A stretch of 64,000 nt of DNA from Thermococcus sp. 21S7 (GTDB lineage: Archaea; Methanobacteriota_B; Thermococci; Thermococcales; Thermococcaceae). This document shows, in pieces, positions 1 through 64,000 of the stretch; position 1 is the stretch's first letter, and each line of letters starts with the position of its first letter. A program made the position numbers and the translations under genes. The notes under the pieces were generated by a model. The model saw nothing but the letters and a program-made list of their open reading frames with translations, did not search any database and was not told the DNA's origin. The DNA is taken from contig NZ_SNUT01000001.1 in assembly GCF_012027615.1 (NCBI RefSeq), positions 310,001 through 374,000 on the forward strand, written 5' to 3'.

Positions 1-1579
1 TCTCACCGTTAGCGTAGTAGTCTATAGTGAAATTCCAAGTAGGATCCGGGTTCAGCGTGTCCACGAGCTCTAGTTTCAGCGAGGTGTTCTCCAGCCAAGC
101 GTCAGCGAACACTCCCTCTTTGTCCTGAAGGTTTGATTTCAGCATGAGTGTGATTCCCTGCCCTGTGAAGGAGAACCATCCGGCGGCCCTGACTGTTGTG
201 TTTTGCTTGAACTCAATGTAGTATTTGTTCCCATAAACCCCAATCACGTCCGCTTGAGATGTTTTTTTACAGTACACTGTTTTGCCCGCCGCGTTCTTGA
301 CAGTTAGAACGCCCTCCTCTGAGGGGAGGATTGAGATGTGTTCTATCACTCCTCTAGCGTCGGGAGAAATAACTGCTATGTCTGAAGTGAGGTAGAGGAT
401 TTCAAATATTGTCGAGCCCGAACCTGTGCTGATGATAATTTTTTCAGTTGAGTTTGGGGCAATTACCTGTTCTTTCGACCCAAACCAGGGTGTCGTCTGA
501 AGGAAGGCGTTGTCTGCTGTAAAGAACGAGAATGTAAGTGGGATTGCCAGAGTATTCCCGCCGTCGGGCGTGACGAGTATTTTTCTGTCCCCAATGAGGA
601 GTTCTACGGTGTCTGTTTGACTTGGGTTCAGGATGTAGTCCTCTGCAGTGTAGCTGTCCAAGAGTGTGAATTCGTCGAGTATTGTGCTGCTTTCAGTTGA
701 GTCGTCTCCAATCTCTGAAAAGTTAACTGTCCCCTGCCAGTTGAGGCGGAGGAGTGTGTTTGAGACGACAATATAACCATAGCCGGGTTTCCAGCTGATT
801 ACGACTGGAACGTAAGTTCCGGCAGGGACTTGGGCGCCCTGTGTTGTGTAGGTTGTGGTTGAGGTTTTCACATAGAGCTGGCCGCTTGAGTCAATGCCAA
901 TGCTGTCAGTTAGTTTGATGTTTTTTGTACCGTCCCATTTCAGCCAGAACTTGACCGTTCCAGAGGGGAGGGAATATGTCTGCTTGAACTGTAATTTCGT
1001 CCTGTTGAGCATAAAACCCCTTTTGGTTCTGTCTGCTCCTTCAGGAATTGTGCCGGTGTTCAGGTTGTAAGACAGGATTGGGGTGTCCTTCTCAGACGTG
1101 TATGCCACAACCTGTTTAATCGTGATTTTGACAGTGCTGTTGACGTTTGAAGTATACTTAGCGTACACATCTACCACGAAAGAAGTCCCCTGAGCTCCCG
1201 AGATTGGTAAGGCTTCTATGTGAGAGGTATTTTGAGTCGTAACATACTCGTTAAGGGTTGTATTCACGTTGGCAGCAGAGACGATGACCCTCAACTGAGT
1301 CCTCAGTTCTGGCGTCACGTTTGAGGCGTTGTAAGTCCACTCCTGTGCCCACGCTATCGTTATTCCATTCAGGTACATCTGTGAGGGAGGAACTACGACA
1401 TAGGAAGCCACCTTGACGAAAGTTCCGTTATCGTTCTGATTGAGGATTGCTGTATCCCCCTCAGAGAACGTTGTTGCAATCATGTCCTCAAAGCGGAACT
1501 GGAGGTATAGCTCCGAATGGGCTAATGGAAGTGGAGAAAGAAGAAACAGTACTAACACCGCCGCGATGGCCTTTTTCAT
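1..1579 (-). CDS. Secreted LamG-like viral surface protein, C-terminus cut by window edge
   Basis: An open frame runs without a stop from ATG at 1579 to base 1, giving about 526 visible residues. Residues 1-22 form a signal peptide (MKKAIAAVLVLFLLSPLPLAH). The rest is Thr/Ser/Asn-rich beta-type sequence with many N-x-S/T sites. Around residues 185-265, phrases such as FWLKWDGT and VVISWKPGYGYIVV look like a LamG/concanavalin-A-like jelly roll. Large LamG-containing secreted proteins are known in Pyrococcus/Thermococcus spindle-shaped viruses. The start overlaps the stop of the upstream gene (ATGA), so it is the distal part of the structural operon. Function as a virion or cell-surface protein is inferred; the fold match is by eye. 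Confidence 0.8.
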   Translation of the reverse strand, partial: MKKAIAAVLVLFLLSPLPLAHSELYLQFRFEDMIATTFSEGDTAILNQNDNGTFVKVASYVVVPPSQMYLNGITIAWAQEWTYNASNVTPELRTQLRVIVSAANVNTTLNEYVTTQNTSHIEALPISGAQGTSFVVDVYAKYTSNVNSTVKITIKQVVAYTSEKDTPILSYNLNTGTIPEGADRTKRGFMLNRTKLQFKQTYSLPSGTVKFWLKWDGTKNIKLTDSIGIDSSGQLYVKTSTTTYTTQGAQVPAGTYVPVVISWKPGYGYIVVSNTLLRLNWQGTVNFSEIGDDSTESSTILDEFTLLDSYTAEDYILNPSQTDTVELLIGDRKILVTPDGGNTLAIPLTFSFFTADNAFLQTTPWFGSKEQVIAPNSTEKIIISTGSGSTIFEILYLTSDIAVISPDARGVIEHISILPSEEGVLTVKNAAGKTVYCKKTSQADVIGVYGNKYYIEFKQNTTVRAAGWFSFTGQGITLMLKSNLQDKEGVFADAWLENTSLKLELVDTLNPDPTWNFTIDYYANGE

Positions 1580-1839
1580 CACATCACCCTCCGCTGCTGG
1601 CTTTCTGCGTAGAATGCCGCGACGAGCATGGCGATGAACGCCCCGAAGATAAGCACGAGTGGAGTCCTGTTCCAGAGGGCGATGAACTGTTGTACTATGC
1701 CTCCAAAAGTTGAGTCCTGTTGGGCTGGAGCGATGATGTCAGGGTACATTGCGCTGAGCACCATAGAGACTACGCTGAACACGAAGATTATGAAGAAAAT
1801 GAAGAGGATTCCGAGGAGGGCTTCACGGAAGAACCCCAT
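1579..1839 (-). CDS. Small two-helix membrane protein of the provirus
   Basis: 86 residues. Two hydrophobic segments (about 8-30 and 60-77) flank a polar loop with a conserved-looking TFGG; the C-terminus is basic (SQQRRVM). A GGAGGGGG ribosome binding site precedes the ATG. The start overlaps the stop of the 723-residue gene and its stop overlaps the start of the LamG-like gene, so the three are translationally coupled. Small hydrophobic two-helix proteins are typical virion membrane components of spindle-shaped archaeal viruses, which is the likeliest role here, but no family is recognised with certainty. Confidence 0.75.
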   Translation of the reverse strand: MGFFREALLGILFIFFIIFVFSVVSMVLSAMYPDIIAPAQQDSTFGGIVQQFIALWNRTPLVLIFGAFIAMLVAAFYAESQQRRVM

Positions 1840-4010
1840 CAGCGCCCCCTCCTGTTTGTTTTTCTCTTCGTTCTCTTTGCCTTTGATTTTGTTTTGACTT
1901 GTGTCCTGCTGCGGGTTTTGGTCTTGGATTTCCTGCTTTTCTTGGCGGGTTGGACTAGCGCTGAGGCAAAGGGGTTCTTTGGATTCGGCAGGAGGGAGAA
2001 GTCAAAGATTTTGTTCTTATTCTCCCTTCCCTTGCCGGCCCACAGTGCTCCTCCAAGGATGCCTGCGATTTTGACTCCAGTGTTTCCACGCCGTATACGG
2101 GGAGCCCGCAGTAGTGAGGGTATAAGAGAGGGTATAGCAGATGTAGTTTTGGGCGTTGGCTTCGGGGATGAGACAGGTGTAGGTTTTTCAGTTGTGATGG
2201 GCTCTTCTTTTTGTATTGACACTACACGCTGAGGCTCCTCAGGAGGTTTTGGTGGAACATAGAAGGTTGGAGTTTCATCGGGAGTTTGGCCGAAGGTAGT
2301 GTCTGGAGTGGTCTTAGACAGATTATCTACAATGTCAGACGTCGTCTGAATTTGTGTAGTGGCCTGAGTCTGAACAGAGGTTTCTGTAAACACATCGGGG
2401 ACTGGTGGTTTTTGGAGGGGATAGTACACAGAGGTGTTGCGAGGTTTCTGCACCGGTTTAGGTTCCTCCAGGAATACATCCGGAACTGGCAATCTGTGGA
2501 CGGGTGGTTTATAGATAGGTTCTGGTTTGAATTTTTGTTTGGGCGGTTTTGGTGAGGAGATAGGCTTTGGTTTTGGAATGAACGCAGTACTTCCGAACAA
2601 TGCAGAAAGAGCCATGTCTGTCGGAACCTCCAACCCTCCTCCAAGGAGACGGATTGGTCTAATTGCTCCAGCTTTGCTAATGGACTTAGGAAGAAGTTCT
2701 ACAGTCGTCATGCTTGCACGGAGACCTGGTCCTCCCGAGGCCCGCGCGGCCAGGTTAAGAACATCTTCCTTTGTCTTGCTGAGCTTGAATGCGAGGTATT
2801 CTCCTCTATGCTCTGTAAGTATTCTTTCAACGGTATACTTTCTCAATCCCGTCTCTTTGAACTTCCCGAGGAGAGTGAACCTTCCACCGGTAATTTCCGG
2901 TCCACGTTTTTCAATTATTTTTCCTGCGAGCGCATAGTCTTCGCCCCTTGTCTTTCCGGCGGCTTCGACCATCTCATCGAGGGACTCAGTGAGTGCTCTA
3001 TAATGGGACCTGTATAGAAAATCGTCCCCCTTCTGAACTTGGCCAACTTTGAACACTCCAACAGTCGCTTTGTTTCCACTCTTACCAACCTCGATCCCGC
3101 CACCCTTTACATGGACAATGTCGTCGTCGAGGATGTCTTTCTTATACAGTTTGAGGTTCAGGAAAGTGTAATCTCCAGAATCATCTATCCTCTTCACATG
3201 CCCTGCAGTCCGTTCAATCCCAATTTTGGTAGATTGCACCCCTCTCATTGTGTTTGCCATGTATCCGAGATTGTTCCAGACGCCAAAACTTCCAACTAAT
3301 GCACCCCATGTTGCAGGATCCTTGGCAGCAGATTTCATGTTTGAAAGTACTTCTCTTGGGTTCCGTACTATATAGTATATAGCTCCGGGAAGGTGTATAA
3401 TTTGAGATGGAATATTGATACTGCTAGCCAATCCAGCTGTTGCGCGTATAACAGGATTTGTTTCAGTCGCAAGAACCCTGTTCAGTCTGCGCTCCAGGAT
3501 TCCAAATGCAGTGTTTTCATAATACGCCGTTTCAAGCCTGTTTAGCATCGCATCTTTCTTTGATACTGCCTCAAATTTGTATGGGTACTCCTCTTTCTGT
3601 TCTTTCTGCCCCGTTCCTAGCATTTCCCTCTCGGCCCGTTTCCCCATGTAGTAATACTCATAGCCAGCATAGGGATTTGAGGGCTCGGGCTTCGGCTCAG
3701 GCCGCTCCCATGCTTTCTGTTCCTGTTTCCTCATCCTGTGATAGGCTTCGCGCTCATAATAGTCCGGAGAGACTTCGCCATCAATGTAAATCTCAGACCT
3801 GTAAGCGCGGTGGATCCTTGGAGTGGCTGTGGAGGAGCTTGAGGCTGGAGTGGAAGAACGAGAGGAGCTGGAGGTCGTCTGCGGCGTTGAGGTTGGTTGG
3901 GAGTTTGAAGTTTGTGCCTGGTTCTGCTGATTCTGGTTGCTCTGCTGAGTGTTTTGATTCTGATATACTCGCGGGTCAATCTCCCCATCGATATAGACGT
4001 CTGGCATCAT
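1839..4010 (-). CDS. Large structural-type protein with duplicated YIDGE motif and basic tail
   Basis: 723 residues, preceded by GGAGGGTGGT; ATG at 4010 or 4007. The N-terminus has VYIDGEIDPRVY (about 5-16), then a Gln/Asn-rich and Ser/Thr-rich linker, then a second copy, IYIDGEVSPDYY (about 73-84). The middle (about 150-470) is a mixed alpha/beta region with no signature I know. Residues about 480-650 are proline-rich low complexity. The last 40 residues are almost all Lys/Arg/Thr/Ser, including KSRKSKTKTRSRTQ. A disordered protein with a strongly basic tail in a viral operon suggests contact with packaged DNA or the virion interior; this is inference. It sits directly downstream of a P-loop ATPase with a 4-base overlap. 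Confidence 0.8.
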   Translation of the reverse strand: MMPDVYIDGEIDPRVYQNQNTQQSNQNQQNQAQTSNSQPTSTPQTTSSSSRSSTPASSSSTATPRIHRAYRSEIYIDGEVSPDYYEREAYHRMRKQEQKAWERPEPKPEPSNPYAGYEYYYMGKRAEREMLGTGQKEQKEEYPYKFEAVSKKDAMLNRLETAYYENTAFGILERRLNRVLATETNPVIRATAGLASSINIPSQIIHLPGAIYYIVRNPREVLSNMKSAAKDPATWGALVGSFGVWNNLGYMANTMRGVQSTKIGIERTAGHVKRIDDSGDYTFLNLKLYKKDILDDDIVHVKGGGIEVGKSGNKATVGVFKVGQVQKGDDFLYRSHYRALTESLDEMVEAAGKTRGEDYALAGKIIEKRGPEITGGRFTLLGKFKETGLRKYTVERILTEHRGEYLAFKLSKTKEDVLNLAARASGGPGLRASMTTVELLPKSISKAGAIRPIRLLGGGLEVPTDMALSALFGSTAFIPKPKPISSPKPPKQKFKPEPIYKPPVHRLPVPDVFLEEPKPVQKPRNTSVYYPLQKPPVPDVFTETSVQTQATTQIQTTSDIVDNLSKTTPDTTFGQTPDETPTFYVPPKPPEEPQRVVSIQKEEPITTEKPTPVSSPKPTPKTTSAIPSLIPSLLRAPRIRRGNTGVKIAGILGGALWAGKGRENKNKIFDFSLLPNPKNPFASALVQPAKKSRKSKTKTRSRTQVKTKSKAKRTKRKTNRRGR

Positions 4011-4765
4011 ACCACCCTCCTGATAAGCTCGTCAATATCCGCGGCGGCGACCTGTTCGTTCAGTTGCTCCCATGCCGCCGCGATTCCGAGCTTCTCGATG
4101 ATTTTATCTCCAATCTGACTCGCAAACTCGCGGATGTGCCTGTTCTTCAGCCTGTTATAGTCCGCCTCATCGCCTGGTGGCGAGAAGTGAAAGTTCATCG
4201 TGGGCACTATGCCGGTTTGCGAGATTATCTGCGAGAAACTGACTATCTTCGTCTTTCTCTTCAGCGTCATCGTTGCAGAGAACAGCTGCCAGAGCCTTGG
4301 TGGTACCCACGCGCCAGCGTAGCCACGGCGGTAGACATGGACGAGTATGTCGGTGCGGCGGTGGAGTATATCCAGCTCCCAAAATGCTGGAGTGCAGAAG
4401 ATGAAAACCTGTCTCAGCGCGCCGATTGACTTGATTGCCTCGTCAAAGAGGATGTTGAACGTTGACATCGAGCGTCTGTGGTGGAGAACGTTCTGAGCCT
4501 CGTCTATAATGTGAATTGTTCCAGCTGGTGTCTGTTTCTGACTTCTAAGAGCTTTGAACATCATCGCCACGTCAGCAACTGTAAAGTAAACGTTCTTCGA
4601 GAGGTCAAAGCGGGCTCCGTGGTTGTCGCGGAGATAGTATGCAAGGCTTCTCGCAAGGGCCGATTTTCCAGTCCTCTCTCTTCCGTCAATGAGAATCACA
4701 AGGTCCTCGTGGTTCTTCATGGCCTCGTCAAACGCCCGCCCGACCATCTCGAAGAACTTGTTCAT
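4007..4765 (-). CDS. P-loop ATPase of the provirus (packaging or assembly type)
   Basis: About 252 residues. The Walker A motif is GRERTGKSA near residue 28 and a hydrophobic Walker B, HIIDEAQNV, lies near 85. IFCTPAFWELD follows at about 120-130 in a sensor-like position. DEAQ-type Walker B with this spacing is seen in small viral ATPases such as Zot-like and A32/HerA-like packaging or morphogenesis enzymes; I cannot choose between them by eye. An ATG at 4771 overlaps the previous stop, but the one at 4765 has better spacing from GGAGGG. It lies between a 146-residue helical protein and the large structural protein in a tightly coupled operon. Confidence 0.8.
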   Translation of the reverse strand: MNKFFEMVGRAFDEAMKNHEDLVILIDGRERTGKSALARSLAYYLRDNHGARFDLSKNVYFTVADVAMMFKALRSQKQTPAGTIHIIDEAQNVLHHRRSMSTFNILFDEAIKSIGALRQVFIFCTPAFWELDILHRRTDILVHVYRRGYAGAWVPPRLWQLFSATMTLKRKTKIVSFSQIISQTGIVPTMNFHFSPPGDEADYNRLKNRHIREFASQIGDKIIEKLGIAAAWEQLNEQVAAADIDELIRRVV

Positions 4766-4767
4766 GT

Positions 4768-5208
4768 TCATCCCTCCTCTGCCGTCAGGGTTTGTGGAAT
4801 GCTCAGCTGCATGATGTCGAGAAGCCCATGCTTGACTGCGAACTTTACGAGAGCCTCCGCTACGGTTATGAGAATGTTGGCCCTCACGTCAAGAGGGAGT
4901 TTTTTCGGGTCGAGTTCGAGGGTTTTCATCCTTCTAAACGCTTCAAATGCTTTCTTTTCTCGTTCATCCAGCTCGTCCGGCGAGATTTTTGGTTCAAAGA
5001 GTGTGAACGCTTCATCAGTCGCGGTGTAGAGCTCGTTAAACATGTTCATGCTGAAATTGCCGCTGAGGAACCTCGAACGGAATTGAGCGAGGAGGCTGTT
5101 CAGTTCTAGGAGAGAAAATGTGACATAAAGGCGGAAGGCATCGTGGGGCCTCGCCATGTCGGTTTTCAGAGCTTGAGCCTCGTACTCCATGAAAACGTCG
5201 AGCTTCAT
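4768..5208 (-). CDS. Helical cytoplasmic protein of the provirus, unknown function
   Basis: 146 residues, no membrane segment, mostly charged alpha-helix, with a PRHDAFRLYVTF-like N-terminal helix and an acidic centre (EPKISPDELDEREKK). A GGTGG..GGTGA ribosome binding site precedes the ATG, and both ends overlap neighbouring genes by four bases. I do not recognise the family. Its place immediately upstream of the ATPase suggests a partner of that enzyme or a virion-assembly factor, but this rests on position only. Confidence 0.7.
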   Translation of the reverse strand: MKLDVFMEYEAQALKTDMARPHDAFRLYVTFSLLELNSLLAQFRSRFLSGNFSMNMFNELYTATDEAFTLFEPKISPDELDEREKKAFEAFRRMKTLELDPKKLPLDVRANILITVAEALVKFAVKHGLLDIMQLSIPQTLTAEEG

Positions 5209-6095
5209 ATCTTCACCACCCGAGTGGCGTTCTCGACTGTCTTGTTCGCCAGCTCCTTCAGTAGCTCTGGAGATACCTGGACGTTCACCTGCGGCTGACT
5301 CTGGCCGTGCAGGAGCATATACAGAACCCCTATCCCAATCAGGAGAAGCATTGCCGCGAAGGCGAATTTGACGACGTCGCTCTTGAAGATTGAACTCATG
5401 TGCATAGCGTAGAGCTCCATGTTTGCGCTTAGCTTTGGAGCACTGACACCGTTCGCGTACTCGCCGATCAGGGCAGGGTCGAGCTGTCTGACCACAAGAG
5501 TCTGTTTGTCGCTCGCGAGTTCTTCAACCTCAAGATTCTGCTTCACCTCAACGACTTGAGCGTTTTTATCTACGAACGCCCTTAGCTCCTGTTCCTTCGC
5601 CTTTACCTCCCTCTCAACAGCCTTTAACGTCTGCTCTAGCTCCTCTGCCTGCTTCTCGTCAGTTGTCCTCTGTAGAGCTTCGAGGAGTTGAGTGTATGTA
5701 TAGTTCAGCTCCAAGTACTCTTTCACCATGTCGTCCTTGCCCATCTCCTTGAGTGCCGTGAGAATCGCCCACATGCTCGGATGAATGCTCGACCCGTACT
5801 CAACAGAGAGAATGTAAAGGGGCTTGCCCCACAGGTACGTTCTGTGATCAGGATTGACGATGAACTTCAGTTTTGACTTTCCGAGTTTGAGCTGGAGAGT
5901 GTTTCCAATCACATCCCTCGTGTAGCCAAACTTTGTAACTGCTCCATAGAGCATATAGAACGCTCCTTCTCCTGGAAGCCTGCCTTTGATGACTGTTCCG
6001 CCAAGGCCCAAGCCAAGTAATGCCAAGAAGGCAAAGATTGTCGTCAGCACAATCAGAGCGACGACAACCATTGGATTAATCAACACAGGCTGCAT
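5205..6095 (-). CDS. Coiled-coil protein with N- and C-terminal membrane helices
   Basis: 296 residues. A hydrophobic helix at about 8-32 is followed by a beta-type domain (about 35-115), then a Glu/Lys/Gln-rich coiled coil at about 125-190 (for example KAVEREVKAKEQELRAF). A second membrane helix lies at about 243-263, followed by a short polar tail with Asn-x-Ser/Thr sites. The start has GGAGGTGG and overlaps the previous stop (TGATG). The layout suggests a membrane-anchored structural or scaffold protein of the virus-like particle. No family is recognised. Confidence 0.75.
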   Translation of the reverse strand: MQPVLINPMVVVALIVLTTIFAFLALLGLGLGGTVIKGRLPGEGAFYMLYGAVTKFGYTRDVIGNTLQLKLGKSKLKFIVNPDHRTYLWGKPLYILSVEYGSSIHPSMWAILTALKEMGKDDMVKEYLELNYTYTQLLEALQRTTDEKQAEELEQTLKAVEREVKAKEQELRAFVDKNAQVVEVKQNLEVEELASDKQTLVVRQLDPALIGEYANGVSAPKLSANMELYAMHMSSIFKSDVVKFAFAAMLLLIGIGVLYMLLHGQSQPQVNVQVSPELLKELANKTVENATRVVKI

Positions 6096-6559
6096 CAGAC
6101 GCCACCTCCAAACAGCGAGAATCGCTTCCTTCTCTGAGTCGGCACGTTGGCCTGGTAGCTGATTATCTTGCTAATCTGAGTTACCTTATCGAGCAGGTAA
6201 CCTCTGCGAGAAAGGCTAAGGTGGGCAGTAACGTACACTTTCATCTGTTCAAACTCTGAGATTGTTCTTCTGAGCTCGTCTTCCCTCCAGCGCGGAATTT
6301 TTGAGAGTCTGAGAATTTCGAGCTTTGCAAGGGTTGCATTGACTGTAGAGATTTCCCGCTCGGTCAGGTTGGCAAACGCGAGGCCAGGGTTGCGGAAGAC
6401 TGGATACTCGGCAAGCCTTTCGGGGAAGTACCGCTCATTGTCTTTTATCGCCGAAATCAGGACATCATGGCTTTCATTCACTGGAGTAGCTTTGATCTCT
6501 GTGGAAAACTCGTCGAGAAAACTGAGTGAGTTGGGATTCTGTGAAAAATCATCCTGCAT
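6095..6559 (-). CDS. Soluble helical provirus protein with basic C-terminus
   Basis: 154 residues, mostly helical. An acidic N-terminus (MQDDFSQNP) is followed by a long helical region and a basic, glycine-ending tail (PTQRRKRFSLFGGGV). The ribosome binding site GGAGGGATGAGAA lies inside the end of the preceding gene. Translationally coupled on both sides within the minus-strand structural operon. Function unknown. Confidence 0.7.
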   Translation of the reverse strand: MQDDFSQNPNSLSFLDEFSTEIKATPVNESHDVLISAIKDNERYFPERLAEYPVFRNPGLAFANLTEREISTVNATLAKLEILRLSKIPRWREDELRRTISEFEQMKVYVTAHLSLSRRGYLLDKVTQISKIISYQANVPTQRRKRFSLFGGGV

Positions 6560-6827
6560 TTCTCATCCCTCCTTTCAGCCCGTAGTAGATTATCGCGGTG
6601 ATTTGAATCACCGCAAAGCCCCACCACACAAAAGCGAGCGGATACGCCCCCTCCAGGCTGATTACATCCCCATTAGCCGTGATGAACGTGAGATTGAAAC
6701 TGTAAAATCCCGCGATGATGAAGAGGGCCGACGAGGTCGTGAGGAAAATAAGGTTCCCATACATGACTCCAAGGACGAATAGTATCGTCGCGACGGCAAC
6801 TATGAACATGTAGAGGCTCACCAGCAT
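6549..6827 (-). CDS. Small three-helix membrane protein
   Basis: 92 residues when started at ATG 6827, which has a clean GGAGGG seven bases upstream; a longer frame exists but lacks a ribosome binding site. Hydrophobic segments lie at about 2-22, 25-45 and 60-82, with a short polar hairpin (TANGDVISLEGAYP). Likely a virion-membrane or host-membrane protein of the provirus. It overlaps the next gene by 11 bases. Confidence 0.72.
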   Translation of the reverse strand: MLVSLYMFIVAVATILFVLGVMYGNLIFLTTSSALFIIAGFYSFNLTFITANGDVISLEGAYPLAFVWWGFAVIQITAIIYYGLKGGMRNAG

Positions 6828-6873
6828 GTTTTTTCCCTCCGAGCGGCAATGGAAAAGAGAGAAAGGGTGGCTT

Positions 6874-7263
6874 TCAGCCACGCCAGAAGGCGTAGATTGC
6901 GCCGACGACGAGTCCGAGAACGCTGACGAAGATTGCCAGGCCCCACATGCTGAAGCTCTTGCCGACGTAGCTCGTGAAGGTGTCGTAAGCAGGCCTCAGC
7001 GTGTTGTTTGCAGGAATGCTCTGGTCGACGGTCGGCTGTATCATCGCCACGACCATGATGGATATGAAGGCTGTAATGAACACTGCCGCGAGGCCGAGGC
7101 CAACGCGCGGGTCGAGAGAACCGCGCCTCTTGCCGGCTCTACCATGTGCCCTCTTTTCGCGAGTTCTCTGTTTGGTATGGCGCTCTGACCTCCTCAGAAA
7201 CGCCCTAAGCCCCTTCCCTACCTCCTGCCCTTTCACAAAGCCGCTCCTCCAGGCGGCCTTCAT
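6874..7263 (-). CDS. Basic N-terminus plus two membrane helices: candidate coat protein
   Basis: About 129 residues from ATG 7263, which has GGAG upstream; a GTG at 7314 would give 146. Residues 1-50 are strongly basic (RRSERHTKQRTREKRAH). Two hydrophobic helices at about 57-77 and 103-124 are separated by a polar loop with NNT. It is the first gene of the structural operon, just downstream of the strongest promoter in the element. Small, abundant, two-helix hydrophobic proteins serve as major coat proteins in spindle-shaped archaeal viruses, so this is the best candidate here; that is inference from size, topology and position. Confidence 0.72.
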   Translation of the reverse strand: MKAAWRSGFVKGQEVGKGLRAFLRRSERHTKQRTREKRAHGRAGKRRGSLDPRVGLGLAAVFITAFISIMVVAMIQPTVDQSIPANNTLRPAYDTFTSYVGKSFSMWGLAIFVSVLGLVVGAIYAFWRG

Positions 7264-7334
7264 CTTCCACTTCTCCTTCTCCAGAACTTCCAACGCCACA
7301 CGGCAACACCCCACCGTGTTCTAAAATAAAAAGT

Positions 7335-7362
7335 TCGTAAAGGGCTTAAATAACTTTGTCGG
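7335..7362 (-). promoter_or_regulatory. Promoter of the provirus structural operon
   Basis: Read on the minus strand, ACAAAGTTATTTAAGCCC contains a good archaeal TATA element (TTATTTAAG, about 7344-7352) with a purine-rich BRE upstream. Transcription would start near 7,320, just ahead of the first structural gene. The surrounding 7321-7503 gap also carries several ATAGCTATC/GCTATCATT-like repeats that might bind a regulator. Confidence 0.55.
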
Positions 7363-7503
7363 GCTTTTAACGGGCTTTGTGCTATCATTAGCGGCTCTTA
7401 TGGATAGCTATCAATGGATAAGCAGATGACATAATATACTCATTAAATAGGAGCAAAAATCTCGCTGAAAAGATAGCAAAAGAAAAGTGCCCTGGCCGGC
7501 TGC

Positions 7504-7794
7504 TCACTCCTCGGCTTCGAGGTGGAGAAGAGACTCGTATAAGTGGAGCAGTGCCTTTCTGGAAGAGCTTTTTGTTCTGTTTGCAAGAAGTGGAGCGAGT
7601 TTTTCAGGCTCTATGTCAAGTGCCATGCTTAGAACAGCTAGCTCGTACACTTTTTGCTTTGAGTTCAACTCGTATTTCTCCATCATGCGTGTGATGATCT
7701 TTGACAGCACTTCATTCTCGCGTATGTACGTTTCCGCATGCCGCTTAGGTTCTTGAAAGTACCTCATTAATATCAACTTCTTTGTGTTTTCCAC
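7504..7794 (-). CDS. Small helical provirus protein
   Basis: 96 residues, starting at a GTG with GAGGTGA upstream. All-helical and charged, with one Lys/Arg-rich patch (NRTKSSSRKALLHLY); no motif is recognised. Last gene of the integrase-side minus operon; its N-terminus overlaps the end of the membrane-protein gene by 22 bases. A T-rich tract follows the stop (minus strand, about 7480-7495) and may terminate the transcript. Confidence 0.65.
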   Translation of the reverse strand: MENTKKLILMRYFQEPKRHAETYIRENEVLSKIITRMMEKYELNSKQKVYELAVLSMALDIEPEKLAPLLANRTKSSSRKALLHLYESLLHLEAEE

Positions 7795-8123
7795 TTCACC
7801 TCACCCCCCTCCTTTTGTTCGGGCACAATAATCAGCGGGCGGCGCGTGAGTGTAGATGAAAGTCCTAACGTCACTAAAATCAACGCTAGATAGGGCACCC
7901 GCGCATCGTCCGGAAGAGAAAGCTTGTTAATCATCTTGAACAAGTACAATGAAGTTGCGGCCATTATTGCCAGGATGACCTCGTAGAGAATCGCCTGAAA
8001 CTTCAGGGCCTTGAGGGGCACTTCATCGTCTGACTCGTGCCAGCGGCGCCCGTGGTAAATACGGAACCTCCTCTTCTTCTCCACCCCCTCAAGGGGCTGG
8101 CCGTCAACCATCACGGGCTTCAT
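7773..8123 (-). CDS. Two-helix membrane protein
   Basis: 116 residues. A basic, hydrophilic N-terminal 40 residues (KKRRFRIYHGRRWH) is followed by membrane helices at about 46-65 and 75-95 and a charged tail. The ribosome binding site is GAGGTGGTGAAAGC and it starts just after the previous gene's stop. Function unknown; probably a membrane component specific to the element. Confidence 0.68.
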   Translation of the reverse strand: MKPVMVDGQPLEGVEKKRRFRIYHGRRWHESDDEVPLKALKFQAILYEVILAIMAATSLYLFKMINKLSLPDDARVPYLALILVTLGLSSTLTRRPLIIVPEQKEGGEVKWKTQRS

Positions 8124-8127
8124 GCTT

Positions 8128-8349
8128 TCACCACCTCTTCGGAATCGGATGATACGTGCGCCAGAGGGGCGCGAATTTAGGAGGCTTCACAAGCTCCCGC
8201 GGCATTGGCTTGCCGAGCGGGTCAACCGCCCGGAACTGCTTTTTAGAGCGCTCCCACTGTGGCTGGTGGTTGTGGATCCTATTCTTCGAGGGCAACTCAA
8301 TGCGGATGACAAGGGCATACGGGCGCCACTCCCAATCAATCCCACTCAT
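8128..8349 (-). CDS. Small basic Trp/Pro-rich protein
   Basis: 73 residues from ATG 8349, six bases after GGAGGG; a GTG at 8352 is an alternative. The sequence is short, basic and rich in Trp, Pro and Arg (DWEWRPY, HNHQPQWER, HPIPKRW) with no membrane segment. It overlaps the lipoprotein stop (TGATG). No family is recognised. Confidence 0.6.
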   Translation of the reverse strand: MSGIDWEWRPYALVIRIELPSKNRIHNHQPQWERSKKQFRAVDPLGKPMPRELVKPPKFAPLWRTYHPIPKRW

Positions 8350-8738
8350 CACGATCCCTCCACGATGACGGTCGTTCCATTCACGTGAATGCTCTCGATA
8401 CGTGGGATCTCAGAAAGAATAACTCTTGAAATCCACAAAGTTCCATCATTTGAGATTGTGTAAAACGTGATCTCCGGGCGCAGTTTGGGGGATATGAAAC
8501 CACCAATGTTCACGACGTCTGACGTGACGTATACTTTTCCCTTTGCGTGTTCCTGGAATGTCTTGAAATCCACAACCAATTGCAATGTTGGCTCTTGCTG
8601 GAACTTGAAGTCATCGACAATGATAACCTCCTCTGCATGAGGAAGTTCAAACTTGTATGTGTGAGTTTTTGTATTCGTATCTAAGCATCCTGCAGCCAAC
8701 ACAACACCTATCACAACAAGAGCGAGGAATTTCTTCAT
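8349..8738 (-). CDS. Lipoprotein of the provirus
   Basis: 129 residues. The N-terminal signal MKKFLALVVIGVVLAAGC ends in a lipobox (AAGC at 15-18), predicting lipid anchoring on the outer face of the membrane. The mature part is a small beta-rich domain with no motif I recognise. Overlaps the integrase stop by four bases. A cell-surface protein expressed from an integrated virus could act in superinfection exclusion, but nothing in the sequence proves it. Confidence 0.75.
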   Translation of the reverse strand: MKKFLALVVIGVVLAAGCLDTNTKTHTYKFELPHAEEVIIVDDFKFQQEPTLQLVVDFKTFQEHAKGKVYVTSDVVNIGGFISPKLRPEITFYTISNDGTLWISRVILSEIPRIESIHVNGTTVIVEGS

Positions 8739-9616
8739 TCTCCCCCCTCCAGCACCTTTTTCAGCTCCTCCACAACGCGGGAATACGCCTCGTCGGCCTC
8801 ACCTTCAAGCTCCAAGTAATGCCTTTCAAGAACAGAGCGCTTGACACGGCTCTGGATGTAGTTTATCACATGGTCCTTGATGCCCTTTCTGGAGAGAAAC
8901 GTTGCGTGCCACTTCCTGATAGTCGAAGAATTCACTCTGCCGTACTTCAAGCGTTTTCTGATCGTCGCTTCCTTTATCTTCACTGGCCGTATCTCTTCAA
9001 CGAGCTCTACTGGCATGTAGATGAAGAGCGCTGCCTTGTTGCCGTGCCTTTCCATGAGGGCATATTTTGCCACGTTGGGATAATCGGGTAGGATTATCAG
9101 GCGTTCCGGCTCAAACTGCGTCAGCATCTTGTGGACTGTCCTCAATCTTGCTCCGCTGAACACGAGAATCTTGAAGAAAAGCTTAGTAACTTCGTCAGAA
9201 TGCTTCTTATGATACTCCCAAGCCTCAAGCAGCTCTTCGGTTGAAATCCTGACCTCGCTCTCCTTCGTGGGCTTGATCGGTATTGACTCTTTCAGCTCCT
9301 CGGCACGGATTGGGTCGATGATTTTCCTGCTCTTCAGGAACGTCACAAATTTCCTGAGGGCCTTGCAGAGGTGGCGTTTGTAATTTTCTTTGGTGAGGGC
9401 CTTCTCAAGTTCCTCGACCGAATGTGGGCTGTATTTGTCAAAGAACTTCTTCAGAGCTCTGGTGTATTCTGCGGCCGTTTCTTCTGAAAGTTCTCCAGCC
9501 TTTACTCGCCCTGAGAGCCATTCTAAGAACTGCTCTTCAAGCGAGACCCACAATCCTGCGAAATCTTCCGCCTTCCAAGCCGGTGACCCGGGTTCAAATC
9601 CCGGCCACCGCACCAT
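8735..9616 (-). CDS. SSV-type tyrosine integrase, C-terminal form created at the attachment site
   Basis: About 293 residues from ATG 9616; a TTG at 9628 is also in frame. It catalyses site-specific recombination between element and tRNA gene. The first 15 residues (MVRWPGFEPGSPAW) are the antisense reading of a tRNA 3' half, as in SSV-type integrases whose attP lies inside int. A SAM-like core-binding helical region is followed by the catalytic domain with Arg in GARLRTV (about 155), a KW-H box (about 235) and the nucleophile Tyr in ERHYLEL (about 267). In this class integration splits the gene; the bases upstream of the core here are chromosomal, so this is probably int(C), with int(N) at the left end outside the window. 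Confidence 0.85.
   Translation of the reverse strand: MVRWPGFEPGSPAWKAEDFAGLWVSLEEQFLEWLSGRVKAGELSEETAAEYTRALKKFFDKYSPHSVEELEKALTKENYKRHLCKALRKFVTFLKSRKIIDPIRAEELKESIPIKPTKESEVRISTEELLEAWEYHKKHSDEVTKLFFKILVFSGARLRTVHKMLTQFEPERLIILPDYPNVAKYALMERHGNKAALFIYMPVELVEEIRPVKIKEATIRKRLKYGRVNSSTIRKWHATFLSRKGIKDHVINYIQSRVKRSVLERHYLELEGEADEAYSRVVEELKKVLEGGE
9571..9615 (+). pseudogene. 3' half of tRNA-Gly(UCC): right attachment site (attR) of the provirus
   Basis: The sequence from the anticodon loop (CTTCCAA, anticodon TCC) through the anticodon 3' strand (GCCGG), the T arm (CCGGG TTCAAAT CCCGG) and the acceptor 3' strand CCACCGC plus CCA is a tRNA 3' half. The matching 5' half (expected GCGGTGG start) is absent; instead integrase coding sequence lies to the left. 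It is therefore the duplicated core of about 45 bp. An intact tRNA-Gly gene is expected at the left end of the element. Confidence 0.88.
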
Positions 9617-10360
9617 AACGGAAGACAAGGGGGCTCCGCCTCCTTATCTCTCTGTACTCTCAAACCCCCGGAGTGGGGCTTCGCCCCACGTTAAGAAACT
9701 TTGCTGGGCAAAGTTTCATCAAAGCCGGCATGCCTCTTGAATGGCTTGTTCTCAGGAGGGTTTACTTCCAAACCTGCCAGTTTTGAATGTGTTTTCCTCC
9801 CGTTAGCGCCCTTCGGGCGCTGTTTAAAACTAAACACTTTCCTCCACACGCCATCATGAGCGTAAACCCTGAATCCATTGACTGTTTGATAACGCATGCA
9901 ACTTTCCTTTTGCCCTTTTGGACAGTTAAAGCATTTTGGTCAAGCTTTGCGCAAGCAAAGCTTGCTGGGGGGCTAACGCCCCCACGCCCCCAGAAATTTT
10001 CTTATGCAAAGTTTCATCAAAAGTTGGTAGCTCCTTTTGAAAGGCTAATTTTCGAGTGATTTTCTTCGTTACTGGACAAGTTTAATTGTGAGAACTTTTC
10101 AATTGCTCCCCTGGTGAGGGTTTAACTTTGAAAATCGACGCCCGGAGGGCGTCAGAGAAGAGTAAACCATGTTCAATGGTTTCTTCGAAGTGTTCTCGCT
10201 TGAAAATGGGCACTTGGGGAATAAAATCTGTTACAGGAGCGTTCTATGTGATGAGCTACCAACTTTTGGCCAAGCTTTACTCAAAGCTTGCTCTGTACTC
10301 CCAAACCCCCGGAGTAGGGCTACACCCCACGTTAGGAAACTTTGCTGGGCAAAAGGTTGC
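9617..10360. repeat. Gene-free block of degenerate intergenic repeats
   Basis: No convincing gene. The block holds several diverged copies of the same units. A unit of about 64 bp, starting CTCTGTACTC and containing CCCCCGGAGT and AACTTTGCTGGGCAAA, lies at about 9652-9715 and again at 10289-10352. A TTTTGG(T/C)CAAGCTTT...AAAGCTTGCT unit lies at about 9931-9968 and 10264-10293. CAAAGTTTCATCAAA occurs at about 9709 and 10008. CAAAAGTTGGTAGCTC (about 10018) is inverted at about 10256-10271. GC hairpins (GCGCCCTTCGGGCGC at about 9806) are interspersed. Short frames inside it look like translations of repeat units. Confidence 0.75.
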
Positions 10361-10690
10361 CTATGGCATTTTGAGCTCAATTCTTACGTCTTCGTCCATC
10401 AGGACGAAGAGGATCAGCGCCGAGAGGAGGGTCAGCGTTGCCGCCGGAAGGGACAGTCCCACCATCACCCAGAGGAGTCCGAAGAGCAGGTCCAGGAGGG
10501 CTATGTACGCCGAGAGGTCCACGATTGTCTCGTGTCCCACCCAGATTCCGTAGGCGAAGAGCAGGTGCACGCTCCCGATGATGATATAGCCGAAAAACGT
10601 GTACCTTTCCCCGAAACTTATTGCGGCTATGCCGTAGAAGAAAATCGCAAGGAGGATAAAGAAAGAGACGACGAGGGGCTTAGGCTGCAT
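10361..10690 (-). CDS. Small multi-pass membrane protein
   Basis: 109 residues with four hydrophobic helices (about 7-27, 32-50, 58-79, 83-100) and a short charged C-terminus. Starts 11 bases inside the end of the MFS transporter gene, so it is probably cotranscribed and may assist or modulate that transporter. No characterised family is recognised. Confidence 0.75.
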   Translation of the reverse strand: MQPKPLVVSFFILLAIFFYGIAAISFGERYTFFGYIIIGSVHLLFAYGIWVGHETIVDLSAYIALLDLLFGLLWVMVGLSLPAATLTLLSALILFVLMDEDVRIELKMP

Positions 10691-11882
10691 CGCCGAGCTC
10701 CTCCACGGGAAGCTTCATCCTCGCAGAGGCAAGTAGCAGAAGGACTCCAAGGATTGCCATGCTGAGGTATATCAGCATCCCCGTAGTCACGCCGTGGACG
10801 AGGACGAACATTACGTTGGGGGCCACTGCGTTGGCGGAGTTGGAGATGAGGCCGAGGGCGAAGCTGGCCTCAGGGAACACCTTCTTCGGGTACGTTGCCG
10901 GTGCCGTCGTCCAGAAGGCAGGTCCGGTTCCCTGGACTATTCCCGTAATCGCGATGCCGAGCAGGGCGAGGGTGTAATCGTTCGCAGAGATTGCCTTCCA
11001 GACGATGAAGATTCCCGCGAAGGTAACCACGTAGGAGAGAGTCATGACGCTCACTATGGCCTTGAAGAGACCGCGGTTGCTGGTGTTCCTAACGGAAAGG
11101 CGATAGCCCAGGTAGCCCATTATTATGGACCAGAGTGCCATTGAAACCTCAAGCGTCATAACAAGGTTCGCAACCTGTGCGTCGCTGAATTTGACGTTGT
11201 GGAGCGTAAAGGAGCCGAGGGTAAAGATTATCCAGAGCGCTGGGAAGAACGTAAAGCCGAAGACCCAGGTAAAGGGCATCTTCCAGACGTTTGAGCCTGA
11301 GGAGTGCTTCTCCTTTGGAATCTCGAAGTCCTCAATGAGGAACCACCAGAGGGCGAGCATCGCGTACATAACAACAGCCGAGACGAGGAACGCGACCCTG
11401 ACGGCCCCCCAGTCGGAGTAGCTGTGGGAGGCCCACTTGGCGAGGTTTATGCCGTAGATTCCACCCCAGAATATGCCCGAGAGTATTATGCCCTTGGCGA
11501 AGGGTCTCTCCGCAACGAAGAGCCTTCCGATCTGGTTGCTGAAGACAGCTATGAGTGCGACTATGAAACCCTGGAAGAAGCGGAGCGCAACAACTCCCCA
11601 CCAGCTCGGCATGAAGGGGATCAGGAACTGTGGTACGGCTGCAAAGCTGACTATCAATGCGACACTCCTCTTGAAGGAACCCTTGAACAGGCTCGTTCCA
11701 CCGAGGAGGAACGCCACGAAGAGACCAACGACGTAGGCCGTCTGCTGGTAGCCCATCATTGCTTCCGTAATGCCGTAGTGCGCCAGGACAACGTCCTTAA
11801 ACTTCTCCAGCATGTGCATTGTTCCAAAGCCCGAGGCCACAAGGAGTGTGTTAATCAATACCGTTGACCATCTTTTGTCCAT
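10680..11882 (-). CDS. MFS-type transporter
   Basis: About 400 residues with some 11-12 hydrophobic helices in two halves, the usual MFS size and layout. A basic loop after helix 2 (LFKGSFKRS) resembles the loop 2-3 motif, and helices are rich in Gly. ATG 11882 is chosen because GAGGTGATTGCA precedes it. The substrate is not readable from sequence: no drug-efflux or sugar-porter signature stands out. Lies directly downstream of a GDT1-like gene on the same strand. Confidence 0.82.
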   Translation of the reverse strand: MDKRWSTVLINTLLVASGFGTMHMLEKFKDVVLAHYGITEAMMGYQQTAYVVGLFVAFLLGGTSLFKGSFKRSVALIVSFAAVPQFLIPFMPSWWGVVALRFFQGFIVALIAVFSNQIGRLFVAERPFAKGIILSGIFWGGIYGINLAKWASHSYSDWGAVRVAFLVSAVVMYAMLALWWFLIEDFEIPKEKHSSGSNVWKMPFTWVFGFTFFPALWIIFTLGSFTLHNVKFSDAQVANLVMTLEVSMALWSIIMGYLGYRLSVRNTSNRGLFKAIVSVMTLSYVVTFAGIFIVWKAISANDYTLALLGIAITGIVQGTGPAFWTTAPATYPKKVFPEASFALGLISNSANAVAPNVMFVLVHGVTTGMLIYLSMAILGVLLLLASARMKLPVEELGDAA

Positions 11883-11892
11883 TGCAATCACC

Positions 11893-12156
11893 TCACAGTT
11901 TTCCCATCAGCATAAGAACACCGAAGACTATGAAGAGAACGCCCGCACCCCTGTGGATCATTTCCATCGGCAGTAGGTGGCCGAGTTCGTCACCAAGGAG
12001 CGCACCGATGAGGTTAACAGCCGCTAGGCCCAGGATGGCTCCAAGGAATGCGGTTTTCCAGCCGTACTTGGCGGCAAACGCCATGGTTGCGAGCTGGGTC
12101 TTATCCCCAAGCTCGGCTAGAAAAATGGCGAAAAAGATGGCCAGAACGCCGTCCAT
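11893..12156 (-). CDS. GDT1/TMEM165 (UPF0016) family membrane protein, single-repeat form
   Basis: 87 residues. It carries the family signature E-L-G-D-K-T (residues 15-20, in FLAELGDKTQLATMAFA) and three membrane helices. Eukaryotic and many bacterial members carry two such repeats and transport Mn2+/Ca2+ against protons; archaeal members are often single-repeat and must pair. A role as a divalent-cation exchanger is family knowledge. It sits between the aminotransferase and the MFS gene. Confidence 0.85.
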   Translation of the reverse strand: MDGVLAIFFAIFLAELGDKTQLATMAFAAKYGWKTAFLGAILGLAAVNLIGALLGDELGHLLPMEMIHRGAGVLFIVFGVLMLMGKL

Positions 12157-12168
12157 CCCCTTCCCCCG

Positions 12169-13347
12169 CTAGAGCTTTGAAAGTGCCTCGTTCATTCTTT
12201 CCATGGCCTCGACGAGCTGGCTCTTCTTGGTCGCGTAGCTTATCCTTATCCAGCCCTCACCGGCCTTTCCAAAGGCCGTTCCAGGAATGACGACGACGCG
12301 CGCGTTCTCAAGGAGCCAGTCGGCGAAGTCTTCGCTGCTCATGTCCAGGCTCGGGTCTATCTTTGCCCAGATGTAGAACGCTCCCTTCGGCTTGAACGGG
12401 GTGATGTACGGCATCCTGTGGAGGTGTTTGAGCACGAGCTTCCTCCTCTCCGAGTAGGTCTCGCGCATGGCGCTGACGGCCTCCCAGCTGCGCTTGTCGC
12501 GGAGGGCGGTGATTCCCGCTATCTGAATGAAAGAGGTGACGTTGCCGATGACGTAGGCGTGCAGCTTTATCATGTCCCGTATGACCTGTGTTGGGGCTAT
12601 GGTAAAGCCGAGACGCCAGCCGGTCATGGCGAAGGTCTTGGAGAAGCTGTTCGCCAGAATCGTGTTGTCCGGGGCGTACTTTATCATCGGGTAGTGCTTC
12701 GCCCCCTCGTAAAGGAAGTGCTCGTATGGCTCGTCACTCAGGATGTAGAGGTTGTAGTCCTCGGCTATGTCTGCAATCGCTTTAACCGTCTTCTTCTTGA
12801 GAATCGCGCCCGTGGGGTTGTTGGGATAGTTGAGAACCAGCATCCTGGTGCGCTTGGTTATCGCCTCAACGAGCTCATCCGGGTCAATCTGAAACTCGTT
12901 CTCCTCCCGGAGGGGTATCCTGATTATGCCCGCCTCGGCTATCTTCGCATCCTCGACGTAGCACACGAAGGCCGGGTCGGGGATTATAACGTCATCGTCC
13001 CCTTCAAGGAGGGTTTGGAAGGCCAGATAGGTTGCCTCGTAGGCGCCGGCGGTCACTATTATATCATTTGGAGAGACGTCAACCTTGTAGTGGGTCTTGT
13101 AGTACTCCGCTATGGCCTCACGGAACTCAGGAATACCCGCGTTGGGCGTGTAGTGAGTGTAACCCTCATCTATGGCCCTCTTGGCGGCCTCCTTGATGAC
13201 GTTGGGGGTATCGAAGTCGGGTTCGCCTATGCCGAGGGAAATAACGTCCTCCATCTTCTTAGCCTTCTCAAAAAGCTCCCTGATTTTCGAGCGCTGGATG
13301 AGGTTTATTCTGCCAGCAAGGAAATACTTGCGCTTTTTATACTTCAT
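12169..13347 (-). CDS. Class I/II pyridoxal-phosphate aminotransferase
   Basis: 392 residues from ATG 13347 (GAGGTGATGCTC upstream). Fold type I enzyme: N-terminal substrate segment SLGIGEPDFDTP, the NYPNNPTGA motif (Asn contacts PLP), SDEPYEHF (Asp/Tyr to PLP) and the PLP lysine in SFSKTFAMTGWRLG; the C-terminal substrate-carboxylate Arg lies in GWIRISYA. Closest in style to archaeal aspartate or aromatic aminotransferases; exact amino-donor specificity cannot be set by eye. Runs in the same direction as the GDT1-like gene with a 12-base gap, so an operon is likely. Confidence 0.9.
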   Translation of the reverse strand: MKYKKRKYFLAGRINLIQRSKIRELFEKAKKMEDVISLGIGEPDFDTPNVIKEAAKRAIDEGYTHYTPNAGIPEFREAIAEYYKTHYKVDVSPNDIIVTAGAYEATYLAFQTLLEGDDDVIIPDPAFVCYVEDAKIAEAGIIRIPLREENEFQIDPDELVEAITKRTRMLVLNYPNNPTGAILKKKTVKAIADIAEDYNLYILSDEPYEHFLYEGAKHYPMIKYAPDNTILANSFSKTFAMTGWRLGFTIAPTQVIRDMIKLHAYVIGNVTSFIQIAGITALRDKRSWEAVSAMRETYSERRKLVLKHLHRMPYITPFKPKGAFYIWAKIDPSLDMSSEDFADWLLENARVVVIPGTAFGKAGEGWIRISYATKKSQLVEAMERMNEALSKL

Positions 13348-13431
13348 GAGCATCACCTCAGGCACTTCGAAAATGAGGGAGGGATTTTATAAACCTATCC
13401 TCCTAGGGGTACAGAATTGGGTACCTGCTGT

Positions 13432-13839
13432 CTATAAAACTTCAGCGAGTGCAGCTTTTTCAAAAAAAGTTTTCACTTTTTCCCGGTCGCAGCCGGTGAG
13501 CGGGAGCTCGTTCAGTCCAAAGTCGCGCAGAACCTCCAACGCTCTCTCCCGCGTTCCAAAGACCACCAGATAGTTCTCACCATCTTTTATGCCGTTTTGG
13601 GCTATGGCGTCTTTTATCTGAAGCGTTCCGGCCAGGCGGATCAGCAGCTCCCCCCCAAGGGTTCTCGCGTGGTTCGTTCCTCTCTCAAACGACCTGAGCG
13701 CCAGCAGAGCCGCGAACGCCACGGCCTCCCAGCACTCGGCGCTGACTATCTGAACGTCCCCCCCAAGCTTTGGGATAATCTTTCCGGCGTTCTCCACGTA
13801 CACCCTCGTGATGTGAAGCTTTTCGGTTATTCCCCTCAT
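13432..13839 (-). CDS. cgi121: KEOPS complex subunit Cgi121
   Basis: 135 residues. Cgi121 (TPRKB in humans) binds the Bud32 kinase in KEOPS, which makes the universal t6A modification at position 37 of ANN-decoding tRNAs, and it recruits the tRNA 3' CCA end. Typical features are the central DVQIVSAEC strand, the helical stretch AVAFAALLALRSFERGTN with the conserved N-x-A-R-T-L-G-GE, and the LLIRLAGTLQI-DAI segment. Usual family length. A minus-strand TATA (GGGTTTTAAC, near 13,875) precedes it. Confidence 0.88.
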   Translation of the reverse strand: MRGITEKLHITRVYVENAGKIIPKLGGDVQIVSAECWEAVAFAALLALRSFERGTNHARTLGGELLIRLAGTLQIKDAIAQNGIKDGENYLVVFGTRERALEVLRDFGLNELPLTGCDREKVKTFFEKAALAEVL

Positions 13840-14048
13840 CGAATTCCCCAGAATCTGATGAAATACTCGGTGTTAAAACCCTTTCTCATCCCCAATCCCC
13901 GCTGATTTAAAATATTTTTTGTCTTTTTGAATTTTTTCAAAAATTTTTTGAGATTGATAATATCACAATATTATCATCCATCCGCAAAGTATTTAACTAA
14001 TTAAATCACTAGTTATTTCAGCGGCTTACTGAACTGGGTGGTGCAGGG

Positions 14049-14240
14049 ATGGGCAAAATGCGTATCATCAGCGTACAGCTCCCCCAGGGCCTGATTAACG
14101 CCATGGACCAGCTGGTTAGAAAGGGCGTTTATCCCAACAGGAGCGAAATCATCAGGGAAGCTATTCGCGAGCTTTTGAAGAAGGAACTGTACCAACTTGA
14201 GGTTGAGGAGCGCTCAATGCCTGACTACATTATGAAGTGA
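14049..14240 (+). CDS. Ribbon-helix-helix (CopG-type) DNA-binding protein upstream of ftsZ
   Basis: 63 residues, the size of a minimal RHH repressor. An N-terminal strand KMRIISVQLPQGL is followed by helix 1 (INAMDQLVRKG), the NRSEIIREAIRELL second helix typical of CopG/NikR N-domains and a short tail. It lies 66 bases ahead of the FtsZ-like gene in the same direction. Boxes of sequence TAAAATCAGC flank it and recur after the parA-rhh pair, so it may control or organise this locus; that link is inferred. The AT-rich leader 13,910-14,030 is its likely promoter region. Confidence 0.85.
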   Translation: MGKMRIISVQLPQGLINAMDQLVRKGVYPNRSEIIREAIRELLKKELYQLEVEERSMPDYIMK

Positions 14241-14250
14241 AATAAGCCGC

Positions 14251-14270
14251 TAAAATCAGCCGTCAAATCA
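14251..14270 (+). repeat. TAAAATCAGC box with AAATCA extension (ftsZ side)
   Basis: TAAAATCAGCCGTCAAATCA at 14251-14270, between the RHH gene and ftsZ. The same pattern with two changes appears at 16750-16769. A weaker relative, TTATTTCAGCGG, lies at 14013-14024 ahead of the RHH gene. Possible binding site for one of the two RHH proteins. Confidence 0.6.
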
Positions 14271-14306
14271 TGCTGTAAGAGTCAGATGATTGAGGGGGTT
14301 GGGGCG

Positions 14307-15557
14307 ATGGTATTTAAACTCCTGGAACAAGCCGGAATAAAGCTCGACTTAGATGACAAGCCCAAAAAGGCAGAGTTTGGAGATTTCTCCGATGAGAACC
14401 TCGAAGATCTTATAAAGATTGTTATCGTTGGCGTTGGTGGTTCCGGAAACAACACGATAACCAGACTCTACGAGCTTGGCGTCCAGGGCGCGGAGCTCAT
14501 AGCCATGAACACCGACGCCCAGCACCTTGCCAGGACAAAAGCCCACAGAAAGCTTCTCCTCGGAAAGGAGATAACTCACGGAAAGGGATCAGGAGGCAAC
14601 CCGGAGGTGGGTTATCGGGCCGCCGAGGCGAGCGCCCACGAGATTGCCGAAACCATCGGTGACGCTGATCTCGTGTTCATAACCGCCGGTATGGGCAACG
14701 GCACCGGTACGGGCGCTGCCCCTGTTGTCGCCAAGGTTGTAAAGGAGCGTGCCAGGCACAACGGCCGCTTTAGGGAGCCACTCGTCGTCAGTGTTGTAAC
14801 GTACCCGTTCAAGAACGAGGGCAAGATACGGCTTGAGAAGGCCAAGGCCGGAATAAAGGCCCTCATGTACTACTCGGACACTGTCATCATCATCGAGAAC
14901 GACAAGCTCCTCAAGCTCGTTCCGAAGCTCCCAATAAACGCGGCCTTCCGCTTCGCCGACGAGATAATAGCCAGGATGGTCAAGGGTATCACAGAGACCA
15001 TAAAGCTCCCGTCCATGGTTAACATCGACTTCGCCGACGTTTACAGCGTCATGCACAACGGGGGTGCGGCCCTGATAGGGATCGGCGAGAGTGACTCCAG
15101 CAACAGGGCGGTCGATGCCGTCAAGAACGCCCTTGAGAACAAGATGCTTGAGGTTGAGTACGGCAGCGGCGACAGGGCGCTGGTTCACTTCACCGTCGGA
15201 CCGGACGTAAGCCTCGGCGAGATAAACGACGCCATGAACATCGTTTACGAGAAGCTAGGCGAGAAGAGTGAAATCAAGTGGGGAGCCAGGATAGACGATG
15301 ACATGGGTAAAGTCGTCCGTGCGATGGTCATCATGACCGGCGTTAAAAGCCCGCACATCCTGGGCGGGGAGCACGCCCTCCGCGTTGGTTCATCCTTCAA
15401 GGAGAACATCATAACACCAGAACCTATCAAGCCATTCAAGTCCGAAGACAACGGCTTTGACAGAATATTCAACACAATCTCCAAGCCCAGGAAGGCCGAG
15501 AAAGAACTCCCAACCTATGCCAAGAGGGTTCTTGAGGACTTCATCGACATCACCTGA
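14307..15557 (+). CDS. ftsZ: FtsZ-family cell-division GTPase
   Basis: 416 residues from ATG 14307 (upstream GAGGGGG); longer in-frame starts lack a ribosome binding site. The N-terminal nucleotide-binding half has GVGGSGNN (about 43-50), NTDAQ, and the tubulin signature as [12 protein letters not shown] (about 128-139). The T7 synergy loop reads [10 protein letters not shown], keeping the Asn and the catalytic Asp. FtsZ polymerises with GTP at mid-cell. Thermococcales carry more than one ftsZ paralogue; the GNGTGTG form and the absence of a clear C-terminal tail peptide leave the paralogue class open. Forms a group with parA-like and RHH genes. Confidence 0.92.
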
Positions 15558-15587
15558 CCCTTTCTCTACCTTTGGCAGGTGATTCCA

Positions 15588-16358
15588 GTGGCCGTCGTGA
15601 TCAGCATAGCCAATCAGAAGGGCGGGGTTGGGAAGACCACTCTGACCATGAACCTCGGCCATGCGCTCGCCGCCATGGGCAAGAGGGTTCTTCTCGTTGA
15701 CATAGACCCGCAGTTCAACCTCACCTTTGGACTTATAGGCATGGATGTCCTCCAGTACGGGGAAAGCAACGTGGGGACGCTGATGACCAGGGAGAGCGAG
15801 GTGGAGGACACCATCGTCGAGGTGAGGAGGAACCTCCATCTTATTCCAAGTCATCTGAACCTCTCCGCCAGGGAGATAGAGATTATCAACGCATACAACC
15901 GCGAGAGGCGCCTGGAGAAGGCCTTGACACCCATATTGCCCGATTACGACTACGTTCTCATAGACAACCCGCCCAGCATGGGAATCTTCCTCGTCAACTC
16001 GCTCACCGCTTCTGACTACGTCCTCATTCCGCTCGAACTCAGCTACTTCGGCGTCATAGGCATGCAGCTCATGTTCAACCTCATGCGCATGATCCGCGAG
16101 GAGACCAACGAGAACCTGAAGCTACTCGGGCTGGTTCCCAACAAGTTCACCCGCCAGACGAAGGTTCCGAAGATGCGCCTCAGGGAGCTCAGGGCGACCT
16201 ATCCGGACGCCCCGATACTGACGACGATTCCGAAGGCGATAGCCCTTGAGAAGGCCCAGAGCCAGGGAATGAGCATATTTGAATTCGACGGAGATGGTAG
16301 AGCCTCCAAGGCCCTTCTAAAACTCGCGAGAGAGGTGGTCGAAATTGTCGAAGGATAA
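15588..16358 (+). CDS. ParA/Soj/MinD-type ATPase
   Basis: 256 residues from GTG 15588, with AGGTGAT upstream. Deviant Walker A QKGGVGKTT (about 10-18) with both signature lysines, Walker A' LLVDIDPQFN (about 37-46), and Walker B YVLIDNPPSMG (about 124-134). These features place it with plasmid/chromosome partition ParA (Soj) proteins, which bind DNA non-specifically and move a ParB-bound site. It begins 30 bases after ftsZ and overlaps by 14 bases a gene for a basic RHH protein, the usual layout of a ParA plus RHH-type ParB pair. Confidence 0.9.
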   Translation: MAVVISIANQKGGVGKTTLTMNLGHALAAMGKRVLLVDIDPQFNLTFGLIGMDVLQYGESNVGTLMTRESEVEDTIVEVRRNLHLIPSHLNLSAREIEIINAYNRERRLEKALTPILPDYDYVLIDNPPSMGIFLVNSLTASDYVLIPLELSYFGVIGMQLMFNLMRMIREETNENLKLLGLVPNKFTRQTKVPKMRLRELRATYPDAPILTTIPKAIALEKAQSQGMSIFEFDGDGRASKALLKLAREVVEIVEG

Positions 16359-16680
16359 AATTCCCAAGCTTTTTGACGGCTCCGTTAACGAGCTCACCCG
16401 ACCGTCCAGGCCCAAAAAGGACAGGAAGGCCAAGTCCAAGGACATGAAGAAGGAGAAAAAGCAGAAGACCCTTTACATAAGCCTCGATATGAACAAAAAA
16501 CTCATCGAACTCTACGGCGAGGAAGGCAGAAGACAGAGCACCATCGTTGAGGACGCGGTCAACCTCTACTACTACCTGAAGCTCGCCCTCGGTGAGAAGA
16601 AGTTCGACGAGCTGATGAGTGCGGTGAAAAGGGAAGACCCGGAGTTCCTGCGGGAGTACATGGGGAGATTCAAGCTCTGA
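16345..16680 (+). CDS. Basic RHH protein, likely ParB-like partner of the ParA
   Basis: 111 residues from TTG 16345, chosen because AGGTGG lies eight bases upstream. The N-terminal 40 residues are Lys-rich and probably disordered (PKKDRKAKSKDMKKEKKQK). Then an RHH-like core: strand TLYISLDMNKKL, helix with IELYGEEG, and RRQSTIVEDAVNLYYYL. In RHH-type partition systems the small basic protein binds the centromere and stimulates the ATPase through a flexible basic N-terminus, which fits. The TAAAATCAGC boxes just downstream (16,721 and 16,750) are candidate targets. Confidence 0.8.
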   Translation: MSKDKIPKLFDGSVNELTRPSRPKKDRKAKSKDMKKEKKQKTLYISLDMNKKLIELYGEEGRRQSTIVEDAVNLYYYLKLALGEKKFDELMSAVKREDPEFLREYMGRFKL

Positions 16681-16720
16681 TGTTAATCCAGACGCTCAAC
16701 TCACCGTTTGAATCATAAGC

Positions 16721-16769
16721 TAAAATCAGCCCCAACTCCCGCGATGACGTAAAATCAGCGGTTAAATCA
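16721..16769 (+). repeat. Two TAAAATCAGC boxes downstream of the ParA-RHH pair
   Basis: TAAAATCAGC at 16721-16730 and again at 16750-16759, 29 bases apart; the second continues as GGTTAAATCA, matching the 20-bp site at 14251 at 18 of 20 positions. They fall in the 86-base gap between the RHH gene and the convergent ribL. Candidate centromere-like or operator sites. Confidence 0.6.
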
Positions 16770-17225
16770 ATCGCAGTACGTCTCTATTATCCTCCGGATT
16801 ATCTTGCTGGTCTTCGCCCTGTCGCTCTTGTAGAGGTAGGGGATTCGTATCACGTCAGCGTTTATGCCACGCCGCCGAAGCTCCTCCTTGAGGCGCTCGC
16901 AGCTGAAGTCCTGGTCGGGGCCTATCGCAACGATGTCGGGGTTTATGCGCTTCACCAGCCCGTAGTCTATTCCCCCGGGTGAGCCGATGTAGACCTCGTC
17001 CACCATCCTCAGGGCCCTCAGAAGTTCCGCCCTGTCCTCCGCCGTGTTCACGGGCTCCCTGCGCTTCTGCCTCCTGACAGTCTCGTCGTGGGCGACTATC
17101 ACTATCAGTTCGTCCCCCAGGGCCCTGGCCTGGCTGAGAAAGTGGATGTGGCCGACGTGAAGGATGTCAAAAACCCCGCCGACTAGGACGCGGATTTTCC
17201 GCCTTCCCTCCCCGGTTCCGTTCAT
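16767..17225 (-). CDS. ribL: Archaeal FAD synthase RibL (cytidylyltransferase superfamily)
   Basis: 152 residues. Transfers AMP to FMN to make FAD. The HIGH-type motif is [15 protein letters not shown] (about 16-30), followed by [12 protein letters not shown], the central GPDQDF and an ISSTxK-like [10 protein letters not shown] at the C-terminus. Length and motifs match RibL (MJ1179 type). It could be another small cytidylyltransferase, but RibL is the standard archaeal assignment. First position in a minus operon would be pyrF; the start overlaps the region after the PUA gene stop, with GGTGGGCTGAG as ribosome binding site. Confidence 0.8.
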
Positions 17226-17226
17226 C

Positions 17227-17745
17227 TCAGCCCACCGTCAGCTCCCAGATTCTATCCTTGGCGTGGTGGATGTTCTTCACCGCCTTGCCCTTGGGCTTTT
17301 CTTTCATTGCTTTTCCATCCATCAGGGCGATGCCTATGGCGAGGGGCCTTCCGTAGTCCTCCTCAACCACGAAAACGAAGTCGCCTTCCATTATGCCCTC
17401 GTCCGCATCGGTTATCCCGGCCGCCATGACGTCGGCGCCCTTGATTATGAACGGCACCGCGCCCGCATCGACCACGACGCGCCTGGGCCACTTCCTCAGG
17501 TCCTCCTCGTTCGACAGCTCATAGAGCGCTATGACGAGGGGAAATATAAGTCCCTTCCTCCTTATGAAGAACGGCTTCCCGTTAACGAGGAGTATCTCCG
17601 TCGTCCTGTCGAACTCCGCAACCTCGACCCTGTCCTTTTTGTTGAGCATCTTCCCCGCTATCTCCTCACCGAAGATTCCGCCCATCTCGCGGATTATCTC
17701 CTTGATTTCCTTCTTGCTGAGTGGATGCTTGACCTTCAGCTCCAT
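17227..17745 (-). CDS. PUA-domain RNA-binding protein
   Basis: 172 residues. The C-terminal half (about 88-165) is a PUA domain: [22 protein letters not shown] and the glycine-rich turn [19 protein letters not shown]. The N-terminal half resembles the MCT-1/Tma20-like pre-PUA domain, with [11 protein letters not shown]. Archaeal members of this group are thought to bind tRNA or rRNA, perhaps in translation recycling. Tightly packed between pyrF and ribL (2-base spacing on either side). Confidence 0.83.
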
Positions 17746-17747
17746 CC

Positions 17748-18380
17748 CTACACCCCCGTCATCTCCTCGTGAAGCTTCCTCGCGGCTGCCCTCGGGTTCT
17801 CGCTCGCGTATATCGAGCGCCCCACTATGACGTAGTCGGCGCCGGCCTTTAAAACCTCACCCGCCCTGCCGCCCTGGGCACCAACGCCCGGGGTAAGGAT
17901 TCTGATTCCCGGTTTCAGCTTCGAGCGTATGTAGGAAACCCTCTCGGGCCTAGTGGCGGGGGCTATGACCCCAAAGGGCTCAAGCCCGTTGGCCATCTCG
18001 ATGAGTTTGTCCGTGACCGGCTGGATGAACTCCCTCGCCCCAGGATGACTCATCTCGACGACGAGTATGGTCCTTCCAAGCTCCATCACTGCCTCAACGC
18101 TGTCGCTCCCGACGAAGCCGTGGGCTATGATGTAGTCCGCCCCGGCCTCGAAAACCTTGCCCGCTATCAGCCTGTTGGTGTTTGGTATGTCCGCCAGCTT
18201 GAGGTCGGCTATTATCGGCAACCCAGTAACCTGCTTCAGTTCGGTGATGATGTTCAGCCCCGAGCCTATTATCAGCGGCCAGTTAACCTTTACCGCCCAC
18301 AGGTAATCGGCGGTGCACTCGGCTATCTCAAGGGCCCTGTCACGTTCGTAGACGTCGAGTGCGAGAACAAGCCTCCTCAT
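17748..18380 (-). CDS. pyrF: Orotidine 5'-phosphate decarboxylase
   Basis: 210 residues, normal archaeal length. Converts OMP to UMP, the last step of pyrimidine synthesis. Beta-barrel residues are clear: LALDV (Asp 9), the KVNW lysine (about 32), the catalytic array DLKLADIPNTN (Asp-x-Lys-x-x-Asp, about 59-69), the PGVGAQGG phosphate loop (about 165-172) and VGRSIY near the end. Ribosome binding site GAGGTGAAGTT. Starts five bases after the DUF4443 gene stop, in a pyrF-PUA-ribL operon. Confidence 0.95.
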   Translation of the reverse strand: MRRLVLALDVYERDRALEIAECTADYLWAVKVNWPLIIGSGLNIITELKQVTGLPIIADLKLADIPNTNRLIAGKVFEAGADYIIAHGFVGSDSVEAVMELGRTILVVEMSHPGAREFIQPVTDKLIEMANGLEPFGVIAPATRPERVSYIRSKLKPGIRILTPGVGAQGGRAGEVLKAGADYVIVGRSIYASENPRAAARKLHEEMTGV

Positions 18381-18384
18381 AACT

Positions 18385-18987
18385 TCACCTCACCAGGGAT
18401 TTTATCCGCTCCGGCAGCTCGTCGCCCTTGAGAGTCAGGGCGACATGATAGGCGCTCTTCATGGCATCGGCTTCCTTCTCCGCCCAGGTAACCACGACGA
18501 GGTCGCCGTCGTTCAGTTTGAACGCTTCCCTAATCTTCTCAGCGAGCCCGGGCATCGTCTCGCTCAGCGGCCGCCCATCCTCCGGAAAGACGGGTTCACC
18601 ATCCCTCACGACGAGAATCATGGCCCCCTTCGCGAAGAACCTTATGGCCTCATCGCGGAGCTCGATGCTCTTGAAGCCCTCAACCCCTTTCACCGTTAGT
18701 GCGCAGGCAGGATAGCCCTCAACCTCCCCGATACGGTGGACTTCGGAGAAATGCCTAGAGATTTCCCCGAGAAGCTCCATTCCCCTCCCGTTGAGCGAGT
18801 GTCCGCGCTGGGTGGAGCTTATAACGTCAATGGCGGCAAGCTTCTTCAAAAGCGTTCTAACGCTACCCTCACCGAGGTCGAGAACCTCCGATACCGCCTT
18901 TCTCCCCGTCGGGTTCTGGAGCATGAAAAGAACCGCAACGACATCCTCAAGCGTGAACTCCGGATAGGCTCCCCTCTTCCAGCTCAT
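18385..18987 (-). CDS. Winged-helix protein, DUF4443-like
   Basis: 200 residues. The N-terminal 70 residues form a winged helix (GRKAVSEVLDLGEGSVRTLLKKL is the recognition region). The C-terminal part (about 90-190) resembles the archaeal DUF4443 domain, with GAMILVVRDGEPVFPEDGRPLSE split by loops. Looks like a ligand-sensing transcription factor of unknown effector. It reads into pyrF with four bases between, so it might regulate pyrimidine genes; that is inference. Confidence 0.72.
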   Translation of the reverse strand: MSWKRGAYPEFTLEDVVAVLFMLQNPTGRKAVSEVLDLGEGSVRTLLKKLAAIDVISSTQRGHSLNGRGMELLGEISRHFSEVHRIGEVEGYPACALTVKGVEGFKSIELRDEAIRFFAKGAMILVVRDGEPVFPEDGRPLSETMPGLAEKIREAFKLNDGDLVVVTWAEKEADAMKSAYHVALTLKGDELPERIKSLVR

Positions 18988-19041
18988 CGGCTTCCCTCCG
19001 AGAAAAATAGGGCAATGGAAATTAAAAGTTTGTTGGAAAAG

Positions 19042-20190
19042 TCAGAACCAGCGCGGCTCCAGACCGGCCCAGATGCGCATCTTCTCATGGGCGATGATGC
19101 GCGGAATGTTCGGCCTGTCCTTCGGTCCCGGGTTCTTCATGTAGAATGCGTTGACCTCGTAGACGGTTCCGAAGGCCTTCTTCTCAATCGCTATCTTTCC
19201 GAGCCTCGCAAGGTCAACGAGCAGACCTGCCAGAGCGGGGCTGTCGTTTATCCTGCCGGTGATGACGAGCTCATCCCTGGCGCCGTTGAAGCTGACGTAC
19301 TCGATGTGCATGGCGATGAACTTCCTGTCGCCGAGGGGTTCGAGGAAGCCGGTGGGCTTGATGTAGTGGGGGGCATCGTAGCCGAGGAGCTCCTTAACGA
19401 CCGAGCTCTTTGTGAACTCCTTGCTCTTGTTCCTCTCCTTGTCGGTGAGGGCCAGGAAGTCGTTGTTTCCGCCAATGTTGAACTGGGCTATATCGAGGAC
19501 GTAGCGGTTCCTCTGGGCGAGGTGGCTGAGCACGTCGGCCGTGAGCGGCGTCGCTCCCGTGGCACCGTCGTCGCCGAAGATAACGAGGTTACTCTCCCTA
19601 GCGAGCTCGACGAAGGCTGGGTCGTTGGCTATAAGCGTTGGAATCGCGTTGACGAAGGCAGCACCGCCGACCTCCCTGGCGTACTGGGCTATGGCGTAGG
19701 CGTAAACCTGGGTGGCGGTGAGCCTGTCCCTGTTGTCCTCAGCGAGGGCCTTCTCAAGCTCCTCCCTGCTTCCGAAGGGCACGAAGGCCTCCGTGGTGCA
19801 GACGTTGATGAACACCTCCGCGCCGAGCTCCTTCCACTCGCTGACGAGGTGCTCAACGGCCTCCTTGAGGGTCATCTCGTCGTCGAGACCGGTGGCCTTG
19901 ATCGGCAGATTTCTGAGGCTCCGCAGGTGGATTCCCTTTCTGACGGTGATGCCCCTCAGACTCTCCGGGGCCTCGGGATCGTAGGTTTTAACGACGTTGT
20001 GGAGGTCCTTTCCAACCTTGCTAGCGTCAACATCGTAGGAGCCGACTATCTCTATCTCCCTGATTTTAATCGGAAGCTCATCGGCGAGGGGAACGCCGTA
20101 GGGCTCCATCCTTCCGGCCTTTATCTTCTCAAGACCGCTCGCAAAGATGCTGGCAACGTAGCCCTGTCCGAGTATGACAACCTTAACCAT
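19042..20190 (-). CDS. myo-Inositol-1-phosphate synthase
   Basis: 382 residues from ATG 20190 (GGAGGTGGATGGA upstream). Converts glucose 6-phosphate to L-myo-inositol 1-phosphate with internal NAD+ redox. Shows the Rossmann loop ILGQGYVASIFASG (about 5-18), NVCTTEAF, the NAIPT segment, the GDDGATGATPLTAD loop and the catalytic region NIGGNNDFLALTD with K-SKEF-TKSS following. Archaeal-type length. It supplies the inositol head for archaeal lipids and for the thermolyte di-myo-inositol phosphate, whose synthase lies 4.8 kb away. A strong minus promoter (CTATTTAAC, about 20,235) precedes it, back to back with the ABC operon. Confidence 0.93.
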   Translation of the reverse strand: MVKVVILGQGYVASIFASGLEKIKAGRMEPYGVPLADELPIKIREIEIVGSYDVDASKVGKDLHNVVKTYDPEAPESLRGITVRKGIHLRSLRNLPIKATGLDDEMTLKEAVEHLVSEWKELGAEVFINVCTTEAFVPFGSREELEKALAEDNRDRLTATQVYAYAIAQYAREVGGAAFVNAIPTLIANDPAFVELARESNLVIFGDDGATGATPLTADVLSHLAQRNRYVLDIAQFNIGGNNDFLALTDKERNKSKEFTKSSVVKELLGYDAPHYIKPTGFLEPLGDRKFIAMHIEYVSFNGARDELVITGRINDSPALAGLLVDLARLGKIAIEKKAFGTVYEVNAFYMKNPGPKDRPNIPRIIAHEKMRIWAGLEPRWF

Positions 20191-20315
20191 TCCATCCACC
20201 TCCTTTGCTTGCGGTAAATTATTTTACAGTAGTTAAATAGTTTTTGGTGGAAAAACGATTTTATTAATTTTTGAACATTTCATTGTTCCACTCCGCCCGA
20301 TTGCCGACCGTAGAG

Positions 20316-20345
20316 CCCAGCCCAAAAATTTTATAAATAACCAAA
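20316..20345 (+). promoter_or_regulatory. Promoter of the ABC importer operon
   Basis: CCCAAAAATTTTATAAATAACC contains a BRE-like CCCAAAAA and the TATA box TTTATAAAT (about 20,330-20,338). Transcription should start near 20,360, leaving a leader of about 75 bases. That leader contains an AGCCC...GGGCT inverted repeat with a T5 loop (about 20,384-20,407), a possible hairpin just before the ribosome binding site. Confidence 0.55.
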
Positions 20346-20436
20346 CTTGAATAAAAGATGGCATTCGCTCGCTTTCTAAAATAAGCCCTCCGGGCCTTTT
20401 TGGGCTCGCTTTTGAAAACTTTGGAGGGTGGTAGCC

Positions 20437-22071
20437 ATGAGAGCCGCGGCACTATGGCTGGTTGCACTGGTGATTTTCGGGGTAATTGCCAGCGGCTGCA
20501 TCGGTGGCGAGGAAGCGAAGACCTCTTCTGCTGAGGTTCAGCTTACTGGAGACATTACAAAGGACCTTGTGGAGATAGGAAAGGTTCTGGAGCAGAACGG
20601 GGTTAAAGAGGTTAAGTTCTCCGCCTGGGGTTCCGGCGATCCGAACAGCGTCATGAGGGTTTACGGAATAGTGGAGGCCGCGAGGAGGATAAACAAAATC
20701 TGGGCCGACAACGGAATCAACGTCAAAATCGTTGTAACCGAGACCCACTACGTCGCCTCCTTCCAGGATGCCTACAAGGAGTACCTCAGCAAGCAGCCCC
20801 TCGGGCAGGCCGGGGACTTCTTCGTGAACAGCTACGCCTTCCTGCCGACGCTGGCGGACGAGGGCTACATACTCGACATAACTGAATACGCCAAGACCTA
20901 TCAGAGCGTTGTTGATGACTTCTACCCGTCCCTGATTGAGGCCTCAAAGTACAACGGAAAACTCTACGGCCTGCCGCAGGACACCGAGGCGAGGCCGCTC
21001 TACATAAGGAAGGACGTGGCTCAGAGGATAGGGTTCGACCTCAGCGGCCTCGATGAGAAGGTGAAGAACGGCGAGTTCACCTGGAGCGACGTCTACTACT
21101 GGGCCAAGAAGGCCAAGGAAGAAGGCGCCGCAGAGTGGGGCCTCATCCACAGGAAAGGCTCGGCTCACCCCGACCTGATACAGTTCATCTTCGCCTTCGG
21201 TGGAAAGCTCTACGACCCGAACACCGGAAAGCTCGTCGTTGACGTTCCGGCGGTTTACAAGTGGCTCTACGTTGAGTGGAAGTTTGCCCGCGATGGACTC
21301 CTTCCAGAGGACATAATGAGCTGGGACTGGGCCAAGCAGATACACCCGGCTGTAGTCGAGGGCAGGACGCTCTTCGACATAGGCGGGACCTGGTACTGGA
21401 CCGAGTGGCAGACCAAGCAGTACTACGCCAAGGGCGGAACACCGAGGGGCCTGAAGCCCGAAGAGGTGAGGGACTGGTTTTACTACACCCTCTTCCCCGC
21501 TGGAGAGAAGGGTGACAAGCCGGTAACCCTCAGCCAGCCCTTCGTCTGGATGATAAACTCCAAGGCGGGCCAGCTGAACCCGAAGTACGACGAGCTCAAG
21601 GATGTTTACCACAAGCTCGCCTTCCTGATGCTCATCAAGGCCAGCGATCCTGATATAAACGCCATACACAGCGTCATCTCCGCCCACCTGCCCGTGAGAA
21701 AAGAGGCGGCAAAGCTGATCAAGGACGAGAAGTGGCTCAACGACCTCAAAGCGCTCAACCTCGACCTGAGCGACGAGGTGAAGAGCAACATCAGGGACAT
21801 AGTCCAGGCGACCGTCAACCCGATAAACGCCCAGTTCCTGGCGGACGTCAGCTACATGCTCGAATACACCCACCTCGCCCCTGCCCACCCGAAGTACCCA
21901 GCGCTCGCGGACATCTTCAAGGAGGCCGTTGACAAGGTTCTGAGGGGCGAGATGACCCCGGAGGAGGCGGTCAACTACATCATCCAGAAGGTTCAGGCTG
22001 ATCCGGAGCTCGCCCAGAACGTCGAGATACAGGGTGAGATACCCAAGGACTGGAAGTTCCCGCAGGGATGA
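20437..22071 (+). CDS. ABC sugar-type substrate-binding lipoprotein
   Basis: 544 residues from ATG 20437 (GGAGGGTGGTAGCC). Signal peptide with lipobox IASGC (Cys at about 20) and a short acidic linker. The mature part is a large MalE/UgpB-like solute-binding fold with AWGSGDPNSV, a GKLYGLPQDTEARPLYIRK-type hinge (read in two parts), and many surface Trp/Tyr. Captures a solute, probably a sugar, polyol or glycoside, at the outer membrane face. Followed by two permease genes and an ATPase in one operon. Its position between the inositol-phosphate synthase and IPCT/DIPPS genes makes an inositol-related ligand worth testing; specificity is not readable from sequence. Confidence 0.9.
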   Translation: MRAAALWLVALVIFGVIASGCIGGEEAKTSSAEVQLTGDITKDLVEIGKVLEQNGVKEVKFSAWGSGDPNSVMRVYGIVEAARRINKIWADNGINVKIVVTETHYVASFQDAYKEYLSKQPLGQAGDFFVNSYAFLPTLADEGYILDITEYAKTYQSVVDDFYPSLIEASKYNGKLYGLPQDTEARPLYIRKDVAQRIGFDLSGLDEKVKNGEFTWSDVYYWAKKAKEEGAAEWGLIHRKGSAHPDLIQFIFAFGGKLYDPNTGKLVVDVPAVYKWLYVEWKFARDGLLPEDIMSWDWAKQIHPAVVEGRTLFDIGGTWYWTEWQTKQYYAKGGTPRGLKPEEVRDWFYYTLFPAGEKGDKPVTLSQPFVWMINSKAGQLNPKYDELKDVYHKLAFLMLIKASDPDINAIHSVISAHLPVRKEAAKLIKDEKWLNDLKALNLDLSDEVKSNIRDIVQATVNPINAQFLADVSYMLEYTHLAPAHPKYPALADIFKEAVDKVLRGEMTPEEAVNYIIQKVQADPELAQNVEIQGEIPKDWKFPQG

Positions 22072-22080
22072 GGTGATGCC

Positions 22081-23019
22081 ATGACAAAGGGGAAGCTCAG
22101 GGACCTTTCCTTCTTTCTTTCCCCGATGGTGCTGATGGTGTTCCTGTTCTATCTGGTGCCCCTAGTCATGACCATCTACATAAGCATGACCCGGATGAGG
22201 AACTGGAACGTTGACAGGTACCTTACCGAGTTCGTCGGCCTCTACAACTACGAGAGGCTCTTCCACATGTTCCAGCACGACCCGACGTTTAAGGCCGTAG
22301 TCATGACCACCCTCGTATTCGTTGGAATAACCCTCGTGATAAACGTCTTCGGCGGCCTTGCGCTGGCTCTTGCGACCTTCTTCATCAACGAGAGGCCGGC
22401 ATCTTCATACAGGCTCCTCTGGCTCCTCCCCAGGATGTCGCCGATAGCGGTCTACAGCCTCGTCTGGTACTACTTCTTCCACGGAAGTGAGATTGGAACC
22501 CTGAACTCAATCCTTATGAGCCTCGGCCTCATCTCGGAGCCCATCCCCTGGGGCCAGGTAACGCCCTGGGGGGCGTGGAGCGTGATAATCTTCGTCAACG
22601 GCCTGGTGGGTGTAAGTTTCGGAATGATAGTCTTCACGTCGGCCTTGAATCAGATACCCAAGGAACTCGTCATAGCCGCGAGGGTCGATGGTGCCTCCTC
22701 CTGGCAGATATCGAGGCGGATTCTGATTCCGATGATTAAATGGCACCTCCTCTACGTCCTGACGTGGCAGTTCCTCAGCCTGCTGACGACCTATCCGCAC
22801 CTCTTCCTGCTCGTCCAGTGGGACCTCGTCAACAGGGACTACGGAACGACATTAGCGCTCTACGTCTTCAACACGGCCTTCGGAATGGGTGAGCAGGACC
22901 AGGGATTGGCCGCTGCAGCGGCCGTCATACTCTCCATAATCGGAATCCTCGGCGGCTTCGTGACGCTCAAGGTTCTCAAGTTTGAGAAGATGATGAAAAA
23001 GCCCAGGGGGGACTTCTGA
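22081..23019 (+). CDS. ABC importer permease, MalF-like
   Basis: 312 residues with six membrane helices. The cytoplasmic EAA loop reads AARVDGASSWQISRRILIPMI (in the last third), the coupling helix that docks on the ATPase. Closest in style to carbohydrate-uptake (CUT1) permeases of the MalF/UgpA group. Starts nine bases after the binding-protein stop and its stop overlaps the next start (TGATG). Confidence 0.9.
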   Translation: MTKGKLRDLSFFLSPMVLMVFLFYLVPLVMTIYISMTRMRNWNVDRYLTEFVGLYNYERLFHMFQHDPTFKAVVMTTLVFVGITLVINVFGGLALALATFFINERPASSYRLLWLLPRMSPIAVYSLVWYYFFHGSEIGTLNSILMSLGLISEPIPWGQVTPWGAWSVIIFVNGLVGVSFGMIVFTSALNQIPKELVIAARVDGASSWQISRRILIPMIKWHLLYVLTWQFLSLLTTYPHLFLLVQWDLVNRDYGTTLALYVFNTAFGMGEQDQGLAAAAAVILSIIGILGGFVTLKVLKFEKMMKKPRGDF

Positions 23020-23888
23020 TGAGGGACGTGGAGACGAGACCCAGGAGGTACGAGCGGCTCATAATCCTCGCCCTCCTCCTCGCAAGCCTCCCGCTAATTC
23101 TGGGCTTTTTCCTCCTCGTCCTTTCGAGCTTCAGCACGGAGATGGTCACCAACCTAGACCCCAGATCGTTCCACCCAACGCTTGAGAACTGGATAAACCT
23201 CTTCCAGGGGAAGATAGCCACCACCGGTGGAATAAGGGTCAACATATGGCGCATAACCCTCAACACGCTCATAGTGGCCCTCGGTGTGGCCGGCGTCGTT
23301 ACCGGGATAAGCGCCCTAGCCGGTTACTCCCTCTCAAGGATAGACTTCCGCGGAAGGAAGACCATGATGGTTCTCCTCCTCGTCCTCCACGCCTTCCCGG
23401 GCGTTGCCCTCATAGTGGGCGTTTACCTCCTCTACCGCCTCACGTTCCCTCAGAACTACGAGGTCGTCGGGCTCTACTCCTTCGCATACGTCATACTCGC
23501 GAGGGCGGCGCTGGAGATACCCATGTCGATCTGGCTCATGAAGGGCTTCTTTGACACTATTCCCTGGGAGTTCGAGTGGTCCGGAATCATAGACGGCGCC
23601 TCGCGGATAACCGTCTGGAGGAGGATAATGCTGCCCCTCATAAAGCCCGGAATTCTGGCGGTTGCCCTCTTCGCCTTCCTCGCTGGCTGGCAGGACATAA
23701 TCTACGTGAGAACCTTCCTCGTCTATCCCACGCTCGCGACCTTCATAGAGGCCAACATAGAGGCCGAATACTCCCACATGCCCCTCATAGCGGCCGCCGG
23801 AACGTTCTACCTCCTACCCACGATAATATTCTTCATCACCGCCCAGCAGCTCCTCCTCCAGGGTTATTCAGGTGGAATAAAGGGCTGA
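23019..23888 (+). CDS. ABC importer permease, MalG-like
   Basis: 289 residues, six membrane helices. EAA loop SGIIDGASRITVWRRIMLPL near residue 190, as in MalG/UgpE. Forms the heterodimeric channel with the preceding permease. Translationally coupled on the 5' side; the ATPase gene follows after ten bases. Confidence 0.9.
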   Translation: MRDVETRPRRYERLIILALLLASLPLILGFFLLVLSSFSTEMVTNLDPRSFHPTLENWINLFQGKIATTGGIRVNIWRITLNTLIVALGVAGVVTGISALAGYSLSRIDFRGRKTMMVLLLVLHAFPGVALIVGVYLLYRLTFPQNYEVVGLYSFAYVILARAALEIPMSIWLMKGFFDTIPWEFEWSGIIDGASRITVWRRIMLPLIKPGILAVALFAFLAGWQDIIYVRTFLVYPTLATFIEANIEAEYSHMPLIAAAGTFYLLPTIIFFITAQQLLLQGYSGGIKG

Positions 23889-23898
23889 GGTGGTTGAA

Positions 23899-24984
23899 AT
23901 GGTTAAGGTCACCCTGGACAACATCACGAAGAGGTTCGGCAACTTTGAGGCCCTCAAGCGGGTAAGCCTTGAGATAGCCGACAAGGAGTTCATGGCACTC
24001 CTCGGCCCCTCGGGAAGCGGGAAGTCGACGCTCCTCTACACGATAGCAGGAATCTACCGGCCGACGAGCGGGAGGATATATTTCGACGGCAGGGACGTTA
24101 CCGATGTCCCGCCGAAGGACAGGAACGTCGGTCTGGTCTTTCAGAACTGGGCGCTATATCCGCACATGAGGGTCTTCGACAACATAGCCTTTCCACTTGA
24201 GCTGAGGAAGGCACCGAAGGACGAGATAGCCAAGAAGGTCAGGGAGGTAGCCGAGATGCTCCGCATAGAGAACCTCCTCGACCGCTACCCGTGGCAGCTC
24301 TCCGGCGGCCAGCAGCAGCGCGTTGCCATAGCGAGGGCCCTGGTCAAAGAGCCGGACGTCCTCCTCCTCGATGAGCCGCTGAGCAACCTCGACGCGCTCC
24401 TGAGGCTTGAGGTCAGGGCCGAACTCAAGAGGCTCCAGAAAGAGCTCGGAATCACCGCCGTTTACGTCACCCACGACCAGGCCGAGGCCCTGGCAATGGC
24501 CGACAGGATAGCCGTGATAAAGGAGGGGATAATACTTCAGGTCGGAAGCCCGGACGACGTCTATTACAGGCCGAAGTACCGCTTCGTCGGCGGCTTCCTC
24601 GGAAGCCCGCCCATGAACTTCGTCGAGGCCGAGGTTAGGGAATCTTACCTCGACGTCTATGGAAGCAGGATTCCGGTTCCGGCCCAGTACCGGGGGCTGG
24701 TTGAGAAACTCGGTGTCGCGGAGGTCATCCTCGGCTTCAGGCCGCACGACGCGGAGGTCGTGAAGGAGAACGCTGAGGGACTCGCCGGAACGGTTTATTC
24801 CTTTGAGCCCCTCGGCAGGGAGCAGATAGTTACCGTCTCGGTCAACGGGGCGTTCGTCAAGGTCTTTGCCCCGGAAGGGGAGCACTTCAGCTTCGGCGAG
24901 CCGGTGACGGTGAAACTCCGGGAGGACAGGATAGTCCTCTTCGACAGAAAGACTGAGAAAGCCCTTGAGTTCCTCGAAGAGTGA
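23899..24984 (+). CDS. ABC importer ATPase, MalK/MsmK/UgpC type
   Basis: 361 residues from ATG 23899, after GAGGTGGTTGAA. Walker [10 protein letters not shown] (about 35-43), Q-loop [10 protein letters not shown], signature LSGGQQQR (about 134-141), Walker [12 protein letters not shown], switch His in VTHDQAEA. The C-terminal 120 residues are the OB-fold/TOBE regulatory domain with GFRPHDAEV, typical of CUT1 ATPases. Energises the importer encoded just upstream. Confidence 0.93.
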
Positions 24985-24986
24985 GC

Positions 24987-26270
24987 TCAGCTTTTCTTTC
25001 TCCCTATCAGCCACGCCGTCATTACCACCCGCAGGTTCGTGATTATGGCGAGAAGGAGGAAGAGCGCTTTAACCGAAGCCTCGACTGGATACAGGAGGAA
25101 GAGCATCGTCAGGAAGATTCTCTCGTCCCTCTTGCCGGGGAGCTTTCTGAGAGCCGGAATCGAGCTGTAGGCGTTCTTGCAGTAGGCCGCCTTGAACCTC
25201 TCGGTCGAGTAGCTCACCATCACCGAGCCGAGGAGCGCCAAGAGAGCAATGAGGTGCCAGAGGGGCTCTCTGAGGGTCGAATAGGCCAAGAGGGCCAGAA
25301 ATGCGCCGTCAACGTAGCGGTCGAGGAGGGAGTCGATATAGCCCCCGAACCGGCTCGTCCTCATCTGGGCCCTCGCCAGCTCGCCGTCAACGCCGTCGAG
25401 GATTGAGCTGATCTGATACAGTATTCCTGCTAAGGGAAGGCTGAGGAGCGTCAAAAAGGCCGAGATCATCCCAAGGGCAAAGGTGATGGCCGTCATTTGG
25501 TTCGGGGTGACCTTCTCGGCGAGGAGGTAGCTGATCTCGGTTGAAACCTTCCTGTTGAGATGCCTGCTGACTAACCCGTCGCCCGTTCCCTTCAGGGCAG
25601 TCTTGACGAGCATCCTTCTGGCCATCTTAAGGTCAGAGGGCGTGTCAACGTCGGTCCAGGGAAGACCGTCGAGGAAGGTAACCTCAAGCCTGGCCCTCAT
25701 CACGACCTCGCTCACGGAATAGTCCCCTTCTCTCTCCCTTTCTAAGGCCTCGGTTATCTCGAAGATTCCATCATCGAGGACGAAGAAGCCTGTATCGACT
25801 GCGTCCCACTCGTCAAGGGATTTGCCTATCTCCGCAACCCTGCCGTTTCTGATCCTTACCTTAGTCGCCTCGCCAACGTCCGTCCATCTCGGTTTCCTGT
25901 CCGCTATAAGGCCGCTTCCCCTCAGGGCTTCCCGGATGAATTCCTCGCCGTAAACGTGGTCGCTCATCACCAAAACAAACCTTCCGGAAACATGGTTTTT
26001 GACCAGGTGCAGGGAGTGTCCGTTGCCCTTTTCCGGCTCGGGGTTGATTACCAGCTCGGCGTTGAGGCCGTGTCCCTCAATGAACTTGCGGTAAAGCCCT
26101 GCATAGCGTCCGTTGGTGACTATTATGAACCTCTCAACACCGTTTTGCCTGAGAAGGGTGAGCGTCCGATACAGGATCTCCCTTCTGGCGACTTTCAGGA
26201 GCCCCTTGGGTCTCTCCCCCATCCTCGTTCCGAGGCCTGCCGCCAGAATCACCGCTGTTTTTGGCACCAT
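24987..26270 (-). CDS. Bifunctional IPCT/DIPPS: inositol-1-phosphate cytidylyltransferase / di-myo-inositol-phosphate-phosphate synthase
   Basis: 427 residues from ATG 26270 (AGGTGATGCCG upstream). The N-terminal half is a nucleotidyltransferase making CDP-inositol: AVILAAGLGTRMGERPKGLL near the start, with VMSDHVYG and DTGFFVLD further on. The C-terminal half is a CDP-alcohol phosphotransferase with the metal motif D-G-x2-A-R-x8-G-x3-D-x3-D, visible as ILDGVDGELARAQ then FGGYIDSLLDRYVDG, plus several membrane helices. It makes phosphorylated di-myo-inositol phosphate, a heat and salt protectant of hyperthermophiles. Convergent with the ABC operon, divergent from dph6. Confidence 0.93.
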   Translation of the reverse strand: MVPKTAVILAAGLGTRMGERPKGLLKVARREILYRTLTLLRQNGVERFIIVTNGRYAGLYRKFIEGHGLNAELVINPEPEKGNGHSLHLVKNHVSGRFVLVMSDHVYGEEFIREALRGSGLIADRKPRWTDVGEATKVRIRNGRVAEIGKSLDEWDAVDTGFFVLDDGIFEITEALEREREGDYSVSEVVMRARLEVTFLDGLPWTDVDTPSDLKMARRMLVKTALKGTGDGLVSRHLNRKVSTEISYLLAEKVTPNQMTAITFALGMISAFLTLLSLPLAGILYQISSILDGVDGELARAQMRTSRFGGYIDSLLDRYVDGAFLALLAYSTLREPLWHLIALLALLGSVMVSYSTERFKAAYCKNAYSSIPALRKLPGKRDERIFLTMLFLLYPVEASVKALFLLLAIITNLRVVMTAWLIGRKKS

Positions 26271-26355
26271 CGGCATCACCTTTTTAAAGCCCCCGCCGAG
26301 CCACTCCCCAGTGAGGGTTATCGGACCAATGATTTGAAGCTTTCGGGTGAGAGAG

Positions 26356-27030
26356 ATGCGCGTTGCCGTGCTGTATTCGGGCGGGAAGGACTCCAACTAC
26401 GCCCTCTACTGGGCGCTGGAGCAGGGGTTTGAAGTCAAATACCTCGTCTCGATGGTGAGCGAGAGCGACGAGAGCTACATGTACCACGTGCCGAACATCC
26501 ACCTCACCGAGCTCCAGGCGAAGGCGATAGGGGTTCCCCTCGTGAAGGGCTTCACCAGCGGCGAGAAGGAGAAAGAGGTAGAGGATATGAAGGCCGTCCT
26601 TGAGGGGCTGAGGATAGACGGTGTCGTTGCCGGAGCTTTGGCCAGCGAGTACCAGAAGAAGCGCGTTGACAGGGTCGCCGAGGAGCTTGGGATAGAGAGC
26701 TTCGCCCCGGCCTGGCACCGCGACCCGGTTGATTACATGCGCGAGCTCATAGGAATTTTCGACATTGTTATGGTTGGCACGGCCGCCTACGGGTTGGACG
26801 AGAGATGGCTCGGAAGGAGGATTGACGAGAAGGCCCTGGAGGAGCTGGTGAGGCTCCACGAGAAGTATAAAATCCACGTGGCCGGGGAAGGCGGTGAGTT
26901 CGAGACCTTCGTCAGGGATGCGCCCTTCTTCAAGGCGCGCATAGTCTTCGATGAAGTCGAGAAGAAGTGGAACGAGTGGGACTATTCCGGAGTGCTGGAG
27001 GTTAGGGGGGCTCACCTGGAGCCAAAATAG
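26356..27030 (+). CDS. dph6: Diphthine--ammonia ligase (Dph6)
   Basis: 224 residues from ATG 26356. ATP-dependent last step of diphthamide formation on elongation factor 2. The PP-loop [13 protein letters not shown] (about 6-18) binds ATP, and the C-terminal family signature E-G-G-E-F-E-T ([10 protein letters not shown]) is present. Standard archaeal single-domain length. Divergent from the IPCT/DIPPS gene; the 85-base gap carries TTTTTAAAG on the minus strand as a TATA candidate for the latter. Confidence 0.9.
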
Positions 27031-27035
27031 GGGAG

Positions 27036-27953
27036 TCAGCTGAACTCCCCGTTCTCCATGTAAGCGACGTATGCGTGCGTTCCCTCGGGGACTGTGTTTA
27101 TGTCCACGTAGATGCCGTCGATGATTCCGTTTTCGTCAGTGTGGAGCGTTATCGCGTCCTTGTACTCGACCGGAACCGCCAGAACGTATGAATCGCCGTT
27201 GGCGTCGTTATCTGCGAGCCCCAGGGCAAAGCCCACGAGAACCGGAGCTATGCTCCCCTTCATGTAGTAGCCGTCCATGCCCTCGTAGCCGGTGCTGTCC
27301 CCGATGTAGAAGTAGTAGTAACCGTCCGTGATGAACTCATCCGTCATCAACTCGACGTCTCCCCTGCCAACGTTCTGGGCGCCCAGGTCGTCGAGTGATA
27401 TCAGCTCGCCATCGCTGTACGAGTATTCGATGTCGTAAACGGTAGCCTCGCTTGAAAGCGCTCTGTCGAATATGCTCACGAGGTAGTTGTAGAACTGCTG
27501 GACATCCCCAACGTCGGGAGTTTCATCCCAGTTCCCGTTTTCCACGTGGTAGGAGACGCTTCCATCCGAGGTGGCTATGCTGAAACCGTCATCGCTTTCC
27601 CTGAACGATACGTCCCAGTAGAACACCCCATCGCGTTCCTCAACGGTTGAGAGGCTTATCCAGTCGTCGTCTATGTAGACTTTGCCGTCTTCAACGCTCA
27701 CGTAGTCCTCATCCGGCACGGCGAGTATGTAGCGAACCGAACCGTTGGCGTATCTTATGACAGTGGCATGCGAGTACTCTATGTCCTGCGTGACTATCAC
27801 GCGGAGCGTGTCCGCATCGAAGAGGCTAACGGTGCTTGCTGTGTGGGTATCGCCTTCTGCCATAGTTTCTTCCGAACCTGAGCCGATGCACCCTGAAGTG
27901 AGTGCCGCGGCAAAAACCAAGAAAAGAACCGCCATTGAGAGGAGTTTTCTCAT
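27036..27953 (-). CDS. Acidic surface lipoprotein, unknown function
   Basis: 305 residues. Signal peptide with lipobox LTSGC (Cys about 22). The mature protein is very acidic and rich in Asp, Tyr and Ser, with beta-strand character and several D-x-D-x-D-like turns (ADNDANGDSY) that might bind Ca2+. No family is recognised. Convergent with dph6; no operon partner. Confidence 0.8.
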   Translation of the reverse strand: MRKLLSMAVLFLVFAAALTSGCIGSGSEETMAEGDTHTASTVSLFDADTLRVIVTQDIEYSHATVIRYANGSVRYILAVPDEDYVSVEDGKVYIDDDWISLSTVEERDGVFYWDVSFRESDDGFSIATSDGSVSYHVENGNWDETPDVGDVQQFYNYLVSIFDRALSSEATVYDIEYSYSDGELISLDDLGAQNVGRGDVELMTDEFITDGYYYFYIGDSTGYEGMDGYYMKGSIAPVLVGFALGLADNDANGDSYVLAVPVEYKDAITLHTDENGIIDGIYVDINTVPEGTHAYVAYMENGEFS

Positions 27954-28045
27954 TATTCCTCACCAACCTAACTTGAGTTTCTTACTGAAAACGGCGTTCC
28001 CCCTTAAAAGAATTGTTTTTACCCAAGGTAAAAGAAGGGAAGGCC

Positions 28046-28086
28046 CACTGACCTCCTTCCCGTCCCGAAGGACGAGGCTTGGAGAA
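28046..28086 (+). mobile_element. Relic resembling an IS200/IS605-family right end
   Basis: CACTGACCTCCTTCCCGTCC followed by CGAAGGACGAGGCTTGGAG. The perfect stem CGTCC-CGAA-GGACG (28061-28074) preceded by GACCTCCTTCC is the arrangement seen at the right ends of many archaeal IS200/IS605 elements and their non-autonomous derivatives. No transposase or TnpB reading frame is adjacent, so at most a solo end remains. Recognition is from memory of the motif. Confidence 0.45.
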
Positions 28087-28184
28087 GAGAAATTTCAAAT
28101 TTCAGCCCAGGCATTTCTTATATGAAGAGTTATTCACGGGGTAAAATTTATTAAGCACAAATTATTATCACATCAGGTGGTAGA

Positions 28185-28946
28185 ATGATCGAGGTTGAGA
28201 ACCTCACCAAGAGCTTCGGCTCTACGAGGGCGGTCAAGGGGATAACGTTCACCGTGGAGAATGGAGAGATATACGGCCTCCTAGGACCGAACGGAAGCGG
28301 AAAGAGCACGACGATGAAGATTCTGGCTGGGATACTTAAACCCACCTCCGGACGCGTTGTTGTGGACGGGGTTGATGTCGCCGAGGATTCACTTGGCGTC
28401 AAGCGGATAGTCGGTTACGTCCCCGAAACGCCGGTTCTCTACGAGAGCCTAACCCCGGTTGAATTTTTCAACTTCGTGGGAAGCGTGAGGGGGATTCCAA
28501 AGGAAGAACTCCAGGAGAGGGTTGAGACACTGGTCAGGGCGTTTGGGATAGGGAGCTACCTCGGCGAGATGATAGGTTCGCTCAGCTTCGGGACGAGGCA
28601 GAAGGTGTCGCTCATAGCGGCGATGCTCCACGACCCGAAGGTTCTCATACTGGACGAGGCGATGAACGGCCTCGACCCCAAGAGCGCCCGCATTCTCAGG
28701 GAACTCCTCCTTCAGTTCAGGGAGGAGGGCAGGAGCATAGTCTTCTCCACCCACGTTCTGGCGCTGGCCGAGACGATATGCGACCGCGTGGGAGTTATCT
28801 ACAACGGAGAGATAATAGCCGAGGGAACGGTGGAGCAGCTCAAGGAGTTCGCCCACGAGGAGAGCCTTGAGGACGTCTTCCTCAAGCTCACCGAGAGCCA
28901 GGATGAGGTGGCGGGCATAGTCCGGGCGCTTAAAGATACCCTTTAG
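28185..28946 (+). CDS. ABC transporter ATPase (exporter type)
   Basis: 253 residues. Walker A GPNGSGKST (about 36-44), signature LSFGTRQK (a degenerate LSGGQ), Walker B ILDEAMNGLDP, switch His FSTHVLALAE. The C-terminal extension after residue 215 is short and acidic. This CcmA/DrrA-like style goes with ABC-2 type permeases, and such a gene follows nine bases downstream. Promoter candidate AAATTTATTAAG at about 28,144. Substrate unknown. Confidence 0.9.
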   Translation: MIEVENLTKSFGSTRAVKGITFTVENGEIYGLLGPNGSGKSTTMKILAGILKPTSGRVVVDGVDVAEDSLGVKRIVGYVPETPVLYESLTPVEFFNFVGSVRGIPKEELQERVETLVRAFGIGSYLGEMIGSLSFGTRQKVSLIAAMLHDPKVLILDEAMNGLDPKSARILRELLLQFREEGRSIVFSTHVLALAETICDRVGVIYNGEIIAEGTVEQLKEFAHEESLEDVFLKLTESQDEVAGIVRALKDTL

Positions 28947-28955
28947 GGTGGGAGC

Positions 28956-30419
28956 ATGTTTGAGATAGTTAGGATACTCTACAAGGAACTACACTACAGG
29001 CGTTTGAAGAGCAACCCCCAGATAGCGGCGGATCCCGAGAAGTTCAGCAAGCAGCTCAGGAACGCGGGCGACATAAAGAGGGGGATGGCCCTTCAGGCAG
29101 TTGCCTTTCTGTTCTTTGGCGTCATGATGGCAGGGGCTATTGTCGGAGCCGAGGATGAAACCCGGGCGGCGGTGATATTCGCCACCTACGCCCTGCTCCC
29201 CTTCATAATGGCGCTCTACACGACGACCGTCAATGCTTCCTACGCGACCTCCATGGGAATCTTCGAGCCGCTCAAACCCCTGCCGATAAGGACCGGCTCA
29301 AAGTACCTCAGCGTTCTCCTTGCGATAGACAACGTTCCAGCGGTCATCGCGCTCCTCCCTGCGGCCGTCATGATGATGGTGAAGCACGGAACCCCAGGCC
29401 TGCTCGGCCTCCTCTGGATCCTCACGGGAGCGTTCCTCGGCCACGTCCTCGGGCTGGTCGTCTTCACGTTCTTCGGCTCGGCGAGCGTTGGCGGCAGGTT
29501 CTCGAAGCTCAGGACTCTGGCGCGGACCCTGGGGGTTGTCCTCTTCATCGGCATCTTCTACGCCCTCAACTACTTCCAGGAATACGTCAACGAGCACTAC
29601 GAGGACCTTCTACCCTTCTTCTCGAAGTACTCCCTGGCATATCCGTTCTCGGTCGCCTCGATAACTGATCCAGCCCACTCCGCCCTTATTCTCCTCGGCT
29701 ATCTCATCATCCTCGTTCCGCTCTACTGGTTCATCCTCGGACGGCTCTGGGGCAGGCTTGAAGAGGGGGCGAGGGTTTCACGCTCCAGAACCGTCCACTT
29801 CAAGGCAGAAACCCACCACCCGATCGTGGCTATAGCCCTGAAGGACCTGCGTATAGTCTTCAGAAAGAGCGCCCTCATCGTCGGTCTCGTCTTTCCCCTC
29901 TTCATAATCCTACCGAGTGCCGTTGGCATTCTCACGTCGGGAAAGGTTGAGGACTGGGCGCTCGCATCGGTCCTCCTCATGATAGCCTGGATGAGCTCCG
30001 TTGGAATAGACACGGTTCTCAAAATAGACGGGAGGGAGTTCGAGTTCCTGAGGAGTCTGCCCATAACGGTCGGTCAATTCGTTCGGGCGAAGCTTCTCGT
30101 CATGAACGCCGTTCCGGTTACCGCTGGCGTCGGCCTCGTTCTGGCGGTTTCGTACCTCGACGTTAGAACCCTCGCCCTGCTCCCCGCCGCGGTTATCCTT
30201 CCGCTACTGACGTCCTCGGTGGCGCTGGCATTCTTCTACCACGGCGAAAGCGAGCTATCAGTACCGGAGACGAACTTCGGCCACGTCCTGGTGCTCATGA
30301 TAATCAACGGGGCTACCCTTGGGGCAATCGCCGGCCTCTGGTACTTCCTAGGTTATCCCTACGCACTGGCTCTGGCTACCGTCGGCTTCGCAATGGTTCA
30401 GGCATTCCTCAGCAGGTGA
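28956..30419 (+). CDS. ABC-2 type membrane permease
   Basis: 487 residues with about 11-12 hydrophobic helices in two blocks separated by a cytoplasmic stretch (about 265-300, LWGRLEEGARVSRS). No binding-protein signature. Partner of the preceding ATPase; such pairs usually export lipids, drugs or peptides, or assemble surface components. Substrate unknown. Its end overlaps the convergent Mth938-like gene by 11 bases. Confidence 0.85.
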   Translation: MFEIVRILYKELHYRRLKSNPQIAADPEKFSKQLRNAGDIKRGMALQAVAFLFFGVMMAGAIVGAEDETRAAVIFATYALLPFIMALYTTTVNASYATSMGIFEPLKPLPIRTGSKYLSVLLAIDNVPAVIALLPAAVMMMVKHGTPGLLGLLWILTGAFLGHVLGLVVFTFFGSASVGGRFSKLRTLARTLGVVLFIGIFYALNYFQEYVNEHYEDLLPFFSKYSLAYPFSVASITDPAHSALILLGYLIILVPLYWFILGRLWGRLEEGARVSRSRTVHFKAETHHPIVAIALKDLRIVFRKSALIVGLVFPLFIILPSAVGILTSGKVEDWALASVLLMIAWMSSVGIDTVLKIDGREFEFLRSLPITVGQFVRAKLLVMNAVPVTAGVGLVLAVSYLDVRTLALLPAAVILPLLTSSVALAFFYHGESELSVPETNFGHVLVLMIINGATLGAIAGLWYFLGYPYALALATVGFAMVQAFLSR

Positions 30420-30765
30420 CGTGGAATATCGCGAGGACTTTCCTTTTTCCCCAGAGTTCATTGAAGAGCTCCGCCGCCTCGCCGGTCGGCTTTTCGATGA
30501 CCTCTTTGTTCGCCACCAGCTCCCTGCTTTCCGGCAGGAGGGAGAGCCTTCCCCAAGCACCGGTGCCGACGAGCAGAACGTCGAAGTCCTCCGTTAGGTA
30601 CTCCTTCAGCTCATCCGGGTCAAGCTTGTGGCTCGTACCGTGCTTGTTCTTGCTGAGCCATTTCCGGCGCTCCCCGATTTTTCCGCTGGGATATATCACG
30701 ATGTCGTGGTCGTAAACCTCACCGTCCACGATTATCCTGCCGAATTCAGAAAACCCGACCCTCAT
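30409..30765 (-). CDS. Mth938-like domain protein (DUF498)
   Basis: 118 residues. Family hallmarks are GEVYDHDIVIYPSG, HKLDPDELKEYL and DVLLVGTGAWG with a following helix, matching the Mth938/NDUFAF3-like fold. Biochemical role in archaea is unknown. Ribosome binding site GAGGTGATGTC. Downstream of the Nudix gene with a 4-base gap, probably one transcript. Confidence 0.85.
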   Translation of the reverse strand: MRVGFSEFGRIIVDGEVYDHDIVIYPSGKIGERRKWLSKNKHGTSHKLDPDELKEYLTEDFDVLLVGTGAWGRLSLLPESRELVANKEVIEKPTGEAAELFNELWGKRKVLAIFHVTC

Positions 30766-30769
30766 GACA

Positions 30770-31279
30770 TCACCTCAGGCTCAGGGCGTCCTTCAGAATC
30801 TTCGCGTGGTCGAACGCCAGCGGCAGCTTCAGCGCTTCATCCACGGGTACAACGTGGACTTCCTTCGCGTCGTCCCCAGCCTTCAGCTTCCCGGTTCCAA
30901 TCGCCAAAAATGCCGTCGTTACGGTGTGCCCCCTGGGGTCGCGGTTCGGGTCGGAGTAAACGCCGACGAGCTTGATGAGTCTAACGTCGAGGCCGGTTTC
31001 CTCCTTTGCCTCGCGCAGGGCCGCATCCTCGACGGTTTCCCCGTACTCGACGAAGCCCCCGGGCAGGGCGTAGTGATCTTTGAACGGCTCGTGCTTCCTT
31101 CTGATGAGTACGACGCCGTCCCGGTACAGGATGACTACGTCGGCGGTGAGGCCTATGCACCTGTGCGCCTCAACCTTGAGCTCCGGATGGGTTCTGGAGA
31201 GAAACTCTTTGAGCTCCTCCCGTACGGGGGTTATATCGTAGCCCCTCGGGGCCTTAACGAGCAGAACGTATCGATCCAT
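30770..31279 (-). CDS. Nudix hydrolase, ADP-ribose pyrophosphatase-like
   Basis: 169 residues. Complete Nudix box G-x5-E-x7-REUxEExGU: GGFVEYGETVEDAALREAKE then ETGL (about 73-96), binding Mg2+. GVYSDPNRDPRGHT downstream is typical of archaeal ADP-ribose pyrophosphatases. The N-terminal 55 residues form an additional small domain. Cleaves nucleoside-diphosphate derivatives; ADP-ribose is the likeliest substrate. Confidence 0.88.
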   Translation of the reverse strand: MDRYVLLVKAPRGYDITPVREELKEFLSRTHPELKVEAHRCIGLTADVVILYRDGVVLIRRKHEPFKDHYALPGGFVEYGETVEDAALREAKEETGLDVRLIKLVGVYSDPNRDPRGHTVTTAFLAIGTGKLKAGDDAKEVHVVPVDEALKLPLAFDHAKILKDALSLR

Positions 31280-31346
31280 ACCATCACCTCAGGGAAGTCT
31301 CTCATCATCTTCAGCATGCTGACGTTTCATCATCGGTGGACATTAG

Positions 31347-32195
31347 TTATTCATGAAGATTTATATCGTTAAGCCTCTCGACCGCGACCCTCATAGCTAG
31401 CTCGTTGACCTCCTCCATCGAGAAGGAAAAGTTCCTGTGCTTCAGAAAGAGGGCGGTGAACGCGTTCGCTCTCTTCAGCGCCTGGATGAACGGGCACTGG
31501 GAGTAGAAATAGGCAAAGCTCGCGAGGAAAACGTCTCCCGCGCCTGTTGATTCCTCGATGTCCATCTCCACCGGCAGGTGGGTGTACTCCTTCCCCCGGA
31601 GATACGCAAAACCCGGCCGCGCTCCGTTGGTGACAAGGAGAACCTCGACATCGCCGGGGCCGAAGTTTGCCAGATAGCGCGTTTCCGTGAGGTCGGCGTG
31701 GAGGACTCTTACCCCCCGGAGGAAGGACGCATCAATCTCCTGAAGCCTTACCGGACCAACCTGCGGGGCCCTTATGAACCCCTGAACGTCGGCGACAAGA
31801 AAGTCCGATAGCTTCTTGAACTTGGTGGCACTTTCGGGGAGAATCTCCCCGGCAACCGGGTTCAGCATCACCATGTCATAATTCCCACCCGGCACGTCCG
31901 TTATTGGGGCAGCCCTTGAGAGGAGCCGGAGCTTTCTTCTGTTGGCGTCCAGATAGCGGAGCTCGTAGGAGGTGCTCTTCTCAGCAGGGATTACTCTAAG
32001 TCTTATCCCGAGGTCGGTTAGTTCATCGAGCCACTCGTCCGGAAAATCGTCCCCAACGCTGGTCAGGACCTCAACGTCGCAGAAATTTGAGAGGGCTATC
32101 GCGGAGTAGTAGGCCCCTCCACCGATCCTCCTTTCGAATCTCGAACCCCGTATTATTCTGTCAATGACCAGATGTCCGGCGAGAAGGCATTTCAT
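31347..32195 (-). CDS. PfkB/ribokinase-family kinase, probable myo-inositol kinase
   Basis: 282 residues. N-terminal RRIGGGAYYSAIAL and the C-terminal PfkB signature ESTGAGDVFLASFAYF (anion hole GAGD, catalytic Asp). In T. kodakarensis a ribokinase-family protein at the same place between the inositol-phosphate genes and RuBisCO (recalled as TK2285) was shown to phosphorylate myo-inositol. If this is its orthologue, it gives a second route to inositol phosphate, by salvage. Sequence alone fixes only the PfkB family. A minus TATA (TTTTTATTTAAG, about 32,232) precedes it. Confidence 0.85.
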   Translation of the reverse strand: MKCLLAGHLVIDRIIRGSRFERRIGGGAYYSAIALSNFCDVEVLTSVGDDFPDEWLDELTDLGIRLRVIPAEKSTSYELRYLDANRRKLRLLSRAAPITDVPGGNYDMVMLNPVAGEILPESATKFKKLSDFLVADVQGFIRAPQVGPVRLQEIDASFLRGVRVLHADLTETRYLANFGPGDVEVLLVTNGARPGFAYLRGKEYTHLPVEMDIEESTGAGDVFLASFAYFYSQCPFIQALKRANAFTALFLKHRNFSFSMEEVNELAMRVAVERLNDINLHE

Positions 32196-32318
32196 TTTAA
32201 CCTACCTAATCCTCTGTTTTAGGAGGCACTTAAATAAAAACCTTTTGGAAATTTTCCGAAAAGTTTATAAAGGCAAAAGCGAAAAGCTTAAAAGGATACG
32301 TCCTTTTGGGGTGGGGCT

Positions 32319-32630
32319 ATGAGACGCCTGGGCAAAGTTTCTCACTACGCGAAGCAGGGGTTCCTTATTCTGCGCACGGACTGGGTTCCTTCGCTCAACG
32401 ACCCGGTGGTTGACAAAAAGCTCACCGTGGTCGGGGTAGTGAAGGATGTGTTCGGGCCAGTTAACAGACCGTACGTGGCCGTAAAGCCGCGCACCAAGAA
32501 TCCCGAGAACTACGTCGGGGCTCTCCTTTACGTTGATACCAAACGCAAGAAGTCAAAGCCGGGAAAAGCCGGCAAGAGGCGCATGAAGGGCGGAAAGGCA
32601 AGACGCCCTGCCCCCAGAAAGAGGGGGTGA
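32319..32630 (+). CDS. gar1: H/ACA RNP protein Gar1
   Basis: 103 residues. Small beta-barrel with GKVSHYAKQGFLILR, VGVVKDVFGPVNRPYVAVKP (the Gar1 core) and a Lys/Arg-rich tail. Binds Cbf5 and speeds substrate turnover in guide-RNA-directed pseudouridylation. Ends six bases before TFB in the same direction; TATA-like AGTTTATAAAGG at about 32,264 drives both. Confidence 0.9.
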   Translation: MRRLGKVSHYAKQGFLILRTDWVPSLNDPVVDKKLTVVGVVKDVFGPVNRPYVAVKPRTKNPENYVGALLYVDTKRKKSKPGKAGKRRMKGGKARRPAPRKRG

Positions 32631-32636
32631 GAGCTT

Positions 32637-33548
32637 TTGGCTGATAAGAATATTTGTCCGATTTGTGGCTCCGATAAGCTGTTTTACGACCCGCGGAGGG
32701 GCGAAATTGTCTGTTCTGTCTGCGGTTACGTCGTTCAGCAGAACGTCATTGATGAGGGTCCCGAGTGGCGTGCCTTCGATCCGGATCAGAGGGCAAAGCG
32801 CGCCAGAACCGGTGCGCCCATGACTTTGATGATCCACGATAAGGGCCTCTCCACCGACATAGACTGGCGCGATAGGGATATACACGGCAACCAGATAACC
32901 GGAATGTACCGTACGAAGATGAGAAGGCTCAGAATGTGGCAGCGCAGGATGAGAATAAACGACGCCGCCGAGAGAAACCTCGCCTTCGCCCTCAGCGAGC
33001 TGGACAGGATGGCGGCCCAGATGATGCTGCCGAGGCGCGTTAAGGAAGTTGCTGCATCGCTCTACCGCAAGGCCGTCATGAAGAAGCTCATCAGGGGAAG
33101 GTCCATCGAGGGCATGGTTTCCGCCGCTCTGTACGCCGCCTGCAGGATGGAGAGCATCCCGAGGACTCTCGACGAGATCGCCGCGGTTTCGAAGGTCACG
33201 AAGAAGGAGATAGGGCGGAGCTACCGCTTCCTTGCCAGGGGGCTCGGTCTGAACCTCAGGCCGACCAGCCCGATAGAGTACGTCGACAGGTTCGGCGATG
33301 CACTCGGCGTCAGCCAGCGGACGAAGAAGCGCGCCAAGGAGATACTCCAGGAGGCCATTAGAAGGGGAATCACGAGCGGAAAGGGCCCCACAGGATTGGC
33401 GGCCGCTGCGCTTTACGTCGCGTCCCTGCTTGAGGGGGAGAAGAAGACCCAGCGCGAGGTGGCCGAGGTAGCGCACGTGACCGAGGTCACGGTAAGGAAC
33501 AGGTACAAAGAACTCGTCGAGAAGCTCAACATAAACGTCCCGATATGA
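32637..33548 (+). CDS. tfb: Transcription initiation factor B (TFB)
   Basis: 303 residues from TTG 32637, with GGGGGTGA upstream. Zinc ribbon [20 protein letters not shown] begins at residue 7 and ends CSVCG. The B-reader/linker follows, then two cyclin repeats (about 105-200 and 205-300) that contact TBP and the BRE; a helix-turn-helix lies in [20 protein letters not shown]. Thermococcales have two TFB paralogues; gene order with gar1, histone and RuBisCO matches what I recall of TFB2 in T. kodakarensis. Confidence 0.93.
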
Positions 33549-33551
33549 GGG

Positions 33552-34052
33552 ATGGGCTTGCTGATAGCGGTGACGAGCGACACGCATCACGGCGACAAGA
33601 CGAAAAATCTTCCTTCCCTTCTTTTCCAGCACCTTGAGGAGAAAAAGCCCGATTTGATACTCCACGCGGGAGACGTTACGTCCCATGAGCTTCTGGAGAG
33701 GCTTGAGGATTTCGCGCCGGTCGTGGCGGTGCGGGGAAACGCTGACCACCTAAACCTGTCGGAGGAGAGGCTCATCGAGGTCGAGGGCGTGAGTATCGGT
33801 CTCCTCCACGGCCATCAGTTCTTCTCGCTCAACGCCCAGTTCCTGACGCTCAAGGCCCTCGACATGGGGGTGGACGTTCTGATATTCGGCCACACGCACC
33901 GCTTCTACCACGATACATACTCGGTCCACGGGAAAAGGGTGGTTCTCCTCAACCCCGGCTCCCCGACGTTTCCGAGGATGGATGCCGCGGGTTTTGCGTT
34001 TTTGAAGGTCAGCGGTGAAAGCGTCCGAGTCGAAAGGGTACGCTTCTGGTGA
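33552..34052 (+). CDS. YfcE/MJ0936-type metallophosphoesterase
   Basis: 166 residues. Calcineurin-like metal sites: TSDTHHGD (Asp-x-His), HAGDVTS (Gly-Asp), RGNADH (Gly-Asn-x-Asp/His), LLHGHQ and FGHTHR, ending NPGSPTFPR. MJ0936-like enzymes cleave phosphodiesters with Ni or Mn; the physiological substrate is unclear. Starts three bases after the TFB stop, so cotranscribed. Confidence 0.9.
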   Translation: MGLLIAVTSDTHHGDKTKNLPSLLFQHLEEKKPDLILHAGDVTSHELLERLEDFAPVVAVRGNADHLNLSEERLIEVEGVSIGLLHGHQFFSLNAQFLTLKALDMGVDVLIFGHTHRFYHDTYSVHGKRVVLLNPGSPTFPRMDAAGFAFLKVSGESVRVERVRFW

Positions 34053-34098
34053 GTTCAAAACTTTCAGAAAAGCGGAAAAGGGTGGAAAAGAAAGGCTA

Positions 34099-34302
34099 TC
34101 AGCTCTTGATAGCGAGCTTGATGTCCTCGGCCTTGACGGTCTTCCTGCCGGCGTGGTGGGCGAGGTCGACCGCCTTGCTGGCGATCTCCATGGCCTTCTC
34201 CTCAAGGTGCTCGGCCAGAAGCTTGGCGGCGTCCTCGCTGACGCGGGCGGCGCCGGCCTTCCTTATCAGCCTGTCAACTGGGGCAATCGGCAACTCAGCC
34301 AT
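34099..34302 (-). CDS. Archaeal histone
   Basis: 67 residues, one histone fold: three helices with [19 protein letters not shown], the central helix [19 protein letters not shown] and [19 protein letters not shown]. Forms dimers and higher polymers that wrap DNA. Ribosome binding site GGAGGTTGGGAAA. Canonical length for Thermococcales HMf-like histones. Confidence 0.96.
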
Positions 34303-34693
34303 TTTCCCAACCTCCTAAACGTTGTTTTGCAGGTATCTGCGTTCTGTTCTAAGAACAAAGGTCTATATAAACCTTTCGGAAACCGGGCGCTCTGGGGCCA
34401 ATAATCGGCCATTTTTGGGTGAGATGTTGAGAAATTTGGTATCCTTAGCCTACTGACTTATGAACGGGCAAATACTAACTTGAGGGCAAAGTTTCAAAAA
34501 CGGCAAATCGGCCGTTAGAGAGTATTTAAACCGTCGGTGAAGCTTTAATTTCTAAAAGAAGGGCAGGAGTTTGGAGCGTTGACGCAGGAAAAGCGTCTCC
34601 AATACACATATAGAGGCAGGAATGCCCCACTATTGCACCACAGCATTTTTATAGGTAGCGGTGCAATCTTCAGGTTACTCAGGAGGTGAAAGC
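34303..34693. other. Histone-RuBisCO intergenic region
   Basis: 391 bases without a gene. It holds the histone promoter on the left and, on the right, the RuBisCO promoter (GCATTTTTATAGG, about 34,645-34,657). In between are an AT-rich stretch with TATTTAAACC (34,523) and an imperfect hairpin at 34,571-34,600 (GACGC...GCGTC within GGAG...CTCC) that could belong to a small RNA or a terminator. I see no C/D or H/ACA box set. Confidence 0.5.
34355..34382 (-). promoter_or_regulatory. Histone gene promoter
   Basis: On the minus strand, CCGAAAGGTTTATATAGACC shows a BRE (CGAAAGG) directly joined to a near-ideal TATA box (TTTATATAG). Start of transcription is expected near 34,342, leaving a leader of about 40 bases. 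Strong promoter, as expected for a histone. Confidence 0.75.
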
Positions 34694-36025
34694 ATGGTAG
34701 AGAAGTTTGAGATATACGACATCTACGTGGACAAGGACTACGAGCCCAACCCGAAGAGGGATTTAGTGGCTGTTTTCAGGATAACCCCCGCAGAGGGATT
34801 CAGCATTGAGGATGCCGCTGGAGCCGTCGCGGCGGAAAGCTCAACCGGAACCTGGACGAGCCTCTACCAGTGGTACGAGAAGGAGAGATGGGACGACATG
34901 TCCGCCAAGGCGTACCACTTCCACGACATGGGGGACGGCAGCTGGATCGTCAGGATAGCCTATCCGATTCATCTGTTCGAGGAGTGGAACATGCCCGGCA
35001 TGCTCGCCAGCGTCGCCGGCAACGTCTTCGGAATGAAGCGCGTTAAGGGACTCCGCCTTGAGGATATCTACCTCCCGGAGAAGTTCCTCCGCGAGTTCGA
35101 AGGGCCGTACTTCGGAAAGGACGGCGTCAAGAGGATTTTTGACGTCAGGGACAGGCCGATAGTTGGAACTGTTCCCAAGCCGAAGGTCGGCTATTCGCCG
35201 GAGGAGCTTGAAAAGCTCGCCTACGACCTGCTCAGCGGCGGAATGGACTACATCAAGGACGATGAAAATCTGACCAGTCCTTGGTACAACCGCTTTGAGA
35301 CGAGGGCGGAGGTTCTGATGAACGTCATAGACAGGGTCGAGGACGAGACCGGCGAGGCCAAGAGCTGGTTCGCCAACATAACCGCCGACGTGCGCGAGAT
35401 GGAGCGCAGGCTTGAGATACTCGCCGACTACGGCAACCCCCACGCCATGGTCGACGTCGTAGTTACCGGCTGGGGGGCGCTGGAGTACATCAGGGACATC
35501 GCGGCCGACTACGGCATAGCGGTTCACGGCCACAGGGCCATGCACGCGGCGTTTACAAGGGACCCCTACCACGGCATCTCGATGTTCGTCCTGGCTAAGC
35601 TCCTTCGCGTCATAGGCATAGACCAGCTTCACGTTGGAACCGCGGGCGCCGGCAAGCTTGAGGGAAGCAAGTGGGATGTCATCCAGATAGCTAGGATATT
35701 CAGGGAGGAGCACTACGTTCCCGATGAGACCGACGTCTTCCACATGGAGCAGAAGTTCTACCACATCAAGCCGGCCATGCCCGTCAGCTCGGGCGGCCTT
35801 CACCCCGGCAACATAGAGCCGGTTATAGACGCCCTTGGAAAGGACATAGTCCTCCAGATAGGCGGTGGAACCCTCGGCCACCCGGACGGGCCGAAGGCCG
35901 GAGCGATGGCCGTTAGACAGGCCCTCGACGCCATCATGCAGGGCATCCCACTCGACGAGTACGCCAAGAGCCACAGGGAACTCGCCAGGGCCCTCGAAAA
36001 GTGGGGCCACGTCACCCCTGTCTGA
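34694..36025 (+). CDS. rbcL: Type III ribulose-1,5-bisphosphate carboxylase
   Basis: 443 residues from ATG 34694 (AGGAGGTGAAAGC). Carboxylates RuBP in the archaeal pentose-bisphosphate (AMP degradation) pathway. Key segments: GTVPKPKVGYSPEE (catalytic Lys about 163), DYIKDDENLTS with the carbamylated Lys at about 188 and the Mg-binding Asp/Glu, HGHRAMHAAF, GTAGAGKLEG (loop 6 Lys) and SSGGLHPG / GGGTLGHPDG (phosphate binding). Length is that of the decameric T. kodakarensis enzyme. Confidence 0.97.
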   Translation: MVEKFEIYDIYVDKDYEPNPKRDLVAVFRITPAEGFSIEDAAGAVAAESSTGTWTSLYQWYEKERWDDMSAKAYHFHDMGDGSWIVRIAYPIHLFEEWNMPGMLASVAGNVFGMKRVKGLRLEDIYLPEKFLREFEGPYFGKDGVKRIFDVRDRPIVGTVPKPKVGYSPEELEKLAYDLLSGGMDYIKDDENLTSPWYNRFETRAEVLMNVIDRVEDETGEAKSWFANITADVREMERRLEILADYGNPHAMVDVVVTGWGALEYIRDIAADYGIAVHGHRAMHAAFTRDPYHGISMFVLAKLLRVIGIDQLHVGTAGAGKLEGSKWDVIQIARIFREEHYVPDETDVFHMEQKFYHIKPAMPVSSGGLHPGNIEPVIDALGKDIVLQIGGGTLGHPDGPKAGAMAVRQALDAIMQGIPLDEYAKSHRELARALEKWGHVTPV

Positions 36026-36033
36026 CTGGTCTG

Positions 36034-36050
36034 ACGGCTTTTTTCTTTCA
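36034..36050 (+). terminator. T-rich terminator after rbcL
   Basis: Nine bases after the RuBisCO stop, GGCTTTTTTCTTTCATTTTC provides a run of T tracts, the usual intrinsic termination signal of Thermococcales. Confidence 0.5.
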
Positions 36051-36123
36051 TTTTCGTCTTCCGTTCAACTTTTCGGCCGGAGGAGATTTAACAGCTGAAA
36101 GCCTTCTTTTCTTGGTGGGAATC

Positions 36124-36705
36124 ATGGTTCATCCAGGGGGATTCTTGGAGGTAATCACAGGTCCTATGTTCGCCGGAAAGACAACCGAGCTGATAAAGCG
36201 CATCGAGAGGCAGATGTTCGCGAAAAGGAAGGCGGCTCTCTTCAAGCCGAGCATAGACAACCGCTACTCCGAGGACGAGGTCGTCGCCCACAACGGTCTG
36301 CGCTACGAGGCATTCGTTATACCAACGGATGAAAACGGCGTTGAGAGGATAGTGGAGATAACCAGTAAGGAGGGTTACGAGGTCATCGGCGTCGACGAGG
36401 TGCAGTTCTTCCCGATGGCCATCGTGGATGCCCTAGAAAGACTCGCCGATGAGGGTGTTTACGTCATCGCGAGCGGGCTCAACCTCGACTTCAAGGGGGA
36501 CCCATTCCCAGTTACGAAGGAACTCCTTGTGAGGGCTGACAACATAGTCTATCTCACCGCGGTGTGCACGGTCTGCGGAAAGCCCGCCACCAGAACCCAG
36601 CGCCTCATAGACGGAAAGCCGGCGCCGCGGGACTCGCCGGTGATACTCGTAGGCGGAAGCGAGAGCTACGAAGCCAGATGCAGGGAGCACCACTTCGTTC
36701 CCTAG
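36124..36705 (+). CDS. tdk: Thymidine kinase
   Basis: 193 residues from ATG 36124 (GGTGGG upstream); longer in-frame starts run back into rbcL and lack a site. Walker A GPMFAGKTTE (about 11-20), VIGVDEVQFF (Walker B), lasso-domain zinc cysteines CTVC and a C-terminal CREHH, and NLDFKGDPF with VYLTAVC. Phosphorylates thymidine and deoxyuridine in pyrimidine salvage. Confidence 0.95.
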   Translation: MVHPGGFLEVITGPMFAGKTTELIKRIERQMFAKRKAALFKPSIDNRYSEDEVVAHNGLRYEAFVIPTDENGVERIVEITSKEGYEVIGVDEVQFFPMAIVDALERLADEGVYVIASGLNLDFKGDPFPVTKELLVRADNIVYLTAVCTVCGKPATRTQRLIDGKPAPRDSPVILVGGSESYEARCREHHFVP

Positions 36706-36783
36706 TTTCTTCCAATTTCCCAAATCACCGAAAAGCTTAAAGTAATCTTTTCTTACATCAGGTTAGGGAAAGGGGGTGAGACG

Positions 36784-37380
36784 ATGGAATCAAATAAGAA
36801 CATGGGGAGACTGCTGGACATACTCGGAAACGAGACCCGGAGAAGAATACTCATCCTGCTTACCAAGAGACCGTACTTCGTGAGCGAGCTCAGCCAGGAG
36901 CTTGGGGTGGGTCAGAAGGCGGTTCTTGAACACCTCAGGATACTTGAGAGCGCGGGCCTCATTGAAGGCCGGACCGAGAAGATACCTCGCGGCCGGCCCA
37001 GGAAGTACTACACGATAAAGCGCGGCTTCCGCCTTGAGGTTCTGCTCACGCCCTACGCCTTCGGCACGGAGATGTACGAGCCCAAAGCACCCAGGCAGAC
37101 CAGGGAGTACGCCCAGGCCCGGGCGCTCATAAAGTCCACCGAACCGACGGAGGCAAAGATAGATGAGCTGCTGACCTTTCTGAGGGAGATACAGGACAGG
37201 ATAGAGGAGATAATCAGGGTGAAGCAGGAACTCGAAGAGGTTCGCCTGCTCACGGAGACCTACATCGAAAACCTGTTCAGGCGCATCGCCCAGGAGAACG
37301 AGAGGGAATTTGAGCAGTTACTAAGGGAATTTGAAACACGTCTACCCAGAAAAATCCTCGAAAACCTCAACGAGTTTTAG
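36784..37380 (+). CDS. ArsR-type winged-helix regulator
   Basis: 198 residues. The N-terminal domain (about 8-85) is an ArsR winged helix: LGNETRRRILILLTKRPYF, LGVGQKAVLEHLRILES and the basic wing KIPRGRPRKYY. The C-terminal half is a long helical, charged region with coiled-coil character (about 125-190), probably for dimerisation. It resembles the Thermococcales SurR family in its DNA-binding domain but lacks the redox-active CxxC expected of SurR. TATA candidate CGAAAAGCTTAAAG at about 36,730. Confidence 0.83.
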   Translation: MESNKNMGRLLDILGNETRRRILILLTKRPYFVSELSQELGVGQKAVLEHLRILESAGLIEGRTEKIPRGRPRKYYTIKRGFRLEVLLTPYAFGTEMYEPKAPRQTREYAQARALIKSTEPTEAKIDELLTFLREIQDRIEEIIRVKQELEEVRLLTETYIENLFRRIAQENEREFEQLLREFETRLPRKILENLNEF

Positions 37381-37437
37381 GAATGGCCTTAGGCAATTGC
37401 CGAAAAGCTTATAATGATCGACGAAGATTCTACCAAC

Positions 37438-38169
37438 ATGCTTGAGAAGGAGAAAGAAGCCCTAGCCAAGAGAATCGCAGGAGAAATAACCCTCTCCTCC
37501 GACCCCGGCAAAACAATGCGCAAATGGCGCGAGATATTCGGAATCAGCCAGACTGAACTGGCCGAATACCTAGGCGTCTCCTCCTCAGTCATAAGCGACT
37601 ACGAGGGCGGCAGGAGAAAGAGCCCAGGTGCATCGACCATACGGAAGTTTGTGGAGGCCCTCCTAGAAATCGACGAGCGCCGCGGCGGAAACGTCATCAA
37701 GGCGTTCAGCAAGACAATCGGCAGCGAGCTTCCGACGAGCGCGATACTCGACATCAGAGAGTTCGCACTGCCCCTCACGATTAGAGACCTGGTCGGGGCC
37801 GTAAAGGGGGACGTCGTCGCTAACATGCACCTCATAGACCGGCGCATATACGGCTACACCGTCGTCGACAGCATAAAGGCGATCCTGGAAATGAGCAGCG
37901 AGGAGTTCCTCAAGCTCTACGGCTGGACGACGGAGAGGGCGCTGATATTCACCAAGGTTACCACGGGCAGGAGCCCGATGATAGCGGTCCGCGTTCAGGG
38001 GCTCAAGCCGGCCGTTGTGGTTCTCCACGGAGTCAAAAAGCTCGACGAGCTTGCAGTGAAGCTGGCCGAACGCGAGAGAGTCCCACTGATCATCTCCCAC
38101 GCGTCAAGCGAGGCCGAGCTCATAACCGGCCTCAGAAGGCTCGTCGAAAAAACTGAGAAGGAGCTATAG
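37438..38169 (+). CDS. XRE-family transcriptional regulator with C-terminal sensor domain
   Basis: 243 residues from ATG 37438; an ATG at 37414 overlaps the TATA box and cannot be transcribed from it. Helix-turn-helix WREIFGISQTELAEYLGVS, SSVISDYEGGRR (about 33-65). The C-terminal domain (about 105-240) is an archaeal-specific fold with TVVDSIKAILEM and VVVLHGVKKLDEL. The TATA (AAGCTTATAAT, 37,405-37,415) lies about 25 bases before 37438, so the mRNA is probably leaderless. Target and effector unknown. Confidence 0.82.
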   Translation: MLEKEKEALAKRIAGEITLSSDPGKTMRKWREIFGISQTELAEYLGVSSSVISDYEGGRRKSPGASTIRKFVEALLEIDERRGGNVIKAFSKTIGSELPTSAILDIREFALPLTIRDLVGAVKGDVVANMHLIDRRIYGYTVVDSIKAILEMSSEEFLKLYGWTTERALIFTKVTTGRSPMIAVRVQGLKPAVVVLHGVKKLDELAVKLAERERVPLIISHASSEAELITGLRRLVEKTEKEL

Positions 38170-38170
38170 G

Positions 38171-38956
38171 CTACTCCAATCTCTCCCTGCGCCACACCCC
38201 TCCCCGAGCCAGTTCGGTTAACCTATCCCGTATGTGTGCGAGGACATCACTCAGCGTTTTTCCGTTGTCGTAGCCCTCCAGTATCGCGAGAAGCTCCTCC
38301 CTGCTGTAGTCCTTCATCTCCCTCGTCAGTTCCGTCATCCTTGGATACGCGCGGACCACGTTGTCGACGATGGTTATATCGGCCATCCTGGCGGAGCGGG
38401 AGAGCGGGTTGAGGTCAACGGTGATCACGAACTTGCCCATCTTCACGAGGGCCTCCGTTCTGTCGCCGTCCTCCAGTGGAACAACGACTACATCAGCTTT
38501 CCATATCCCCTCCTCGTCAACCTTTCCCCTCTCGTGCTCCAGGCCGGGGATGCGCTTCGTGGGATTTATTCCGAGGAGCTCTATATCAGGGTCGTACTTT
38601 CTCAGCTCCTCCGCTATCGCCCTAACGCGCTCCTCCGTGCGGTAGAAGAGGTTTATCTCAAGTTTGGCGTTGAGGGCTTTTGCCAGCTCTATCGTCTCCT
38701 TTGGAACGAGTGCCGCGACGTTGCCGTTGACCGAGATGACCGGATGCTTCGCCAGTATCAGCTTGGCGACGGCGGCTTTCATCGCCCTCTCGGCGGGTTC
38801 TATCGTCTTCTCCCCGATTAGGTAGTCAAAGGCCTCGCCGCGGCCGTGGGCTATCAGCCCGGCCTTGGCCGTCATGCCTTTCTCCATTCCCTCTATTATC
38901 TTTTCCCGGTAGTACAGGCTCCAGTACCTCGGATGGCTCTTCGGAATTTCGACCAT
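38171..38956 (-). CDS. 4-Phosphopantoate--beta-alanine ligase (phosphopantothenate synthetase)
   Basis: 261 residues from ATG 38956 (GGGGGATGAAA upstream). Archaeal enzyme of CoA synthesis that joins 4-phosphopantoate and beta-alanine with ATP. Family features: [17 protein letters not shown] near the start, [36 protein letters not shown] and the [13 protein letters not shown] and DLNPLSR segments. Matches the length and sequence style of the characterised T. kodakarensis enzyme. Convergent with the XRE regulator with one base between. Confidence 0.93.
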
Positions 38957-39039
38957 TTTCATCCCCCTAGATAGTTAGGGCTCGGATGTAAAAGTCTTTC
39001 TCCAGTCCGGCGGCCATCGGATGCCTCCAGCGGGGGAGA

Positions 39040-39056
39040 GTTCTCAACCTTTGGTT
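39040..39056 (+). promoter_or_regulatory. SurR-type operator (GTTn3AACn5GTT)
   Basis: GTTCTCAACCTTTGGTT exactly fits the extended SurR consensus GTT-N3-AAC-N5-GTT. It ends about ten bases ahead of the TATA box CTATATAAAA (39065-39074) of the flavoprotein operon, an upstream position associated with activation. SurR is the Thermococcales sulfur-response regulator. Confidence 0.65.
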
Positions 39057-39061
39057 TGAAA

Positions 39062-39076
39062 AATCTATATAAAAGC
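39062..39076 (+). promoter_or_regulatory. TATA box of the Nfn-like operon
   Basis: AATCTATATAAAAGC, with purine-rich TGAAAA before it as BRE. Start of transcription is expected near 39,098, about 35 bases ahead of the ATG at 39134, which has a GGGTGATGCATCC ribosome binding site. Confidence 0.65.
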
Positions 39077-39133
39077 TATTAGTCCTAAACCAAAAGTGAA
39101 CAAACTTGGACAAATGCTCAGGGTGATGCATCC

Positions 39134-39976
39134 ATGTATAAGATAACGGCCAAGGAAGAGCTTGACGTTAGGGACTTTTTTATGGAAGTTGAAGCGCCAC
39201 ATGTGGCTAAAGCCTGGAAACCGGGCCAGTTTGTCGTTTTGCTGATACATAAGAAGGGTGAAAGGATACCAATGTCCATCTACTACGCCGATAAAGAGAC
39301 CGGGAGGATAGGGATGTTCATCAGAAGGCACGGGAAGACCACCTTTGACCTCTGGGACAACTTCCACGTTGGAGATTCCCTCTACGCGGTCGCGGGGCCG
39401 CTCGGAAAGCCCATCGAGGTCAAGCACTACGGAAACGTCGTCTTCGTTTCCGATGCAGTCTGCGGACAGGCCGAGAACTACGCCACCCTCAAGGCCATGA
39501 AGGAGGCCGGAAACTACACAATCTCCATCCAGACCTTCGAGGACAGGGCTCACTCCTATCCCGAGAAGTTCCTGGCAAAGCCGGCCGCCGATGAGCACTA
39601 CCTCACCACCGAGGACGGCTCGCGCGGAATCAGGGGGCACTACCTCGACGTTCTGAAGGAGCTCATCGAAAAGGACAAGGTCGACATAGTCTTCGGCGGA
39701 GGAAAGCTTGGCTCGCTCAAAAAGCTCGCCGAGCTGACCAAGGAGTACGGAATCCCGACCATAGTCACCGTCAGGCAGATAATGGTGGACGGAACCGGCA
39801 TGTGCGGCTCCTGCAGGATACTCTACGACGGCGAGATAAAGTTTGCCTGCCGCGACGGGCCGATGTTCGACGCCCACAAGGTGGACTGGGACGACGTCAT
39901 AAGGCGTGACGGTAGGTTCGTCCGCGAGCAGGAGATGGCCAAAAAGCACTACCTTGAGTCCAAGGGGGTGGTCTGA
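39134..39976 (+). CDS. Nfn/sulfide-dehydrogenase small subunit (FAD, [2Fe-2S])
   Basis: 280 residues. N-terminal FAD barrel with PGQFVVLLIHKKGERIPMS (about 30-48) and a C-terminal [2Fe-2S] site with three Cys (GTGMCGSC, then KFAC). The position of the usual nucleotide-binding GGGxG loop instead reads VSDAVCGQAENYA (about 103-115). It partners the large flavoprotein encoded next, as in Nfn electron-bifurcating transhydrogenases. Thermococcales carry an Nfn and a second paralogue (Xfn/NfnII) that does not use NAD(H); the altered loop points to the latter. Also annotated in the past as sulfide dehydrogenase beta subunit. Confidence 0.85.
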   Translation: MYKITAKEELDVRDFFMEVEAPHVAKAWKPGQFVVLLIHKKGERIPMSIYYADKETGRIGMFIRRHGKTTFDLWDNFHVGDSLYAVAGPLGKPIEVKHYGNVVFVSDAVCGQAENYATLKAMKEAGNYTISIQTFEDRAHSYPEKFLAKPAADEHYLTTEDGSRGIRGHYLDVLKELIEKDKVDIVFGGGKLGSLKKLAELTKEYGIPTIVTVRQIMVDGTGMCGSCRILYDGEIKFACRDGPMFDAHKVDWDDVIRRDGRFVREQEMAKKHYLESKGVV

Positions 39977-41413
<1,437 letters not shown>

Positions 41414-41414
41414 G

Positions 41415-41431
41415 TCCTTTCTTTTTTTCAC
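41415..41431 (+). terminator. T-rich terminator between convergent genes
   Basis: GTCCTTTCTTTTTTTCACC directly after the large-subunit stop; it also overlaps the end of the convergent 154-residue gene. Confidence 0.55.
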
Positions 41432-41892
41432 CACTGCCTTTTTCTGTCCCCTACGAAGAACTTCATGAAGCCCGAGAAGTCCTCACCGCGGAAGGCCGCG
41501 TAGAGGCTCTGGGTTTCCTCCGGTGTTAGCCACTCGATCCTCTCCGGAATCCCCTCCTCGAAGAGGTAGAGTATCTCGTCGTCCTTTCTGGCCACGTCGA
41601 GGGTGTATATTTTCTTTCCGTGCTTTCTGGCTATCTCGATTTCCCTAACGACGAGGGAAGTGAACTTGCCGACTATGGCTATCGCCACGAAGATTTCGGC
41701 GTCAGGAATAAGGTGGTCGGTTGTTCTGAGGCCGTAGTCGGAGGGGATTACAAAGTTGTTGGAGCCGAGCTTTTCCTCAAGTATCTCAAGGATGGCCTTC
41801 TCTGTGTGGGTGTGGTAGAGTATCGTCGGCTCGCTCAGGTAGACGAGCGGGCCGTAAGTTTCCCTCTTCTTTTTCTTGAAGAACCCAAGCAT
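41428..41892 (-). CDS. Conserved hypothetical protein, Rossmann-like
   Basis: 154 residues with a basic N-terminus (GFFKKKKRE). Alternating hydrophobic strands and helices (AEIFVAIAIVGKFTSLVV, KKIYTLDVARKD) suggest a small alpha/beta protein. No catalytic motif is recognised. Ribosome binding site GAGGTGGTTCC. Last gene of ordinary chromosomal character before the mobile region. Confidence 0.72.
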   Translation of the reverse strand: MLGFFKKKKRETYGPLVYLSEPTILYHTHTEKAILEILEEKLGSNNFVIPSDYGLRTTDHLIPDAEIFVAIAIVGKFTSLVVREIEIARKHGKKIYTLDVARKDDEILYLFEEGIPERIEWLTPEETQSLYAAFRGEDFSGFMKFFVGDRKRQW

Positions 41893-42289
41893 GGAACCAC
41901 CTCAGGTGGGGATAATGTCATCATCTTGGCATCAGGAGGGATGACACTCCTCATCGGTTTTCGGCTCAAAAAGCCCTGTTCGGGCTTTATTTTCGAAATG
42001 AAGCCCGCAGAGCGGACTTAATGTCATCGGTCAGACCCCCACGTCATCCCTGATTTTCAAAGTTGGTTCTGAAACACCCTTAATAAACTTTTGTTTCAAA
42101 AAACAAGGCGAAATAACCCGGGTTTGTTTACGTCATCGGTTAAATTTAAAGGTTGCGAAAAACTCACAACTCAAATATCGCAAAATCCGAGCCCTCACAG
42201 CCCTCTGTTTCAAATTTTGCATGCAGCATCAGAAAAATGCATGCAAAACTTATTAAGCACCAGACACCACCATGATATTGGTGATATTC
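41893..42289. other. Gene-free left border of the second mobile region
   Basis: 397 bases with no gene. Contains a perfect 7-bp hairpin, AAAGCCC-TGTTC-GGGCTTT (41970-41988), and several copies of a GTCATC core: ATGTCATC (41915), ATGTCATCGG (42021), ACGTCATCC (42041) and ACGTCATCGG (42130). The right part is AT-rich and leads to the operator below. No tRNA or att repeat is visible. Confidence 0.5.
42215..42248 (+). promoter_or_regulatory. Dyad operator TTTTGCATGC-N14-GCATGCAAAA
   Basis: A perfect 10-bp inverted repeat (42215-42224 and 42239-42248) directly abuts the TATA candidate CTTATTAAG (42250-42258) of the RHH-like gene starting at 42290. Placement over BRE/TATA suggests repression, perhaps by that gene's own product. 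Confidence 0.65.
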
Positions 42290-42799
42290 ATGAACGAAAA
42301 AGACGCAATTTCAATAAGACTCAGCTTAGATGCTCACCGGGCACTCCAAGAACTGAAAGAAACCCTAAGAGAATCGAGGAACTCTTATTCCCTCTCAGAC
42401 GTCGCGATTACCGCGTCACTGATCACAGAAGCATTCTTCCGAAAGAACCCCCGTCTCGTTCGCAACATCGCAGGTGCCGCGAAATACCTAAGACTTCAGA
42501 AGCTTAGAGAGTTCGAGCCAGTTGACATATTCGAGGCACTCAAATCGGAATATGAGGAAGAGATACTCAAGTACATCGCCGACTCCGAGTGGGAAACTGC
42601 CAGGAACATTAAAGAAATCATTGAGGCGCTAATAAATGATGGATACGTTGATGCAGCCGCCGATGTGCTCTTCATGAACAAAAACAGATTCCCGGAGGAT
42701 GAATTTAAAGAGCTCAGTGCCAAAATCCTTGAGGCCCAAATTACGCTAAAGAAGTCAAAAGAAGCCCGTGTCTCCTCGCCGGCGGATATGGACATATAA
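42290..42799 (+). CDS. RHH-like protein with helical C-terminal domain
   Basis: 169 residues from ATG 42290 (GGTGATATTC upstream). The first 50 residues look like a ribbon-helix-helix: strand DAISIRLSLDAHRALQ, then helices with SYSLSDVAITASLITEAFF. Residues about 75-150 are helical and acidic. Probably a DNA-binding regulator that controls its own promoter through the adjacent dyad. First gene of the second mobile region as I delimit it. Confidence 0.68.
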   Translation: MNEKDAISIRLSLDAHRALQELKETLRESRNSYSLSDVAITASLITEAFFRKNPRLVRNIAGAAKYLRLQKLREFEPVDIFEALKSEYEEEILKYIADSEWETARNIKEIIEALINDGYVDAAADVLFMNKNRFPEDEFKELSAKILEAQITLKKSKEARVSSPADMDI

Positions 42800-42890
42800 T
42801 ATCCTCTTTTGGATACCCTTTTTGGCGAGTTTCTCGCCGGGAGTTATGTTAATAAATTCGAAACTAACCTTCAAATGATGGGTGCACAAG

Positions 42891-43250
42891 ATGGAATGGG
42901 TGGTGTACAGCTCTGGTAACACCATAACCCTAATGAAGATCGAGGCTGAAAGCGTGAGGATAACCAGCCGGAATGGATTCAAACTGGTGGAATTCGAACG
43001 ACAAGCGGAACGCACTTGGACAATAACAGTGCCACCAGAATCAAACCCCGAGGACATTTTAGCAGAGCTTGTGATCCACAAGAACATGGGAAGAATGGGA
43101 TTCTCAAAGAACCTCTTGGGCGAAGACAGGATAATCTTCATATTTGCTGAGGAGGAACTTTCAGAGGTTCTTAGACAGATTTTCAATATCAAGTGCAACT
43201 CAGACATCAAGACAGAATTAATACCATTGCTTTCAAAAGCAGTTGTTTGA
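42891..43250 (+). CDS. Hypothetical protein of the mobile region
   Basis: 119 residues from ATG 42891, with GATGGGTG upstream. N-terminal beta-rich part (WVVYSSGNTITLMKIEAES) and a helical C-terminus; no Cys motif, no membrane helix. No family recognised. TATA candidate GTTAATAAAT at about 42,848. T-rich CTTCGCTTTTTTAC follows the stop and may terminate it. Confidence 0.62.
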   Translation: MEWVVYSSGNTITLMKIEAESVRITSRNGFKLVEFERQAERTWTITVPPESNPEDILAELVIHKNMGRMGFSKNLLGEDRIIFIFAEEELSEVLRQIFNIKCNSDIKTELIPLLSKAVV

Positions 43251-43339
43251 CTTCGCTTTTTTACTTATCCCTGACTGGGTTCTTTGTTCTTATGTTCCCT
43301 CAGGTTCCGAGCAAATAAAAAAAGAAATGAAAAATCTAA

Positions 43340-43756
43340 TTACTCGCCAGTCAGTGGGATTTCAATTCCCGTTTCAATGTATTTTGAAAGTTTGACTCGG
43401 ATTGTTTCTCTGTCTGCCTCTGGTATCGGGAAGAGGATTTGTACCTCTCGATGAGCTCTGGGATACAGTCGGAGAATCTTAGGCTTTGAGCAGCACTTTC
43501 CAGGTATGTTCTCAATTTTCCATACATCGATTTCAATTGTGTTGGTCTTTCGAATGGGTACCCCCCGTATAACGAGGACGTTTATGTTTTTCTCCAACAG
43601 GGCGGTGGTTATGGCTGCAACGGTCTTTGGAGTTAGGTATATTTTTTCGACGCCAACGAAGTAGTCCTGCATGTCTGTCTTGTCAACGGCTGCAGTAATG
43701 CCGTCCGACTTCATTTTCATTTTCAGTGTCCCAAAGTTTACAGGCTCGACTTTCAT
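43340..43756 (-). CDS. Hypothetical protein of the mobile region
   Basis: 138 residues from ATG 43756 (GAGGTGGGAACC). Beta-rich with VYLTPKTVAAITTALLEK-like helix in the middle (written here from the central region) and two adjacent Cys (PGKCCSKP). No catalytic motif recognised. Divergent from the small recombinase gene, sharing a 160-base promoter region with an inverted repeat. Confidence 0.62.
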   Translation of the reverse strand: MKVEPVNFGTLKMKMKSDGITAAVDKTDMQDYFVGVEKIYLTPKTVAAITTALLEKNINVLVIRGVPIRKTNTIEIDVWKIENIPGKCCSKPKILRLYPRAHREVQILFPIPEADRETIRVKLSKYIETGIEIPLTGE

Positions 43757-43810
43757 GGTTCCCACCTCGGCCCCGGGCGAGCAAGAGGTGAGTTAAAACT
43801 AACGGATCAC

Positions 43811-43856
43811 TTGTGTGTTTAACTTACGGCTCTAAGTTCATCCAATTGACACACAA
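43811..43856. promoter_or_regulatory. Inverted repeat TTGTGTGT-N30-ACACACAA between divergent genes
   Basis: TTGTGTGT (43811-43818) and ACACACAA (43849-43856), just upstream of the plus-strand TATA candidate ACTTATAAG (43864-43872). Could be bound by a dimeric regulator controlling the recombinase and/or the divergent gene. Confidence 0.5.
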
Positions 43857-43918
43857 AAGTAAAACTTATAAGCAAAATTTGCATTTAAGTTAAACAAAGA
43901 TACGGTTAGGTGGCCAGC

Positions 43919-44467
43919 ATGGGTTGGGACATGGGGATTGATTACGAGAGTACTTACAAGCTCCTGCTTAGAGATCTCAAGGAGACAAGAGAGAAAAGCG
44001 GTGTAAAAGCACTCCAACGGAGAATGTACCTGGTGATACTCTTAACCCAACTCAGAAATGGCTCAAGAATCGGAGAAGCAATCGAATTTATCTCCAAAGT
44101 CTCCAGAGATTACTCACGAGATGCTCTTATCAAAGTTGAAAAGAGAAAGGATGGATATCAACGTTTGATGGTTCTGCCTTGCGAAATCAAAAAAGCAGAC
44201 TTATTGATCATTCGGGCACTTCTGGATGATGAACTCCAAAAGTATGGCAAAAAAGGACTTGTTATCAAGATATCAACATGGGTAAAAAGGACGTATGGGT
44301 TTAACACTCACAGCCTTAGGTACGCTTTTGTGAGTTATCTTGCCCAGAAGAAGTATCCTCCCCAGCTCATCGCCAAAATCACAGGGCATAAAAGACTGGA
44401 TTATATCTTACATTACACACAGGAGAAGGCAGCTCAAGAACTCCTTGTAAAGCTTGACTCAATTTGA
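43919..44467 (+). CDS. Catalytic-domain-only tyrosine recombinase
   Basis: 182 residues from ATG 43919 (TTAGGTGGCC upstream). Carries the full active-site order of tyrosine recombinases: Arg in NGSRIGEAI (about 50), Lys in the beta-hairpin VEKRKDGY, H-x-L-R in NTHSLRYAF (about 129-132), GH in ITGHKRLD (about 157-158) and the nucleophile Tyr in ILHYTQ (about 166). The usual N-terminal core-binding domain is missing, leaving barely 45 residues before the first Arg. Lies 58 bases before a 28-bp 11-6-11 inverted site that looks like a Xer/dif-type target. Could resolve dimers, invert or exchange modules. Confidence 0.85.
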   Translation: MGWDMGIDYESTYKLLLRDLKETREKSGVKALQRRMYLVILLTQLRNGSRIGEAIEFISKVSRDYSRDALIKVEKRKDGYQRLMVLPCEIKKADLLIIRALLDDELQKYGKKGLVIKISTWVKRTYGFNTHSLRYAFVSYLAQKKYPPQLIAKITGHKRLDYILHYTQEKAAQELLVKLDSI

Positions 44468-44524
44468 GATCTTTACCATCCTCATCATTCTCGGAGACAA
44501 AAAGTGGCTTGTTTCTGGAGCATG

Positions 44525-44552
44525 TCAGTGTAAGGTATTTGCCTTACACTGA
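44525..44552 (+). repeat. dif-like 28-bp site 1 (perfect 11-6-11 inverted repeat)
   Basis: TCAGTGTAAGG / TATTTG / CCTTACACTGA. The arms are perfect complements over 11 bases with a 6-base spacer, the geometry of Xer recombination sites. The stop codon TAA of the convergent zinc-finger gene is inside the left arm. An alternative reading is a transcription-terminator hairpin. Confidence 0.65.
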
Positions 44553-44873
44553 TTCAATTCGGTATATCGTTCCCACGAGCACCTCCACGAGCTCCTCAGA
44601 ACTCTTCTCCTTGAACTTAGGGACATCCTCTTTCGAGTGATCCTCGATAACATGCCGACGGGCGCTCTTGAAATCGTCAAAAGCGTCCAAGCAGGCTTTA
44701 CAGTAAAACTTTGAGCTTGAGGGAACTTCAAACACGAGGGCATTAATCGCAACGTCTTCATCAAACCCCAGCTCCTTGAGCTTCTCGGTTATCAAAACCA
44801 ACTCCTTTTTAACGGCTTCGAGCAGGGCTTCGTAATCCTCACTTGCCAGCCCGGTCTCGACGTGCAGGAACAT
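44544..44873 (-). CDS. C2H2 zinc-finger protein
   Basis: 109 residues from ATG 44873 (GAGGTGAGAAC). A helical N-terminal half (about 1-50) is followed by one classical C2H2 finger, FYCKACLDAFDDFKSARRHV then IEDH (C-x2-C-x12-H-x4-H, about 58-80), and an acidic/basic tail. Single C2H2 finger proteins are common in archaeal viruses and plasmids as regulators. Downstream of the 153-residue gene in a two-gene minus operon bounded by dif-like sites 1 and 2. Confidence 0.8.
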   Translation of the reverse strand: MFLHVETGLASEDYEALLEAVKKELVLITEKLKELGFDEDVAINALVFEVPSSSKFYCKACLDAFDDFKSARRHVIEDHSKEDVPKFKEKSSEELVEVLVGTIYRIESV

Positions 44874-44893
44874 GTTCTCACCTCTCAAGAGAT

Positions 44894-45355
44894 TCACTCC
44901 TTCCAGAAGACGATAAGGTCCTTTTCGCCGTAAGTGTTGAGGTATATCCTGGCCGCGTGAAGGAGGGCGTCAATGAACCACTCTGAAGGCTCAACGTCGA
45001 AGTACGCCATGACCGGCTTCTCGTTGAAGACTCCCCGGAGGAAGACTTTGGCTGGAGCGAGCCTTATCACCATGAGGTCGGCGATGGCCCCGCTTTCCTT
45101 CTTCCTGTCGAGCATTTTAGTCGAGATTGAGATGAAACCTCTCACCCAGTACGCGGTTTGGCCCTCGTCATCGTAAACTTTGAGGATTTTGGCTTCTTTG
45201 AGACCGATGCTGACTTTTAGCTCAGGTGAGAAGTATCTGTCGGCGAGGGCGTCAAGGTTGAGTTCCTCGTGAGTGACCTCGTCAATCTTAAGGTTGGGGT
45301 AAGTCTCAAGGAGCCGAGCGATAATCTTGGAGGGAATTGAAGGACGCTCATTCAT
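44894..45355 (-). CDS. Hypothetical protein paired with the zinc-finger gene
   Basis: 153 residues from ATG 45355 (GGGGGTGATGCTA). Begins with a helix-turn-helix-like stretch (IPSKIIARLLETYPNLKIDE), then a beta-rich middle (VRGFISISTKMLDRK, MAYFDVEPSEW). No catalytic signature seen. Likely cotranscribed with the zinc-finger gene 20 bases downstream; role unknown. Confidence 0.65.
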   Translation of the reverse strand: MNERPSIPSKIIARLLETYPNLKIDEVTHEELNLDALADRYFSPELKVSIGLKEAKILKVYDDEGQTAYWVRGFISISTKMLDRKKESGAIADLMVIRLAPAKVFLRGVFNEKPVMAYFDVEPSEWFIDALLHAARIYLNTYGEKDLIVFWKE

Positions 45356-45411
45356 TAGCATCACCCCCAGAGAGTCCCAAAGAATACTGTATCGAGCTGA
45401 AGTTTAAAAGA

Positions 45412-45439
45412 ACTGCGTCAGGCTTTTGCCTTACACTGA
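45412..45439 (+). repeat. dif-like 28-bp site 2
   Basis: ACTGCGTCAGG / CTTTTG / CCTTACACTGA. The right arm is identical to site 1 over all 11 bases; the left arm matches site 1 at 7 of 11. Same orientation as site 1. Lies between the zinc-finger operon and the replication region. Confidence 0.5.
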
Positions 45440-45544
45440 TTGTTTTTTCGGTGCACCTTCTTTCCGTGGGGTTCGGGAAAATAGCATTCCCCAGTTTCCG
45501 TGATTCCCATGAAACGACCAGATTGCGACATTATGTTTTCTCAA

Positions 45545-45796
45545 TGAATGGCATAATTCCAACAAGTATTCCATAACGTGTTATTAAGACCTGTGAGCTG
45601 TGGCTTGGAATTTATGGAGATTGTGGAAAGGAAGCAGGGAGTACATGACAACCTTCATGGGGAGAATTAAAGGGGGTGGGGAATACATCCCGTGTTTTCC
45701 ATAAAATCCAAAAGCTCCCCAAACATCTTTATTCCCTGCAAAAGGCTGGAGAACCATCGATGTACACACTTGGTGTTTTCCATAATTCCCCAAGAA
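45545..45796. other. Candidate replication origin upstream of rep
   Basis: The 530-base gene-free stretch before the replication gene contains TTCCATAA at 45569, 45697 and 45778, with GTGTTTTCCATAA exact in the last two, and the inverted form TTATGGA at 45612. It also has GGGGAATACATCCC and poly-C tracts. Repeated short motifs next to a Rep gene are the usual layout of a plasmid origin. Position and repeats only; no AT-rich unwinding element is obvious beyond the general composition. Confidence 0.45.
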
Positions 45797-45886
45797 CTTC
45801 CAGAACATCCACCATGATCCCCCCACAACCTGCTCAAAGGCGTTATGTTTAATTCCCTCTTCTCATCCACTTGCTGGGTGAAGGGA

Positions 45887-48800
45887 ATGATGGAGGAGTT
45901 CATCACAGAGCTCAAAGAGTACACCGAGCATTATCTCAAGATGGGTTTAACCCCCATAAAGGTCAAATTCAGAGACAAGGCCCCTGCTGGGCCCTGGGAA
46001 AGTGCCACAATAACCCGCAAGAATTTCTCCGAACAGCTTGGAGACGGCCCTTGGAACATCGGCATTCTTTGCGGTAAGAAAAGCAGAGGATTAATCGTAT
46101 TTGATTATGAAAGTCAAGAGGCCATTGCGGAACATTATGCTGTTCTCGAAGAATACGGGCTCACGGAGCTCTTTGAGACGTGGATCGTTGAAACCGGAAA
46201 AGGTGCCCATGTTTACTTTTTAATTGACTGGAAGGACCCAAACGCTTCAGTGATGATAAAGACAGTGAGCATTGGGAAATTATTCTCATCACTTGAAATA
46301 CGGGGTGAGGGAGCCCTCGTCGTTGCTCCTCCCAGCATCCACCCAAGCGGGATTAGATATAAGTTTATTCTGGGGCCGTACCTCCCAATTAGAACCATAA
46401 CTTCAAGGGAATACGCCATTCTGCTTTATACGTATGCAAAAACCGGAGACATAACATCCGTAAAGTTTGAGGAGCTCCATGACATCCTCTCTGAGCTGTA
46501 TCCGTCATATCAAGAAGTTGAACTTCAGCCTCCACGAGAGCCCTCGGGAATCTCCCAGATATCTGAAAGGTTTTATGCGAAGCTTCCAGTTACGGAAGAT
46601 GTTAACTCAACAACCATCGCTGAACTTGTTCGGCCATACCTCAAATACTTGCCTCGCCAGGATTTCACATTAACTCTCGCATCAGCACTTGCCCGACTGG
46701 GACTCCACCCACTCAAATCTGCCGAAGTCCTTGCCAACCTCCTTGACGATCCCGAATTTACCAGAAAGAGAAGCCCCAGCGACGGCCAGCCACCACAGGA
46801 GGCAAAGAAGAGGGTTCAGGCATGGGTATACGCGTACAACAACGTCTGGATGACCCTTCGCGGAAAATCTCTTGAAGAGGACTTCCCTGAAATTAAAAAC
46901 GAGTTCATAACCCTTCTGAAAGAGCGCTCTGAATTATTTGCGGAGTCGATTCGGGATAACTGGTGGTATGCGCCGAATTCAGGCTCTAAAGAACGCTTAA
47001 GAGGAATTCCCACTCTCACTGGGATGATTGCAGATGCAATATCACGCAAGTACGAGCAAGAAGGGAAATCAATAAGTTCTGAGGCAGCTAAAGAGGAAGC
47101 GTCGAGAATTGTCCGTCGCATCATATCTACTGTAAAGCCTGGCCGGAGAAAAGTTGAGCAGTTTGCCCGCAATACAAGGGTATACATAATGGGAATTGCA
47201 AATGAGAGATACATCTCTCTCCGGAGTGAGCTCTTTGACTTCCTGATTGACAAATTGAACAAGTCTTCCGTTGGGTATCATTTCGGAAGACCGTCAGACG
47301 GCCAAAAGACAGAAGTTTATTTTAAGATTAAGACCCTTAGGGTGTTATTCCAAGACAAACGGGGGCTCATCTGGAAAGGAAAAAAGAAAATTTATTATTT
47401 CAGATATCTCAGCGACGAGTGGCAAATTTTTGATTCTGAGCTTATCCCTGAAACACCGCTCACGTCCAAACCCATCGAACTCATTAAATTAATATTTTAC
47501 AGGGGCATGACCTTCATCAAGCTGTATGTTGGAGGCGCTGTACTCGAGGGTCCCGTCGAGAAAGTTGTCGAGGATTTAGCGAGGAATGGAGTAACAACAA
47601 GCCACGAAAAGGAACTCCTAAAGAAGTACTTTACCTGGCTGAGCCGAATACACAAAGGAAACGCTTATTTCGCTCCGGGAATTTATGAGGCGAACCACGG
47701 GAAGTTCGTTGCAGCCCTCCCAAACACAACCGATGTTCTTCTGCCAAACTCTCCGCTTGCGGCAGAAGTAACTGATAAGCTAAAAGAATGGAGCCTGAAA
47801 ATTACAGAGGAAGAGTATGAAGAGTTCCTTGAAGGAATAATTAAGTATCGGGAATTCCTACCGCCTCACGTTTACTATGCCTCAATGGCCTATATGGGCA
47901 TTGCCGGGTTCCTCTCCGCGATAATCGACCTCACGGGCATAAAGCCAGCCCTGCTTTTCCTCGGAAGAACTGCCGGAACCGGCAAAAGCCACATTGCCCA
48001 GTTCATCGCAGTAAACGCTTACGGCTCATACGTCTGGGAGTCCTCAGCATACCGTTCGGACTTCAGATTCGACGAGCTTTTCAGCGCCTCAACCTTCCCC
48101 GTGCTTCTCGATGACATCCATGAATATAATTCAAAGAAACTCGCTGACCTCAAGGCGATCCTAACCTCAAATGCGAAGAGCTTCAGGGGCCGTGGAATTG
48201 CAAGCGTTAAGCTTTACGAACTTACTGCTGTGCCAGTGTTTACAGCGAACGAGCTCGTCCCCGAATTCGAAAATGACACTGCACTAATGGACAGGCTGAT
48301 AATACTTGAGCTCAACACTCCCCTTGATAACAGGAAGAAGCAGAGATACCGCCAGGAACTCGACGGGCCTGTCGGAATTACACGAGGCATTGTTTATGCT
48401 CCGTACTTCGTTAAAGAACTCGTTGATGTCGCCAACGACCTGGGTGGAAAGCACTTCATCAAGGGAAGGTTCAGAAAATGGTACGATTATGCAGTTCAGA
48501 ACAACATCGTCGAGGGGCGCGACCCGGAGAAGTTTGCGACCCTAATGGTTGGTGCGGAGCTCCTCGCCGCCCTCCTTCACCGGCACGGCCTCACGTTCGA
48601 TATTGAGGAAGCGGCGAGGTATATCTCAGAAGTCTTCAACGAAAGGGAAATTCGCGTTCCACAGGAACTTGAGGATCTCATTCAGGCAGTTTCCATCGAG
48701 AAGAAGGGCATAATCCTTGAGAGGGGCCTTTTAATATCGACCAAAACTCTTGCGGAGCTCAGAAAAGATTATCCAGGATGGAAAATCCCACGTAAGCCAA

Positions 48801-49231
48801 GAATCGTTGCAAAGTACCTTGAGGGTATGGGATACAAGCTGGAAGAAATCCTGCCTCAGAAAGGAGCGTATGTTCCCGAGCTCAAGAAGCAGGTTTACGG
48901 AGTAATAATCCCCTGGGAGATCATTAACGAGGTAATCAACGGGCATATTACAAAAGAGGGCGAGATTGGCTTTAAACTGGCAGATGAAGTGGTTAATGTA
49001 CTCTCCATGGAGCCAAATCTGACCTTTGACGAGCTCATTGAACGAATCAATGCCCCAGAAGAAGAGCTTTCAAAGACGGTCAGATGGCTCATTGACAATG
49101 GAATCGTGCTCCCAGAAGAGGGCAGGTACAAGCTCAATGAGACGAAGGCCAAAGAGGCTGGGTTTAACATTGTGGAAACATTTGTCAGTAAGAGAGCTCC
49201 GGGAACAGCGAATCAAGCCGCCCCAGGATGA
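45887..49231 (+). CDS. Replication protein: primase-polymerase fused to a P-loop helicase
   Basis: 1114 residues from ATG 45887 (GGGTGAAGGGA); an in-frame ATG at 45845 has no ribosome binding site. N-terminal archaeo-eukaryotic primase (Prim-Pol) domain, about 1-200, with LIVFDYES (acidic metal site about 70), the GKGAHVYF strand and LEIRGEGALVVAPPSIHPSG (about 135-154). A long helical middle leads to a helicase-type ATPase: Walker A LGRTAGTGKSH (about 692-702), Walker B VLLDDIHEY (about 740) and sensor TANELVP. A winged helix is likely at the C-terminus (EEELSKTVRWLIDNGI). Probably initiates and drives replication of the element. Confidence 0.88.
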   Translation: MMEEFITELKEYTEHYLKMGLTPIKVKFRDKAPAGPWESATITRKNFSEQLGDGPWNIGILCGKKSRGLIVFDYESQEAIAEHYAVLEEYGLTELFETWIVETGKGAHVYFLIDWKDPNASVMIKTVSIGKLFSSLEIRGEGALVVAPPSIHPSGIRYKFILGPYLPIRTITSREYAILLYTYAKTGDITSVKFEELHDILSELYPSYQEVELQPPREPSGISQISERFYAKLPVTEDVNSTTIAELVRPYLKYLPRQDFTLTLASALARLGLHPLKSAEVLANLLDDPEFTRKRSPSDGQPPQEAKKRVQAWVYAYNNVWMTLRGKSLEEDFPEIKNEFITLLKERSELFAESIRDNWWYAPNSGSKERLRGIPTLTGMIADAISRKYEQEGKSISSEAAKEEASRIVRRIISTVKPGRRKVEQFARNTRVYIMGIANERYISLRSELFDFLIDKLNKSSVGYHFGRPSDGQKTEVYFKIKTLRVLFQDKRGLIWKGKKKIYYFRYLSDEWQIFDSELIPETPLTSKPIELIKLIFYRGMTFIKLYVGGAVLEGPVEKVVEDLARNGVTTSHEKELLKKYFTWLSRIHKGNAYFAPGIYEANHGKFVAALPNTTDVLLPNSPLAAEVTDKLKEWSLKITEEEYEEFLEGIIKYREFLPPHVYYASMAYMGIAGFLSAIIDLTGIKPALLFLGRTAGTGKSHIAQFIAVNAYGSYVWESSAYRSDFRFDELFSASTFPVLLDDIHEYNSKKLADLKAILTSNAKSFRGRGIASVKLYELTAVPVFTANELVPEFENDTALMDRLIILELNTPLDNRKKQRYRQELDGPVGITRGIVYAPYFVKELVDVANDLGGKHFIKGRFRKWYDYAVQNNIVEGRDPEKFATLMVGAELLAALLHRHGLTFDIEEAARYISEVFNEREIRVPQELEDLIQAVSIEKKGIILERGLLISTKTLAELRKDYPGWKIPRKPRIVAKYLEGMGYKLEEILPQKGAYVPELKKQVYGVIIPWEIINEVINGHITKEGEIGFKLADEVVNVLSMEPNLTFDELIERINAPEEELSKTVRWLIDNGIVLPEEGRYKLNETKAKEAGFNIVETFVSKRAPGTANQAAPG

Positions 49232-49565
49232 TATCTTAAACCAACACCTTTTTCTTTCTTCTGCTAACGTCAAACGCCCACACAATCCGAACCCTTAAGC
49301 GTCCTAAGGCTTTGCAAAAATCTTGTATTTTTGTTTCGAGTTTTACTATAGTATGGAAACACCACATACACCCAACACCTCTCACCCAGTAACCACCACC
49401 GAGGCCTTAAGCCCTTTGCAAAAATCTTACATTTTTGTTGACGGGATTGCTATGTATGGAGGACACACATACAACACCAAATCAACACCACATAAAACTC
49501 CTTTCCCGCCCTGTGAACTTTTCGTTTTTCCTTCTCCGCAAAAATAACGTCAAGGGGGTGTGGAT
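49232..49565. repeat. Direct repeats downstream of rep
   Basis: 334 bases without a gene except a short frame at its end. Two diverged copies of a unit of about 60 bp, starting TTTGCAAAAATCTT and followed by ATTTTTGTT, then TATGGA and CACAT motifs: 49311-49372 and 49415-49472. A partial third core, CGCAAAAATAACG, lies near 49,537. CCTTAAG precedes both full copies. Candidate iterons, operator array or recombination substrate. Confidence 0.55.
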
Positions 49566-49640
49566 ATGGAGTTTGGGGTGTTTAAAAACGAGTTAATCGC
49601 CGAGCCTGTGGAAGTGGCCATCATGGGGGTGAGAAAATGA
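49566..49640 (+). CDS. 24-residue peptide coupled to the next gene
   Basis: ATG 49566 follows AAGGGGGTGTGG. The peptide reads MEFGVFKNELIAEP then VEVAIMGVRK; its TGA overlaps the ATG of the next gene (ATGA), the coupling used throughout this DNA. Could be a real micropeptide or a leader ORF controlling translation of the downstream gene. Confidence 0.5.
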   Translation: MEFGVFKNELIAEPVEVAIMGVRK

Positions 49641-50074
49641 AATCACAGACAAAGTTCCGTGACGTTATGCCAGTGATCGTGGCCCTCACTCCTCACGGGC
49701 TGTGGGCCTTCGACCTCAGGACCGAAGAAGACCATTACATCGTCAACCTTCCCGAAGACCTTGACCACTTCGCTCTCTCCCTCTCAGCGACATACCTTCC
49801 ATATATGTCGCCTCGCACCATACGCAGATATCTCACCCACCTTTTGGATTATCTTGAGATCCACGACGCGTACATTGTGGACGGAGACCTCGTCAGGGTC
49901 GAGGACGGCCATCTTTGGGGCTCCAAGACTATGCCCGAGCTCGCGGAAGAGCTAAGGACAATATATGGGGAAGATATGGAGGAGCTCCTCTTTGGTCTTT
50001 ATCGGCTCCTCGTGGATCTCAGAAAAAAGTTCATAACGGAGGGAATACACTATGAAGGAAAGATTGAGATTTAA
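49637..50074 (+). CDS. Hypothetical protein upstream of the R-M locus
   Basis: 145 residues. N-terminal beta-strands (MPVIVALTPHGLWAFDL) and helical remainder; the middle (YMSPRTIRRYLTHLLDYL) resembles a helix-turn-helix. Ribosome binding site GGGGGTGAGAAA. Overlaps the 24-residue peptide at its start and the 50-residue protein at its end. No family recognised. Confidence 0.68.
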   Translation: MKSQTKFRDVMPVIVALTPHGLWAFDLRTEEDHYIVNLPEDLDHFALSLSATYLPYMSPRTIRRYLTHLLDYLEIHDAYIVDGDLVRVEDGHLWGSKTMPELAEELRTIYGEDMEELLFGLYRLLVDLRKKFITEGIHYEGKIEI

Positions 50075-50204
50075 GAATGCTCCAGCTTCAAAGTGCCTTG
50101 CTGGTGTTAAGTGTGAGCTTATCAGTGTCAAGCAATTACCTGACACAGACACTCAATCAGAGTGTCCGTACATACCTCCGGAGCATCTCGACGTAAATAA
50201 ATAA
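50052..50204 (+). CDS. 50-residue Cys-containing small protein
   Basis: ATG 50052 has GGAGGG eight bases upstream. The protein begins MKERLRFKNAPASKCLAG and ends ECPYIPPEHLDVNK; three Cys (about 15, 21, 38) and a His (45) could bind zinc. It overlaps the preceding gene by 23 bases and ends 88 bases ahead of hsdM. Likely real because of its ribosome binding site and coupling, but unsupported by homology. Confidence 0.5.
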   Translation: MKERLRFKNAPASKCLAGVKCELISVKQLPDTDTQSECPYIPPEHLDVNK

Positions 50205-50262
50205 GTCAAATAATCTTAACTTATTAATTAAGTCAAAATAAAAACAAAAACTTTTTAAGGGA
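50202..50262 (+). promoter_or_regulatory. Promoter/operator region of the type I R-M operon
   Basis: TAAGTCAAA occurs twice (50202-50210 and 50229-50237, 27 bases apart) with a CTTAA...TTAAG dyad between them. The TATA candidate CTTTTTAAGG (50251-50260) follows, predicting a start about 10 bases ahead of the hsdM ATG. The repeats sit where an upstream regulator would bind. Confidence 0.55.
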
Positions 50263-50291
50263 AAACATTGGTAATTATATTGGTGGTCTCC

Positions 50292-52139
50292 ATGGCAAGG
50301 TCAAAACCCAAACCTAAGAATGGTGCCGATGAGTGGTCGATTCTCGAAGAACTCCAACCATGGGTCGTGAAAAGGTATTTTCTGATTAAGGATGCATTCA
50401 GGGACAAAGAGTTCACACAGGAAGACGTTGAGAGGCTCTTTGAGGAAAAACGGAAAGAACTCCTTGAAAAAGGCGTCAAAGAGCCGGAGTTCACGACCAA
50501 AAACGTGGGTGAGGTTCTCTCAATCCTCAGAAAAGCCGGCCTGCTAACAGCCAGAAAGGATGTTTATGACTTCAGAAGGACTTATTACCGCCTGAAGTTC
50601 CCAGCCGAGAGCAAAGTCACCCGCGACAGGCTCATCTCACTTCTTAAAGCCGCCGCAGACCAGATAAGAGGGGGGCTTGATTATAAGGCATTGCTCGTGT
50701 TCCTGTTTTACAAAGCCATAAGCGACAGGTGGATGAAGAGGGCCCAGGACCTCATGAAAGAAGGCAAACCCAGGGTTCAGGCTTACATCATCACAAACAA
50801 GAGGTATTACAAGCTCTTCGACGAGGAAACTGGAAAGCTTTACACTTGGCATGAAGTCGTGAAGAGCAGGGAGAGCATCAAAGAGCTGGCAAATGCACTC
50901 ATAAAGATATCAGAGATGAATTCGGAACTTGCCGACCTGAAAAAACTCGTTGAAGTTCTCGGGCTGATCGGTTTCATCAAGGAGGACAACCTTCACACAC
51001 TTGAGGAAATTATGAAGATATTCAACCGCGTTGATTTCGCCGAGTTCAACAGCGACATCCTTGGAGACGCATACGAGTGGATTCTCTCATACTTCGCCCC
51101 CCAGAAGGCTAAGGAGGGCGAGGTTTACACGCCCAGAGAGGTTATAAGACTCCTTGTTGAGTTGCTCGACATCGAGGATGAGAGCGACGTCCTTGATCCG
51201 GCCAGCGGTTCCGGCGGAATGCTAATTGAAGCTTACCGCTACGTGAAGGAGAAACTCGAAAAGGAGGGCTTTGACGGCGAGCCCGCGATAATGCTCTACG
51301 GCCAAGAGCTCAACGAGACCACCGCGGCACTCTCAAAGCTCAACCTAATCCTCCACGGAATTCAGGAGTTCAAGATATTTGAAGGCGCCAACAGCCTCAC
51401 CAATCCGCAGTGGGAGGAGGAACTGAAGAGGAACGGGATCGAGGATGGAAAAGTTGATTACGTCATCGCCAACCCGCCCTGGAACCAGGATGGTTACGAT
51501 GAGGCCCGCTTAAGCGACAGGAGGATAAAGCACATTTACAAGTATGGGTACACCACGAAGCAGTCCGCTGATTGGGCCTGGGTTCAGCTGATGCTTTATT
51601 ATGCAAGAAAAAAGGTTGGCGTCGTTCTTGATACAGGTGCACTTTTCAGAGGAGGATCAGAGAAAGCAATAAGGCAAGGAATAATTGAGGACGATCTAAT
51701 CGAAGCAATTGTTCTGCTTCCTGAGAAGCTCTTTTACAATGCCGCCGCTCCGGGAATTATAATGGTTCTCAACCCCAACAAGCCCGGGGAGAGGAAGGGG
51801 AAGATCCTCTTCATCAACGCCTCTCGTGAATACCGCAAGCACCCTGAGGTCAGGAAGCTCAACCAGCTCGCTCCGGAGCACATAAGGAAAATCGTCGAGG
51901 CCTACAGGGAGTTCAAGGAGATTGAGGGCTTTTCGAGGGTTGTGAGCCTGGAGGAGATAAGGAAGAACGACTACAACCTGAACGTCAGCCTCTACGTGTT
52001 CCCAGAGGAGGAGAGGGAGAAAATCGACTTAGCTAAGGAGTTCGAGGAGTTCAGGAAAATCGAGGAGAAGGAGAGGGAGCTGGTGGAGAAAGCCAAAGCC
52101 AACATCGAGGGCATAATCAAGGTGATGGGCGATGAGTGA
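50292..52139 (+). CDS. hsdM: Type I restriction-modification methyltransferase subunit HsdM
   Basis: 615 residues from ATG 50292 (GGTGGTCTCC). N6-adenine methyltransferase: N-terminal helical HsdM domain (about 100-220), SAM motif I VLDPASGSGGMLIEAY (about 297-312), catalytic motif IV NPPW (about 394), and a C-terminal helical tail that docks to HsdS. The first 90 residues are an extra winged-helix-like segment (TQEDVERLFEEKRKELL) not needed for catalysis. Overlaps hsdS by eight bases. Confidence 0.94.
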   Translation: MARSKPKPKNGADEWSILEELQPWVVKRYFLIKDAFRDKEFTQEDVERLFEEKRKELLEKGVKEPEFTTKNVGEVLSILRKAGLLTARKDVYDFRRTYYRLKFPAESKVTRDRLISLLKAAADQIRGGLDYKALLVFLFYKAISDRWMKRAQDLMKEGKPRVQAYIITNKRYYKLFDEETGKLYTWHEVVKSRESIKELANALIKISEMNSELADLKKLVEVLGLIGFIKEDNLHTLEEIMKIFNRVDFAEFNSDILGDAYEWILSYFAPQKAKEGEVYTPREVIRLLVELLDIEDESDVLDPASGSGGMLIEAYRYVKEKLEKEGFDGEPAIMLYGQELNETTAALSKLNLILHGIQEFKIFEGANSLTNPQWEEELKRNGIEDGKVDYVIANPPWNQDGYDEARLSDRRIKHIYKYGYTTKQSADWAWVQLMLYYARKKVGVVLDTGALFRGGSEKAIRQGIIEDDLIEAIVLLPEKLFYNAAAPGIIMVLNPNKPGERKGKILFINASREYRKHPEVRKLNQLAPEHIRKIVEAYREFKEIEGFSRVVSLEEIRKNDYNLNVSLYVFPEEEREKIDLAKEFEEFRKIEEKERELVEKAKANIEGIIKVMGDE

Positions 52140-53433
52140 GGCCCTCCCCGCGTTCCAGTTTTACCGGGAGACGAGACTCAAGGAGGTCGAGCTGAACGGC
52201 AGGGAGGTCGAGATTCCGGCGGAGTGGGAAGTGGTGGAGCTTGGGGAGGTTGCCGAAATACGAAGGGGTGCTTCCCCTCGCCCCAAAGGAGACCCAAAAT
52301 ACTTTGGTGGTGATATACCTTGGATAAAAATTTCAGATATCTCAAAGTACAAAAAGGGTCTATATCTGCTAAAAACAGGGGATACGGTCACTGAAGAAGG
52401 TAAAAACAAGAGTGTATACTGTCCAGACGGCACATTAATTGTTTCGAACAGTGGTACAATTGGAGAGCCAGCGATTATACAAACTGGAAAAGGCGGATGT
52501 ATCCATGACGGTTTCATTCTAGTAAATCCCGCTGACAGCGTGGATAAGATTTTCTTATATTACTTCTTCGAGGCAAAGAAGGAGGAATTTCACTCAAAAG
52601 CTCAGAGAGGAACTCAGGGAAACATGAATACAAAATTATGGAAGAAAACAAAACTCCCCCTTCCGCCCCTCGAAGAGCAGAAAAAAATCGCCGAGGTGCT
52701 CCGCTCCATTGATGAGGCAATTCAAGCAGTCGAGGAGAGCATTGCGAAGCTTGAGAGGCTTAAGAAGGGCACGATGGAGCAGTTGCTCACGAAGGGCATA
52801 AACCACACCAAGTTCAAGACCGTCGAGCTGAACGGCAGGAAGGTCGAGATTCCGGCGGAGTGGGAGGTCGTGGAGCTTGGAGAGGTTGCAGAAAGAAGAA
52901 GTGAGACAGTTAATCCAAATGCAGTTGGAAACCTTCCATTTGTTGGACTAGAGCATATTGAACCCGGAAACATAAGGCTTACTCAGTGGGGCGACTCTGC
53001 TGAGGTGAAAAGCTCTAAGTCCAAATTTTACCCTGGAGATGTTCTTTATGGAAAGCTGAGGCCATACCTCGATAAGGCTGTAATTGCGGAGTTCGAAGGA
53101 ATATGTTCAACAGACATTATTGTAATTAAAGCCAAGTCCAGCAAACTTATCCCCGAGTATCTGATATGGCTCGTTCACACAAAGGCATTCCTTGAACACG
53201 CTAAAAAGACAATGAAAGGGGTAAATCATCCAAGAACTTCATGGAATGCTCTCAAAAAATTCCAGTTGCCACTCCCGCCCCTCAAAGAACAAAAACAAAT
53301 CGCCGAAATCCTCCGCACGATTGACGAGGCCATCGAGGCCAAGAGGGCAAAGAGGGAGAAGCTCGAACGCATGAAGAAGGCAGTCATGGAGAAGCTCCTT
53401 ACGGGAGAGATAAGGGTTCGGTCAGACGGCTAG
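52132..53433 (+). CDS. hsdS: Type I specificity subunit HsdS
   Basis: 433 residues. Two target-recognition domains (about 20-160 and 235-380), each followed by a conserved coiled-coil spacer: LPPLEEQKKIAEVLRSIDEA (about 182) and LPPLKEQKQIAEILRTIDEA (about 384). Each half opens with nearly the same phrase, ELNGREVEIPAEWEVVELGE and ELNGRKVEIPAEWEVVELGE, encoded by a 68-bp direct repeat. Determines the bipartite DNA sequence recognised by the complex. Last gene before the nested regulator pair. Confidence 0.93.
   Translation: MSEALPAFQFYRETRLKEVELNGREVEIPAEWEVVELGEVAEIRRGASPRPKGDPKYFGGDIPWIKISDISKYKKGLYLLKTGDTVTEEGKNKSVYCPDGTLIVSNSGTIGEPAIIQTGKGGCIHDGFILVNPADSVDKIFLYYFFEAKKEEFHSKAQRGTQGNMNTKLWKKTKLPLPPLEEQKKIAEVLRSIDEAIQAVEESIAKLERLKKGTMEQLLTKGINHTKFKTVELNGRKVEIPAEWEVVELGEVAERRSETVNPNAVGNLPFVGLEHIEPGNIRLTQWGDSAEVKSSKSKFYPGDVLYGKLRPYLDKAVIAEFEGICSTDIIVIKAKSSKLIPEYLIWLVHTKAFLEHAKKTMKGVNHPRTSWNALKKFQLPLPPLKEQKQIAEILRTIDEAIEAKRAKREKLERMKKAVMEKLLTGEIRVRSDG
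52186..52889 (+). repeat. 68-bp direct repeats heading the two halves of hsdS
   Basis: 52186-52253 and 52822-52889 differ at about four of 68 positions, although the target-recognition domains that follow are unrelated. Such repeats allow recombination that swaps recognition half-domains. Confidence 0.8.
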
Positions 53434-53498
53434 TCCCAACTGGTGACCCCCGTCTTCATCCCACTCCAATTTTTCAATTTATGTTATCAGTTTTTCGT

Positions 53499-53546
53499 GT
53501 CTCAAAAACCCAAACGTTTTTATAAAATCGTTCGGAAATTTGAGAC
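53499..53546 (+). promoter_or_regulatory. Internal promoter inside an inverted repeat, ahead of the winged-helix gene
   Basis: GTCTCAAA (53499-53506) and TTTGAGAC (53539-53546) flank the TATA box GTTTTTATAAAAT (53516-53526). The right arm touches the ATG at 53547, and the TATA-ATG distance of about 25 bases predicts a leaderless mRNA. Strong candidate autoregulatory operator. Confidence 0.7.
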
Positions 53547-54524
53547 ATGACACTCACGAAGGCCGAGCTTAAGGTTCTCCTTGCAATTGAAGAACCAGTC
53601 ACACTGAGCGAGTTAGCCTATAAGCTCGACCTCTCAAAGAGCACGCTCTCCGCTCTCATACGTTCCCTTGAGAGGAAGGGCCTCGTCGAGTTTGAAGGAA
53701 AGAAGCCGATGGTCATTAAGCCCTCAAAGAATAAAGCGGTTGAGCTTCTCAATTCAATTCTCCCAGTTACTCACAGGCAGCTTATGTTAAACCCTCCTCT
53801 GAGGGGCAGGGATATACTCAGTGCTCTGACTGGAAATCGCCTCAAAGTTCTTGCGGCTCTTGAGGTCGAGAAACCTCAGCCTCTCTGGCTCATTCAGCTG
53901 AAGGCCAACGTGAGCAGGGCAACGCTTCACAGGGTTCTCAACGGGCTCATGGAGAGGCTCATCGTGGGGAAGAAAGAGGAAGGTTATTTCATAAGCGAGC
54001 GTTTTGCTCTTTTCAAGGCCTTCGCCGACGAGTACTTTTACCTGCAGAACTCGATTAAAGCGAGGGAGTTCGACCACAACGCCTCGATCGTTTGGAGTGG
54101 TGTTGAAGAGCTCATACTCGCGACCGGAACATTCAAAGGGAAAAGCCTCGGCGATTTTCAGCTCACAGGGCTGGCTCGCTTCTCCGACTTTGGGCTTCCT
54201 CTGATTTCCTCTGGGGTTTATCATTATTACTGGCCGGCCAGAGAGCTTACCCTCGAAGAGGTCGTTGTGCATACATTAACGCTCGGAAAGGATGCGAGGG
54301 AACTGCTTTACACTATCGCCCTCCTTAAGGGAAGGGGTTTCGATGAGGGGAAACTTAAAAGGCTCGCGGCCAAATTTGGCGTTTTTGGCACAGTTGAGGA
54401 ACTGCTCGAATACCTTAAGGGCATGAATAAGCCGTATCCCTTCCCGTCGAGGGAAGAGATTGAGGAACTCTGCCGTCAGTATTTCGGAGGTTGTAATGAT
54501 GATAACGAGGGAAAGGCTGATTGA
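53547..54524 (+). CDS. Winged-helix regulator of a nucleotidyltransferase pair
   Basis: 325 residues. Two MarR/ArsR-like winged helices: about 1-65 (ELAYKLDLSKSTLSALIRSL) and about 95-155 (VSRATLHRVLNGLMERLIV). The C-terminal 160 residues are a separate alpha/beta domain (VWSGVEELILATGTFKGKSL). Its end overlaps the nucleotidyltransferase gene by 29 bases. DNA-binding protein plus nucleotidyltransferase is the layout of AbiE-like and MNT-type toxin-antitoxin pairs; here it would be the antitoxin/repressor. It interrupts the hsdS-hsdR order of the R-M locus. Confidence 0.75.
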   Translation: MTLTKAELKVLLAIEEPVTLSELAYKLDLSKSTLSALIRSLERKGLVEFEGKKPMVIKPSKNKAVELLNSILPVTHRQLMLNPPLRGRDILSALTGNRLKVLAALEVEKPQPLWLIQLKANVSRATLHRVLNGLMERLIVGKKEEGYFISERFALFKAFADEYFYLQNSIKAREFDHNASIVWSGVEELILATGTFKGKSLGDFQLTGLARFSDFGLPLISSGVYHYYWPARELTLEEVVVHTLTLGKDARELLYTIALLKGRGFDEGKLKRLAAKFGVFGTVEELLEYLKGMNKPYPFPSREEIEELCRQYFGGCNDDNEGKAD

Positions 54525-55257
54525 AGAGTTTGTCCTGCTCGATGAGAAGGCCCGGCTTATGGACTCGAAGGAGATCCACCTTTACCTCATCGGCGGCGGA
54601 AACCTCGCCCTGAGAGGCATCAAGCCGGCAACGGCTGACGTTGACGTTGTCGTTGAGAACGTTGGGGCCTTGAACCGTCTGGAGAGGGTTCTCACGGACC
54701 CATCGCCGGAGTTGCGGACGAGCAGGGGGTTGGTTATTTACATTAAGGTCGTCGAGCACGAGTACAGGAGAAAGCTCGGGGCTTATTCTGTTTACCGGAA
54801 GTTGGACCCTGAGCTTGAGGATTTCAACCTCGACGTTTTCGTGAGGAGGGTTTTGAAGGGAATAACCCTCACTGAGGGCATCATGAAGAGGGCATTCATC
54901 CCCGAAGAGTTCAAGGGGCTGGAGAAGCTTAAGGTTCACCTCGTTTCTCCCGAAGATATCTTCCTGTTCAAGGGTGTCACCTCTCTGAGCCGTTCGAAGG
55001 ATGTTGACGACATCATGAGACTCCTCGAGCTGGGGATTGACTTCGACGTGGTTTTGGAGGAAGTTGAAGCTCAGAAAGAAGTCATTGAACCGGAGCGGTT
55101 TGAACACCTTGCGGGCCTTCTGCTTGAAAAGATGATAAGCATTCAAAAACTCATTGAAGAGAGGGGCTTGAGAAGTTCGGGTCTGGATAAGTTTATTAAT
55201 TCCCTTGAGAAGTTGTTATTTGAGTTAGAGGTGAGAGGGTATGGCTCTGATACCTGA
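54496..55257 (+). CDS. Nucleotidyltransferase-fold protein (DUF6036-like), possible toxin
   Basis: 253 residues from ATG 54496 (GGAGGTTGTA); ATG 54499 is an alternative. Polymerase-beta-type nucleotidyltransferase core: YLIGGGNLALRGIKPATADV then DVVV, giving GG and the Asp-x-Asp metal pair (about 28-50), and a third acidic residue in EDFNLDVFV (about 112). The helical C-terminus contains SPEDIFLFKGVTS and a long coiled region. Such proteins act as AbiEii/MenT-like toxins that modify tRNA or as regulatory transferases. Its last 17 bases overlap hsdR1. Confidence 0.78.
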   Translation: MMITRERLIEEFVLLDEKARLMDSKEIHLYLIGGGNLALRGIKPATADVDVVVENVGALNRLERVLTDPSPELRTSRGLVIYIKVVEHEYRRKLGAYSVYRKLDPELEDFNLDVFVRRVLKGITLTEGIMKRAFIPEEFKGLEKLKVHLVSPEDIFLFKGVTSLSRSKDVDDIMRLLELGIDFDVVLEEVEAQKEVIEPERFEHLAGLLLEKMISIQKLIEERGLRSSGLDKFINSLEKLLFELEVRGYGSDT

Positions 55258-58200
55258 GTCTGCGGTTCACAATGAGATTAAGGAGAATCTTCTTCGAGTT
55301 GGGTGGGATGACGGTAACAAGAAGTTTGGAATTGAGGAGCATAAGATGGTCTCTGAGTACAGCGGGCTTGAAGGCTCGCTCGGCGGCTTCCTCCTCTGGA
55401 ACGTTCTGGAGGGGAAGATACGCGAGCTTAACAGGGCATTCTTTGCCAACCTGACTGAGGAGGAAGAGGAAAAGGTCTGGGAGGAGATAAGGAGCAAGCT
55501 CGAATCCTCGGGCGAGGTCGAGATGTTGGAGTACATAAAATACGGTGTCCCGCTCACATCCCTCGGAAGACACGACAAGGTTATCCTCATTGATTACGAC
55601 AATCCAGCCAACAACATCTTTTTCTTCCTTCATGAGGCTAAGTATCCTGGCTTTCCCGAGAACATCAAGCCGGACTTCAGTCTTTTCATCAACGGCATTC
55701 CCATTGTTATCATCGAGGCCAAAGCTAAAGGTATCATCGAGCTTGAGGACCTTGACTGGAGAAGGTGGTCAAAGGTTCACGGCACAGAGGAAGAGGCTCT
55801 AACTCAGATACGGAAGTATGAAAGGTATTCAAAACCCCTCTTCCGCTTTGTCCAGTTTGGAGTGGCTTATGGTGACAAGCAACTTTACACTCCCACAATG
55901 CCCAGGGAAAGCGTTGAAAGCGCCCCCGCCTTTGAGTGGAGGTATCCCAACGAGGAGAAGCCTGACATTTTCGACCTTCTCACTCCGGAGAGACTCCTCG
56001 ATGTGCTGAGGTATTACACCTTCTTCTTCAAGAAAAATGAAAAGGGCGCGAAAAGGGTAAAGATTATCGCAAGGTGGAACCAGTACAGGGCGACCAAGAG
56101 AATCATTGAGCGGATTGAGGAGTACCTCTCCTTGGAGAGTGAGAAAAGGAACGGCCTTGTCTGGCAGTGGCAAGGGAGTGGGAAGACGTTCATAATGTTC
56201 TTCGTTGCCAACTGGTTCCTCAACAAGTACAAGGGCCGGAATCCGGTCGTTTTCTTTGTCGTTGACAGAACCGATCTCAAAAAGCAGCACTCCGACGTTT
56301 TTGAGGCCGTTGAAGACAGGGAGTTCAGGGAGCACTTCGATAAAATAAGGAACATATCCGAGCTGAGGAAACGCATCGAGGAAATGATGAAGAGCGAGGA
56401 AACTGGAAGGGTTATTCCGACTGGTCTGTACATAACGACAATTCAGAAGTTCCAGTATGGAAAGTTCAAGGATCTTGTGAGGGTGAAGAAAGTCCAGAAG
56501 GAAGAGACGTTCGAGGCCGAGAAGGCCGTTCGCAAGAGTGAGGTTCTCTTCCTGATTGACGAGGCACATCGCACGCAGTACGGAAGACTAGCTGCGGTTA
56601 TGAGGGCGCTCTTTCCGAGGGCAATGTTCTTCGGCTTTACTGGAACGCCAATCTTCAAGAGGAGCAGGAACACCTTCCAAGAGTTCGCTTATCCCAAAGA
56701 CGGAGAATACTTCCTCGATGTTTACTTCATAAGTGACTCCATTCGGGACGGCTTCACCCTTGACATAACCCACGAAGTCGTCGAGGAGAAGGGCGTTTCA
56801 ATTGCCCTCGACGAGAACAAACTCAAGGCATTTATCGAGGCTTACCAGCTCAACGACCCTGAAGAAGTCGAAGCATTCCTCATGGGAAGGAGAAAGAGCC
56901 TAAAGATGAGTTCGAAAGAGCTTGCAGAGGAGCTCAGGAAGTCAAGGGTTTTTCTTGAGAGTCCAAAGGAAATTGAGCGCTTTTCCGAGTATATTGCCAA
57001 GAGGATTTATGATGACACTATGGGCTTCCAGTTTAAGGCAATGGTCGTGGCAGTGAACAGAGAAGCCTGTGTGCACTTCAAGAGAGCTTTAGACAAGGCC
57101 TTTAAGGAGCACTTTTGCTCCAAGGTTGAAGAGCTTGAAAGAGATGGCAAGGTTGAGGTCGCCAAACACTTCAAAGAACTCTGTGAGAACGCGGAAAGGC
57201 TTTCCGAGGTGGTAATGACTTACCAGCATAACGAGAAGAGCGAGGTAATTGAGGAATTCAAGAAGTGGCTCAAAACCAGAAGGGAGTTCCAGAAGAGGGA
57301 TTATGATGACATCAACAGTCTCATTGTTGAGTGGTTCCAGGAGAGAGATTACCCAAAGGTTTTGATCGTCACGGACATGCTCCTCACGGGGTTTGATGAG
57401 CCCAAGCTGAGGGTTATGTATCTTTACAAGCCGATATTTGAGCACAGGCTCCTTCAGGCAGTCACGAGAGTGAACCGGCCGTATCCGAACAAAGAAACAG
57501 GACTCGTTGTTGATGGTGTTGGCTTGTTACCTGCGGTAATCAGGGTGAAAAGTATCTACGAGATGCTGGCGAAGCAAGATCCGAAAGTGCTTGAGGACTT
57601 CCAGAGAAACTTTGCAAAGAGTATTGAGGAAAAAGTGAAGGAGTTTGAGGACAAACTTTCCAGTGTTAAGGAAGAGCTCTCAGCCCTTGGAATCGAGGCT
57701 GACATTATTAAGGCCTTCAGAAAGCAAGGAAGGTGGAAGGAACTCGAAGTTGAGATGGACAGAATCAGGAACATACTTGCACCGATCGCACTCGACTTCA
57801 AGGGCAACGAGCCGAGGGCTGTGAGGCTCTTCAACGATCTGCGTGAGGTCGTTTCGATGTACCGCTCCCTTGGGGCTCACCCGGCGAGGCTGGCTTATTT
57901 GGACGACATGATTGCGGTTGGTGCTGTTTACTCTGCCTTTGTCCGCCTCATTGGTTTCACAGGGAAAAAGAGCAAGTTCTGGGATGACCTGCTTCGCTTT
58001 GTCCACGAACACATGGAAGTTGGACCGATGAGGGAGCTTGTTAAGGTGAGGCTTGGAGAGCTCTCGGGCAGTGAGGCGTCCTTCGAGATTGTTGCACGCT
58101 TTTACAAGCTGTATTATACAGCTGAGGACAATGCCCACGATCCCGTTTACAAGGCGATCCTTGAGAGGCTTAACCGTCTCCTTGAAGAGTGGCTCAACAG

Positions 58201-58558
58201 AAACCTTGACCTTAAGGCCCTCAAAAGGCAAGTGACACTCCTCGAAGAGCAAGCTGAAGAGTACGAAAAGAAGAAGGCAGGCAGAACCTGGCAGGAATCA
58301 CTCGTGGAGTCCGTTAAGTTTTACGCAACGAATTACCTGGGTCTTGAGAATGTTGAACTTAGGAAGTTCCAGAGGGAGCTCAAGCGTCTCAGAAAGCTGA
58401 ATCCGAGAACGGTTAGGAGACTCTCAAGTGCCCTCTTTGAGGACATTATGGAAGCTGTTACGGGAGATGATCTCGAGAAATACAGGGAGCTCTCAAAGGA
58501 GATTGACAGGCTCGTGGAGGAATCCGTTGTTCCAGAGGTGCGCAGACATATAGTTTAA
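55241..58558 (+). CDS. hsdR: Type I restriction subunit HsdR, copy 1
   Basis: 1105 residues from ATG 55241 (GAGGTGAGAGGGT). PD-(D/E)xK nuclease near the N-terminus: KPDFSLFINGIPIVIIEAKA (about 142-161). SF2 translocase: Walker A QWQGSGKT (about 309-316), DEAH as LIDEAHRTQYG (about 438), FTGTPIF (motif III), and motif VI VTRVNRPYPNKE (about 741). The C-terminal helical domain docks on the methyltransferase. A segment of about 45 residues around 515-560 (ending ELAEELRKSRVFLE) is absent from copy 2. Coupled to the nucleotidyltransferase gene by overlap. Confidence 0.93.
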   Translation: MALIPESAVHNEIKENLLRVGWDDGNKKFGIEEHKMVSEYSGLEGSLGGFLLWNVLEGKIRELNRAFFANLTEEEEEKVWEEIRSKLESSGEVEMLEYIKYGVPLTSLGRHDKVILIDYDNPANNIFFFLHEAKYPGFPENIKPDFSLFINGIPIVIIEAKAKGIIELEDLDWRRWSKVHGTEEEALTQIRKYERYSKPLFRFVQFGVAYGDKQLYTPTMPRESVESAPAFEWRYPNEEKPDIFDLLTPERLLDVLRYYTFFFKKNEKGAKRVKIIARWNQYRATKRIIERIEEYLSLESEKRNGLVWQWQGSGKTFIMFFVANWFLNKYKGRNPVVFFVVDRTDLKKQHSDVFEAVEDREFREHFDKIRNISELRKRIEEMMKSEETGRVIPTGLYITTIQKFQYGKFKDLVRVKKVQKEETFEAEKAVRKSEVLFLIDEAHRTQYGRLAAVMRALFPRAMFFGFTGTPIFKRSRNTFQEFAYPKDGEYFLDVYFISDSIRDGFTLDITHEVVEEKGVSIALDENKLKAFIEAYQLNDPEEVEAFLMGRRKSLKMSSKELAEELRKSRVFLESPKEIERFSEYIAKRIYDDTMGFQFKAMVVAVNREACVHFKRALDKAFKEHFCSKVEELERDGKVEVAKHFKELCENAERLSEVVMTYQHNEKSEVIEEFKKWLKTRREFQKRDYDDINSLIVEWFQERDYPKVLIVTDMLLTGFDEPKLRVMYLYKPIFEHRLLQAVTRVNRPYPNKETGLVVDGVGLLPAVIRVKSIYEMLAKQDPKVLEDFQRNFAKSIEEKVKEFEDKLSSVKEELSALGIEADIIKAFRKQGRWKELEVEMDRIRNILAPIALDFKGNEPRAVRLFNDLREVVSMYRSLGAHPARLAYLDDMIAVGAVYSAFVRLIGFTGKKSKFWDDLLRFVHEHMEVGPMRELVKVRLGELSGSEASFEIVARFYKLYYTAEDNAHDPVYKAILERLNRLLEEWLNRNLDLKALKRQVTLLEEQAEEYEKKKAGRTWQESLVESVKFYATNYLGLENVELRKFQRELKRLRKLNPRTVRRLSSALFEDIMEAVTGDDLEKYRELSKEIDRLVEESVVPEVRRHIV

Positions 58559-58616
58559 AATTGAATCCACAAAAACATTTAATGCAACATTATCTTTAAT
58601 GCAGAGGGGGTGGAAT

Positions 58617-61600
58617 ATGGCGGTCAAACCTGAGTCCGAAGTCCACAGTGAGATTAAGAGGAACCTTTTGAGAATTGGATGGAAAGATGGCAATGATAAG
58701 TTTAAAATTAAAGAATACACACTGGTTGGCGAGTACAGTGGGCTTGAAGATTCGCTTGGAAGCTTTCTTCTCTGGGAGATTCTTAAAAATAAAATCCACG
58801 AACTGAACAAGACATTTTTTGCTAATCTGACTGACGAAGAAAAAGAAAAAGTCTGGGAGGAGATACAGCGTACGCTCGAATATTCTAATGAGGTTAAGAT
58901 GCTGGAGTACATCAAGTATGGAGTTCCCATAACAGCCCTTGGAAGGCACGACAGGGTTATCCTTATCGATTATGAAAGCCCGGCCAACAACATCTTTTTC
59001 TTCCTCCATGAAGCGGAATATCCGAGTTTTGGAAGTACTATAAGGCCGGACTTTAGCCTTTTCATTAATGGCATTCCAGTTGTTATCATCGAGGCAAAAG
59101 GCCAAAATCGCCCTGGGATTGAGAATCTCGACTGGAAAAGATGGTCGAGGATTAAGGGTACTGAAGAAGACGCCCTAAAACAGATTAGAAGATATGAGAC
59201 GGAGTCTCCAAATCTCTTCCGTTTTGTTCAGTTTGGGATTGCTTACGGTGATAAGCAACTTTACACCCCGACTATACCAAGAGAAAAGCTCAAGTCTACT
59301 GAGGATATTCCAGTGATGGTATGGAGGTACCCGAACGGAGAAAAATCTAATATATTCGACCTTATTACTCCAATGAGACTTCTCGACATGCTGAGGTATT
59401 ACACCTTCTTCTTTAAGAAGAACGAGAAGGGTGCCAAGAGAATTAAGGTCATCGCCAGATGGAACCAGTACCGGGCGACGAGGAGAATCATTGAGAGAAT
59501 TGAGGAGTACCTTTCAGGGAAGAGCGATAAGAAGAATGGCCTCGTCTGGCAGTGGCAGGGAAGCGGAAAGACGTTCATAATGTTCTTCGTTGCCAACTGG
59601 TTCCTCAACAGATACAGGGATCGGAATCCGGTTGTGTTCTTTGTCGTTGACAGGAATATGTTGGAAACACAATATAAAACTGTCTTTGAGAATGTGGAAG
59701 ATCCTGAATTCAGGAGACATTTCAACGTGATAAATGACATACCTGAGCTGAAGCAACGCGTTAAAGAGATATTGAGGCACCAAAAAGAGAAGAGAGTAAT
59801 TCCAACCGGAGTGTACGTAACGAAAATACAAAAATTCCAGCCCAGAAAATTCAAGGGACTGGTGGAGACCGTTAAGAGTAAATATGAGTTCAAAGCAAGA
59901 GAAACTGTAAGTAAAAGAGAAGTCCTCTTCCTTATTGATGAGGCTCACAGAACCCAGTATGGACAGCTCGCAGCAGCGATGAGAGCAATCTTCCCTGAGG
60001 CAATATTCTTTGGCTTTACTGGAACTCCAATCTTCTTCAATAGGAATAGAAATACTTTCGAGACATTTGCATATCCCAAAGAGGGTGAGTACTTCCTTGA
60101 TGTTTACTTCATAAGAGATTCAATACGGGATGGATTTACTCTCGAGATTATATACGACAACGACATGATTAAAACAAATAAGTCGTCAATTAATTTAGGT
60201 CACCCTTTGGATATCGAGCGATTCGCTGAGCACATCGCCAGGAGGATTTATGACGATACCATGGGTTTCCAGTTTAAGGCGATGGTTGTCGCTGTGAACA
60301 GGGAAGCTTGTGTGCACTTCAAGAGGGCCCTGGACAGGGCGTTTAAGAAATACTTCTGCTCCAAGGCTGAAAAGCTTGAAAGAAATGGTAGGATTGATGT
60401 TGCTGAATACTTCAAGGAACTCTGTGAGAACGCTGAAAGGCTTTCTGAGGTGGTGATGACTTACCAGCACAACGAGACGAGCGAGGTAATCGAAGAATTC
60501 AAGAAGTGGCTTAAGACGAGAAGAGAGTTCCAGGGCAAATCTCTTAAACGCGAAGTTAATAAGATAATTGTTGAAAGCTTCCTGAATGAGGAGTATCCGA
60601 AGGTGTTAATTGTTACACAAATGCTTCTTACGGGCTTTGATGCTCCAATTCTCAGAACGATGTATCTCCTTAGAAATGATCTCCGCAGACACAATCTTCT
60701 CCAAGCTGTCACGAGAGTTAACCGACCATATCCTGGAAAAGAAACAGGGTTAATCGTGGACTTTGTTAAGTCCATTGACGAATTAAAAAATATCATTGGC
60801 ATTTACGAGAGTATTGCGACTCAAGAGTCTCAAGTAATTGAGGACTTCGTGAATAACTTTGCTAAAAGCATTGAAGAGAGAGTAAGTGAATTCGAGCATG
60901 AACTAAAAGAATTTAAGAAAGAATTGCTCGGAAATGGAATCGATATTGACACTATTAAAAAATTAAAGAGAAACAAAAGAGAAGAAGACCTTAAAAAAGA
61001 GCTAGAAAAAGTCTATGGGGCTCTCTCTTTACTGGCGTTACAGTATACTGCAAAGGAAGTCGGAGCTATTGATTTTTTTGACAAGTTACGCGAAATCCTC
61101 TCAATGTACGACTCCCTTGGAGCACATCCAAAACGAATAGAATACTTAGATGACATTTATTGGATTCGTTGGCTTTATCACAGGTTTACAGAACTGGCAG
61201 GTAATACAGATAAGGGGAAGAACAATCCTTCAAAGAAATTATTACTGCCCTTATCAAATGCATCCAAAATGGACTTAACAACTAAAGAGCTTGGAAGCAT
61301 TTCAGATGAACTCTCTTCAAGAGTTAAATATTTCAATACTTTGTATTTAAGAGTCAAAGAGAACTCCAACATACCATTTTATAAGGATAAATATGAAAAC
61401 CTTAATACGTTACTTAACAAATGGAAGGAGGGCAAAATAAACGTGGAAGAATTGATGGAACGTGCAAAAGACATAGACAGCAAAATCAGGAGGTATGAGA
61501 TACAAAGAAGGACAAAAACTTTGCAAGAATTTATTATCGATTCAATTAGGGATTACCTTTATGAACATCTTGACTTAGACATTAAGAATATTGAATTTAA

Positions 61601-61853
61601 AAAATTCCAGAAAAAACTTGAAAATATCAAGAGATTGACTCCAAAAACGAATAAGGAGCTCTCAAGTGCGCTCTTTGAGGATATCATTGAGAGCCTAAAC
61701 TTGGACAATCCCAAAAGATACAGCGAGCTCTCTAAGGTGGTTGATAAGATCATACGTGACCTTGTTCTTCCAGAGATCCGGACAAGATTCAACAAAAAAG
61801 TTAAAAACATACATCCTCCACGCCCTGGAGAAGAAAGATTACAAGCTGATTGA
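58617..61853 (+). CDS. hsdR: Type I restriction subunit HsdR, copy 2
   Basis: 1078 residues from ATG 58617 (GAGGGGGTGG). All catalytic motifs of copy 1 are kept: RPDFSLFINGIPVVIIEAKG, QWQGSGKT, LIDEAHRTQYG, FTGTPIF, VTRVNRPYPGKE. It lacks the insert near 515-560, is clearly more AT-rich, and its C-terminal third is much more diverged. DNA identity with copy 1 is patchy, very high around the Walker A region, as if by gene conversion. Only one hsdM and one hsdS are present, so copy 2 either shares them, serves another specificity subunit elsewhere, or is a spare. Confidence 0.9.
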   Translation: MAVKPESEVHSEIKRNLLRIGWKDGNDKFKIKEYTLVGEYSGLEDSLGSFLLWEILKNKIHELNKTFFANLTDEEKEKVWEEIQRTLEYSNEVKMLEYIKYGVPITALGRHDRVILIDYESPANNIFFFLHEAEYPSFGSTIRPDFSLFINGIPVVIIEAKGQNRPGIENLDWKRWSRIKGTEEDALKQIRRYETESPNLFRFVQFGIAYGDKQLYTPTIPREKLKSTEDIPVMVWRYPNGEKSNIFDLITPMRLLDMLRYYTFFFKKNEKGAKRIKVIARWNQYRATRRIIERIEEYLSGKSDKKNGLVWQWQGSGKTFIMFFVANWFLNRYRDRNPVVFFVVDRNMLETQYKTVFENVEDPEFRRHFNVINDIPELKQRVKEILRHQKEKRVIPTGVYVTKIQKFQPRKFKGLVETVKSKYEFKARETVSKREVLFLIDEAHRTQYGQLAAAMRAIFPEAIFFGFTGTPIFFNRNRNTFETFAYPKEGEYFLDVYFIRDSIRDGFTLEIIYDNDMIKTNKSSINLGHPLDIERFAEHIARRIYDDTMGFQFKAMVVAVNREACVHFKRALDRAFKKYFCSKAEKLERNGRIDVAEYFKELCENAERLSEVVMTYQHNETSEVIEEFKKWLKTRREFQGKSLKREVNKIIVESFLNEEYPKVLIVTQMLLTGFDAPILRTMYLLRNDLRRHNLLQAVTRVNRPYPGKETGLIVDFVKSIDELKNIIGIYESIATQESQVIEDFVNNFAKSIEERVSEFEHELKEFKKELLGNGIDIDTIKKLKRNKREEDLKKELEKVYGALSLLALQYTAKEVGAIDFFDKLREILSMYDSLGAHPKRIEYLDDIYWIRWLYHRFTELAGNTDKGKNNPSKKLLLPLSNASKMDLTTKELGSISDELSSRVKYFNTLYLRVKENSNIPFYKDKYENLNTLLNKWKEGKINVEELMERAKDIDSKIRRYEIQRRTKTLQEFIIDSIRDYLYEHLDLDIKNIEFKKFQKKLENIKRLTPKTNKELSSALFEDIIESLNLDNPKRYSELSKVVDKIIRDLVLPEIRTRFNKKVKNIHPPRPGEERLQAD

Positions 61854-61901
61854 AAGTCTCTTTTGAGTTGTCTCATTTTTTGTCTGCTTTTTGCGATCGG
61901 T

Positions 61902-61929
61902 TCGGTGTAATGCAAACGCCTTACACCAG
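61902..61929 (+). repeat. dif-like 28-bp site 3
   Basis: TCGGTGTAATG / CAAACG / CCTTACACCAG. Left arm matches site 1 at 9 of 11 and right arm at 8 of 11; the 6-base spacer differs. Located 49 bases after the second hsdR gene, closing the block that begins at site 2. Confidence 0.5.
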
Positions 61930-62251
61930 CACCTCCAAGAGTACATTTCTGTACACTCATGTGGGAAAGGGGCTTTCTGAGGTCTCGTTCACCCTATTGT
62001 CGCGCCACAGACCGCCCGGCGTGGTTGCCCGAAAGTTATGGGAAAGCGCATTATCACGCCCTTCATGAGACTTTTTGTTTTTACATTGTTTTTCGGCCAA
62101 TCTGAGCTGTTTCGTGCCTTCTTTTCGGAGCGTGATTTAGTGAATGTACAAATTTGTGCGTTTCATTTTTTGGAACTCGCGCTCAGATGCAAGAATTTTT
62201 GAAAACAATGCGATGAAAAGAAGCCTTCTCCGGCCTTCTTTTGCCCCTCAT

Positions 62252-62305
62252 GAGTTACCAAAATTGGCAACTCGATGGGTTTTGAGTTACCCAAATTGGT
62301 AACTC
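62252..62305. promoter_or_regulatory. Two tandem 22-bp palindromes
   Basis: GAGTTACCAAAATTGGCAACTC (read as GAGTTACC-AAAATT-GGCAACTC, 62252-62273) and GAGTTACC-CAAATT-GGTAACTC (62284-62305). They are 32 bases apart, about three helical turns, and 45-90 bases upstream of a TATA candidate. Typical of cooperative binding by a dimeric repressor or an XRE-like regulator. Confidence 0.65.
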
Positions 62306-62396
62306 GTAAATTAAATGCGAATTTTTTCATGGTTCCTTCTGATGGGTGGGAGTTATTTTTAATTGCCCACACTCCCGCTGGGGAGTGGTGGTAAGC

Positions 62397-62786
62397 ATGG
62401 AGGATGTAAGGGTCGTGCTGTACGGAATCTTTAACGACATTAGGGCCATGAACCTGGAAGAGGTCAATAAAAAGGTGACTGGAGTTCTGGTTGAGCGTTT
62501 GGGTGAGCTTGGAGTGCCTAAGGAGTTCTGGCGTGAAGTTTACTCCTTGTTGATGGGGGTTTACGAGGAGCGTGAAGTCCTCCTTGATGCCAAGGGGCTC
62601 TTCAATTACGTTCTTGATGACTTTGTGGAGAAGGGGTTAGTCGATGCGAAGAGTGCTCTCAAGCTTCGGGTCTTTGTTGAGTATTTCCAAGATGTGCTGT
62701 TCCCGAGGAGGCAGGATTGCGTGAGGGTGCCTTCCGTCATTGCCCTGGAGGCGTTCTTCGTTCTCGCTTACGGTGAGATGGACTAA
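62397..62786 (+). CDS. Hypothetical helical protein
   Basis: 129 residues from ATG 62397 (GAGTGGTGGTAAGC). All-helical, with VEYFQDVLFPRRQDCVRVP near the C-terminus; no membrane segment and no motif recognised. Stands alone behind the tandem palindromes, which may control it. T-rich CACTTTTTATCATTTTTTG follows the stop as terminator. Confidence 0.65.
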   Translation: MEDVRVVLYGIFNDIRAMNLEEVNKKVTGVLVERLGELGVPKEFWREVYSLLMGVYEEREVLLDAKGLFNYVLDDFVEKGLVDAKSALKLRVFVEYFQDVLFPRRQDCVRVPSVIALEAFFVLAYGEMD

Positions 62787-62890
62787 TGCCACTTTTTATC
62801 ATTTTTTGATATATCAAGAAGGCCCCACTAAGTTTTCTGGTTAAGAATAAAGAAATGTTAAGGTCCTGGGAGTGAACAAAGTTGGAATGC

Positions 62891-64000
62891 TCAATATAAG
62901 GTCACTTTGCTTTTCTGTGTGGCCGTTGGTGTTTCGGGGGATTTTCCGTAAAGCTTTGATGCGACTTCTGGACTTAGGATGCGGCCGAATTCGGGCATGA
63001 TCCTGTCAATGAGTCCGTCGAAGAGCATGTTCGTGAATCTCCGATATCGGGCGACGTAACGGGGGTCTTCTGTTGTGGAGATGTAATGCATAAAATCCAC
63101 GCCCTCAGCGCGTCCGAGGAGGTAATTCTTGTATCTTCGCATGTTGTCGAGCCCATAAAGGCCCTTTCCGAAGAGGGAGCTTCCCACGCCTTTGTCCGCG
63201 AGCTCGAACATTCTTGCTTGCAGATAACTGTCAACGTATTTTCTGATTTGGCGCAATCCGATAATCGGCTTTTGCGGTGGATACTTCTGGAGCCATTTGT
63301 TGTTCTGGTACAGGGTCTCAAGCTTTTCTTTACTTCTGAATGCTTTTGCTGGGGTGTAATAATTGTAAAACAGTTTGTCAATCTCGTAATATCCGAAGAG
63401 GGGTTTCGTGGGGTCCGGCAGGTATTTTCTTCGGTATGCTTTAAGTTCCTCAATGAGGACGGGGTGGATGAACACTGGTGTGAAGCTTTTTGTGGCGTCT
63501 TCTTTCAGCTTTTTGCGGTGGAAATATATGATGCCCCTGTTGAGGTCAATTTGATTTATGGTTTCACCGTCAACGATGACTTGGAATTGGAGGTCGTTAA
63601 TTTCTGAGCCTCGCACTCCGGTTAAGAGGGCAATTATTGTCGCCAGCCTGAGGTTTTCAACGGTGCGGGTTTTCTTAGTATGGATCAGTATCTCAAGCCA
63701 TCTTAGGGCGTCTTTCACTCTCTCGTCGCTTATTACTTTGCTTCTCTCGTTGAGCTGATATTCTTTTAGCTGGCGGCCTTTTGTCTGGAACGTGGATTTT
63801 GAAAGCTGTGATACGTAAAACTCGGGGTTAAAAACTTCGAGCCCGATTGTTCTGGAAAGAAGAACGTTGTATTTGCTGAGCAAAATATGCTCCAAGGCCT
63901 TTCTCGTTGAGTAAAGATATATACGCAAAGTGTGGACTGCGGGCCTTCTCTCGCGGATGAATGTTGTAAAGGCGTTGTATATGTCTTTTGTCGTGATTTT
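62891..64000 (-). CDS. Tyrosine-recombinase-like integrase, N-terminus beyond the window
   Basis: The frame has no stop up to base 64000; upstream of the TTG at 63928 it continues for 24 more codons (reading KITTKDIYNAFTTFIRER), so at least 369 residues are visible. N-terminal helices resemble a SAM-like core-binding domain. The catalytic part has Arg in LLTGVRGSEINDL, the second box GLRQIRKYVDSYL in place of HxLRH, and a candidate nucleophile in YVARYRRF. The C-terminal 45 residues extend past the catalytic Tyr. Divergent member; probably the integrase of the second mobile region. Confidence 0.78.
   Translation of the reverse strand, partial: KITTKDIYNAFTTFIRERRPAVHTLRIYLYSTRKALEHILLSKYNVLLSRTIGLEVFNPEFYVSQLSKSTFQTKGRQLKEYQLNERSKVISDERVKDALRWLEILIHTKKTRTVENLRLATIIALLTGVRGSEINDLQFQVIVDGETINQIDLNRGIIYFHRKKLKEDATKSFTPVFIHPVLIEELKAYRRKYLPDPTKPLFGYYEIDKLFYNYYTPAKAFRSKEKLETLYQNNKWLQKYPPQKPIIGLRQIRKYVDSYLQARMFELADKGVGSSLFGKGLYGLDNMRRYKNYLLGRAEGVDFMHYISTTEDPRYVARYRRFTNMLFDGLIDRIMPEFGRILSPEVASKLYGKSPETPTATQKSKVTLY

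Follow-up and report, generated by a model that had tools for sequence, protein, structure and literature searches.

The region under study lies in a 64,000-nt stretch of contig NZ_SNUT01000001.1 of Thermococcus sp. 21S7 (the window, within which all coordinates are given) and comprises the features collected in Table 1. On homology and synteny, the locus is identified as the cdrS-ftsZ2 division operon of archaea, to which Thermococcales add a SegAB-like pair of a ParA ATPase and a small protein. The best NCBIfam match of the first RHH protein is CdrS (1.1e-10), at 41 bits against a cut-off of 100, the model in question (TransRegCdrSHalo) being apparently haloarchaeal. The short RHH gene lies 45 bp 5' of ftsZ, in an order retained across Thermococcaceae; the full order Cgi121-cdrS-ftsZ2-parA-RHH2-nucleotidyltransferase is found in most of the 79 loci compared, which represent six genera (the named relatives in this comparison being Thermococcus and Thermococcaceae records), and CdrS is present in 81/81 genomes, including those without RHH2. 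The proposal of the initial annotation, that a division locus here ties FtsZ to a ParA pair, is borne out in that cdrS-ftsZ2, ParA and a small basic protein stand together in an order common to most Thermococcaceae. By analogy, CdrS is predicted to control ftsZ expression here. The haloarchaeal cdrS-ftsZ2 operon (PMC7439475, PMC8406309) likewise has a small RHH gene immediately before ftsZ2, and cdrS-ftsZ2 synteny is reported across Euryarchaeota. In contrast to the haloarchaeal operon, the Thermococcus locus is joined to a ParA pair and has no adjacent CdrL-like gene, and the accessible text of the two reports makes no mention of the array units and the TAATAT palindrome described below (PMC7439475, PMC8406309). 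This locus groups FtsZ2, its predicted regulator and a ParA pair, and is of interest for how archaea couple division to chromosome segregation.

Table 1. Genes and putative cis-elements of the division locus, in window coordinates.
Feature	Position	Strand	Remarks
Cgi121 (KEOPS subunit), divergent neighbour	13432-13839	-	NCBIfam PRK14886, 1.6e-27
Perfect palindrome GATAATAT-CACA-ATATTATC	13956-13975	.	directly 5' of the cdrS BRE/TATA
BRE (GCAAAG) and TATA-like box TATTTAAC of cdrS	13984-13997	+	nearly invariant, 76 loci
Inverted half-site pair TTAAATCA-CTAG-TTATTTCA	14001-14020	.	near the likely cdrS transcription start
cdrS-like RHH regulator, 63 aa	14049-14240	+	Pfam RHH_1, 3.9e-9
Array B, three TNRAATMA units (14238, 14251, 14263)	14238-14270	+	fills the cdrS-ftsZ2 gap
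ftsZ2	14286-15557	+	TIGR00065, 3.2e-112
ParA-family ATPase (SegA-like)	15579-16358	+	Pfam AAA_31, 5.6e-55; closest solved ParA chain, E 2.6e-40
RHH2, small basic SegB-like protein, 111 residues	16345-16680	+	overlaps the end of parA (16345-16358)
Array D, four TNRAATMA units (16708, 16721, 16750, 16762)	16708-16769	+	between convergent genes
Cytidylyltransferase-like gene converging on array D	16767-17225	-	Pfam PF01467, 4.2e-27

The locus had been thought to encode two RHH proteins, and this is half shown: the first is recognised by RHH_1, whereas the second, RHH2, is not recognisable as RHH from its sequence, since profile and structure-database searches with it gave no significant Pfam or PDB match. 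Only one of 23 RHH2 relatives matches RHH_1, at 0.04, and the AlphaFold monomer model (pLDDT 61) is too poor for use. The putative RHH assignment is one of gene position and of a KTLYIS-like strand pattern. The layout is that of SegAB (PMC12284271), in which the gene of a ParA-type ATPase overlaps a downstream gene encoding a small basic protein of ~110 residues. The Thermococcus pair differs in being linked to ftsZ2, whereas no gene was found to be consistently associated with segAB (PMC12284271); its small partner is a putative SegB-like protein, and the boxes discussed below do not follow the pair. Some g6 genomes (L281-L284) have a second, diverged ParA/small-protein pair away from ftsZ2, and the partner in this second pair is 34-40% identical to the RHH2 of the window.

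The palindrome before the cdrS promoter has the consensus ATAATAT-N4-ATATTA and, within a compared 53-bp stretch that ends with the cdrS TATA box, stands at a fixed distance from this box in 76 loci of all six genera. The form present in the window is the sole exact copy in its own genome. A palindrome regulon was considered and rejected, the only other near copy lying at the end of a topoisomerase-like gene and not in a promoter. The palindrome centre is found ~24 bp before the TATA box and therefore ~50 bp before the expected start site, which is the distance class reported for Haloferax CdrS sites (PMC8406309). The palindrome, conserved in all six genera, is a better candidate for the operator of the cdrS-ftsZ2 promoter than the arrays to which the boxes belong.

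The exact box TAAAATCAGC occurs three times in the window (14251-14260, 16721-16730 and 16750-16759), on the + strand in each case, with 0.11 copies expected and three copies reached in 0 of 100 shuffles. The 20-bp site that the initial annotation placed before ftsZ and again after the ParA-RHH pair is indeed 18/20 identical (14251-14270 versus 16750-16769), with a third core, at 16721-16730, 29 bp away, and the weaker relative that it placed before the first RHH gene is found as TTAAATCAGC, on the - strand at 13901, together with the inverted half-site pair, the exact form of which is confined to the nearest relatives. The strict 10-bp form is limited to a few species, and what is conserved is a looser unit: the boxes are members of two tandem arrays of TNRAATMAG at 12-13 bp spacing. 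In array B the first unit overlaps the cdrS stop codon and the units lie 13 and 12 bp apart, and in array D the units surround a conserved C-rich stretch. The pattern TNNAATMA is found three times in the cdrS-ftsZ2 gap and four times in the 3' gap, always in sense, corresponding to Poisson probabilities of ~3e-5 and ~5e-6, respectively, at the unit density of the intergenic sequence of this genome. Array B is the only intergenic three-unit chain in 798 kb of the genome, and of six unit pairs with 10-18 bp spacing four lie at this locus. About a third of the home genome was read base by base and the remainder by pattern only.

Across 79 loci, which share ancestry so that the species are not independent, 271 sense and 4 antisense units are present in the two gaps. 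Conservation of the boxes at the same gene order is partial: the cdrS-ftsZ2 gap contains two or more units in 39 of 65 full-order loci, the remaining loci falling below that, and after RHH2 at least two units are found in 45 of the 56 loci with the same right-hand neighbour, the others having fewer. Unit cores are kept and spacers and unit number vary between species, and unit spacing ranges from 12 to 16 bp across arrays and does not follow a helical turn.

Scanning 81 genomes for such arrays, with gene contexts taken from simple open-frame calls, revealed about six to eight independent array families, and reversed control patterns were rarer than the real ones. In several Thermococcaceae genera, integrated elements (pTN3-like proviruses) carry arrays immediately 3' of their major capsid protein gene, between it and the next gene (L172, L173, L174, L175, L177, L178, L179, L182 and L198, and L285, which is plasmid pTN3). 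This capsid gene has homologues in T. nautili pTN3 and in STIV, where the capsid is of the double-jelly-roll type, and pTN3 itself has three units after the gene. Further arrays lie downstream of glyA, where they neighbour an inverted repeat rich in GC and precede the gene of a predicted secreted protein (L176, L189, L203, L217, L257 and L271), in the gap separating a transporter gene from upp (uracil phosphoribosyltransferase), with a C-rich stretch between array and start codon (L204, L205, L210 and L212), after a predicted secreted-protein gene, and beside the RNase P protein gene, the names glyA, upp and RNase P protein reflecting sequence resemblance recognised by eye. In every family read in context the units have the same orientation as a gene upstream of them. 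Arrays are absent or rare in genus g2.

We favour a transcript-level role for the arrays because of their strand asymmetry, variable spacing and 3'-flank position. Most likely, they would work within the transcript, as an intergenic or 3'-flank element without structure, and may thereby tune how 3' ends form, how stable the transcript is or how much the flanking genes yield relative to each other. Initiation at the operon would more likely be governed by the separate palindrome upstream of the TATA box, the best candidate for a site bound by CdrS or by some other repressor or activator specific to the locus. Taken as a whole, a division operon with arrays as transcript element and a separate palindrome as putative operator is the best explanation we can offer, and one we hold tentatively, with rather less than even confidence. 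That AAUMAG units every 12-16 nt constitute a previously undescribed sense-strand tandem RNA element, setting expression between neighbouring genes in a handful of Thermococcales transcripts including division and viral capsid operons, we consider doubtful; if true, host division and virus assembly genes would share a post-transcriptional signal. No factor known to us binds AAUMAG in RNA. Against a transcript role stands the inverted half-site pair at the cdrS start, which looks like a DNA operator, as do the small number of independent array families and the fact that tandem direct repeats may share one orientation through causes that have nothing to do with RNA. Another argument against such a role is that aCPSF1, the termination factor, binds U-tracts (PMC8716108) and the arrays lack them: neither in 14238-14286 nor in 16681-16769 does the sense strand have five consecutive T. 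The terminators described within operons of Methanococcus, in the accessible part of PMC10450193, and the aCPSF1 U-tract signal (PMC8716108) are comparable as sense-strand elements of intergenic DNA by which relative expression within an operon is set, but the Thermococcus arrays are without U-tract and have a different motif.

Pairing between unit flanks in the array B gap falls below expectation (z +4.6), which would suit an open RNA site. Folding tests of the arrays returned no conserved RNA structure, and Rfam gave a single chance-level match in the locus, below threshold and inside parA. Three candidates were rejected: mini-hairpins closed by the unit flanks (no covariation, and a duplex energy no better than that of permuted partners), long-range pairing between the cdrS leader and the gap after cdrS (best helices 8.7 for own and 8.3 for cross pairs), and a genome-wide general 3'-end signal, for which the arrays are too rare. 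Genus g6 is an exception in that a local hairpin is possible (z about -2): in the gap after ftsZ2 (L058, L065, L066 and L071-L073) one unit may sit in the loop of a hairpin CCCTTT-ATAATCATC-AAAGGG, the stem of which is longer on both sides in L073. In the sister genomes L021 and L023, the cdrS leader and the gap after cdrS have changed together.

Short repeats, tandem or inverted, are common targets of RHH proteins, and it is possible, if on the unlikely side, that the arrays are DNA operators for CdrS, or for another universal RHH regulator, with a small regulon comprising its own operon, ftsZ1 and proviral genes. CdrS is retained also where RHH2 has been lost, the inverted half-site pair lies at the cdrS start, and the promoter region of the ftsZ1 paralogue in the same genome carries an exact TAAAATCAGC box. 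Haloferax CdrS binds upstream of ftsZ1 (PMC8406309). However, the ftsZ1 box is limited to near relatives, strict transcript-sense orientation would be unexpected of such operators, the arrays occupy gaps and 3' ends instead of promoters, and the conserved element of the cdrS promoter is the palindrome, which is different. Moreover, the DNA-contacting strand of CdrS hardly differs between species that have arrays and species that lack them, and an array looked for in the sepF promoter, as a CdrS target, was not there. We deem it unlikely that the units are sites of another DNA-binding protein, unrelated to the locus and shared with proviruses and metabolic genes. The varied gene contexts would suit such a protein, as would genus g2, with its absent or rare arrays, which may lack the factor, whereas the transcript-sense bias would not, and no candidate protein emerged.

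Plasmid partition systems with RHH centromere-binding proteins (omega, ParG) use contiguous heptads. As in these systems, the Thermococcus locus combines a ParA and a small protein with nearby tandem short sites, the AATCA-like core of which we take to resemble the omega heptads, but the sites are spaced by 12-16 bp, are not contiguous heptads, and are kept when the pair is lost. That the ParA/RHH2 (SegAB-like) pair uses the adjoining arrays as centromere-like sites, as the initial annotation had it in proposing centromere or operator sites, is a reading we find very improbable and largely refuted, even if the sites of Euryarchaeal SegB leave room for it, with no Sulfolobus-type motif near segAB in T. 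sibiricus (PMC12284271). The ParA/RHH2 pair is absent from the locus in genus g6 and in the single genome G060, and neither RHH2 type is found anywhere in the single-contig genomes G006, G016, G028 and G060. Nevertheless, 12 g6 loci without the pair keep at least three units at the same place, those after ftsZ2 reading TAAAATCAG and TAAAATCA, with cores invariant and spacers changing, and G060 retains four units in the cdrS-ftsZ2 gap. The converse case, the pair without arrays, is common, and arrays are also found in proviruses and next to the metabolic genes glyA and upp. Centromere sites of a ParABS or SegAB system would be expected to track the partner protein; the units here are kept in genomes without it. 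Since the boxes persist in relatives that lost the ParA pair they are not its own binding sites, and their presence in complete genomes without RHH2 makes them independent of RHH2: as these natural losses show, the ParA pair does not have its centromere in the arrays. Closeness to a ParA pair does not by itself make a box the centromere of that pair, and the cis-elements of the locus are narrowed to two, the promoter palindrome and the sense-strand arrays that are also found in viral capsid operons.

The least credible reading, in which the boxes would be neutral, AT-rich DNA of the gaps whose repetitive look arose by chance or from local duplication, would fit the freely changing spacers and the differing unit numbers but is disfavoured by the clustering probabilities in the two gaps, by the rarity of reversed control patterns and by unit cores being kept while spacers vary. 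Separately, AATCAGGGAGTCAATCA or close variants recur at ~7 places in the home genome (G000 C2, C4, C5, C6 and C7), and this is probably a dispersed repeat unrelated to the boxes.
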